Shown: one piece after another, positions 1 through 64,000 of the stretch
Numbering within the stretch: the stretch's first letter is position 1
Layout: each line of letters starts with the position of its first letter
Assembly (NCBI GenBank): GCA_947568835.1
Contig: OX387608.1
Coordinates: 15,848,001-15,912,000, forward strand
Direction: 5' to 3'
Source: Protonemura montana
Lineage: Eukaryota; Arthropoda; Insecta; Plecoptera; Nemouridae
DNA length: 64,000 nt
The notes under the pieces: model-generated
Database searches by the model: none
The model's input: only the letters and a program-made list of their open reading frames with translations
What the model was told of the DNA's origin: nothing
Made by a program: the position numbers and the translations under genes

Positions 1-45
1 CATTACACTAGGATTAATTTGAGTTTGCCACTTTCTGGGGTGCTT

Positions 46-556
46 GTACCAACCAGGAAAATATGACACTATGATGCTACTGTTAACTATCCGATTTAAA
101 AGCAACAAAATAATGTTTTTCTTTGGTTGAAACATTTAATAATTTCAGGAAAACAAAATATTTCATGAAAAGCAATAAATGTTTATCAACCAAAGTTAAA
201 ATTAATATATTTTGGATTACTTTTAACTTTGATCAGGTTTTGGCAGGAAACCAAGCTCGCAAACTGCTTTTCGGCAGCCATTGCTAGAATCCGCTAGTGT
301 ACGGTAGGTATTTAGCAGAAGTCATTAGGACTTTTAGTTTTGCATTTAAGTTCTTATTTTTCAATAGAATTAATTTCACGTAAATAAACTGATTAATCCA
401 CAAAGAATTTAAGTGCATGATGCATTGTTTGGTCATAATTTTCTGGTTAATTTCAAACTCCCCGGTGAAGACTGGCTTTATTTTCCGTTCTAAAGTTGGC
501 AATGTGTAATCAGAGTCCACCAGCTTGTGGCAAGGTAAGGCTAACACAACTGTAGT
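46..556. repeat. Dispersed repeat R1, copy 1
   Basis: About 510 bases here match 15399-15911 in the same orientation with scattered differences, including the ATCCGATTTAAA segment, the TTTGGTTGAAACATTTAATAA segment and the terminal GTGGCAAGGTAAGGCTAAC. The second copy sits in CUL1 intron 9. No coding capacity is recognisable. It could be an interspersed element or a local duplication. At 722-790 a short piece of repeat family B (see 9041-9530) follows. Confidence 0.8.
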
Positions 557-794
557 TGTTTTCAGAATTAACAACATTCTTGACATTGAGAACTGTTGGC
601 ATTTGAGCAACAAAAGAATCTCAGAAGACACAATGCTTGAAGATGATGGTAACCGTTGACATGAATTGCTTTCATTTCGTGACGTTTTCAACTGCTAGCT
701 CCAAGGTTGCTATGAGCTATGCTTGTTTTTAAACTCATGTCTACCTAATGTAACCTCAGCACTAATTTTAACAAAAACTATTCAAGTCTGTTAC

Positions 795-2045
795 CTGAGC
801 CTGGGCGGCCTGGGCCTGCGCTTGTGCCGCCTGAGCGTACATCTGGGCGTACATCTGCTGGTTGGCAGCGGCCTGCGCTTGCGCTTGCGGCAGGGTCTGC
901 TCGTAGCTTGGGGGAGGGGCGTAGAGGGGGGCCTGCGACGGGAACACCCCATAGGCCGCTGCTCCTGCAAGCACGGACCAATCACAACAAGAACCAAGGA
1001 CAATGCGAGTGCATGCGAGAACCTGATATCTCCACTTTTTTTCAAAAATGGGTTTATTTATGAAAAATTTTGGGAAAAGCCCCCACGGATTTTTGTTGCA
1101 AAACCTCACATCTCTGTGAGTGAATTACAAAATTGCAAAACCTCATTAGTGGCTGGCAAACCCTCACATCTCCATTGAATTTAGATTATCATTTTATAAT
1201 TTTTAAGTTTGATTACAATTGGAATATTATCTATGGGATGTTTGTTGAGATTTACAAATGTGAGTTTCACTAATATAAGGTTTCATTGCTTAATTTTTAA
1301 AGCACTTTTATGTATCTCCTTAACAATTTCTATGTTAAAGAGGTGAGGTTCTGCCAAATCACCATAGAGTGGTATCATCGCTTTGTCCCGATTGAAAGTT
1401 TAACAAATTAAACTCCTGCCGGCTGGTATACGGTAGACTGGACTTTGACAGAAGCACATCACTTTCATCCCAGCTCGAAGAAAGAAAGCAAAATTGCTTT
1501 CTAATTCTCAACACTTGGTTATTCAGATCGTTTGGCTCGATGCAAAAGGGAGCCACAACTAAACATGAAGGCAAATCCTGAGTGAAACCCAGCAAAATTG
1601 ACTTTCCAGAGAATAGGTTCTCCCAGCCAACAATTTTACAGGCACTCCCAGTATTTTATTAATCAAGTGATAGCTGCGAATGAAATCTAACATCTTGCCA
1701 GGAGTGCAATTATATTCAATTATTACCATTACAAAAATCGGCCATTTGATCTCATTTCAATAGAAAAAGTTCTATGATTGCACTCCAGGACTGGAGCAGA
1801 TTTGATGGACAATCCCAAGACATGATCCATTTCCTGATCAGATTCTGTAACCTTTTCCTAATGGAATGACATCAACACATTTTTCCAATACTAATATGGA
1901 ACAAACAAAAGGCTTCTCATCTCATTCAATTCCACTGGAAAAGAGTAACAAAACAGGATTCCCTGAAGTTGGTACTCACCCGGATAGGCTGGCTGTGGTG
2001 GTGCCGGCACATATCCAGTGGGGGGTTGACCGGCAACAGGGTAAG
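795..2045 (-). CDS. Partial gene for a Pro/Gln-rich protein with a PPSY motif (two exons)
   Basis: Two minus-strand exons join in frame: 2045-1980 (acceptor tttccag, donor GTGAGT) and 964-795 (acceptor gcttgcag, donor GTAACA). The first reads YPVAGQPPTGYVPAPPQP and runs into YPGAAAYGVFPSQ. The second continues with YAPPPSYEQTLPQ and an Ala/Gln-rich stretch containing MYAQMYAQAAQAQAQ. The junction codon is G|GA (Gly), which supports the pairing. The low-complexity tail and the PPPSYEQ motif resemble the cytosolic tails of several WW-domain-binding proteins (WBP1/VOPP1-like, LITAF-like), but no family-defining domain is visible, so I name none. The start exon is not found; a signal-peptide-like ORF at 3159-2956 (minus) is only a possibility. 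The 3' part lies beyond position 1. Confidence 0.55.
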
Positions 2046-2089
2046 CTGGAAATACAACGTCCGGTCAGCTGAGCTCCATTCCCCACTCC

Positions 2090-3420
2090 ACCCCCAGTCC
2101 GCCCCTCCGTCCCTCGCCCGCCCCTCCCGTCGCCAAGGGAACGCTAAGTGACGGCTTAACATGACGCGTGACCATAGCAACGTAGGCACCGTTTCCCACT
2201 CGCGATCAGAACAATGATATCTTCACGATAGCAACCACCAGTAGCCGACACACTGGCCTCTAGCAACATTAACCTAAAAAAGTGTATCGGTCAATGTTGC
2301 AAGCAGGCTAAGTGACTGGTTGTCTTCACTGGTGGTTTTATCTCGACGAGCCACTTGGCCAATCAAAGCTTTCCCTTCCACTGCGTTCCCCGGACGACGG
2401 GCTGCGGAGGAGGCTCGGCGCCGGCCGCCGAGGGCCCGCCTTTCATGCGATTCGACGAATCAAAACGATAACGAGTGATAACAGTGAAGGGCCGATCGCC
2501 CGGCCCAGGGGAGGGGGGACAGCTAGCCCGGCAATCCCATCGCTACGGCAACGACCACACCAAACCAACACACGCAGCAGGCCTACAACTCCTAGCCTGT
2601 ACAGAGCTTCGCCTAGCGACGGTAACCAAGGAGAACTGGGAAACGATACGGCATGCCATGCGTTCGGTTGCCAACAGAAACCGGGGCCGTCGCCCTCGAC
2701 GACCGTCTCATGCTCGGAGGCGAGGTTTCCGCCGTTTCCGTGCGAGCGTCGGCGGCGGCGAACGCCTCGACGGGCGTCCGCCGTCGCCGCCGAAAACCGC
2801 GGAAAAGCCGCGTTCGCGGTCGCAATCGAGCGTTTGCGCCGCACCTCCCGCGACGGACGCCGAGCGCGTTTCGGCCGCCGCTCGCGGAACAGTTCGCGGC
2901 GAATCGGCTTTCCGTCGGCAGGTCGCGGAGGGCGATCGCGTCTACGTGATTCGGGCTAAGTCCGAGGACCGGTCCGAGAATTGGTCCGACCGTGCATTCC
3001 GAGCCGGTCGGTCCAAACTCTCGGACTCGGTCCCGGACGCATGCTTTGTACACTAGCGGCAAGCAAGTGGTGCGATACCAACAACACCACAGCTAAACCC
3101 ACTGCCAGCATCGTCCTGTCCTCATATAAGCACCTGCCTATAGGGGGACAGAACTTCATCTTGCCAATACACCCATTGAAAGGGGCTTACTTGTTTATAG
3201 GTCAATCCTATTAGAACAAAATTTAATGTGGCGGGCAGTGGGCTGTAGCCGTCGGCGGGCGGCCATCATGCGTGGCGGGCATGCGTGGCGGGCAGCGCTA
3301 ATTCTACGTCGCAGCTGGCCAATCAGAAGCCAGCGAGCGCGGCGCTCTGTGCCGATTGGACAGAGCGAGCGTTAGTTCGGCATGCAATCGCAACCTCGGG
3401 CGCAATCTCACAGGAAAATA
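2090..3420. promoter_or_regulatory. CpG-rich promoter-like interval
   Basis: The sequence from about 2380 to 3010 is strongly GC- and CpG-rich, unlike the AT-rich surroundings, and it has few stops in several frames on both strands because of that composition. It lies between the minus-strand Pro/Gln-rich gene (below 2045) and plus-strand CUL1 (from 5105), so a shared or bidirectional promoter is reasonable. A perfect RFX-type X-box lies at 2168-2181. From 3228 to 3300 a short GGCGGGC-rich stretch repeats 'gcgtggcgggcatgcgtggc'. No protein homology was recognised in the long overlapping ORFs, which I treat as compositional. Confidence 0.4.
2168..2181 (+). promoter_or_regulatory. RFX-type X-box
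   Basis: GTGACCATAGCAAC matches the RFX consensus GTNRCCNNRGYAAC at every position. It sits at the edge of the CpG-rich interval, and a one-mismatch relative (GTCGCCAAGGGAAC) lies about 40 bases upstream at 2129. Function is inferred from motif and position only. Confidence 0.4.
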
Positions 3421-5104
3421 AGCAGACGAGCATGAAAGGTGCACAGCTAGGCTAAAATATTCAGATAGTTTCGCATCAGCTAGCAACGAAGAAGAGAGGT
3501 AGGTAGTAGTAATGTATTTTTATAGATTAATTCAAGTCAAGCAGGCCAGCCATTGATCGGAATAATAATAATAATAAATATAATAATAATAATATAATAA
3601 TAATAATAAAACACATCAACGTAGAGGATTATTGTTTATGAGAATACGTTTTGTGTCTGTCTGCTTGATCTATAGGAACAGGCCAACCAGTTTACGAGAA
3701 TCCCCAAACATCCACAACAGGAAAGCTGTAAGGAAATATCAGAACAAATTTACCCGCGACTTTTTAAATACACCCCGTTTGCGAGAGCGTCTCAATAGCT
3801 TTCCGCTTATAGGCTAGGTGGTAGCGTTCTGGAAACAAACATATACGGTACAACAAAAATTACCGCCGTCATGGTACCTAGCATGGGTGACTTGACAGAA
3901 TTTTAATTTTTTATTTGTGCAGATAAAACATTTTTTTTTTTTTACCCAGTTAATAATCAACGATTTGACAGCTAGGGGCCATTTTGTATTTTCAAGAGTT
4001 GGGCAAGTATTGATTATCTCCAGAAACATACTAGGAATCTTCATGTATGGAGCCGAGAGAGCACTGAAAGTTCACATTATCTAGAATTAGCAATGAAAAC
4101 ACGCAAATCGCTTGATATGGCACGAAATGCTGATCGATTTCGATCGAATCCAGTTTGACAATTCCTTTCCCTTGTATGAAGATTAGGTGCCTAGTACTAC
4201 CCCCACCCAAACATGTAGAAAAATTCACTTCACTTTTAAGCCCACAAAATCTGTCAGAGTTAACTACTATTGTACGTGATAATAAACCCCGTATTTACCT
4301 TTCTTATCAGCCATAATATTGATTGGTATTCACTGAGTTTTGTGGAGAAAAGTGAGAACAAAGTGTTCTTGACACTTAATGGCTGCTGGTTCGCACGAAA
4401 CACTGCGCTTTGTGAATTTTGCCAAGTGCCGCCGTGCTGCGCACCAACGTACAGCGCATGTCGTCGAACTTGGCCAGATTAATAACTCACCAACAAGTAA
4501 ACATTTTTATTACTTGAAAACTTTTTAAATATTATATTGTTTCGTAATTAAACTAATTAAGTTTTACACTCGACTTACATATACATGACAATCTTCAATG
4601 ATATTGACCAACGAAATCAGTGTCAGGTTGGCCCTACTGGCTGGCTCTGACTGTCATAGCTTAGTGGATATCCGTACGCTATCAACTAAATGGTGTATCT
4701 TGTTCCATTAAAACGAAATTTTTGTGTTTCCCTTCTTTTCATTTAAACTAACGTCTTCACTGATGTTATGATATAATTTCTGGAGTAAGATGCACTTAAT
4801 TAAAATCGCCTCGTGCTAGACCACTAGTGCAATTCTGTGGCATTGAACAAGCCAGGTAAGTTTCCTGGTAACAAAAGCTTTCTTTTCGACACGGTACTGG
4901 ATACATAGATAAGGTAGAATTTCTTTGTTTCAATTAAGCCTGTCCAACAATAACCACCACAAAGCGATCGCTTCATCATAATTTATATACTTTGCCTATT
5001 TGGGGCCATTCTTGGTGGCCTATTCCTTGCAGGGGGTCTGGCCTGGTTAGGTGTTCCGCTGCGTCGTTTACCGCATCAAAGGTTCGCTCTCTTTTTCAGC
5101 CGTG
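3421..5104. other. Upstream region of CUL1, no recognised gene
   Basis: An AAT microsatellite lies at about 3560-3610. A strong donor-like site (GCCAG|GTAAGTTT) at 4855/4856 and an acceptor-like site (ttccttgcag) ending at 5040 are plausible ends of a 5'-UTR intron of CUL1. Another donor-like GTAGGT occurs near 3500. Nothing coding was recognised. Confidence 0.4.
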
Positions 5105-18091
<12,987 letters not shown>

Positions 18092-19075
18092 TCGGAACAC
18101 CTTCCAAAGGCACCAGCCCGCGATAACTAATCTTTATATATTAAATTGTACATAAATTACATTGGTAACACAAAACGATTGATGATATTTTCTATTGGTT
18201 GAATTGTCTCGGGCAATTCGGCTGGCGCGAGGGTGCCGGTCTGAGTGAACGTCGCAGGTACTTGTACGTAACGAACAGTGATCTGATTGTGAAAATAGAC
18301 TTTGTTATTTACCGTCCGCTGGTGTGCTTATGTTTGCTTTCCTCAACCTGTCCTATTGTCTGTTCCTTTTGTCCGAAGTGTTGGTCGCTTTCCTTGCACA
18401 GGAAAAAATGTTTGGCTGCATTTGCTTTATGCTTTCTTAAAGTGGGAACACCCGAACTTTGAACTCGGCCAAAGCCTTGGCAGAAAATAAAGGTTCTACA
18501 AATGTATCCTTACTGTTTCTTCAACTGTTAAGCTTAAATTATTATCTTGAATGGGAGAGAATTTGTCAATTTCAGAGAGCCATTCTAAAAGCAAACCTTG
18601 GGGAAAATGAAGTCGCAAATTGGAATTCCTGGATGCTTGTCTGACCTCGCTAACAGTGAAATAGTATAGCAAGTCACCTTCCTAATCCCCTTATTTCACA
18701 GTTTTATCAGAGGTTCCATTCTTTGATGTGTAATGAAGAGTGCAGTGAGAGAAGATGAAATCTTATGTAAGTCATGAAACGAGAGGCAGACCGCAAAAAG
18801 GTTATCATTGCTCTAGGCATAAGTAAGACCTGAGCCCAATTTTTTTCGTGTTTAATACAAACGATACAAGTTCCTCATCGACGGCAGTAGTTGGCAGCAG
18901 TTGATGGCTTTGAGGAAACCTACTGCCCTACAATAAACCTGCAACTCATTATTCTATGCTACTGCCCTCACTGCAGAGCTGTCGGTAAGGTTGCGTACGT
19001 TCGTTGGGGTCGACTCAGCTGTTTGGCCAAGGAGGTAACTAGCTTTGCAGAGAACGATTTTAAAGATTGCATAAG
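18092..19075. other. Intergenic interval between CUL1 and FAM136A
   Basis: It contains the CUL1 3' UTR (ATATTAAATTGTACATAAAT around 18138 is the likeliest poly(A) region) and the FAM136A upstream region. Short ORFs here resemble nothing known to me and I see no repeat. Confidence 0.4.
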
Positions 19076-20012
19076 ATGGTCGAAGAACAGCGAGCACGCG
19101 TGGAAAACGCAATGACAAAAATGATAAACGAGCTGGACAGAGAGTACCTTCGCAAGATGCAGGCAAGTCTGTCCGAAAAACAGCGGCAGGGTTCAGTCTT
19201 TACCTAGCTCGGGCGTGCATCAGAAGTAGGGTTATGGTGCGTCAATGCTTATCGGCTAATTATTGTTTCTAGGCTGTGATGCACCGGTGTGCCGCATCGT
19301 GCTGCGAGGACCTCAGCAGTTCTTCTTCGTCGTTAGCATCATGTGTTGACCGTTGTCAAGTACCCGTCCATGCGGCACAGGGCTATGTGCAGGGAGAGAT
19401 GGAGCGGATACAGGCTCGCATGCAACGCTGCGTGATGGCCTGCAACGACGATGTGCGGGACCAGATGCCCGCGTCGCCCACCGAACAACAGGTATCGAAG
19501 GCTTTAAGTGGTATTAACAGGTTTATTTGTGTGTAGGGCAAGGCTGGCATGTCCATCTATTTTCATTCGCTATGCCTAGTTACACAAGTAGCTCGTTTGA
19601 GTTTTCCTACTTTATTTAGCATCCATCAGAACACAATATTAACTGACAGAATTAATCTATATTGAATTCAAATTTAAATTGACCTTCATATTGTTCTCAC
19701 AGCCTGTTAGACTCCTCTTAAACTAGTAACTCCAAGGCTTTTAATTTCCTCTCCAAAAAATCTTGTAGGACTGTTAAAAATATTACCAGAGATATTACCA
19801 TTGAAGAAAGACTTTTACCGAAGGACCAGCCATAGCGTTGGAAGTATTTTTTTGCTGACATTCCTACCAATTTTTTGCAGGTGAGCCAATACAGCCGGGA
19901 GTTTGAGTCGTGCGCTGGAAAGTGTGTGGATCAGTATGTTTCATCGCTGCCGAGTGCGATGGCGCGGATGAAGAAAGCACTGGCGCAAGGGCAATACAAA
20001 TTGCCGTCATAA
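19076..20012 (+). CDS. FAM136A: FAM136A-like mitochondrial protein (3 exons)
   Basis: Exons 19076-19162, 19273-19491 and 19881-20012 join in frame to 145 residues (human has 138). The start reads MVEEQRARVENAMTKMINEL and the end LAQGQYKLPS. Four CX3C motifs are visible at residues 35-39 (CAASC), 53-57 (CVDRC), 82-86 (CVMAC) and 113-117 (CAGKC). This is the family hallmark of an intermembrane-space twin-cysteine protein; its molecular role is poorly defined. Intron 1 begins with GC (CAG|GCAAGT), not GT. The nearest GT would break the frame into exon 2, so this is a GC-AG intron. A polyserine run (six Ser) inside exon 2 is unlike human. Confidence 0.93.
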
Positions 20013-20055
20013 CGCCAGCCCGAGGCCTAGTCCAGTACTTGGTAGAATCTTGTTA

Positions 20056-20065
20056 AATAAATAAA
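20056..20065 (+). terminator. FAM136A polyadenylation signals
   Basis: Two overlapping AATAAA hexamers (20056-20061 and 20060-20065) lie 44 bases after the stop codon, followed by a T/G-rich run (TTATTTTGTTTTGTTTCG). Confidence 0.65.
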
Positions 20066-20671
20066 GTTATTTTGTTTTGTTTCGTAGACTGTGTTTGTTT
20101 CTTTGTACGGTGAGACTCGCTGTGTACGGGAACTACGGAGTAGAATTGCACATTTGAAACCGTGGAACTAAAGATACAAGAAAACATCTTTCATGATGAA
20201 TCTAGTTGCATTTAAGTTGAAACTGAACCAGTTATGAACCAGAAATGGGGCGAGGCACCAAATCTATGGATTTATTTAAAAAACATGAGAGTTAAAAATG
20301 GGTGATATTTGACCCAAACCTGGTAAATGGTAATTACTGTGTAATATTTATTCCATTTTTATAAACCAGGAAGACTAACCAAATAATTAATCGAGTTTTA
20401 ATATATTTAATTTTAATTCAGACAAATGTATGCTTTACTGATTTAAATATTTGCTCAATGTATGCTTTTGAAACAACAACATTTTTATTTGGGGGTTATA
20501 ACCATTATAACATGGAGGTCCACTATGCTTATATTTATAAGATACTTGATACTTATTAATACAAGCTTAATGGATCTCTATGAAAAAAACACCACCTTGG
20601 TGCACCTTGGTGGCTTTGAAATTTGAACATTTGCCGTGTGATTTCTTTTCTTTTGACTGAAGCAATTAATC
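20066..20671. other. Intergenic interval upstream of FCF1
   Basis: AT-rich, with no repeat or coding feature that I recognise. It must contain the FCF1 promoter if that gene is transcribed independently. Confidence 0.4.
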
Positions 20672-21280
20672 ATGGCTCGAATAAAATCTAAGCGCAGCAA
20701 AGTAATGGCAAAATTTGCTGTCATGAAGAAAATGATCAAGCCAAATGACTCGAGAATTAAACCGTCGCAGGCTCAAATCAACCGACTAAAAAAGAAAGAG
20801 GAAGAAAAGATTAAGGCAGTGACAGCACCTAAGACATCTTCCGTAATGTTCCTTGAATACAACACACAGCTGGGTCCTCCATACCATATTATAGTAGACA
20901 CCAACTTCATCAACTTCTCCATCAAATATAAACTAGATATCTTCCAGAGTATGATGGACTGTATGTATGCCAAGTGCATCCCGTACATCAGTGATTGTGT
21001 CATTGGTGAACTTGAAAAACTTGGAAGCAAATACAATGTAGCTCTGAAGATTTGTAAAGATCCTCGATTCGAACGTCTTCCCTGCATGCACAGAGGAACG
21101 TACGCCGATGACTGCATTTTGGAACGTGTTCGTCAGCACAAATGCTTCATTGTCGCCACAAACGATGTGGTTCTGAAACGACGTGTCAGGAAAATACCGG
21201 GTATTCCAATCATGTATATAGCTCGACACAAATTCACGATAGAACGGATGCCCGAGGCTTACGGTGCCCCAAGAAGTTGA
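20672..21280 (+). CDS. FCF1: rRNA-processing protein FCF1 (intronless)
   Basis: A single open frame of 202 residues, close to the family length (human 198). FCF1 is a PIN-domain component of the small-subunit processome needed for early 18S pre-rRNA cleavages in the nucleolus. Family blocks are strong: [19 protein letters not shown] (first PIN acidic residue in VDTN), [35 protein letters not shown] and the C-terminal [11 protein letters not shown]. The lysine-rich N-terminus is typical but diverged. The usual CDRDLKRR segment reads [11 protein letters not shown], keeping one Asp and losing another. The gene has no intron while every other named gene here has several, and it uses many A/T-ending codons while its neighbours use G/C-ending ones. 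A retrocopy under selection is possible. AATAAA lies shortly after the stop (about 21305). Confidence 0.95.
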
Positions 21281-22020
21281 ATCAGATTCTCTGTGCTCAT
21301 TATTAATAAAAAAATGTATTAATAATTTGTTAATTAATATCAGTTTATCGTTATCATCAAGCCTCCACTTGTCCAGGCACAACAGACCAAGGCTCTGGAA
21401 TTTAAAAATCTTTAGGTACCTTCAATTATGATTCTTGTTGCTTTAGCAATAGTTTCCAGAGCTTCCTTGTTGCTGTTAGATTGTAGTTGTATTTTTTTTT
21501 AGCATCTGTCAAATCCACATTCTTATAAATTACAGCCACGAGCAGGTGCCCTGATGTAGGGTCCTTGGTAGGCAGAATCGGGCAGAACCACCTACGATAT
21601 GCATCTTATTGACACCTTATTCTTGTTCATCCTGCATCATAGGCTAGCCTTGCATTTGCATGGGTAAAGATCCCATTGTCGTCGCATTCTGCCTGGATGT
21701 TTTTTTTTTTTTTAACACGTAGACTAAATAATCGTTAAACAAAGGAGAAATAATAGTTTACAAAGTAGCAGAATCTGGATGTCAAATAATCTGCAGCAGG
21801 ACAATCAAATAGTATTTTTTCTTGTTGATATAGCATTCTGCAAGAAATGAAACCCATGCCGAACCTTCCGTGTAATTACCTGTTAAATGACGAAAGGCTG
21901 AGTCTCTTTCCATTGGAAAATTATTCATTTACTCTCAAGGCAAAAATGATTCTTATATTCTCGAGGAAAAAATTAAGGCACCATATTTTTTTTAAACACA
22001 GTTTTCCATTCGAGGTCTTT
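21281..22020. other. Intergenic interval after FCF1
   Basis: AT-rich, with short homopolymer runs. I see no gene or clear repeat. Confidence 0.35.
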
Positions 22021-22024
22021 TATC

Positions 22025-22045
22025 ATGTATGTAATAATAATAATA

Positions 22046-22077
<32 letters not shown>

Positions 22078-22275
22078 TATTTATTCTTGTTGAACAATAC
22101 AATAATTGTTATAAGAATATGTCATACAATATATGGTGCATACAGTTAAAAGTCGGACATTAAATAAATACATTTGTTAAGTAAGTGCTTCTTTAGATTG
22201 GTCTTAAATAAAGGCGTGCTCTTCTCGTTTTTGATCTCAGTTGGCAGCATGTTAAGGAACTCAATCTCAATCTCA
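22025..22275 (-). mobile_element. LINE 3' fragment with AAT microsatellite tail
   Basis: On the minus strand MLPTEIKNEKSTPLFKTNLK followed by KHLLNKCI is a standard reverse-transcriptase C-terminal ending. It is followed by a 3' UTR and an (AAT)n run at 22027-22075 that serves as the tail. Confidence 0.6.
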
Positions 22276-22460
22276 GTATGTATCATCTTTATTGTTTTAG
22301 GCATCTAATTTACCTGATTACAATTTCTTTACTTCAATATCTTACATTGGTTAGTAAATTGGTTAATATATATTGGTTAATAATAATAATTGTTATTATG
22401 AGAGGAACCTACAAGGTAGATCATAATACATTTTACAATTTAACATTTCTTAATTATGAA

Positions 22461-22985
22461 TTATAATATAAGTTTGAACTCTTCTATCGTCCTCGGCAAT
22501 CTTGGAAGGTTTTCCATTTTTTTATTCCATTCTGGTACGGTTGCACCTACAAATGAATACCTTCCAACATTTGTGCTATAGCTGCTAGTAGTTAACTTTA
22601 ATTCATTGGTTGATCTGCCCCTAAATTTTGATTTGTTTGCATACTTAGCTAGATCTACATAGGCCTCCTTTCCAGACATTATCTGGTACATTGCTGCGAG
22701 TCTGGCCGTTAATCTTCGATTTTTCAGCAGGACCCATTTGAGGTCCTCAATCATTTTAGTGGGACTGTGCCTTTTACCGTACTTCCCAAGTACCTTTCGT
22801 GCTGCCCTTCTTTGTACATTTTCAATCATATCTATTAGACACTGTTCGTGGGGGTCCCAGATTGTGCATGCATACTCGAGAACCGGTCTGACTAGGGATT
22901 TGTAGGACATATCTTTCACTTCTCTGCTGCTTCCCCTTATGTTTCTCATCACGAAATTTAGGCTATTTGTACCCTTTTTAACCAT
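22461..22985 (-). mobile_element. LINE reverse-transcriptase C-terminal fragment
   Basis: A 174-residue minus-strand open frame contains SLVRPVLEYACTIWDPH, IENVQRRAARKVLGKYGKR and ATVPEWNKKMENLPRLP. This is the connection/C-terminal region typical of CR1/Jockey-like non-LTR retrotransposons, without the catalytic domain. Related fragments occur at 24604-24963 and about 28720-28900, all in the same orientation. Confidence 0.8.
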
Positions 22986-23731
22986 CTTTTCTATTTGTGG
23001 CCTCCAGTTTAATTTAATCAGTAAATTTTAATTGTACCGTGTTGTCTCCTGTGCTGACTAGCGGCCACCGGAATGTATACTAGTTCCTAAGCTGTTTTCG
23101 CAAGTAAATAAATAAATTAAAATAAATATATTTAAAACCCTAAAATAGACTGGTTTTGACAACTTTTTTAGGTGAATTTAATTCTGTATTTTTTTTTATA
23201 AAAACTATGTTAAAAGCTATCTGCCTGCTTAAAATTGTATTGTGAAACGTTGCTGATCCAGGCGTTTGCATAAGTAGCAACAATTTTTATTATTCCACAT
23301 CTTTTCGATGACACATCGATTGTAATTACGTCTCTGGATTCGCCAACCTGTGTCAAAATTTCCCGCCATAGTAAAACGGCAGGGATATGAACCACACTAC
23401 CACAGTCGAATTTACCTAGCAAGGCCGTGCTTTGCGGGATATCGTATTTGAGCGAGCGAATTTTGTGTGATTTTATCAGCGATTTTAGAGATCATCTCGC
23501 TCTATTTTATTATTAAATGTACGGTAAACCAATTTCAAACATTTGATATTAAATGCTACGTAGTTTTGGGATCATATCACCATCTTATTCCGGCTTTTAA
23601 TCATCGATAAACATAGCCCGGCAGCCCACTGAAACCTGCATGGCGGATCTGAATTCTTGGTCTTTGTTCTAAAACATTATTTGGGCGGTAAATTTTCGTG
23701 TGTCTCTAACGAATATGTTTTCAGATCTACA
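22986..23731. other. Intergenic interval and NACA 5' region
   Basis: A retroelement tail (CTAGTTCCTAAGCTG then AAATAAATAAATTAAAAT) lies at about 23040-23130. An acceptor-like site (gttttcag) ends at 23724, just before the NACA start, so a 5'-UTR intron is likely. Its first exon is not identified. Confidence 0.4.
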
Positions 23732-26731
<3,000 letters not shown>

Positions 26732-29700
26732 GCCGCTGATGCTGTTATCAACTTCAACTCTTATCTCCTAACGTTAAGCCATAGCTAGCCCGGGCTTTGC
26801 CCAAAGAAATTAAACCAGATTAAGTTCACTCCACTCACTGTGTTTTTTTCTCTCCCTACATCCTGCTTGTGGATCCTGCAAACAAATTTCTTGACGGTCT
26901 TTTAAAGGTTCAATGCCATGGTCGCGGGTGGACACCAACCAACGGTGCTTTAAGGTTTGCCACTTTCTTTCTTGTTCGAATCGTATTCTTGGTCGGTAGA
27001 GGTTCTGCAAATCTGCTCGGAGACGAAGCAGGTCTGCTTTTGCAGCCAGCAACATGAAAATGTGGATTTGGCCGCATGGTTATCACGCGCTTTGTTTTTT
27101 ATCACCGTTTAGACAGTAAGAGAACCTCTGCAGGGCTTGCCAAGACTGGCATTGGAGGACACAGCTTGTCAACTACCCAATAGACCTAACATCACCTTAT
27201 CCTGGTTGGAATAAATTGAAAAAATAAATATTCTGTTACGTGTATTTTTGCACAATATCGAGGTCTAATTGTTGATGCGATAGATTGGCAATTTACAACA
27301 CCAAACTTTTTCCTCATTTTTATAACTGAATATTCATCGTTGTGATTTGATAGCATATTTATGTTTTTAACTCCAGCGAATGTAATGTGCCTGGTTGATT
27401 GGTGTTTGTATGTTCGATGGTTGTTTATTAAAAACTTGGATACACAGAAGTATAAATTCGGTAGACAGTAAATGATAATATATAAAATCAAATAGCAATA
27501 GAAACAGGCATAATTATACCAAATTACAGGCAATTACCAGGAATGCAGCCTGGAATGTGTCCATAGCTGGGTTCGGTAACTGATTCCACTGAAGTAGAAA
27601 CGGCCTGCGGCAGATGTAACTTCTTAGCAAGGTCAGATTTGCCAGTGAACAGAGTTTCTAGACGGACTCAGTGATGCCGCTGGTAAAATATGCTGAAGTA
27701 TTTTATATTAATGTAAGTTCGTTGTGTACAAGCAAGTTGAAGCATTTGAGAATAATTAGATCAAATTACAGTGATCTCCTTAAAAGGGTCTAGGCACGGA
27801 TCAACTCTAAATGAGGGGATGCCTTATATTGCTTGTGATTCTCGATTCGACATTTAAAATACAACCTTGTGGGTTAGTAAAGCTGTTTTGATCTGTCTTG
27901 GACTATACCCATTTATGAAGCTGTCTCCCACTCCACCCTTCTTTTACATTTAGCAATGCTGTGTTGGAATTGAGATACACAAAAAAAGTGTAGGAAAGAG
28001 AAGGATTGGTAAGGCAGCGGTCCTAGGACCTAGCTAGGCCTTGTGTTGGAATTTAGAGAGATGAAAAGATGAAAGAGATGGACCTGCAAGGCTGCGATAC
28101 TCATACATCCTAATTAGTGTGGAGCTTTTAGTTGTATTGTTCATTGGTTTTATATTACAAAATGACAACTTAGTCTACATAACCAACCCTATATATGGTC
28201 TTCAAGCAAGATGTTGACAGTGCCACTATAATGGGCAAATAATAATGATAAATCCTGTAACCTGGGAGCCGATCATGTACTTAGATGCTGCAAAGCGAGG
28301 TTAACTCTCAGGTGTGGTAAACCGATGACTCTGAGGCTATCTCTTTCACGACCTGCCTTAGCACAAACCATAACGCAATCTCGGTCGCCTCATCTTCCAC
28401 TATCACTATTAGCACGGGCCCTTCTGACCACCAACCGGCAGGAAAATAAACAAAAAAAGGACCTATACCTTGTGGAGTACGACGTGTGCTCAGTGGCAAT
28501 TATAGACCCAAGCTCCTTTAATTCTTTGTATTGTAATTTCTTTATTGTTTTAGACACATTTGATTTATCTGGGTACAATGTCACTATGTTAATATTAACA
28601 GTGGTTTTTAATTGAAGTATACTTAAGTAGATTGGGTACATAATATAATACAATACTTCATATTTATTATGTTACCTTATCATACATTTATCTCATTATA
28701 TTATTTATTACAACAATAGTTTAAACTCTTCAACCATTCCAGGCATTTCTATAAGATTATCTGTCGTTTTGATACATTCTGGTATTGTTTTACCTGTAAA
28801 TGAAAACCTTTGTTTTGGTTTCAAATCTCACCTTCTTCAGCAACTATTCATATCCGCTTCTACCAATTTTTATATTTTGTTTGTGCCTTTTACTGTCATG
28901 TAGAATTTGCCAGTGTTATTTTTTATTTTTATATCTCATTGACCATTGTATTTCATGTTCTCATGAGGTACATTAAAGGTCACGTTTGAATTATCTGGAT
29001 TGTTTGCAGTTTATGACTCTACCATTATATCACATACATTTTTTTATACTATCTGTCACATTTTTTTTGGTAGATCTGAGTCTCAGTTAACGTTCTTCAA
29101 CTGGTTCTGCCCACACATTTCTTAATTGGCTGAGTTTTTTCCATTCTGTAACAGTGCTGCTCAGAAAATAATTCCCCCCTATGCCACTTTTGAATCCGTG
29201 GTCATGACATGACTTGACACGTTCGGTTCTGTGTCAATCTTTTGTAAACAATAACCAATTCAAATTGTGTCAAATATTTTGTGGAAAAAGAAGGGGAGGG
29301 AGTTGTAGAGAATCTTTCCTTATTTGTCATCGTTTTTTAGATAATTTATCTTTAACTGGCCCTAAAACCCCTACTTTTTTTCCTTAGAACATACCATGTT
29401 TTATCTTTTCCTAATTTCATCTAACCTACTACATTTAGACCACTGCACTAAACCTGCTATCTGCTCAAAGATCAAAAGCCACTTTTGAATTTAGTACAAA
29501 AGCCCATGAACAGAGACTGTACGACCATTGTTCTCTCATGTGGACATTCTAACGGAAATGTTCCTCTCAAAGCTAGAAATTCCTGCATCTACTTCAATTC
29601 CTACTCCCACGTAGACTAATTGATAGCCCTATCGCAGATTTAGCAAACTCACTTCTAGTGAGAATGCAACCTGCTCTTCTATATCTGCATGTCACGGCAG

Positions 29701-31307
29701 AGTTTTTGATCGTCACAATCTTTCTAACGTGTCAGTCTTTTTACTGCCTCTCTCTCTCTCTTCCCGATTCCATCTTGGAATGTCAAACCAACTAACTACC
29801 AAGCATGACAGCATTATACCAGCCGAAAAGCTGAACAATGCATTCTACCTCCACGACATAGTTGATCCTTGCATGTCCGCACATCAGAGATTCCTATTGC
29901 TTGCAACGGGCTGCACAATCTTTGATAGTGTAAGGCAGTGTGAATCTTTGATAGTGTAAGGCAGAGGCGATGTAGTGTGAAGCGATCGCGTGAAGTGTGA
30001 AGTTAAAAAGACAGAGAGGGCAGTACGTACTTAGACACCGATGGGCTTGGTTGAAGCAGTGGCATCCCCGTTACAGGCCAACTGAGCAAGAAATTAAGGC
30101 ACTTTCTTGAAAAGCAGTTGCCCTCTGTGACCAATATCAAAGTCTAACGTCTACAATATTATATATGCATATATATAATTATTCTGTGCCCAATTAATAA
30201 AGTGATTTCAACATCTGCGGAGTTACTTGGAGTACGGATTTTCCCCTTCAATATTTCCTTTACAAATCGGTACACACACTCGACCTGACAGTCTTTGATA
30301 GCAGCAAAATAAGCTATCTAAAATCAGGTAACACGAAACTCCGTGTTTACCAAGGACAATGACAACTTTTTTCTATAGATTTGGTTCTCCACCCAGACCC
30401 AAAATTCCCTTGACCCTAAGCACGTTGGAGCCGGAAACTTATTTTCACTCTACTCCGTTGAGTCCGATTGCCACAAATGATAAAGTACTGGTTTATGAAT
30501 TGCAGGAAGTCTTGAATTTCAACTGGATCGTACAGGAACTTGGTTTGATTGAAACGCCAGCGTTTACTCTTCACACGTCCATTTATTGTCTCGAAAATTG
30601 GTTGAGGCAACTGCCGTACATTTGACACTTGTCCTGCCTAGCGATGGACCCTTGGTTTGGTGGTTTTATTGCCGCTGCTTATCGGAGATCCACCGTTTTC
30701 CAATGTTTGCAATCTGAAAGCAAAGAATTCTGTATCAGTAAACAATGGAAGCCATGAATGGTGTTTAACTGGTTTTTTTAGTTTTTTAAAATTAAATTTT
30801 TGTGTGAACTGGGAAGCTCGAAAGAAGCCTTGAAAGAGAGTGCGACCATAAATCGCTGAAATTTGTAATAAATTGTGAAAAGCACCTCCATCGATGCAAA
30901 GAAAGAATAGTGACTTCAACAAAGCTAGTCACATTACTTTGAGTCAGATGCTGCGTTTTCTTTGCAAAACTTCTGATTGAAACGTGGGTAAATCTTTCAT
31001 AGAGCTCTTAGATGATCAACAAATTTTTTTTTCAAGCAGTTTAAGGTATTAGCCTTATTTTATGGCACTAGGTGCTAGGGGTACAAAAATGTCCCGAATA
31101 GCTCTTATGGGGTAACATTTTCTAAGCACCTACGCCAAAAACACATTCATTTTGTCATTTTTGCTCACACGGGGATTTTCCAGGTACACCATGGCTTTCT
31201 GGAAACAATGCTGGATAAGAACTACCCGGCTTGTGTTGGCTGAATAATACTTCGCCCTTACCTTTCATTTTGTTTCGTTTGGGACGCTTTGAGCGCCCAA
31301 TCGGTTG
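26732..31307. other. Intergenic interval between convergent NACA and KTI12
   Basis: AT-rich, with no gene recognised. At about 28720-28900 the minus strand reads FSFTGKTIPECIKTTDNLIE and MPGMVEEFKLLL, a degenerate third relative of the LINE C-terminus at 22461-22985. The sequence 29920-29960 duplicates 'GTGTGAATCTTTGATAGTGTAAGGCAG' in short form. The open frames at 28325, 29729 and 30359 resemble nothing known to me. Confidence 0.45.
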
Positions 31308-33227
31308 CTAGGTTACGCCCAGACTGGCGTTGAGGAACTGCGTAAAGAGCTGCGCCGTGTGCGTCGTGGCAGGGTGGGCGGTAGCGTACGCCAAGTACTG
31401 GCGGCGCAGACGCGCCAAAGCCGCAGGCGTCGCGGTGGCAACTAGCGTAGTTTCCCCGCGCAGCACCGACTGCACAAATATCAAAGTTCCATCAAGCACC
31501 GAAACGTAGGGCAGTTCTTGCAAGCTTGGAGTAGCTTGGCCAACATTCTAAGCAGGAACGCCGTGATTTTGTTGCAAGGTTGGCACTTACCGAGATGACG
31601 TCTTGAGTGACGCGATCGAGGTCGTAGAGGAAGTTTGAGGCCTGCACCGGAGTCTGAAAGCAAACCAGTAAAACCAAGCAGTGTAGCCAACCAAAAAGAC
31701 GGCTGGAGCAAGAATAAATCGTCAGTGTTATCAGTCCAAGAGAGCCATGCCAAGCAATTCCATAAAACAACACAAACCATCCAATCAAAGTTTAGACGCA
31801 CTATTAAAAAATTGTTATTATACAAAGGTTTTTATAATATTGACGAATTTTATGAACGAGACATGAATGATTGGACAAAGATGTGACTTTTGTTACTTTA
31901 GTATTTCACATGACTATCTTAGTATTTGAACATTATGCTTTGACTTAGTTTTTTGCAATTTATTTTTAATTTTGACGAGTCCAAATCCTTTTACTCTTTG
32001 AATGTAAGCCCTGTGATTATGGAGAAATAAAGATACAATACAAAAATCAGTGGAATGACAAGTTGTTGCTGTAACAAATTAGTTTTGTGTCTAGGAATGC
32101 AAAAAATGTCTGTCCACAATAAAGTTTTCCTTTTTTCCTCAATATGACAGCTAACTTGGGTGGATTCAAACACCTTTGCAAGTAAAAACCAGAATGCAAA
32201 AAGCAGTGAATGTTGGCAGCCTCTTTCATCACTAAACTCTCTAATTTGTCTTACATTCTGTGTTGACTTATTTGGGGTCGGTGCTTCTGCGGCGAGGGCG
32301 GCTGCAATTTTGGCCAACGGCAGCTCGTCGTCGGGCAGCGTTGAGAAAAGGGGCATGTCCCAACGACAGCGTCCGTCTGGAGCCTCGAATCGGGTTGTCA
32401 AAGCGTCAAACACCTGCAAGTATGCACTTGTCACTGACGCCTGAACTCACATTGGCTCGAATTAACATTGTATTGCTGTGAATTCAGCTTCAGTGTACGT
32501 CGGAAAGATGACCATTAACAGTGAATTTCAGGAGCTTCCAGTTATAGGCTGCTACGCGATTGTACCTGAGCAGATCCACACTACGGAAAACTGCTCGTTT
32601 ACTAACCTGTCGCGTGTATCCACAAGTGTTAACCTCGTTTCGTTCCCAGGCCTGCTGCTCGGAAATCTCGCAGTGGACCGTGCATTGTGGGGTCTTGCTT
32701 AGCTTGGTCATACAGTACAGTTCATAGCGGTACCCTAACAAATAACAATACAGAAGAAATGAGGTAGGTAGGTAGGTGCTTGGAATAACATGTAACCCAA
32801 CAATAGACCTATCCCAGCAACTCAAGCTCCTATCACTACCACTGGAAAGTTATTGAAAGTAAAATAAGCACAAAAAAGGTTCAAACCTTTGATGTAGTTG
32901 GCAGCGTCAACAATTACTATGTCTTTGCGGTTGATCAATCTGCAACAAATAATAATTGACACCAAGATGCTAATAGATTTCACAATGAAAATAAAAATTG
33001 TCACAGCATTCTCACCGATTAGCTTCGGCTTTTAATAATGCACGAGTCTGCTTTTCCTTAGTTGAGTCAAGAAACAGTTTGTTCTTATCGATACCAGCTT
33101 CGATGATAGTTGCATTTTCGCTGACCACATGCACTTGATCCCCTCGTTCCTCGAAGAATTGTCTGAGCTCCTTGGTTCGTGTTGATTTTCCACTGCAAGG
33201 TATTCCTGTTAACAGGATTACAGGCAT
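31308..33227 (-). CDS. KTI12: KTI12 homolog, Elongator-associated P-loop protein (6 exons)
   Basis: Minus-strand exons 33227-33016, 32939-32887, 32734-32607, 32413-32255, 31653-31591 and 31469-31308 join in frame to 258 residues. KTI12 is a P-loop ATPase that binds tRNA and supports Elongator in modifying wobble uridine. The P-loop is GIPCSGKST at residues 8-16. Family blocks follow: DIVIVDAANYIKG, YRYELYCMTKLSKTPQC, AWERN, VFDALTTRFEAPDGRCRWD, PLF, FLYDLDRVTQDVIS and the C-terminal LARLRRQYLAYATAHP. The protein is shorter than human (354) because the central low-complexity insert is absent. The donor of exon 2 (GTTTGA) is weak but is the only one that keeps the frame. It converges with NACA. 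Confidence 0.93.
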
Positions 33228-33309
33228 TTTGATTTAATCTTGACCGTTGCTAGCTTAATTTGGTAACTACATTTAAATGTAAAATATAGGTTAGGTAATC
33301 AAGTAGGAA

Positions 33310-34165
33310 CCCAAGAACGACGTGGTCTCAACCAGACCCCAACCAGCGGCATATTCAGATTGAAAATGGCGGATATTATATTACCCTTAAAGAGGCTACA
33401 ATCAAGAATTCTATGAATAGTTGAACATGCTAAACAGATTTTAAAAATCAACTGTATTTACCAAAATAAAATCGTGTCAAATTAAAGAAATCTTGGAAAA
33501 TGATAAAAACATAAAAGGTATTTTGAGGTAGAAGGAAATTTTGTGCGCGAATTTCGTAAATGGGTTCAAAAGCATCCAACACCCAACAAAGACACAATTT
33601 CTTGCTACCTTGAGTTACAAAACCGGCTGTAACTACCAAACGAAAACCCGGCGCAACTCAAAAATCTTAGAAAATGATATTACTTTACAGAGGTACCTTC
33701 AGGTGAAAGGAAAATTTGGACCGAATTTTCTGAAGGGGTTAAACGGCATCAAATACCCAACATCAATACGATTTCTTGGGTTATCCACTGCTGTCGCCTG
33801 TATGTATGCAACCCACATTACATGCAAGTACACAGAATTGCGTTGCGTCACGGCGTTGTCACTGCCCGTTTGATTCTACCGTCCCTTGCACCAGAACAGC
33901 TGTTTTAGATGTACCGTTACGTGAGGAGAGGAAAAGTCTTGGACCTACTGCAGACGAAAATAATTTCACATATTTTTATCTTTTGTTTGTTTTTTTAAAT
34001 AATTGTACTAGTTATCAATGAAATCACTAATCATGCTTAATTACAAAGTTTACAAACCTTCAAATACCTTGAGGTAAAAGGAAAATTTGGGCCGGATTTT
34101 CTGAAGGGGTTAAACGGAATCCATTATCAAACAAAAAGAAGAGTGTTTGGATACAAAACCGGCTG
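33310..34165 (+). repeat. Dispersed repeat family C, copy 1
   Basis: It begins near CCAGACCCCAACCAGCGGCA, then TATTCAGATTGAAAATGGCG. About 165-bp subunits recur inside it, each with CTGTAACTACCAAACGAAAA then CCCGGCGCAACTCAAAAATC and AATTTTCTGAAGGGGTTAAA. The same blocks recur at 43130-44850 (inverted) and 62940-64000 (same orientation). No coding region is recognised. Confidence 0.75.
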
Positions 34166-34900
34166 TGATCTCACGAGGACCGGTGTTTCCAACACGTCAA
34201 ACCGTTCGATAGTCACCCATCCCATACCTGACCCAGCGCAGTGTTGCTTAACTTGCATCCCTCCAACCTCTCTCCCGAACAGAACTGGTCATGTATATGA
34301 TGGTCACCCATCCAATATCTGACCCAGCGCAGTGTTGCTTAACTTTCATCCCTCCAACCTCTCTCCCGAACAGAACTGGTCATGTGTATGATGGTCACCC
34401 ATCCAATACCGGACCCAGCGCAGTGTTGCTTAACTTTCATCCCTCCAACCTCTCTCCCGAACAGAACTGGTCATGTGTATGATGGTCACCCATCTAATAC
34501 TTGACCTAGCGCAGTGTTTCTTAACTTTCATCCCTCCAACCTCTCTCCCAAACAGAACTGGTCATGTGTATGATGGTCACCCATTCAATACCTGACCCAG
34601 CGCAGTGTTGCTTAACTTTCATCCCTCCAACCTCTCTCCCGAACAGAACTGGTCATGTGTATGATGGTCACCCATCTAATACTTGACCTAGCGCAGTGTT
34701 TCTTAACTTTCATCCCTCCAACCTCTCTCCCAAACAGAACTGGTCATGTGTATGATGGTCACCCATTCAATACCTGACCCAGCGCAGTGTTGCTTAACTT
34801 TCATCCCTCCAACCTCTCTCCCGAACAGAACTGGTCATGTGTATGATGGTCACCCATCCAATACCTGACCCAGTGCAGTGTTGCTTAACTTCGGTGATCC
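34166..34900 (-). repeat. Tandem array of eight 91-bp 5S-like SINE head units
   Basis: The landmark GTGTTGCTTAAC (or its GTGTTTCTTAAC variant) occurs at 34241, 34332, 34423, 34514, 34605, 34696, 34787 and 34878, exactly 91 bases apart each time. Read on the minus strand each unit runs AAGTTAAGCAACACTGCGCT, GGTATTGGATGGGTGACCAT and CAGTTCTGTTCGGGAGAGAG. It thus contains the 5S A-box-like and C-box-like elements. Variants alternate (TTGACCTAGCGCAGTGTTTC in units 4 and 6), suggesting a 182-bp higher-order step. The SINE body is absent. The SINE 5' end (ACCGGTGTTTCCAACACG) is at 34178. Confidence 0.95.
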
Positions 34901-36742
34901 CAGTGAAGGGCCCTCTTAACTGATACTAACTGATAATGAAACGATTTTAATCTGCAGAATTTGACATTTTAGCCCCCTCTCCCCTCCCTCCAATAATTGA
35001 GTGATATTATTAGTTTGAACAGCTGTTCAGCCACTGGACCAACTTGTCTCTAATAGAACTGTTGCAGTTCTTAATTCACCAAAGCGATCTTCAGGAAAAC
35101 ACCGTGCATTGTTTAATTATTGACGCTTTTTGCCGCAGATAACAAATCGTCATATTCTCCCCCTGGTGGTGCAATTAGGTAAGCAATTAGCAACTTATGC
35201 AATTAATTGATTGAGTATTGGTGTTTTACGACGCAAGTTATTACAACAGGGTGTGAATGGCGGGTCTTGGCTTGGGTGAATGAAAGACGACAGCCAAGAC
35301 GCTAGCATGACCTTCGGGTCATAGCTCGGACTGATGATTAGTGATATTATGGGGGGAAACCTGAGCTAACAAACTAGGAACTGTCAAGATTTGCTGGAGA
35401 CTAACGGGTCTATAGAGCAACATTTGATACAAAATTGCGGCACCCAAAAAAAAACCCTGCGAAGTTCCCTAGTTACGTCCGAGTACTGTCTCGATGGAAT
35501 GTGTATGAAGAGAATCATAACATGACAGTATTTTCTCCCTCGCACACCGCAGCTGGGGCTAGGCTCTGTCTCTGTCTAGCCCGTGGGACGGAAGGAAAAC
35601 ACTTCTGTCATTTGCCTTCACTTTTTAGACAATATCTAGACGTATACGTTATGCATTGCTAGATCCCTTATACCGTGCAAATATAGTGTTCATGCCGATG
35701 ACAATTCGCCGAGTTAAATTACTGCACTAAAAGTTATTAATAATAAGTAATAATTGTACAATTACATGAATGTGCTGCCACTAAAACTGAGCATCGAAGC
35801 ATTTGACAACTGAAATTCTAAAATGACATGTACATCTCAGACAATGTTTTCTCCCCCCGGCAATGTAAGTATATGCAGATCAAACAGTGTCTAGCATTTT
35901 TTCAGTGCCCAAGCTTTTAGAAGGTAATATCTGTGGTAATATTAAAATTAATCATTTATTTAAAACAAGATGCCCGGCCCCAGAGAGAACACAAAATTAT
36001 TCCAGAAATTGAATTCAATCTGTTCACATTCCTGGGCAATAGTCGTGGATATTAAAGTACTTTAGGTTATTATTCAACGATTTTATTGCGTACGACAAAT
36101 GCTGATTGCCTTGAATTCGCTGGATGGTTTCAAAGTACTACGGCTAATTGCTTGGGAGTAGGGGAGGTAGTCCCCATCCCTCCTCAGCGCACCGTGCACA
36201 AGCCACAGCGCAGGTCATTCTACCGAACTTTGGCGAGCATTGCAGACGTGAGCCTCGAGACAGCCCGGATTTGGCCAGCACTGATCGGCAGCGAATTTGC
36301 AGAGAAATAGCTCAAGAAGATTACCGATGGCGAATTAAACCGTGAGTAATGAAACATATTACTAACTATATGTAGGAAGCAGACCTGGGCGAGACATTTT
36401 GCGAGTGCAACGACTTGCTACCCGAATACACGTTTATCTGCAAATTTAACTGTATTCTTCAGCGTCAACTAGACCATGCTTTCATATGAAAAAGTATTGC
36501 AATTTGATTCAATATTTTGATACTAGACCAACGATGGCAAGGTTTTAAACTAGGTAGTGTCTTTTAACGTTATTACCACTCTATAGGGTTGGAATGTCAT
36601 CGACCCATGAGGTGCAGACCGATGCTAGCAGCTACAGATTGTGCGATATTACATTTTGAAGTGAAATTAAAAGTAGACAAAGTATATCAGAATCGCATGC
36701 AAGCTTCGTGCAGAATCTGTTGGTGAATATTGGTAACACACC
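34901..36742. other. Interval with a second SINE type, otherwise no recognised feature
   Basis: At about 35205-35350 (minus strand) a SINE-like copy ends in TTGCGTCGTAAAACACCAAT plus ACTCAATCAAT. Its 3' tail closely matches the 5S-SINE tail (TGCGTCGTTAAACACCA), but its body is different. The rest is AT-rich without a gene I can support. Confidence 0.4.
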
Positions 36743-36880
36743 ATGGCCTCAAAGTTTGCGACTATGCGTAGAGGGCAGTTGGTGACCGGCAAGGTCAAGC
36801 TAGCTGCTAGCCTCGTACGGAACGTGGCAGCCCAGAAATTGACGGGTAACTTCTGTCCACCAATGACATTCCGCAAGTGA
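36743..36880 (+). CDS. Small ORF of 45 codons, unrecognised
   Basis: ATG in a strong context (acaccATGG) opens 45 residues starting MASKFATMRRGQLVTGK and ending FCPPMTFRK. The product is basic and amphipathic (nine Lys/Arg, one acidic residue none visible), like a mitochondrial presequence or a small mitochondrial protein, but I recognise no family. It could be a chance ORF or one exon of a gene. Confidence 0.2.
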   Translation: MASKFATMRRGQLVTGKVKLAASLVRNVAAQKLTGNFCPPMTFRK

Positions 36881-38161
36881 TGTATAAGTTATTTGGTAAT
36901 TACTTTCCCTATTTGGTCACCGCTACAAGCAGAGGGAGTCTTGCGAATGTTTGCGCCGATTTGGCTTCATCTTATAGTTTGGTTTGGTACTCAACCCATC
37001 TCAAGTTTCGCCCACACATCTGTGTTGCTATCTCAACATCATTATATAACCCACCGATATTTGTGTGTCGCGAAAATGTTTGACTATGACTTCGACTTTT
37101 GAAAATTACTTTTGACTTGGGAGAGGACACATGTCAACTTCCTTCTCTGTTTCGTGGCAATGGAGGCGGACGCGCCCGAAATACCTCCGATCAAAATCGA
37201 AAAAATGTGCGTTACATTTCCTCGAATCGCGATCAGCGCCGTCCTGTAAGTTTTACATTTGGTTTCACTTTGATTTTGCTAATAAATTAACAATCCGTAT
37301 ACTTAAGTTTCGTCTCGTTCTACGAAATTAGTTTCGCCGGCTTGGTCTGTCTGGAGGTCAGGCCAGAATACAAAGGTCGAATTATTACCCTAGTTGCTTA
37401 GTTATTTAAAACATTCCAGCGGGTGGTACATAGGAAAATTGACGATAACGAATATTTTTGATAATAATCTCCGCTTATCTCATAATTTCTTTCATCGGCC
37501 TTTCATTTCATCGAATTTATTGATAATTTTCTCTTCTCAAATAAATGTCGGTCGCCATTTGCCTGCATTGTTCTACCATGGGTTAAACGGCACGTGCCGC
37601 CTGTGACCTTCATTAGGCCGGGCACACAGACAAATGACCGTTAGCCGCCATATTGTGCTGGGAAACAGTCCGGTGGATACCTGCTCGACCAGGGTGATTA
37701 GAAAACTTGATTTATTGAGGTATGAGTGGTCATATTATGACAAAACCCAACTTCATGTACATGACTTAAAATGCTCTACTATGATATCAGTAAAGAGGTA
37801 CAGACCAATTATTTAACCGAATACTTTGCTGGTAAGGTTTCAACATTGCACAACAATGCTCGGCGAGAGTTTTAAAATAGCCATTAGTGTGATTGTGATT
37901 TCATTGGAATACATATGAAAACAAATATTTGTAAGCTCAAATTCTGTTTAATTTTGTTATTACTCACGTTTTAACGGTCGCATCTTGTCTCGCTGATACT
38001 GCATATAAATGAACTAGATGGCATGAAAATCATCAGCTGTTTTGCTTTCCAAAACTCTAAGATATTTCCTATTCCCCAATATGTTTCGCGCGCTATTTAT
38101 AAGATCGTTATGGACCAGAAACAAACCCGCGTGGATGTCAATGAAAGTCTTGCAATTATAC
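36881..38161. other. Interval with one candidate first exon
   Basis: At 37160 an ATG (gtggcaATGG) opens MEADAPEIPPIKIEKMCV and reaches a donor-like CCT|GTAAGT at 37245/37246. I could not find a downstream exon in matching phase, so this is only a candidate. The remainder is AT-rich with nothing recognised. Confidence 0.2.
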
Positions 38162-38178
38162 ATCAAAGCATGTCAATC

Positions 38179-38719
38179 GAACGGTTTGGCGTGTTGGAAA
38201 CACCGGTTCTCGTTAGATCACTGAAGTTAAGCAACACTGTGCTGGGTCAGGTATTGGTTGGGTGACCATCATACACATGACATGACCTGTTCTGTTCGGG
38301 AGAGAGGTTGGAGGGATGAAAGTTAAGCAACACTGCGCTGAGTCGACAAGTATTGGATGGGTGACCATCATACACACGACCAGTTTCGTTCGGGAGAGAG
38401 GTTGGAGGGATGAAAGTTAGTACAGCAACTTCACTCGCCTTGCTTATCAACCTCTCGACAGCATGGATTTATGGAGGAATCCTGCTGTTCGAGTTGTACC
38501 GTCCTTCGGAAGGGACGTTAAGCCGGTGGTCCCCTTATTGCTCTTCGACCTCTTGGTGCTACGTGCCGGCACCGGGTTTCCCCTCCTCCCTTCTAGGCTA
38601 AGTTAGGTTCATCATCATTTATCATCATCATCCACTCATTCACCGACGCCATTAGACCAGTGCCGCATGGCCAGATGTCAAAACAGTGCGTCGTTAAACA
38701 CCACAAATAGTAATAAATA
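38179..38719 (+). mobile_element. Complete 5S-SINE with two head units and target-site duplications
   Basis: The copy is flanked by the 17-bp direct repeat ATCAAAGCATGTCAATC at 38162-38178 and 38720-38736. Two head units (GAAGTTAAGCAACACTGTGC and GAAAGTTAAGCAACACTGCG) lie about 91 bases apart. They are followed by the body (AAGGGACGTTAAGCCGGTGG) and the tail (GTGCGTCGTTAAACACCACA then AATAGTAATAAATA). Intact duplications around a two-headed copy indicate that it inserted as a two-headed unit. Confidence 0.92.
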
Positions 38720-38736
38720 ATCAAAGCATGTCAATC

Positions 38737-39816
38737 CTGCATTTATTCCTGATTTCCCGATCATTGCAGAAGAGCACATGCCAAGTTTTGAAAAGAATGC
38801 CCAAGATGGATGGCATCATCATCATCAACTCGCTGCATCCCGGCCCGATGCAACCCGATGCATCCCGATGCATCCCGGTCGAGTCAAGCGGTTACAACGG
38901 TTCTCCGAGCAAGGAAAGTAATCCAATCGTGGAAACTACCAGCTACACATTGCTGCAGTCAAGTTAAGTAAAGGGCAGGTCGAGGGATTGGCGCTACGGG
39001 GAACACACTTTCTTTCAGCTTGTAATTGTATTTCATGTTTGTATTTTGTTTCTTGCATTTTGTCTTTGTGTCCCGTTACAGCAAGCGTGAAGAGGTCAGG
39101 CAGGATCCCATTTTTAGCTGACGACATTGAGAGTCCGAATACTCTGCTGTCTGTCATACAAAAGTAGCCCGCTAGATGGCACTCAGGATGTATTTTAGCT
39201 CAAACACAGAGTTGAATAACTCTTGCAAATGTTCACCGAACTGTTGGCTGAACGTAGGATGTGCTTACCACTGATCAATTCACCGCCAGTAGGCGCATTG
39301 ACCCTTGGGGTTTCAATGCGTCTCTGCACGCTGGGGTGTCTCTTGTCTTTCCAGTTTATCTAGCATCAGTTCCGTGGTCTGGCAGAGACGACTTCGACAA
39401 CCCCAACCCCGTAGTTCGGCCCCATCTTAGCTAGAAACAAGTTAGATCACTGGAATCAACCCCCGCTTAGTCAACGCCCTGCCATCTCATCCCCCTGCCC
39501 CGTTGCGTTCCCCGGCTCTTCATTGTACATCGGTACCTGTTAATATCCCCACACTCTGAAAGAACTACAGGAGCAAGCAGACGTTGCTTAACATTAACAC
39601 AAGAATGCAGAATATCAGCAAGGGTCTGATCTGCAATGAAGGCCAGCTTAGTCTCGGCCCTCACTTCTTGTTTCACAGCCATCTCTTGCGCGTTGTCAGC
39701 ATTTTTCAACAAAAGTTGAAAAAAGTTGAAAAAATACCAATTTAGGAACAGCTGTTTGCGTCCCAGCGATATTTGACAGGTTCAACCTCTTCTAAATAAG
39801 CTAAGACACTTGATTT
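38737..39816. other. Interval with a candidate exon, no recognised gene
   Basis: An acceptor-like site (cgatcattgcag) ends at 38767. The next 196 bases are open in two frames to TAA, one reading EHMPSFEKNAQDGWHHHHQL. No upstream partner exon was found. Around 39467-39712 the minus strand is open for 81 codons without recognisable homology. Confidence 0.2.
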
Positions 39817-39978
39817 TCATCTTGTATTATTTCGCAACATATTCGCGACTCGGTCTAGGCTCCCTAGGTGTATAAGTTCCAGAGCGCCCAATCGAGCGCC
39901 GACGCAGAACTTCGAGAGCTTCCAGCGGCGTAGCACGAGGGCGTTCTGCACGGCCCGTGCTTGAACGGGTTCGGCCAT
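39817..39978 (-). CDS. Small ORF of 53 codons, unrecognised
   Basis: ATG in a good context (cacaaaATGGCC) opens MAEPVQARAVQNALVLRRWK and continues FCVGARLGALELIHLGSLDR. The GC-rich codon use resembles the real exons in this window. No family recognised. It may be a small gene, a first exon, or chance in a GC-rich patch. Confidence 0.2.
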   Translation of the reverse strand: MAEPVQARAVQNALVLRRWKLSKFCVGARLGALELIHLGSLDRVANMLRNNTR

Positions 39979-40355
39979 TTTGTGGGGAAAACACAAACAC
40001 ATGTAGCGCTAATCCCTTGATCGTCCTAGAAGTCTGTCATGCAAGTAGACTCGGCGCTTCACGTGGGTCGACCTTGCCTTTCAAGGGGTACCAACCCCTG
40101 GGACAGTTTGAGTAGACGCTCCTGTCCCACGGTATCGCGGTCTCAGGAAGGCGGTGATTCCTGCTCGTGTGCTTTTAGGTCAAGATCTCGAAGAACCGAA
40201 GAAAGGCATTGACACTTCGTGACGACTCGTAAGCATTTAGTTCATTTCTTTTATAAAATATGCTTTTCTCACTAACACTTTTTCCGACATCAGGTGTTTT
40301 TTTTTTCTTTATTTTCATATTGGAGCCCGGAGTCGAGCTTTGCTGACGAGGTCCA

Positions 40356-41520
40356 CGATGCGGTCCCTGCCACGCTGTCTGCTGAACAAGGTCCACACTG
40401 CGGTCCCTGCCAGGCCACGCTGTCTGCTGAACGAGGTCCACACTGCGGTCCCTGCCAGGCCACGCTGTCAGCTGAACGAGGGCCACACTGCGGTCCCTGC
40501 CGGGCCACGCTGTCTGCTGAACGAGGGCCACACTGCGGTCCCTGCCAGGCCACGCTGTCTGCTGAACGAGGGCCACACTGCGGTCCCTGCCAGGCCACGC
40601 TGTCTGCTGAACGAGGGCCACACTGCGGTCCCTGCCGGGCCACGCTGTCTGCTGAACGTGGGCCACACTGCGGTCCCTGCCAGGCCACGCTGTCTGCTGA
40701 ACGTGGGCCACACTGCAGTCCCTGCCAGGCCACGCTGTCTACTGAACGAGGTCCACACTGCGGTCCCTGCCAGCCCACGCTGTCTGCTGAACGAGGACCA
40801 CATTGCGGTCCACACTGCGGTCCCTGCCGGGCCACGCTGTCTGCTGAACGTGGGCCACACTGCGGTCCCTGCCAGGCCACGCTGTCTGCTGAACGAGGGC
40901 CACATTGCGGTCCCTGCCAGGCCACGCTGTCTGCTGAACGAGGTCCACACGGCGGTCCCTTCCAGGCCACGCTGTCTGCTGAACGAGGTCCACACTGCGG
41001 TCCCTTCCAGGCCACACTGCGGTCCCTGCCAGGCCACACTGCCGTCCCTGCCGGGCCACGCTGTCTGCTGAACGAGGGCCACACTGCGGTCCCTGCCAGG
41101 CCACACTGTCTGCTGAACGTGGTCCACACTGCGGTCCACACTGCGGTCCACACTGCGGTCCCTGCCGGGCCACGCTGTCTGCTGAACGAGGTCCATACTG
41201 CGGTCCCTGCCAGGCCACGCTGTCTGCTGAACGTGGTCCACACTGCGGTCCCTGCCAGGCCACGCTGTCTGCTGAACGTGGGCCACACTGCGGTCCCTGC
41301 CAGGCCACGCTGTCTGCTGAACGTGGTCCATACTGCGGTCCGTGCCAGGCCACGCTGTCTGCTGAACGTGGTCCACACTGCGGTCCCTGCCGGGCCACGC
41401 TGTCTACTAAACGTGGTCCACACTGCGGTCCCTGCCGGGCCACGCTGTCTACTGAACGTGGTCCACACTGCGGTCCCTGCCGGGCCACGCTGTCTACTGA
41501 ACGTGGTCCACACTGCGGTG
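40356..41520. repeat. 45-bp minisatellite, about 26 units
   Basis: The unit is close to GGTCCACACTGCGGTCCCTG then CCAGGCCACGCTGTCTGCTG then AACGA. Because 45 is divisible by three, the array is open in five of six frames, for example HCGPCQATLSAERGP on the plus strand and RQRGLAGTAVWTTFS on the minus. Variation is mostly A/G-type at a few fixed positions. Local 12-bp duplications (CACTGCGGTCCA) occur around 40800 and 41130. A coding role cannot be excluded, but no start, splice or homology evidence supports one frame over the others. Confidence 0.95.
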
Positions 41521-41525
41521 GAAGA

Positions 41526-43129
41526 AACGTGGAGCGAACGAGCGTTTGGAATCAGGAACTGTTCTCCCTTTTAATGTTTTTGTTTGTGTTCAATGTTTGT
41601 GTCTATGTTTTATGTTTGTACCCGACTGTACTAATTGCGTTTGATGTTACTGTTACTTGCCTTGCTGTTTCTCTGACTTGTGTTTGTTTAATCCTGGTAA
41701 CAGGAATCTAATTTGTTACCTAACCCTACCTTTCAGCACCTGATAATCAAATGCCAGACAATAACAAAAGCTTTTCTCGTTTCATTGTTGCGAACGTCAC
41801 GTGCGCGGAGTCTTGGCAGCGGCAGGATTCAAGTCGCAACTTAAACACTGCTACCAACGCGACGGGCCGATTGTTGCGTCGGCACCATGGCTACCAACTG
41901 GATCGTCACCATGGCAACGAAGATGGAACGCAGTCTAGAAGAGGGTCCTGGTTCGTGTCCCAGTAGCTGGCCAGTCACCATGGCAACTGAGGTGAGGTAA
42001 CAAATAAATATTCTATATTATTTAACAAGTTGAGTCGAGACCGAAGAAAGGCTTGATGCTTCCGGATCATTTTGAAACTTGGTGCATCTCTGAGCGGTGA
42101 AATTTGTCCGCCTAACGTTTGTTTAATTTTTATCCTTTGATTTGCAGCTGACCGTGAGGCTCAAGATTAGGCCCCCACGACACTTCAGAGCTCGATTCAG
42201 GCGGAGAATGAAGATGGATACGCTGCTCGTCTGACCAATGGTAAGCCACGATTCAATCGGCATTTTCCACAACAAATCCGCTGCGAGAATCGATTCTTCC
42301 AACTGGCCTTGCACTAAACGAGTCTGTCAATTGTTTGCTCATTTAAATGTCGCATCTGTCCGTCCCAGCGGCGTCGCAAACTGCTGGCAATCGTGACTGA
42401 CGTCTGTTGTTTGCTTTGCCTGCAGTGTTCGATCACGACGAAGGAAGGTGATGATGAAGACCTCGAGGAATCGGAGCGACACCACTGCCCCCCGGACAAG
42501 AGACTCACGATGGAACGTACCAGACAACAAAACTACAGGTAAACTTTTTACCACCTTATAATAATAATGTTTATTTTTTAGCTTTTCAGCCGGTATTTTA
42601 CACATTATGTAACAGAGAAACAAAACATTACAATTGTTTCGCCCACTTCATGCCCATTATTTTAAATTCATTCACATCTACACTCGTTACATTGACATTA
42701 AATCCATCAAATATCTTAAAACCATTTTGCACTTATTACAATTTCTTGCAAATGTCTTGTAATTTGATGCCCCCCTTGTGTTGCAATCATGCACCGACTT
42801 TCGACCTGACGTGAACACTAAAAAACAGCTGACAAAACTAAACCCAATCAACAGGTTCATGGACAGCAAACAAAGTCAATGTTTTCCTTTGTTCAAGAAC
42901 TGGTTCGGCACTTGTTCCCGAGTAAACGTAGCTATTCAGAGCATGTGTTGAGTGTGCAAGAGTAGTCATGTACCTGGCAACGAGTCTAATGTGACTTTAT
43001 TCTGTTGTTTTCAGGTGGATTCCACGAGCCGCTGCTTGAAGCCTCTCGTTTCAACCGACGGAACTCCGACAAGAACTCTGCACACGGCTTGGAGACCTTG
43101 GTTCAAGTCCTGGAAATTGTAGCGACGAC
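41526..43129. other. Promoter-like interval with exon-like pieces, no consistent coding frame
   Basis: After an E-box (CACGTG at about 41798), ATG at 41887 opens MATNWIVTMATKMERSLEE to a donor-like GTGAGG. Acceptor/donor-bounded segments follow at about 42148-42240, 42426-42539 and from 43016. The second segment has a stop in every frame, so no protein can be joined through all of them; a non-coding spliced transcript would fit. A LINE-tail-like sequence (AATAATGTTTATTTTTTAGC) at 42560 matches one at 12620. Confidence 0.3.
41905..41987 (+). promoter_or_regulatory. Two perfect RFX X-boxes 69 bases apart
   Basis: GTCACCATGGCAAC occurs at 41905-41918 and again at 41974-41987. Both match the RFX consensus GTNRCCNNRGYAAC exactly and are near-palindromic. 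A looser relative (GGCACCATGGCTAC) precedes them at 41881. Two identical 14-mers so close together are unlikely by chance, but ATG-containing repeats could also arise by local duplication. Confidence 0.45.
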
Positions 43130-44850
43130 GCGCTGTGAGAGTTATCGGAACATTGCATAATGTTCGTGTTAGCACCCGTGGGGCCCGTCACGACGTTTGT
43201 TTGTCATGGTTTCCGCACGTCACAAGTTCAGCAAATGCTCGGCGATTGATTAAAATCGTCACAAATTACAGATTCTAATCGGCCATGACCGCTGACCTCG
43301 CGGAACAAATGCTTGTTAATATCAAATGAATCACTCTCGCAGTTGGCAGATTTATGTAAACACAAACACGTAGATAGTAACTCGGATATTTGATATTTAT
43401 TTCTCATCTTACAATTGTACACGGTATTTCACGTTGGCAAGGAACTATTCTAGGTACAATGCTATCATTTTTATATATAATATGATGAGTATGATAAAGA
43501 ATATGATAATTTATAAAAGTGATATAAGTAACATGCTATTGTTATTGTTAAAGCGCTTGAATTGTAGTTGATGATTAGAAATGTACCAATCTAAAGCTGT
43601 TGAATTGGAATCATTGTAATTACCATGTTGTAAGATAAAAATTTACAACCCCAAAGCTATTTGACTGGGATATTCCCGGTTGAAAAGCTATTTGCTGTGT
43701 TTTTTGTGCATGTTAAACTGATGTTTCACTCACTGTTCCCTTCGTATTTGAAGCGGTATTTTGTATCTGCTGGAAGTAGCATATTTATTTAAATGAGCTC
43801 TCGCTTGAACAGATTTGAAGGAGGTTGACAATTCAAGTACACTGTATCTCCTTTCCCTTCCGAGCGGTGTAAGTTTTTGGTGACCTGCTGCATGCCGTGG
43901 ACAAATCAGACTCATTTCCTGACGATAACCACCAGACCAGATGACCAGACGACCAGATGATTTGTTTGTAGTCTTGAAGTAGTTGATCCAAACGGTCTAG
44001 GATGAATATGTATACAAGCTGATTGAATAGTAATTTGTTAGGATAGAGGGTGCCAAGAAATTTGAATGTGAGGATAAGGGTAAATGAAATGGTAAAATCT
44101 CGGAGTAGATGATAATTTTAGATTAGTTTGTTTGACAGTAGAATTTATAATCTCGTACAATATTTCAACTGAGAAACGGTGGTAAGTTAACACGTGGGAA
44201 CATTTTGGTTTTTCAATAAAATGGGTAAAAATCGGAATTGTAAACGACAAGTGAAGTGACTGAAAATAATGTTTAAATTTGTAAAAAAAAAAAGAGGATT
44301 ATTAAAAAAAGATAGATTAGGTTAAAAATTTTAGTGTATTTTTGCCGCCTCATTTAACTTGTAAATCAAAGTTATATCTTGAAAAAATGTGATTAAATAA
44401 TTAAAATACAATTATGGTTAGAATAACAGGATAATATTAATAGGTTATTTAAATTTTAATGGAAGATGCTGGTTCAAATTTTATTTTGCCTTCAGGTAGA
44501 TACATCTGTATGTTCTTATTAATGAAAATGATTTTTGAGTTGGGTCGGGTTTTCGTCTGGTAGTCATAGCCGGTTGGATAGTTTATGCTACACTGTTTTA
44601 ATTGTAACATTTTTCAGTATTTTAGTGCATTCCCAGTAAATAAGTAATTACTGTCTGTTTTGTGGTAATGTATTTAATTTTTGCAAGATTTTAAGTTGTA
44701 TTGTGTATTATTTTCGAAGTTTTTACAATATTTTATTTTTTTTTGTTTAAATTTGCGACTGGGCAATGTGATTGTAGCCTCCAATGAGGTATTAAAATAT
44801 CCGCCATGTTCAATCTGAATATGGCGCTGGTTGGGGTCGGGTGAATATTC
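43130..44850 (-). repeat. Dispersed repeat family C, copy 2 (inverted)
   Basis: Read on the minus strand, it starts with CCGACCCCAACCAGCGCCAT, TATTCAGATTGAACATGGCG (44835-44790). It continues with CTACCAGACGAAAACCCGAC, CCAACTCAAAAATC (about 44575-44530) and ends with CAAGCATTTGTTCCGCGAGG, TCAGCGGTCATGGCCGATTA and GGTTTCC...CATTATGCAATG (43310-43140). These correspond to both ends of the copy at 62940-64000. The middle is AT-rich and specific to this copy. The Harbinger-like transposase begins at its left-hand boundary as read on the minus strand. Confidence 0.7.
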
Positions 44851-46430
44851 GCTAGCTGCTAGACTGACGGATCGAAAACCGCATGTGGTTTCTAAACAAG
44901 GAAGAACGCCAGGCAAGCGTTCGGGTTATGTAGTTGCAAATATTGAAAGAGAAGATAGAGTTGCATTGAGGGGACCGAAACAACTAAGTACTCGTGTCGA
45001 TGAATTAGCCATGGACGAATTAGGATCTATGCACATTTTTAGACTGCCTAAAGCCATAATTCGAACCCTCATTGAAGGGTTCATGCCAAACTTGCCGCAT
45101 CAAAGCAGGCTACCAAGTCTTGACGGTGGAAGTTCAGGTAAGTTATACTTAGCAGTAGCTTTGATCACCTAAAGCAATAGATTTTGCTTGCAGGTGCCAA
45201 CTGCAGTTCGATTTTTTGCATTTGGAAGCTCTCCGATGCTGTAGCTAATGATAGAAATCTAATGATGAGCCAATCTTCTGCTAGTCGGTGCATAAGAAGG
45301 GCACACGATGCCTGTCAATCCACCCGACTACAGCAAGCTGCAGTGAAGCAAAGAAAGTTTAAAAATCTTGGGATAGGACATTCATTTCTAGTAGCTATTT
45401 CTAATTCTAATTCATTTCTAATTCAATACAAAGCTAGCTATTCATCGTTTCTCCCTATCCCTGTCAATGTATTTCTTTTTATTGAATGTGACGCATTTTC
45501 TTCTTGAGATTTCAGGACGAATTTAATTTTCCAGGGGTAATTGGTTGCATCGATGGGACGCTTGTTTCAATTGTACCTCCTCCAAAACTAGATCCACTGT
45601 ATCCCAAACATATACATACATATTTATATATATATGTGAATCATTTTGGATAACACTCTCTTATCATTCAATTGGTGATTACAAAACAACCCCTTTCTTG
45701 TCTAGTGCAGTGTGTAGTGCTGACCCAGCTTAGCAATGCTACTCTGGGCAAAGTGGAAATGCTATCAAATTTGTTACAGGTATGTGATGCAGAATTGAAG
45801 GTGATGAAAATTGTTTCCAATTAACCTGGAAGAAGCCATGATGCATTCATCTGGCGCTGCTCGCAACTCGCAGGTTGGTTCATACATGCTTTGAGACAAG
45901 TTATCTTTACCAACAATTGGTTGGAAGTTCTTGTTTGTTATTGGACCTAGGGATTACAAGATACAGTGCATTACATTTTGAGTTACTTCATTACTTATTA
46001 TTATTCTATCATTTTTATTTGAATTTATATAATTGAAGTAACCAAACATGAAAAAAGTAGGAACTATTATATATATTTTTTCATTATTATCCCTAGGAGA
46101 TAGTGGCTACCCCCTTGAACCTTGGCTAATGGTTCCAGTGGCAAATCCGGCTCCTTACTCACCATCAGCCAATTTCAACGAGACGTTCGCATGAGTGAGG
46201 AATTGCGTGGAACGGCTCAATGGTGCCTTCAAATCTAGGTGGCGATGCTGTCAAAAGAACCGTGTTCTGCATTACATGCTCCCAATGGCATCCCAAATTG
46301 TCTCTGCGTGCATCATACTTGAAAACACCGCAGTGGTACATTGTGTGCCCGTTGTTGACAAACCCAGCAGCGTGATGGTGTCGCTCATGACCGGGACCCC
46401 CGACTAATGGCGGGAACGCTTGTACGTACC
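44831..46430 (+). pseudogene. Broken PIF/Harbinger (HARBI1-like) transposase
   Basis: Pieces of one HARBI1-like protein lie in order in different frames. These are MHIFRLPKAIIRTLIEGF (about 45030), VPTAVRFFAFGSS (45194), NLMMSQSSASRCIRRAHDAC (45258), FPGVIGCIDGTLVSIVPPP (45520, first catalytic Asp), GRSHDAFIWRC (45830, second Asp region), GDSGYPLEPWLMVPVANPAP (46098) and RNCVERLNGAFKSRWRCC (46198, catalytic Glu region). They are interrupted by frameshifts and a stop after NETFA. The family is a DDE endonuclease that moves PIF/Harbinger elements. This copy cannot code for an intact enzyme. Confidence 0.85.
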
Positions 46431-46494
46431 AACATCATTGCTCGGATTTTTACACCATGATTAAACCATGGACCAGAACACTTTTGTGGTTTAA

Positions 46495-46790
46495 CTTTGC
46501 CTCTTAACAAAAACTATTTCAACTGGGTTTTGAATGCTAAGTGAAGAACAACTAAATTTCCCGACGTTTCGTAACTTGTACCTGTTACTTTTTCAAGAGT
46601 AAAAGCAGTCCTGACAATTTTCTGATAAGAGAAGAAACATAAAAAATTATAACCATTACCTACTTCAAGCTTTCTAAATGCACCTAAATAAAATAATCAG
46701 GGTCAATAATTAAAAAACTAACGTATTTTGTATTTTCTGAAGTAAAATCCCAAACAAATTAGCGTTTTTTACCAACTAACCGATTATGTG
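46495..46790 (+). repeat. Dispersed repeat family B, plus orientation
   Basis: ACAAAAACTATTTCAACTGG, GTGAAGAACAACTAAATTTC, CGTTTCGTAACTTGTACCTG and the downstream AATAAAATAATCAGGGTCAA match 7110-7400 inverted over their whole length. It directly follows the Harbinger remnant. Confidence 0.7.
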
Positions 46791-46849
46791 TATGTTTAGA
46801 CACAGGTATAAAAGCTCTCATAATGAATCTATGAATCTCTAACGCATCA

Positions 46850-47095
46850 GCAATTGACACGGAGCGTCATAGAGGGTTTGATTTCTTTTTATGTCACTAC
46901 CGCAGGTCGATGGAACTGTCTACAAGAGCATCATCGACATGATCTTCCCACAACATCAACACATAGCGTGAAGTCACCTGCTGGCTCCTAGTTCTGTGAC
47001 ATCTCCGCCGTTGCATTGGTGCCACTCAACGATAATACGTACGTAACACTTCAAATACAATTGGAGGCTGGATTTGTTAGAAGTTGAAATAAAAG
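46850..47095. repeat. Copy of a sequence inverted at 55975-56212
   Basis: GTCACTACCGCAGGTCGATG, CACATAGCGTGAAGTCACCT and GCTGGCTCCTAGTTCTGTGA recur inverted, with small changes, just after the LINE at 53540-55910. In both places the segment lies beyond the 3' side of a LINE of the same family, so it is probably part of that element's 3' UTR. A plus-strand exon-like reading (VDGTVYKSIIDMIFPQ) is present but has no partner. Confidence 0.65.
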
Positions 47096-47101
47096 TGAAT
47101 A

Positions 47102-47168
47102 GATAAACCAGCTCCTGCCAGCCCTTGCCAGCCCTTGCTAGCCCCTGCCAGCCCCTGCCAGCCCTTGC
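47102..47168. repeat. Short 10-bp minisatellite
   Basis: About six units of CTTGCCAGCC / CCTGCCAGCC. Immediately after it an acceptor-like tgcttgcag (ends 47202) leads into an acidic open stretch, DNVADQDCFLVAIDNLASAD to SDSDSSLR and TAG at 47337-47339. This looks like a terminal exon but has no identified upstream exon. Confidence 0.6.
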
Positions 47169-47589
47169 TCAGTTACGATGCTCAGTCTAACGTTGCTTGC
47201 AGACAACGTTGCTGACCAAGACTGCTTCCTTGTTGCCATTGACAACCTGGCCAGCGCTGATGAAGACAAGGACGATGATGACGGCGCCGGGAACGAAGAC
47301 CTCGCCTCGACGTCCGACTCGGATTCCAGTCTTCGGTAGCTCTCAGAGGGAGCCGACTCGGATGCATGCGAAGCTTTGTTCCTTGATTGAAGTTTGCATC
47401 GGTCTCCATTCGATGGGGATTGTGCTGTTGTTTGCTCCCAAAGGTCAGCAGGGTACACAAGCATTCCAAGGAACTGGTGTCACGTGTAGAAATACAAATA
47501 TAAATACGTTGTCTTACGGAATTTTGGAGTTCTACAAAGCTAACCTTTAAGTTCTACAAAGTTTTGTTACCTGTCTTGAAGTTTGTCCT

Positions 47590-48520
47590 GAAATCTACCG
47601 AGATTTATTTAATTTCAGATATTTATTAGAACCAGATTGAAGACATTATTGAATTATTGGTCAAGTCGGTTGTCGACAAATTCTTGTTCAGAGTAAAAGC
47701 TGTTTTTCAATAAAAATCATGTTAGTTTCATTGAAAAACTTGTTTCTCTGACCCTTGACTTGAAAGTGCTTGTAAGTTTATTGAACATTCGTATCCTTAT
47801 TTCTCAGCACATCAATAATTGTGTTATAAATATACATGCAGGGTAATGCCTGGATATTATATTTGCTTAACAGAGGCCTGCAGGAGTTTTGGTAATAAAA
47901 CCCTGGAGTGGTCAGGTCATAGTTTGCCTGTACCAGGTGTTGGACTGCTTGATTTTAGAGAGTGAATAGTTTTGATGCATGTGGGGAGTGACCCCAAAAG
48001 TCAATGACTTAGTTTAATTGTGAAGGGATACATGCAAAGTAAACAGTCTTGACTGAATTGAAATTACAAATGTTTATGATTCTGTTTACAAGATAACAAC
48101 CTGATGCAATTGCAAGAGCAGTTTGATTAATATGTACATCTCATTTTAGTTTGGCATCTATTTGCACACCAAGGAATTTTGTAAAATTGACCACTTGAAT
48201 ACTTTTCCCATCTACACAGAGTTGAGAGCATTTTAGGTAATTGTCAGCGGAGTTTACTTTTGATTTAAAATGAACTATCACAGTTTTGTTTGGCTTTAAG
48301 TTTCAGTCTGTTCGATGAACTCTAATTGAACATTTGTGATAAAGCCTCTTGACTTAAAATGTTTATGTACGTGTTATTCTCACAGATAAGTTGGGTGGCA
48401 TCGTCAGCATCTGTCATAAGGGTTCCATTTGTGATTGTTTTGGTGAGATTGTTGGTAAAAAGGATGAACAGTAATGGAGAGATGGTTGCTCCTTTTTTGT
48501 TAAAACCATTCTATGAGTGA
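47590..48520 (-). mobile_element. Decayed LINE reverse transcriptase, minus strand
   Basis: The minus strand reads GATISPLLFILFTNNLTKTI, then TDADDATQLICENNTYIN (catalytic YADD mutated to DADD), and further on FYYQNSCRPLLSKYNIQALP. Each piece aligns with the LINE at 53540-55910 (GATISPILFILFTND, YADDTTHLIGENPESIN, FYKDSCRPLFEKFNILPLP). Stops and frameshifts are frequent. Confidence 0.75.
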
Positions 48521-49490
48521 ACGTGATCAGCACAGTTTCTTGAATTGTGGCAGTTTTATTTCTGAATTGTTTGTGTGTAGAAAATATGAGACTTACGACC
48601 CGTGTTTCACGAGGGGGAAATAAATTGAAATCCAGCGAAGAATTAAATGTTGTCTTTTTAATTCTTGCAAGAATTTTCCTATTTGTGCCAATCCAACTGA
48701 AATGTTTTTAGAAGTATTCATTTATTAGTGTTTGTTTTCTTTCAACATAGACCGCAAATAATAAGGTAAGACTCTACCAAGATACATCCAGTGTGAGACT
48801 CAAAGACCACACAGACCTGGCAGTAAACCTCAACTACGGAAGCTCGGTTGAAGTTGGCATTACGGCTTTGAAAATCAAGTTTCCCCATAAATAAGTTGAT
48901 ATGGTTTAAGAAAAAACTCATCAGAAAGGCAGCTGCGTCGATTTTAAATCTGCAATTTTATCTGGATGGCTTAAATGATGAAATAAATTTAAAAGCTAGA
49001 CTTTTGTACAGTACTAAACTGATTTAAACTTTATTAACTTACTCAGTTTTGATAAAAGAATGCAGAATGTGAGTTCATTGAACTCAACTTAAAGTTTAGT
49101 CCACATTAGAAACCCTTGTGGTGTGAAAACCATCCCTATAACCATCAAACGAGTGAAACAATCTGCACGGGCTGGCACGGCCTCGGGCGTTCCAGCTGAA
49201 AATACGGCTAAAACTTGCTGTGAAATCCCCGTCTTGTATCAGGCGAGCAGACGTTGTTGTAGCATTTAGTAGCTCGCGAGCAGAGAGAGAGAAACTATGC
49301 TATGACTAGTAGGCTAAAGAGAGATAGAACATCCAGCATGAGCTGCTACAGCTGCCGTTCACTTTGCTCTCAGCTGTAGGTACAAAGCTTCGTCTCATGA
49401 TTTAAATAACCGCCTACCAAAATTGTGAGAGTGTTCCATGTTTTAAGTGGCGATCCAAAATCAGAACAATAAGCCATTCTCTGCCATTCA
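48521..49490. other. Interval without recognised feature
   Basis: AT-rich; no gene, repeat or RNA that I can support. Confidence 0.3.
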
Positions 49491-49658
49491 AGTATTTGTT
49501 ATTTTCGAGAGATAGTCATGACATGAGCACGGCATGTTGGATAAGTCGCAATCGTAGAAATTGTCGAAGCCTATTGGCAATGGGTGCTCAGGTTCAAAAC
49601 TCTCTCGAGGTACTTTTTGTTTTTCGGAGTGGCGACTGGATTGTATCACTGAGGCTCA

Positions 49659-49794
49659 CATGATCCTGTAAGCGACTTTGTTGCTAATACATATTTGAAA
49701 TGTAGGAATTATTGACTTGAATAACTTCCTTGGTTGCTAAGCAATAAACAGATCGGTGGCATTAGCCTCCTTCTGTACTTGTGCATGTTTTAAA
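49659..49794. repeat. 136-bp identical direct repeat, copy 1
   Basis: This sequence, starting CATGATCCTGTAAGCGACTT and ending ACTTGTGCATGTTTTAAA, is base-for-base identical to 51304-51439. The neighbouring tRNA-like modules differ greatly between the two places. Confidence 0.95.
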
Positions 49795-49812
49795 AGCCAA
49801 GTATTATCGTTC

Positions 49813-49885
49813 GTCATAGCGCTTAGGTAGGCGTGCTTGCCTGTCAAATAAGAGGCTTGCGTTCGATTCCCGAATGGGGAGCTTT
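49813..49885 (+). other. tRNA-like module
   Basis: A-box-like TAGCGCTTAGGTAGG at 49817, B-box-like GCGTTCGATTCCC at 49859 and a TTTTT run at 49883. The T-stem has one mismatch. Confidence 0.4.
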
Positions 49886-50436
49886 TTGATTACGCCAAAC
49901 TCGAGTCGCTCTGGTGGCAAATCGTCGCACTCAGTTGCTGTGAGTGCCAGTTTCTGCCGACAGGTTGCGCTGGGTCTCTTAACTCGACTGCGCGTTCGGT
50001 GAAACTTTACAGATAAGATTCATTTTTCAAATTATGTTTGGTGTGGGCGTTTCCCTCCATGCAGCCGACGTCTGTGTAGTGAAGTGCAGTGATGTGCTTC
50101 GCTGCTGACGTCAGCGGCAAGATTCGTATCACGGGTCAAAGGCCGAGACTCAAATGAGTCGGCCAATGCGACCTGTTCGAGTCCCGTCTATCATTTGGTT
50201 GTGTTGGATGGCAGTTGGTTCATCCATGGTGAAATATCCAGGATGAGTGAACTGAACAAGACTTGGAAAATATTTCCGATGATGGGCATCCATATTTGAT
50301 GAAGTCTACTGATTCATTCGAAAAATATTTTGATTCAAATTCATCGATGCAGTGGCTGGCAATTTGTTCGGATTCTTTGCTGCTGTCGTCACAGTTCAAC
50401 AGTTTATTACTTCCAAAAAACATCAGTACTGTATAG

Positions 50437-50518
50437 CGGCTCGAGTGGTCGAGCGGTTAGAGTGACTGACTGATGTGCAGAAGGTACCGAGTTCGATCCT
50501 CGTCGTGGTCTACTTTTT
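50437..50518 (+). other. tRNA-like module
   Basis: A-box TGGTCGAGCGG at 50446, like tRNA-Leu/Ser, B-box GAGTTCGATCC at 50489, and terminator-like TTTTT at 50514-50518. Its length leaves room for a long variable arm, but the acceptor stem is poor. Confidence 0.45.
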
Positions 50519-51200
50519 GTTTATACTTTTGTCGGCCATATTCATTTTCGTCTTTTTCAGATTTTTCCTTTCATTTTCAAATAATTTTCCCAGCCCTGGT
50601 TAGTTCCAGCCTGGCTCATAGGTGGCGCCACCGTCGACGTCGCGGCGACATTTGTAAATTTAATTTCGATTGCGAATCTTGGTTCAGCTGGTGATGACGT
50701 CAGCGTATCGCTCGCGGCGTTTGCTTGATAAACGGCTGCTTTGGCCTCAAGCGCTACGCCACAATTACTTGATATGTGACGTCAGTTACACCTGACATTT
50801 TCACCAATCCCTGCACTGAGTGCAAGGAGTGTGAAAAATCCGTCCAAGACTGAACCAAGACTGGACCCAGCCTCCAGCGATGGGTGGGAGTAGCAATCAG
50901 CCACTCCAAGAAAAAGAGCTTCCATCGCTTGCCAAGATCCGACGTGGATCAGCAAGACGATGGAGGCCGACTGGTGCGGGACCAGTAACTTGTTGATGCA
51001 CTCGACCCCCTAGACATGTACCAAGTATCACCGAACATGCGCTAGAGTGTGCCTTTTTGATGTTAGCGCTACCTGTTGGGCATCAAACGAACTTGATCAA
51101 TTAGTATTGGGTCGGTAACAGGTGACTACTTGGTCGGCTGTCGCAGGCTGATATTGTCACGTACCAATTTACAGGCATAAAAAAACACTTGCTTCATGAC

Positions 51201-51277
51201 TGCTTGCTGGCCAAGTTGATAGAGTCGATGCCTCTAATCGCTGAGGGTCTGGGTTCGCATCCTAGTGCAGGATTTTG
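51201..51277 (+). other. tRNA-like module
   Basis: A-box TGGCCAAGTTGATAG at 51208, T-arm CTGGGTTCGCATCCTAG with five paired positions including one G-T, followed by ATTTTG. The anticodon arm is not convincing. Confidence 0.45.
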
Positions 51278-51303
51278 TTTTGGTTTTGGAAAAAATTACC
51301 AAC

Positions 51304-51439
51304 CATGATCCTGTAAGCGACTTTGTTGCTAATACATATTTGAAATGTAGGAATTATTGACTTGAATAACTTCCTTGGTTGCTAAGCAATAAACAGATCG
51401 GTGGCATTAGCCTCCTTCTGTACTTGTGCATGTTTTAAA
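51304..51439. repeat. 136-bp identical direct repeat, copy 2
   Basis: Identical to 49659-49794, in the same orientation, 1645 bases downstream. Confidence 0.95.
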
Positions 51440-51656
51440 TGGCGAAAGATACAGGATAAGTTAATTGAACAAGACTTCGAAGGTATTTTTTATTTTGTAC
51501 GATGGTGGGCAATGCTGCAGCTGATGTTTATATAGTATTGTTGAAATATTTTCATTGAAAATTATGGAGGTAGTGTGTTAGATTTTTTCGGATTTTTTTG
51601 ACGGAGTTGTCACAGTTACACAGTTTTTGTATCCCTAAAAAACTTACATTGTAGAG

Positions 51657-51741
51657 TGAGTCGTGTGGTCGAGCGGTTTACGTGGTAACTTCATAAATCA
51701 AAGTTCCTGCGTTCGATCCTCGCTGCCTACATATTTTTTTT
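51657..51741 (+). other. tRNA-like module
   Basis: A-box TGGTCGAGCGG at 51666, the same 11-mer as in the module at 50446, B-box GCGTTCGATCC at 51709 and a run of eight T at 51733. It is the tandem-duplication partner of the 50437 module. Confidence 0.45.
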
Positions 51742-52903
51742 AATCACACCAATTGTCCTCTAAGGTAAGAAAAAAATATTTAATTAATGTTTTAGTTCCT
51801 AGCCTGGCTACCAGGTGTTAGTTGAACACATTGAGGCCACAATATTGACCATGTTAGTTGTATATTTGTAATATTAAAAGTTAGTAGAGGGTACGGTTAC
51901 GAACAGGAAACCATTTGGAAGGAGTACTATATCGTTTATTAGGAAAGAGGGAACATATATAGACAAGAGTTAAACGTTTTAAGAAACATGAATACAAAAA
52001 ATGACAAACAATAATATTAACATTACAAACATTATCAACATTACGAATATTACATACACCATCACCATCACAACCACCACCACAACATCAAACATGCACT
52101 TATAGAGAGAGAAGGCTTCGCATCTACACAATGTGTAAATGCTGGACCTGACCCCAACACCAAGCAGTGCTGAGGCACGCGGCCACTCCAAAAAATGGGC
52201 TTTCACCAGTTGCCACGATCTGACGCGAAAATGCAAGCCTTGAAGCCCGACTGGAGGAACGCCAGTCGAACCCCGTTGTTCGAAGGCAGGTCTCCTGGTC
52301 AACCATACCAAACAAGTATCACCGAACCAGCAGTCGTGTTAAAGCACATTGTGATCGCAAACGCAGTCTGTTGGATATCAAATTTACTTGATCAATTAAA
52401 ATGTCGATAAATCACGGCCATCGGTCGGTAACCCGTGTACCTGCACCTTGCTGAGCTGCCAACCTTGAAAGTTGAAACTATAAAATAACGGAATCGTGCC
52501 CATGACAGCCCATCGTGTTCGGGGGTGCAAACTACCCTATAGACCACAGTATGGGCGAATCTTCAAAAATCAAGAAAAAACGTAAGAAACGTGAAAAACG
52601 TCCATTGATTTGGACGTTTGCTAAAAGAGCTTTATTAACATCTTGTTTTCTTAACTATCACTAATATGAACTCGTAACGAAGTGGAATGGTCGAGGAATG
52701 CTATGCGTGTGGTCCGCGGATCGCTTCCCGGTTCATCCCGCTTTTGTTTTTTGAAGCCCTCCGCCGGGAACATGGTTCAAGTGAAAGAATGGGGAGAGAC
52801 GATCCGAAGCAAAGACAAGATCCGAAGAATAAATTTTAAGATTTTTTTTACTAAGTCCAAAATCAAGTGCCTTTATACGACTTCCACCAACATGTTACCA
52901 TCA

Positions 52904-52985
52904 GGACAGCGTGGCTAATTGGTAATGTGCTATCTTCACATTTGAGACAGGGACTTTTTTCTGGGTTCGAATCCGGCCGGAGTTT
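52904..52985 (+). other. tRNA-like module, best promoter boxes
   Basis: A-box TGGCTAATTGG at 52912-52922 and B-box GGGTTCGAATCC at 52963-52974 match Pol III consensus closely at tRNA-like spacing. The T-stem has mismatches and the acceptor stem does not close well, so a decayed tRNA or SINE head is likelier than a working tRNA. Confidence 0.5.
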
Positions 52986-53539
52986 CTGTTTTGTAAGCGG
53001 CTAGGGAACCCCTTTTTTTCGCGGACAGGATTAGGGGTAAACGGATTTTGGAATACAAAGAACGTGTAAAAAAAAAATTGTTTTTATTGTAAAACGTGGC
53101 AAAACATTTCCTTATCACAACCAGCAACAAAGTCGCATTTAAAAAAAATATTTTCAACTAAGATTTTTGAATGCTATGTTGAGTTGGTGCCGTGAGATGA
53201 CGTTTCAGATTTTGCGAGCTAAGTATCCACTAGTGAAATGGCAATATATTAAAAAAATGCAAATGCACCAAAGTAGCGAAATTTGTAAATAAAACAAGTA
53301 ACAGTTTATAAAATCTTCGTTTCGTTCTTTATGTGGTAATTACAGGTCAGAACAAAAGCTATACTCTGCCATTCAAGTATTAGTTATTTCCAAAATGAAG
53401 GGAGCGGTGAGCACGGCTGATTGGAAAAGTCGCATCTCGACTGAAACTACGGTTAAACAGGTCTCGAGTGCGATTCCCGCCCGGTCCACTTTTTGTTTAT
53501 CAAAGTATCGACTGGATTGTACTGTCGTAAACAAATTAC

Positions 53540-55910
53540 ATGCTTAATCAGGAGCCCACGAGAATAGCAGTAACGCAACAGCATGTCACTTCCTCCTCAA
53601 TTGACAATGTCATCACAAACTGTCAAAATGTAAATCTTACAGCTAATATTGACATTGGTCTCTCAGACCATATGGCCCAATTAGTTTATATCGAGACACA
53701 TGTAGACCCAGGTACCACCAAAAACCCTGGCAGGAAAAAAAAGTATTCTACTAGGCGCATATTTGGGCAAAAACAAATCGATGCCTCCAATTAATGCTAA
53801 GTGAAATTAACTGGGATAAACTATACGCATTCACAGACTTGAACAAGGCATTTAATTACTTTCATAAATTATTCTTGCTGTGTTTTGGAAAAAACTTCCC
53901 ATTGCAGACCCATCTAATTAAAGAAAATCCTGCGAAGAAACATCGGTTGAACCTGGAACTAACCGCCCTGTCACATAAAGTGAAGCAACTGTACCAAAGG
54001 TACAGAGCGACCATGAGTGAGCACGACAATGTTAAGTACAAAGATCTTAAAAAGCTTTATCACCTCGAAATTCGACGTGAAGTAAAACAGGCCAACATAA
54101 ATTGCATTAAGACAGCGACCAACAAAGGCAAAGCAGCGTGGAATATTATTAACAAATTCAAAAAATGTTCATCGTCAACTCCAATTAATTTAAATCATAA
54201 TGGCTATTTAATTAATTCAGGAAGTGAGATAGCAGATATCTTTAATGATCATTTTAAAAATACAGTCATTACAGACTCGGGCATAAAAGTGACACAAGGG
54301 CTAACCCCTGGCCCAACTTTTTCCGAACCGGCTAACTCCATCTTTTTGAAGCCTATCGATGGGAAGGAGTATTATGATATCATGATCAAAATCACAAAAA
54401 AAAATCTGCAGGACATGACGGAGTCCCGGCCAATGTACTACGTCACGCATCTGTTCACCTAATGATGCCATTAATTTTCCTAATAAACCTATCATTCGAG
54501 AATGGGACCTTTCCAGAAGCACTTAAAAAACCGATAGTAACACCTACCCCCAAAAGTGGGGATAAAAGAGATGTAGGAAATTACAGACCAATATCCAATC
54601 TATCCGTCTTTTCAAAACTTTTTGAAAACGCATACTGTAATCGATTGCTAAATTACCTCGGTAAGTTTGACTACCTTGACAACTGTCAACACGGTTTCAG
54701 GAAAGAAAGATCAACTACAACAGCTGTTGCGGATCATCTAAGAAAGAAAAGAAAGCTGCATATGGACTGTTCTATGACTATACGAAAGCTTTCGAAAATG
54801 TATCCCATAAGTTGCTCGTGGAAAAACTTAAACACTATGGTATTCGCGGGACTGCAAATGAGTGGATTAAGTCATTCCTTTGTAATCGCACGCAATCTGT
54901 AAAATTAACAGATCAACTGGGCACATATCACTCAAAGGAAGTGAACATAGTAACAGGTGTTCCTCAAGGAGCAACCATCTCCCCCATACTCTTCATTCTC
55001 TTCACTAATGATTTTACAAAGACGATACGTATTGGAAGCTTTACGACGTACGCGGATGACACCACCCATTTGATCGGTGAAAATCCTGAGTCCATCAACT
55101 CCGTATGTAAAGTAGCCATATTATCTCAAATGGCCAAATGGAGTGTGGAAAATGGGTTGAGACTGAACGGAAAAAGAACTGTGCTAATTAATTTTAATCA
55201 AAATGCTAAATTGTCTGAGGGCCACGGCGATGCAATAATCCCCTTACTATACCTAGAGGGGAAAAGTATCCAAGTAAAAAACGAAATTAAATTCCTTGGC
55301 CTCTATATTGACAGTTAACTCAAATGGGACACGCATATCAACTAAACTGACCTGTTAGTTTCTTCAGGATGCTTTCTCGTTCAGAGAATCACAAAAACAT
55401 GTGACTTTGACTCGGCTACGTCTGTCTACTTTGCCTATGTCCACTCAAGACTTAGCTATGGCATTGTCCTGTGGGGCCACTCACAGTCAGTATCTAAACT
55501 GTTCATACTTCAAAAACGAGCTGTTAAGAGCCTGGCTAGGGTGAGTTATGACCCAAACACACCAGGAACGTTCTATAAGGACTCGTGCAGACCGCTATTT
55601 GAAAAGTTCAACATCCTACCTCTGCCTAGTCTGTACCTATACAATATTATCATGTATGCAACTAATAACAAAGAAGTAGCAATACAAGTGGAAAGACATG
55701 ATCACAGGTTGAGAGGTAGTAATGAAACTACCCTGCTGAAAATTCTTAGCAAGATCTTGCAAGATCTTGCAAGATCTTGGCAAGATCTTGGCAAGAAGCA
55801 AGATATCACTAAATATCAGTCCATTAATTGCATCGAGAATTGTTATTTATTGAACATAGGAAGAGTTTACTTTGTAGGCTCATCCAAAAGACAGAGAAAA
55901 TGGACATGAT
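53540..55910 (+). mobile_element. 5'-truncated, frameshifted LINE (endonuclease end plus reverse transcriptase)
   Basis: In order: an endonuclease C-terminal piece (VTSSSIDNVITN, GLSDHMAQLV); a linker (KGKAAWNIINKFKKC); and the RT motifs NYRPISNLSVFSKLFEN, CQHGFRKERSTTTAV, YTKAFENVSHKLLVEKL, GVPQGATISPILFILF and catalytic YADD at 55049-55060. The C-terminal part (SYDPNTPGTFYKDSCRPLF) ends near 55909. Shifts occur around 53793, 54460 and 54760, and stops around 55316, so it is inactive. The architecture fits the Jockey/CR1-like group. At 55748-55795 GCAAGATCTT is repeated several times. Confidence 0.85.
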
Positions 55911-55974
55911 GTAACTGGTCTGAAGAGCGTTGCACTTGACAGATGTTTGCAGCAGCAAAAATACTCCTGCAAAG

Positions 55975-56212
55975 ACTTGTTTTATTCCAATTTCCAACAA
56001 ATCCAGCCTACAATTGTATTTGAAGTGTTACCTTCATACTATAGTTGAGTGGTACCAATGCAACGACCGTGATGTCACATAACTAGGAGCCAGCAGGTGA
56101 CTTCACGCTATGTGTTGATGTGGCGGGGAGATTACGTCGATGCTCTTGTTGACAGTTCCATCGACCTGAGGTAGTGACATAAATACAAATCAAACCTCCG
56201 TAAAGCTCCGAG
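55975..56212. repeat. LINE 3'-UTR-like segment, inverted copy at 46850-47095
   Basis: AACAAATCCAGCCTACAATT, GTATTTGAAGTGTTACCTTC and CTAGGAGCCAGCAGGTGACT align with the reverse complement of 46850-47095. Confidence 0.65.
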
Positions 56213-56227
56213 TCATTTACTGGATTA

Positions 56228-56475
56228 CCTTGATTACAACAAGATTACCTTGTTATAATCTTGTTATAATCTTGTTATAATCTTGTTATAATCTTGTTAT
56301 AATCTTGTTATAATCTTGTTATAATCTTGTTATAATCTTGTTATAATCTTGTTATAATCTTGTTATAATCTTGTTATAATCTTGTTATCATCTTGTTATC
56401 ATCTTTTTATAATCCTGTTATAATCTTGTTATAATCTTGTTATAATCTTGTTATTTTCTTGTTATTTTCTTGTTC
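56228..56475. repeat. 11-bp satellite (TTATAATCTTG)n
   Basis: About twenty near-identical 11-bp units TTATAATCTTG, degrading at the right end to TTATCATCTTG and TTATTTTCTTG. It follows the LINE 3' segment and could be its amplified tail. Confidence 0.95.
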
Positions 56476-58043
56476 TCCTTCCTTGAGATTTCATTTGTTG
56501 TGTTTTTATTTTTGAGATATCAATTATTATTATTATTATTATAACCAATGGTTATCCAAAGAAAAGCTGGAAAAAATTGCTATTCAGGATTTTATTTATC
56601 ATGTGCATCACTAATATTTACACATCTGTGTGTTTTCGATACATTCTTTCCAACTGGATGAAATAAACACTGAAGATGTTGGTAAACATTACCGTAGTCT
56701 ACAATCAGTTAACATCTTGTCTTGTTCTCAGATATGAGGACAGAGTTGAACATCTCAGGAGACTCTGATGACGTTGCCGAGATGCACCTGAGCGACTTCT
56801 TCGACTGCAACTGCAGCTGGAGAGGATTTCCAGCAAACATCTTGTGAGAGTCGTGAAGGAATTTCATTCATTTCTTGACCTCAGTAAAATTCTCACTGAA
56901 CATATCCATCCCTTGGAGCTCTTTTTGTTGGAAAATTTGCCGAAATAGAAACTGGAACGCTCCGTTTGTTCCTTCTTTAATTTCATCTACCCAGTATTAA
57001 AATAAAAAGCCAAAACATGGCATTGCCGTTTGTTCCTCCACCGTTTCTTCTACCCTGCAACAGATTAAGGACTAAAATGGTGCTTTGTCGTTTCTTCCTC
57101 CTTCAAATCTTTCACCTGGAGCGTGATTTTCAGTTGTTTCTCCCCGCAAATATTATCTTAATTTTTTAAGTGAAATTGTTGTTTGTTTCTCCTCTCATTT
57201 GTTCTACCTTATAATCGCCGCCCTGCTCCGAAATGAATAACGAAACGTATTATTTATTTGCAAAATAAAAAACATAAGCCATAAACATAACAAAAACATA
57301 GTATAAGGTATATTTACTCCCGGTCCGTTGTCACTGTCATTAAGTTGCGCTGGTAAGATCGCACTACAACGCAGAAAATATCGTATCTTGTAAAGGTTTG
57401 CCACAAGTTGTGAAACAAAGTCAAATTATCACTTTTTTTTATCTCTCGATCGGTCCTATTTTGAGGCGTTGCCTATGCCTAAAATTCAAAGCTATATTTC
57501 ACAAAATTGCGTCAAGTAGCTGGGAACGAATGACGTTGTCAGGATATTGAGTTTGCCTGTGAAAACTCTAAAGCAACTCGTGGTACGCGTGTGTGGCACG
57601 GGACTGCCTATACGTACGGTTGATCCAGCCATGACAAGTTCAACTGAAATAATCGTCTAAAACAAGGCGAAAATTTGTCTCTTCGTACCAGGCGAGTAGC
57701 CGACAGAAGAGTATCACCTGAAACCTACTGCATAGCTGTTCAAGTGACGTCACAACACGTGCTCGATCGACCCAGCCTCCTACTTTCGATCGACTGAAGC
57801 TCGGCTCCTATTGGCTGACCGGTTTTTGAAGTGGATTGAGGTGATAACAGCAATGGCGTCCACGGCTGCTATCACAGACCAAATGTTTTCCAGGCAAGCA
57901 AATGCTAATGAACTGCAAATTCTCGTACTTTAATTGCAGATGTTTAATTAGATTAATTTTAACTATGTTAGCTTTTGTTAGATGTGAGTGTTCTTGACCG
58001 AATCTAGTCACACAGCGGGTGCAATTGCTTACGAGCTCTCCTC
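56476..58043. other. Interval without a recognised gene
   Basis: A TTA microsatellite lies at 56526. An acceptor-like ttctcag ends at 56731 and leads into an open stretch (MRTELNISGDSDDVAEMHLS to TGA at 56845), perhaps a terminal exon, but nothing upstream joins it. The rest is AT-rich. Confidence 0.25.
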
Positions 58044-58290
58044 GAATCTTCACAACGAACGGTTTGGCGTGTTGGAAACATCGGTTCTCGTGAGATAACC
58101 GACGTTAAGCAACACTGCGCTGGGTCATGTATTGGATGGGTGACCATCATACACATGATCAGTTCTGTTCGGGTTGAGGTTGGAGGAATGAGAGTTAGTA
58201 CAGCAACTTCAATAGCCTTGCTTATCAAATACTCGAATGCATGAATTTAAGGAGGAATCCTGCTGTTCGAGTTGTACCTTCCTAAAAGCT
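58044..58290 (+). mobile_element. 5S-SINE, 3'-truncated copy
   Basis: One head unit (CGGTTTGGCGTGTTGGAAAC, CGACGTTAAGCAACACTGCG, TATTGGATGGGTGACCATCA) and the first part of the body to GTTCGAGTTGTACC. The rest of the body and the tail are missing. Confidence 0.8.
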
Positions 58291-59409
58291 TTCCTGGAAA
58301 ATATCTAAATTTTAGCCGAACATCTCCATTTCTATTCTCACCGTTTTCACAATGCTAAATGCCAGTTAAATAACCAGGTTAAGATAAAAACAGAAATGTC
58401 TGATTAGGTAAAACCATGGGGATGAGTCTCATAAATTAATTTAGACATTAAAACTGTCCATTAGCATAATTGTTGCCCAAAGTTGTATATGCACCCCCAT
58501 GTAAATGGCATAAAGGAAAGAAATTAGATTCACAATTTTGTCAAAGGTTGACAAACAAACCTTTCCCAATCTTTTAACTCTTGTCTATTTTCATCTTTTA
58601 AAGTTAATGGGTTAAATGCTTATTGAATGGCAAACACAATATTGCGTGTACCTACACAATTTTTTTCACTAACTCTCCCATCCCTATGGGGTGGTAATAC
58701 ATGAATACTACCATGTAGCAAGCGTTTTTACCTTATTCAATGCGAAAAGATAAGATATGCATCAAAAATCATTTAAGACAGACAAAAATGAGATAAAATA
58801 ATTTAAAATCAATATGAACATAATATAAAACTCTTCTAGACATAAACAAACCAAATAAAATAACGACGGGTCGTCTTCTGGACGCTACGTCGTTATCATT
58901 GCGCGATTAAAGTGCCCAATTACACTAGTTTACCCCGAAGTTATTAATTCACTGATGTCTACCACCCATTTTGCTTGTATTTATAGCAAAGTTACATTGT
59001 TTCATCATCAAAAGTCACCTTTAAATTCACTGCCATCTAAAAATGAACCATCATCAGAAGGAATTTCTGTTCATTTTGTTTTATCAAGTGTGGCTTTAGC
59101 ACCTAATCACTTACAGGCCCATTGGGTGAGCCTCATAAATCTAATAAAGCTTCACGTTTTTAAACAACTTTCAACCCTCGTACTAGACCATGCAGTACTC
59201 ATAGTGCATGGTGGTACAAGAGCATTACCACCCTTTTTTATGACTAGAACTCGTAATAATTATGAAAATACTGTTTAATAGCTCAGAAATGGTAGTAGAT
59301 ATATCAGCTTAGCTAAAAATTCATTTGTATTCAAAAATTAAAGCGCACATGCATCGGTATGCCCTCAAAGGCAGCGAGCGAGCGAACTGATTATTGTGGT
59401 GTAATAATA
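58291..59409. other. Interval without recognised feature
   Basis: AT-rich. A plus-strand open frame at 58955-59278 (107 codons) has no recognisable homology. Confidence 0.3.
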
Positions 59410-60530
59410 AACCATAAAAAAAACGAACCAATTCGTTTAAAAAAAGACGACGTCTTCATTGATTGAGTGTACCAATAGGTACGAAATGAAGCCACAATAA
59501 ACTTTGTAAATAATTGCCAGAACTGGAAACATGTAGCGTTCAAAAGAATTGAAATATACGTAAATGCAGACGTCTATCCCCTCCCTCCCCCCCCTCCCCC
59601 AGCCCATCGCACGATATCGTCACCCTATCCCCATGCATAAATTAGGACAATAGCCAAAGGTAATAATCACTTTGCGCTTACGAGACTACGATTTCGGCTA
59701 TGGCCATTAGCATTGCTCTTATGGAACTAACAATTCGTCCAAGTCAAATAGTAGACGAGCACGTTGCCTCGGCCGGGGAGTGCGTGCACGACCGCACTTT
59801 GACAAATCACCAGCAATTTAACATTGCTCTTATGGGAGAATGGACTCCCGGGAAACAAGGATTGAAACCGAACGGTTTGGCGTGTTGGAAACACCGGTTC
59901 TCGTTGGATCACCGAAGTTAAGCAACACTGCGCTGAGTCAGGTATTGGATGGGTGACCACCATACACATGACCAGTTCTGTTTGGGAGAGAGGTTGGAGG
60001 GATGAAAGTTAGTGCAGCAACTTCACTCGCCTTGCTTATCAGCCTCTCGACAGCATGGATTTGTGGAGGAATCCTATTGTTCGCGTTGTACCGTCCTTCG
60101 GAAGGGACGTTAAGCCGGTGGTCCCCTTGGTGCTCTTCGACAGGAGTACGCTACGTGCCGGCACCGGGCTTCCCGTCTTCCCTTCTAGGCTATGTTAGGT
60201 TCATCATCACCCTCATCGTCATCCACTCATCCACCGACGCCATTAGACCAGTGCCACATGACCAGATGTCAAAACAGTGCGTCGTTAAACACCACAAATC
60301 AATCAATCAACAAGGATTGAAATTTCAAAGTGCATGGGCTGGGGGAGGGGGGGAGGGAGGGGATAGACGTCTGCATTTACGTATATTTCAATTCTTTTGA
60401 ACGCTACATGTTTCCAGTTCTGGCAATTATTTACAAAGTTTATTGTGGCTTCATTTCGTACCTATTGGTACACTCAATCAATGAAGACGTCGTCTTTTTT
60501 TAAACGAATTGGTTCGTTTTTTTTATGGTT
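59410..60530. repeat. Near-perfect 198-bp inverted repeat enclosing a SINE
   Basis: The left arm 59410-59607 and right arm 60334-60530 are reverse complements over their full length; the only difference I find is one base in a C/G run (8 versus 7). Arms begin AACCATAAAAAAAACGAACC and end CTCCCCCAGCCCAT. The 726-bp loop contains the complete SINE at 59868-60308 with its duplications, leaving 271 bp of original loop. No transposase is present. It may be a foldback/MITE element. Confidence 0.95.
59868..60308 (+). mobile_element. Complete 5S-rRNA-derived SINE, reference copy
   Basis: 441 bp, flanked by the 14-bp duplication AACAAGGATTGAAA (59854-59867 and 60309-60322). The head CCGGTTCTCGTTGGATCACC, GAAGTTAAGCAAC and TATTGGATGGGTGACC matches 5S rRNA including the A-box and C-box regions. 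The body has AAGGGACGTTAAGCCGGTGG and GTGCCGGCACCGGG. The tail is GTGCGTCGTTAAACACCACA plus (AATC)n. It has the same length as the copy at 8215-8655. The two-part structure fits a 5S-headed (SINE3-type) SINE with a LINE-derived 3' end. Confidence 0.93.
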
Positions 60531-60559
60531 ATTTCAATTCTTTTTGCTAAAGGGTGGTT

Positions 60560-60880
60560 ACTTCTGGAAATTCAATTTTTGCATATTTTTGCACTCACTC
60601 CCATTCCCTCTTTGAACACAGCCCACATTACCTCTGCACAACAATTTATAATCATCTCCCAACATCCATAACTAATTTGTCAACCCGTACCATCTTTAAC
60701 ACTTCTCTCAAAGCTTTCTTAATCCAAAATCCGTACTATTCAATAGAAGAATATTTAAATACAATTAAAAGTTAAATATGGAACTAAATTGATGATTTAA
60801 GTTCCTTAACAATTAGGCTCACACAAATACTCTGTAATTGTACGAAGCATTAAATAAATAAATAAATAAATTTACTGGTT
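60560..60880 (+). mobile_element. LINE 3' end with (AAAT)n tail
   Basis: Plus-strand reading TIYNHLPTSITNLSTRTIFN then TSLKAFLIQNPYYSIEEYLN is a reverse-transcriptase C-terminus. It is followed by a short 3' UTR (CTCTGTAATTGTACGAAGCA) and an (AAAT)n tail at 60852. The rest of the element is missing. Confidence 0.7.
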
Positions 60881-61969
60881 GTATCAAATTAGACATTCAC
60901 TGTTCATACAGTTTAAAACTGAAAAAGCAAAATATTTGCGTGCTTTGCGATACGAACCGGGCATCACGTTCTTTGCGAATCAACTGAGCTATCTGGCTTC
61001 GTACGCTATCCACTAGACTACTCGTCATCCGTGAACTGCAACGGAAATAATTGATCAAATACTAGCATGAACCTAAGCTATCACTGAATACTGGCCACTG
61101 GCTACTGAGGGTGAATGCATCCCTTATAAAAGTGTATTAATTTATTACACGCTACATATATATTTCCAATTTTGGCTTCATCCAACTTTCAAAAAGCTCC
61201 AATAAATTGATATTAAATGTTAAATACTCGAGTTGAGGAATTCCACGCAGCGAGCATGCGCAGTCAGGACTTGTGGCGAAGAACAATAACGACGAGAACA
61301 AAATGTAGAAATGTTACGATTTGGTATTTTTCGAAGCTATATTGGCTTTTAAACGGGGAAATACGATAGTTAGGCGAATGTCACCGTCTACATCTTTCGA
61401 TTGGTTTTTTCCAACAAATCGATTGGAAGAGGTTTCAAAGCTCTCCGACATACAGAAGCTATAGTTTTAAGATCGTGCTGTGACGTCACGAAGTTCGTTC
61501 TTGTAATCCTTAGAGAGTCCATACAGCCGTCAATGAAGACGTCTGAGTGATGGCCATCACTTAGAATGTAGCTTCTTTTACCGCCAATCCACAAATCTAA
61601 GCGCGAGCGACTTGAGGTATGCGTAAGTTTTACCGCCCTTGGAATCGGCAGAAAAAAAAACCAGAAATGGTGGTAATGATGTCTTACCACCTGTGTTACC
61701 ACCATGCCTCTTAGAGTTAACAAACAAAAACCATTTTCTTATTGGCCGTTTCCAAGGAAAAAAAAAAAAAACACAATTTAAACGACAGTTTTGTAACGGA
61801 ACACTAAAAAAACGGCTCTTTTATTAAAGAGTCATAGGATATATTCATAAAGTAAATTCATATGATAGTATAGTTTTGCAGAGTCAGAGCCTTACTGTTG
61901 AACTGTCTGCTGAGCAAACGAGGCCGGCAACACGAGGAAACGGCAGGTGCTACACGATAACACTTGCGG
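60881..61969. other. Interval with one tRNA-like remnant
   Basis: On the minus strand at about 61010-60950, AGCCAGATAGCTCAGTTGAT and CCCGGTTCGTATCG form A- and B-box-like motifs. The D-arm is intact but the arms around it are not. The rest has no recognised feature apart from short A runs near 61650 and 61758. Confidence 0.35.
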
Positions 61970-62892
61970 CCATCGGCGTCCGAAGGGGGGTGCAAGGGGG
62001 TGCGCTTGCACCCCCCTGGAAATTTCAAACATTAACAAATAAACACTCTATAAAGGCCTTGTTATTTCATCATTCAAAGGGCAAGTTAAATATATTCTCT
62101 CAATTAATTGATCAAAATAGTGCTATTTAAACGGAAAACGCTAAATTTGTATTGCATTCTAGAGAGGAAAGGTGAGTGACCATCCAACCTTTCAAGCGAA
62201 AAAATCGTGGCGTAATTCTATGAAACTGGGATCATACAAGAGTTAAACTTTGCAGGTTCCTACTTCCCCAAAATTCTCCCTCATGATTCCGATTCCGCGA
62301 ACAGAATTTTACACTTAATGAAGTTTTAGTTTTCCTTCCGGTCGAACCCAACTTAACGTAAGTCAGTTATGTGTCGGGAGCGATTCGAGTAGGGTGGTTT
62401 GTTAGCCCGAGCGTTTTAGTTAAGTGTGTTGATTGTAAGAGTATGAATAAACGCAAATTTTTTATTGCGAGTATGAAGAGAAAGGCGAACGACGACGCGC
62501 GTGAAATTTCGTTATGACAACTGCGATCGCAGTATTGAAAGTGCATGTGCATCTACATCGATGACGGCGGATTCCGAAAATCCATTACCAGCCTTTGAAA
62601 CTGAACGTGATCTTTGGTCCTCAAGCTGCTTTGGTTATTGGCCACTTCATGGATCAGGATTCAACCTCATCCCTAGCCGACGAACTGAGACACACGCTGG
62701 TGACAAAACCATGAAGTCCGTCAAGTGCATATGATTACAAAGCTGACGTCTACAGTGGCGGTAGGCGAGTGTTTCGCCCAGATTAGTTTTCATTAAACAT
62801 ATTTAAACCCCCCTCCCCAGTTGAAGCCCTTTTGTCGACATCCTTAGAAGCATTTGCACCTTCCTGGAAAAAATCCTGCGGACGCCCATGCC
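61970..62892. mobile_element. Decayed hAT-like DNA element
   Basis: The ends are inverted: left CATCGGCGTCCGAAGG (about 61973), right complement CATGGGCGTCCGCAGG, 14 of 16 bases matching, followed inside by G-rich tracts. Such GGCGTCCG ends resemble hAT elements. Inside, at about 62443, MNKRKFFIASMKRKANDD looks like the start of a transposase-type protein but stops after 24 codons. I see no 8-bp target duplication, so the class is tentative. Confidence 0.4.
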
Positions 62893-62939
62893 TCGTTATG
62901 CTATTATCATTTTACAAGATTTTCCAACTTGACTTTCTG

Positions 62940-64000
62940 AATGTGCTGCTTGATGGGGTCCGGCCCAACCAGAGGCACATTCCGATTAAACATGGCTGAC
63001 ATATAAGTACCCCTTAGAAGGCTACAAACTTCCCGCTAAGCAACTCGGGAACCCAGCAATGTACCATGTGGTATAAGCCCATAGGCACAAATTCGAACAT
63101 AAAGAAATGAAAAATATTGTGAGTAATTAAAAGAAACACAAAAACAACTTATATCCAGGTACAAAATTAAATAGATCATTTCAAATCACACAATTACTTA
63201 TATACTGAGAATGCACTAAAAGGACACAACTACAACTAAATTAAGAAACTTACCAGATAAGCGTAAATGTCTGAACCTGCTGTAACTACCAGACGAAAAC
63301 CAGGTCCAACTAAAAAATTTTGTACATTGATAAGAACATACAGAAGTACCTTTAGGGAGAAGGAAAATTTGGGCTGGAAAATTGGCCCAGAAGGGGTTAA
63401 ACGGCATCCAAATCCCAACACACACACGATTTCTTGCTACCCTGAGTAACTAAACCTGCTGTAACTATCAAACGAAAACCCGGCCCAACTCAAAAATCTT
63501 GTACAATAATAAAAACATAGTGAGGTACTTTTAGGCAGAAGGAAAATTTGGAAGTGGAACTTACAGGAATTCCAGTTTCCTTTTCATCCAGGGACCCAAT
63601 CAAAAGGTTATAGGGTTGTACATTTTTATATCACAACGCCATGTATAGAATGACAATAATTTCACTATCAAATACAATTCAAATGCTTTAACAATATTTG
63701 AATTACTATTTACGTGTTTGTGTTAACGTAAATCTTGCTAACTGTGAGAGTGATTCATTTGATATTTCCAAGCGTTTGTTCCGTGAGGTCAGTGGTCATG
63801 GCCGATTATAATCTGTATTTTGTGGAGATTATAATCAATCGCCCAGCATTAGCTTAACTTAAGACGCGCGAAAACCATGAAAAACGAACGTCCGAGGCGG
63901 GCCTCACGGGTGCAAACAGGAACATTATGCAGGCGAGCGATAAAGTCCTATGGCTTGTAAATTTGGTCACATGAATCTCAATGCATCTAAGGAAACTCTA
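62940..64000 (+). repeat. Dispersed repeat family C, copy 3, cut by window end
   Basis: It starts GGGGTCCGGCCCAACCAGAG, then ATTCCGATTAAACATGGCTG. Two about 170-bp subunits follow, with CTGCTGTAACTACCAGACGA and AACCTGCTGTAACTATCAAA. The right end (GGTCATGGCCGATTATAATC, GGGCCTCACGGGTGCAAACA) matches 43140-43310 inverted. Confidence 0.75.

Follow-up and report, generated by a model that had tools for sequence, protein, structure and literature searches.

The closest known kind of locus to the array described here is the SINE-derived satellite of squamates, the parent in the present case being a 5S-type SINE. In the parts of the squamate report on which we draw, the unit of sSat1-3 is internal to a SINE and, in snakes, comprises the 3' part of the promoter head plus part of the body; arrays contain a few to hundreds of units, with alternating monomer variants in some loci, the number of units varies at some orthologous loci, and chromosome ends are preferred (PMC10702118). 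A terminal unit reaching the SINE terminus is, in the same parts, common to the major types and lacking in minor variants, so that this criterion does not appear absolute (PMC10702118). HaSE3, of the SINE3 class, has a 5S-like head, a body, a tail and, in some copies, target site duplications (TSDs), according to passages of its description (PMC3272025), and excerpts of a report on the TRIMp3 elements Cassandra and Ajax describe a 5S-derived promoter segment in their LTRs (PMC10886601).

We analyzed a window of 64,000 nucleotides from Protonemura montana (contig OX387608.1, positions 15,848,001 to 15,912,000, forward strand), in which eight 5S-like heads at exactly 91-bp spacing, without length drift, with alternating variants and without a SINE body, had been predicted. 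Our results suggested that the locus at 34208-34891 is most probably a young SINE-derived satellite, a block of 91-bp units (U) inside an older dispersed repeat (X), and not a SINE insertion. The predicted spacing was exact: the TTAACTT landmark occurs eight times (34248, 34339, 34430, 34521, 34612, 34703, 34794 and 34885) with all steps exactly 91, and TRF (reporting threshold, score 50) gave a period of 91 at 34208-34891, with 7.5 copies, 94% matches, 0% indels and a score of 1235. The alternation of variants was also borne out, units 2-3 and units 4-5 in sense order showing 0 differences over 182 bp, and blast of the SINE parts confirmed that the body (~290 bp) is absent from the array. What did not hold is the identity of the units as 5S heads, as each contains only the 3' half of the head (47 bp) followed by 44 bp of SINE-specific sequence. 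At the assembly level, the eight-unit array was partly confirmed in this sense. In sense order (minus strand), seven full U units are followed by U nt 1-47 and then by a 43-bp H5; the array is thus permuted, because the first 5S half occurs once, at 34165-34207, after the U units. GATCAC is found at both array edges, the end of H5 included. The parts of the locus are as follows.

33329-36053, no strand assigned: repeat X, which contains the array (blast against L025 and L041-L053; the extent is a minimum)
34208-34891, minus strand: U array, seven full 91-bp units plus U nt 1-47 (TRF, unit alignment, blast of SINE parts)
34801-34891, 34710-34800, 34619-34709 and 34528-34618, minus strand: full U units 1-4 in sense order (unit alignment)
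34437-34527, 34346-34436 and 34255-34345, minus strand: full U units 5-7 in sense order (unit alignment)
34208-34254, minus strand: partial unit, U nt 1-47 (unit alignment, blast)
34165-34207, minus strand: H5, 43 bp, first half of the 5S-like head, ending in GATCAC; placed after the array, permuted
34892-34899, minus strand: left array edge, GATCACCG (sequence)
34619-34800, minus strand: block of units 2-3, equal to the block of units 4-5
34437-34618, minus strand: block of units 4-5, equal to the block of units 2-3

Like the squamate satellites, U lies within SINEs of the same genome (8223-8652, 38179-38708 and 59870-60318), and the array at 34208-34891 has seven full units where at least four in tandem are required. 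In contrast with the major sSat types as the cited parts of that report present them, it adjoins neither a body nor a normally placed head, but a permuted H5. The squamate units are described there as coming from tRNA-derived SINEs of reptiles, whereas the SINE here is 5S-derived with a unit of 91 bp, and arrays are additionally found here at a fixed permuted core inside X and in a second, 92-bp phase, beyond what those parts relate. The family shares with HaSE3, as far as the passages on that element go, a 5S-like head with a body and a tail and the TSDs of some copies; the internal units here are tandem, whereas the word 'tandem' occurs 0 times in the main text of the HaSE3 article (PMC3272025). 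Similar to Cassandra and Ajax in the excerpts used, X is a dispersed repeat with a 5S-derived promoter segment, but its core is permuted. The marks of a TRIMp3 element would be the 5S-like segment in LTRs, a PBS and a 5-bp TSD; no LTR or TSD was found in the fetched copies of X, outside which its termini may lie. A search of the open-access literature gave no report of satellites from 5S-derived SINEs among the matches listed; the birth of a satellite from a SINE takes a form here that is absent from the papers listed, and is ordinary within this genome. Satellites derived from 5S rDNA are reportedly present, to judge by the titles of the reports, in Physalaemus cuvieri and Hoplias malabaricus. 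On the strength of these titles, the 5S-like units are a common feature, whereas every unit here includes SINE-specific sequence.

Complete SINEs of this family consist of H5 (45 bp), U (91 bp), a body of ~290 bp and, as the tail, repeats of AAT or AATC, and those of the window have one or two copies of U. The following copies were identified in the window.

8223-8652, minus strand: complete SINE with one U unit and a TSD-like repeat, TCGTGTCAGAAC (Rfam, blast, TSD scoring)
10959-11352, minus strand: two-unit SINE copy in which H5 was not found (TRF, blast)
38179-38708, plus strand: complete two-unit SINE, TSD of 17 bp (Rfam, blast, TSD scoring)
58057-58283, plus strand: SINE copy with one U unit and a truncated body (Rfam, blast)
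59870-60318, plus strand: complete SINE with one U unit, a TSD-like repeat and 62.7 bits, the best 5S score of the window (Rfam, blast, alignment to RF00001, TSD scoring)

Within the unit, the match to 5S, of which the 3' half is represented, is confined to U nt 1-47, and U nt 48-91 (44 bp) are SINE-specific. When the SINE head was aligned to RF00001, H5 corresponded to about nt 3-49 and U nt 1-47 to about nt 50-96, a segment which we take to hold the Pol III boxes A, IE and C. Thus, the expectation of 5S promoter elements in the units was correct in that the segment at about nt 50-96 is present, and incorrect in that they are not whole heads, 44 of the 91 bp being non-5S SINE sequence. Full-length 5S-like heads were recognized by Rfam (RF00001, gathering score 38) at four SINE copies in the window (48.6-62.7 bits), and no 5S match was obtained in 33000-36000 even at E <= 10, on which ground complete 5S units in the array were rejected. 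Among five fetched loci scanned in the same way, the 92-bp multimers of L042, L043 and L036 gave 5S matches and the single cores of L041 and L049 gave none. In a SINE with a single unit, the 6-bp motif AAGTTA is present at both ends of U, with break points between CG and AAGTTAAGC on the 5S side and between GATGA and AAGTTAGTAC on the SINE side.

In the fetched DNA (40 loci, 13 further loci and the window), we found 18 complete SINEs with n = 1, 1, 2, 2, 3, 3, 3, 4, 4, 5, 5, 6, 6, 9, 10, 10, 12 and 13 units, numbers that are not a random sample because the 40 loci were picked for array or junction matches. TSD scores of at least 9, above the best of 20 shuffles, were observed for 7 of the 18 (6 distinct insertions, n = 1-5), and SINEs with n = 6-13 scored 5-7, about the shuffle level. 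Complete copies have the 5S-like head of the SINE3 class and, in part, its TSDs; TSDs are not applicable to the window array, where there are no SINE ends. Since SINEs with n = 2-5 carry TSDs, retrotransposition also spreads arrays. The longest U run reached 33 units (L020), and at other loci, e.g., L001 and L018, the U array runs into the SINE body. A fragment of a reverse transcriptase (Pfam RVT_1) is located at 54680-55315 of the window.

A search of the assembly (258 Mb, 34 contigs) for similar arrays, proposed together with the original prediction, revealed that they are abundant and that the one at 34208-34891 is not isolated: the U-U junction had 22,945 matches at no more than 1 mismatch, compared with 0 for a control read backwards. 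The fetched DNA contained 43 arrays of 91-bp units with at least 4 units each, and the spacing was exactly 91 in 249 of 262 steps at the fetched loci, a count that missed some motifs (its longest run was 13, against the 33 units of L020). For the best-scored 40 of 2380 candidates, which are not a random sample, 25 of the 40 arrays were located within the terminal tenth of the contig on one side or the other (median distance of the 40 to an end, 1.7 Mb), and the positions of the 40 differed from uniform (KS p 1.5e-10).

Several other arrangements were observed. L036 contains at 133-634, beside a SINE, a tandem array of the head (H5 plus U nt 1-45) with a 92-bp period, and in L006 (1709-2845) H5 with about 5.5 U occurs twice in succession, followed by H5. 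On contig C1, L021-L024 are inverted pairs of U-array SINEs with 2.0-2.7 kb between the bodies, the inner sequence being common to L021, L022, L023, L026, L030 and L031 and not to L024. Arrays as the terminal inverted repeats of a DNA transposon were considered and rejected, as the arm similarity of L024 extends outward; other outer flanks are found repeatedly in L021-L023, L026 and L030, and thus these SINEs look like passengers of larger repeats. No inverted partner of that kind was found within the window for the array at 34208-34891.

Blast and genome matches revealed that both flanks of the window array are parts of X, which is at least 2.7 kb long; its extent is a minimum bounded by the fetched copies, in several of which the similarity continues up to, or close to, the end of the copy. 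We compared 15 copies (the window, L025 and L041-L053). A single permuted core (U nt 1-47, or U47, plus H5) was present in 6 of the 15, multiples of a 92-bp core (4 and 2) in two, and U units together with the core in five, with 2, 5, 7, 7 and 10 U. Two copies were odd, L052 having the core and then 3 U, and L051 having U47 with no detectable H5. Thus, X copies hold 0-10 full U units at one fixed site. The single-core copies could be collapsed arrays, shortened by deletion between direct repeats, or they could preserve an original single core. Mean pairwise identity among 13 of the 15 copies (L051 and L052 were left out for their odd structure, and the minus-strand segments L043, L044, L045, L049, L050 and L053 were 2 bp out of register) was 0.928 for U47, 0.906 for H5, 0.752 for the left flank and 0.712 for the right flank; most copies of X were found with core-containing queries, and the high conservation of the core may therefore be partly due to selection bias. 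The core also differed from other heads at position 30, where C was found in 23 of 25 heads following U47, compared with 4 of 28 others (53 heads with up to 9 mismatches, repeated contexts dropped). The window H5 has this C, and two of the four exceptional heads were in L036, which has 92-bp arrays. This contrast indicated that the core belongs to a lineage separate from that of most current SINE heads and is not accounted for simply by rewriting from SINEs. A section of the X flank itself forms 118-bp tandem arrays at C11:17781733-17785094, at several other contig ends and in L050.

Across the 43 arrays of at least 4 units, the identity of U units was 0.955 inside an array and 0.949 from one array to another. 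As they are about 95% alike, compared with about 71-75% for the flanks of X, the array is either younger than X or has been rewritten since. The unit variants of the window array differ from those of L025, but 7 full units are present at both loci, and unit 5 repeats unit 3 at both, without any difference in the window and with one in L025; independent growth does not predict this common number and repeat. Evidence of change in place was obtained from L021 and L026, whose 300-bp flanks are 0.997/0.987 identical and whose arrays, with 10 and 9 units, are distinguished by a single internal unit, a 4-unit block being repeated in L021; at the same site, L022 (flanks 0.962/0.973) has a different set of unit variants. 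Thus, the exact 182-bp duplication in the window and the one-unit difference between L021 and L026 indicated that the arrays are altered where they lie, at the DNA level, either by unequal exchange or by slippage. We rejected a general higher-order periodicity: the best lag was at least 2 in 17 of 25 arrays of at least 7 units, but the differences between lags were small. We claim block copying only where it is exact or nearly so, namely in the window array and in L021. Unit variants were likewise rejected as tags of origin, being partly shared between loci. Among the fetched sequences (up to 2 mismatches), a 44-bp core of one of the two repeated variants of the window occurred only in the window, and a 49-bp core of the other was also found, exactly, in L037 and L040.

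Based on these patterns, we propose that the process began in a 5S-derived SINE (H5, U and body), in which an internal segment of 91 bp was duplicated in tandem; the AAGTTA at both ends of U likely seeded this first duplication. SINE copies with multiple U would then have retrotransposed, and their U arrays would have been lengthened and shortened in place by unequal exchange at the DNA level or by replication slippage. The 47 bp of 5S sequence common to U and X may have allowed an exchange that brought U units into X, through either gene conversion from a SINE array or the integration of a U circle; the insertion point would be the permuted 5S-like core that most X copies have. Later, the window array would have grown by block duplication, units 2-3 being copied as 4-5, with unequal exchange, not polymerase slippage, as the presumable driving force. 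The original prediction had offered unequal exchange or template slippage during SINE replication; the former appears to be the better proposal, and slippage alone is insufficient because the array has no SINE ends, lies inside X, the copies of which hold 0-10 full U units at that site, and includes an exact two-unit duplication. Circles of tandem repeats, 5S rDNA included, have been reported in human cells (PMC3225859). We tentatively suggest, as a possibility that we would not yet favor, that SINE-derived 91-bp blocks move without retrotransposition, as circles or by conversion, and enter unrelated repeats at any 47-bp 5S-like seed, that of X being a conserved Pol III core. If true, a fragment of the 5S promoter would be a docking site that turns dispersed repeats into satellite arrays. 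The locus bears on the question of how satellites begin, as many stages of a single family coexist in the genome: one-unit SINEs, SINEs of 2-5 units with TSDs, long arrays, and arrays at the fixed site of X, other copies of which have 92-bp multiples or just one core. These stages make it possible to test directly how a mobile element becomes a satellite and what short homology contributes.

Other explanations of the array should also be weighed against this evidence. Tandem arrays are prone to assembly errors, but a collapsed or expanded repeat can hardly be credited here, given the distinct variants in ordered sequence across the units and the same array type at many loci with different flanks. 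Reverse transcription of a SINE, with slippage or jumping of the template, might also have made the array, which would then have been inserted as such: the TSDs of complete SINEs with n = 2-5 indicate that multi-unit templates can retrotranspose, and the junction from U47 to H5 looks as though the 5' end of one template had been left for a second template. We consider this quite unlikely, as the window array is bodiless and is located at one fixed position within X, where the number of units varies from copy to copy, and both its exact two-unit duplication and the one-unit difference within 99.7%/98.7% identical flanks elsewhere represent change after insertion. A somewhat doubtful alternative is that the single 5S-like core is the own Pol III promoter of X, as in TRIMp3 (Cassandra, Ajax), with the U array being secondary noise there. 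It fits the presence of U47 plus H5 at the same site in 14 of the 15 X copies (L052, with its 3 U after the core, included), the identity of the core (0.91-0.93, against 0.71-0.75 in the flanks) and the C at position 30 (23/25 post-U47 heads, 4/28 others). However, ends, LTRs and TSDs of X were not found in the fetched copies, whose similarity runs to or near their ends, and the queries were biased towards copies bearing the core. In addition, 92-bp tandem arrays are present outside X copies (L036), and thus homogenization among 92-bp units explains the conservation of the core too.

The reading originally put forward, in which each unit could bind TFIIIA/TFIIIC within a compact array of internal promoters, was partly supported overall. 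Units retain the 5S segment at about nt 50-96 of RF00001, and TTTT is absent from the consensus of U and H5 and from the window array, so that transcription through the array is possible; in addition, a TTTT starts 6 bp past the end of H5 at the window locus, and the core of X is more conserved than its flanks. It is nevertheless highly unlikely that these are selected, working Pol III promoters that recruit TFIIIA/TFIIIC and drive transcription or insulate chromatin. The two halves of U diverge equally: in the 456 units from the fetched DNA that are exactly 91 bp long, the difference from the consensus was 0.0296 (5S half) and 0.0251 (SINE half). This gives no indication that the promoter part is under selection, which was rejected for the 5S half for this reason. 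Furthermore, L021 and L022 have different unit variants between 0.96-0.97 identical flanks, TTTT does not follow H5 in L025 and L041, and Rfam recognizes neither the window array nor the single cores of L041 and L049 as 5S. Judging from sequence, each unit could bind TFIIIA, any such effect would probably be incidental, and the promoters of the U units do not seem to be kept for use. The array has the appearance of a nascent satellite and not of a dedicated promoter device, and evenly spaced 5S-like boxes need not mean a regulatory device.

Other tandem repeats were detected in the window by TRF, including a 103-bp array at 11797-12277 (4.7 copies, perhaps element-derived, with a AATAAATAAATA run in its unit), a 45-bp minisatellite at 40369-41519 (16.8 and 8.3 copies, several frames open), a 49-bp array at 10135-10442 (6.3 copies) and an 11-bp array at 56249-56474 (20.5 copies). 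Exon-like frames of a cullin gene extend over 8674-17538 (Pfam Cullin at 8674-9018 and 13865-14197, Cullin_Nedd8 at 17074-17538), and the two-unit SINE copy at 10959-11352 lies between them. Pfam also identified Fcf1 at 20657-21277 and an HYPK-type UBA at 26231-26656, and ARAGORN predicted a tRNA gene (Ala) at 12888-12961, which was matched by Rfam tRNA as well.
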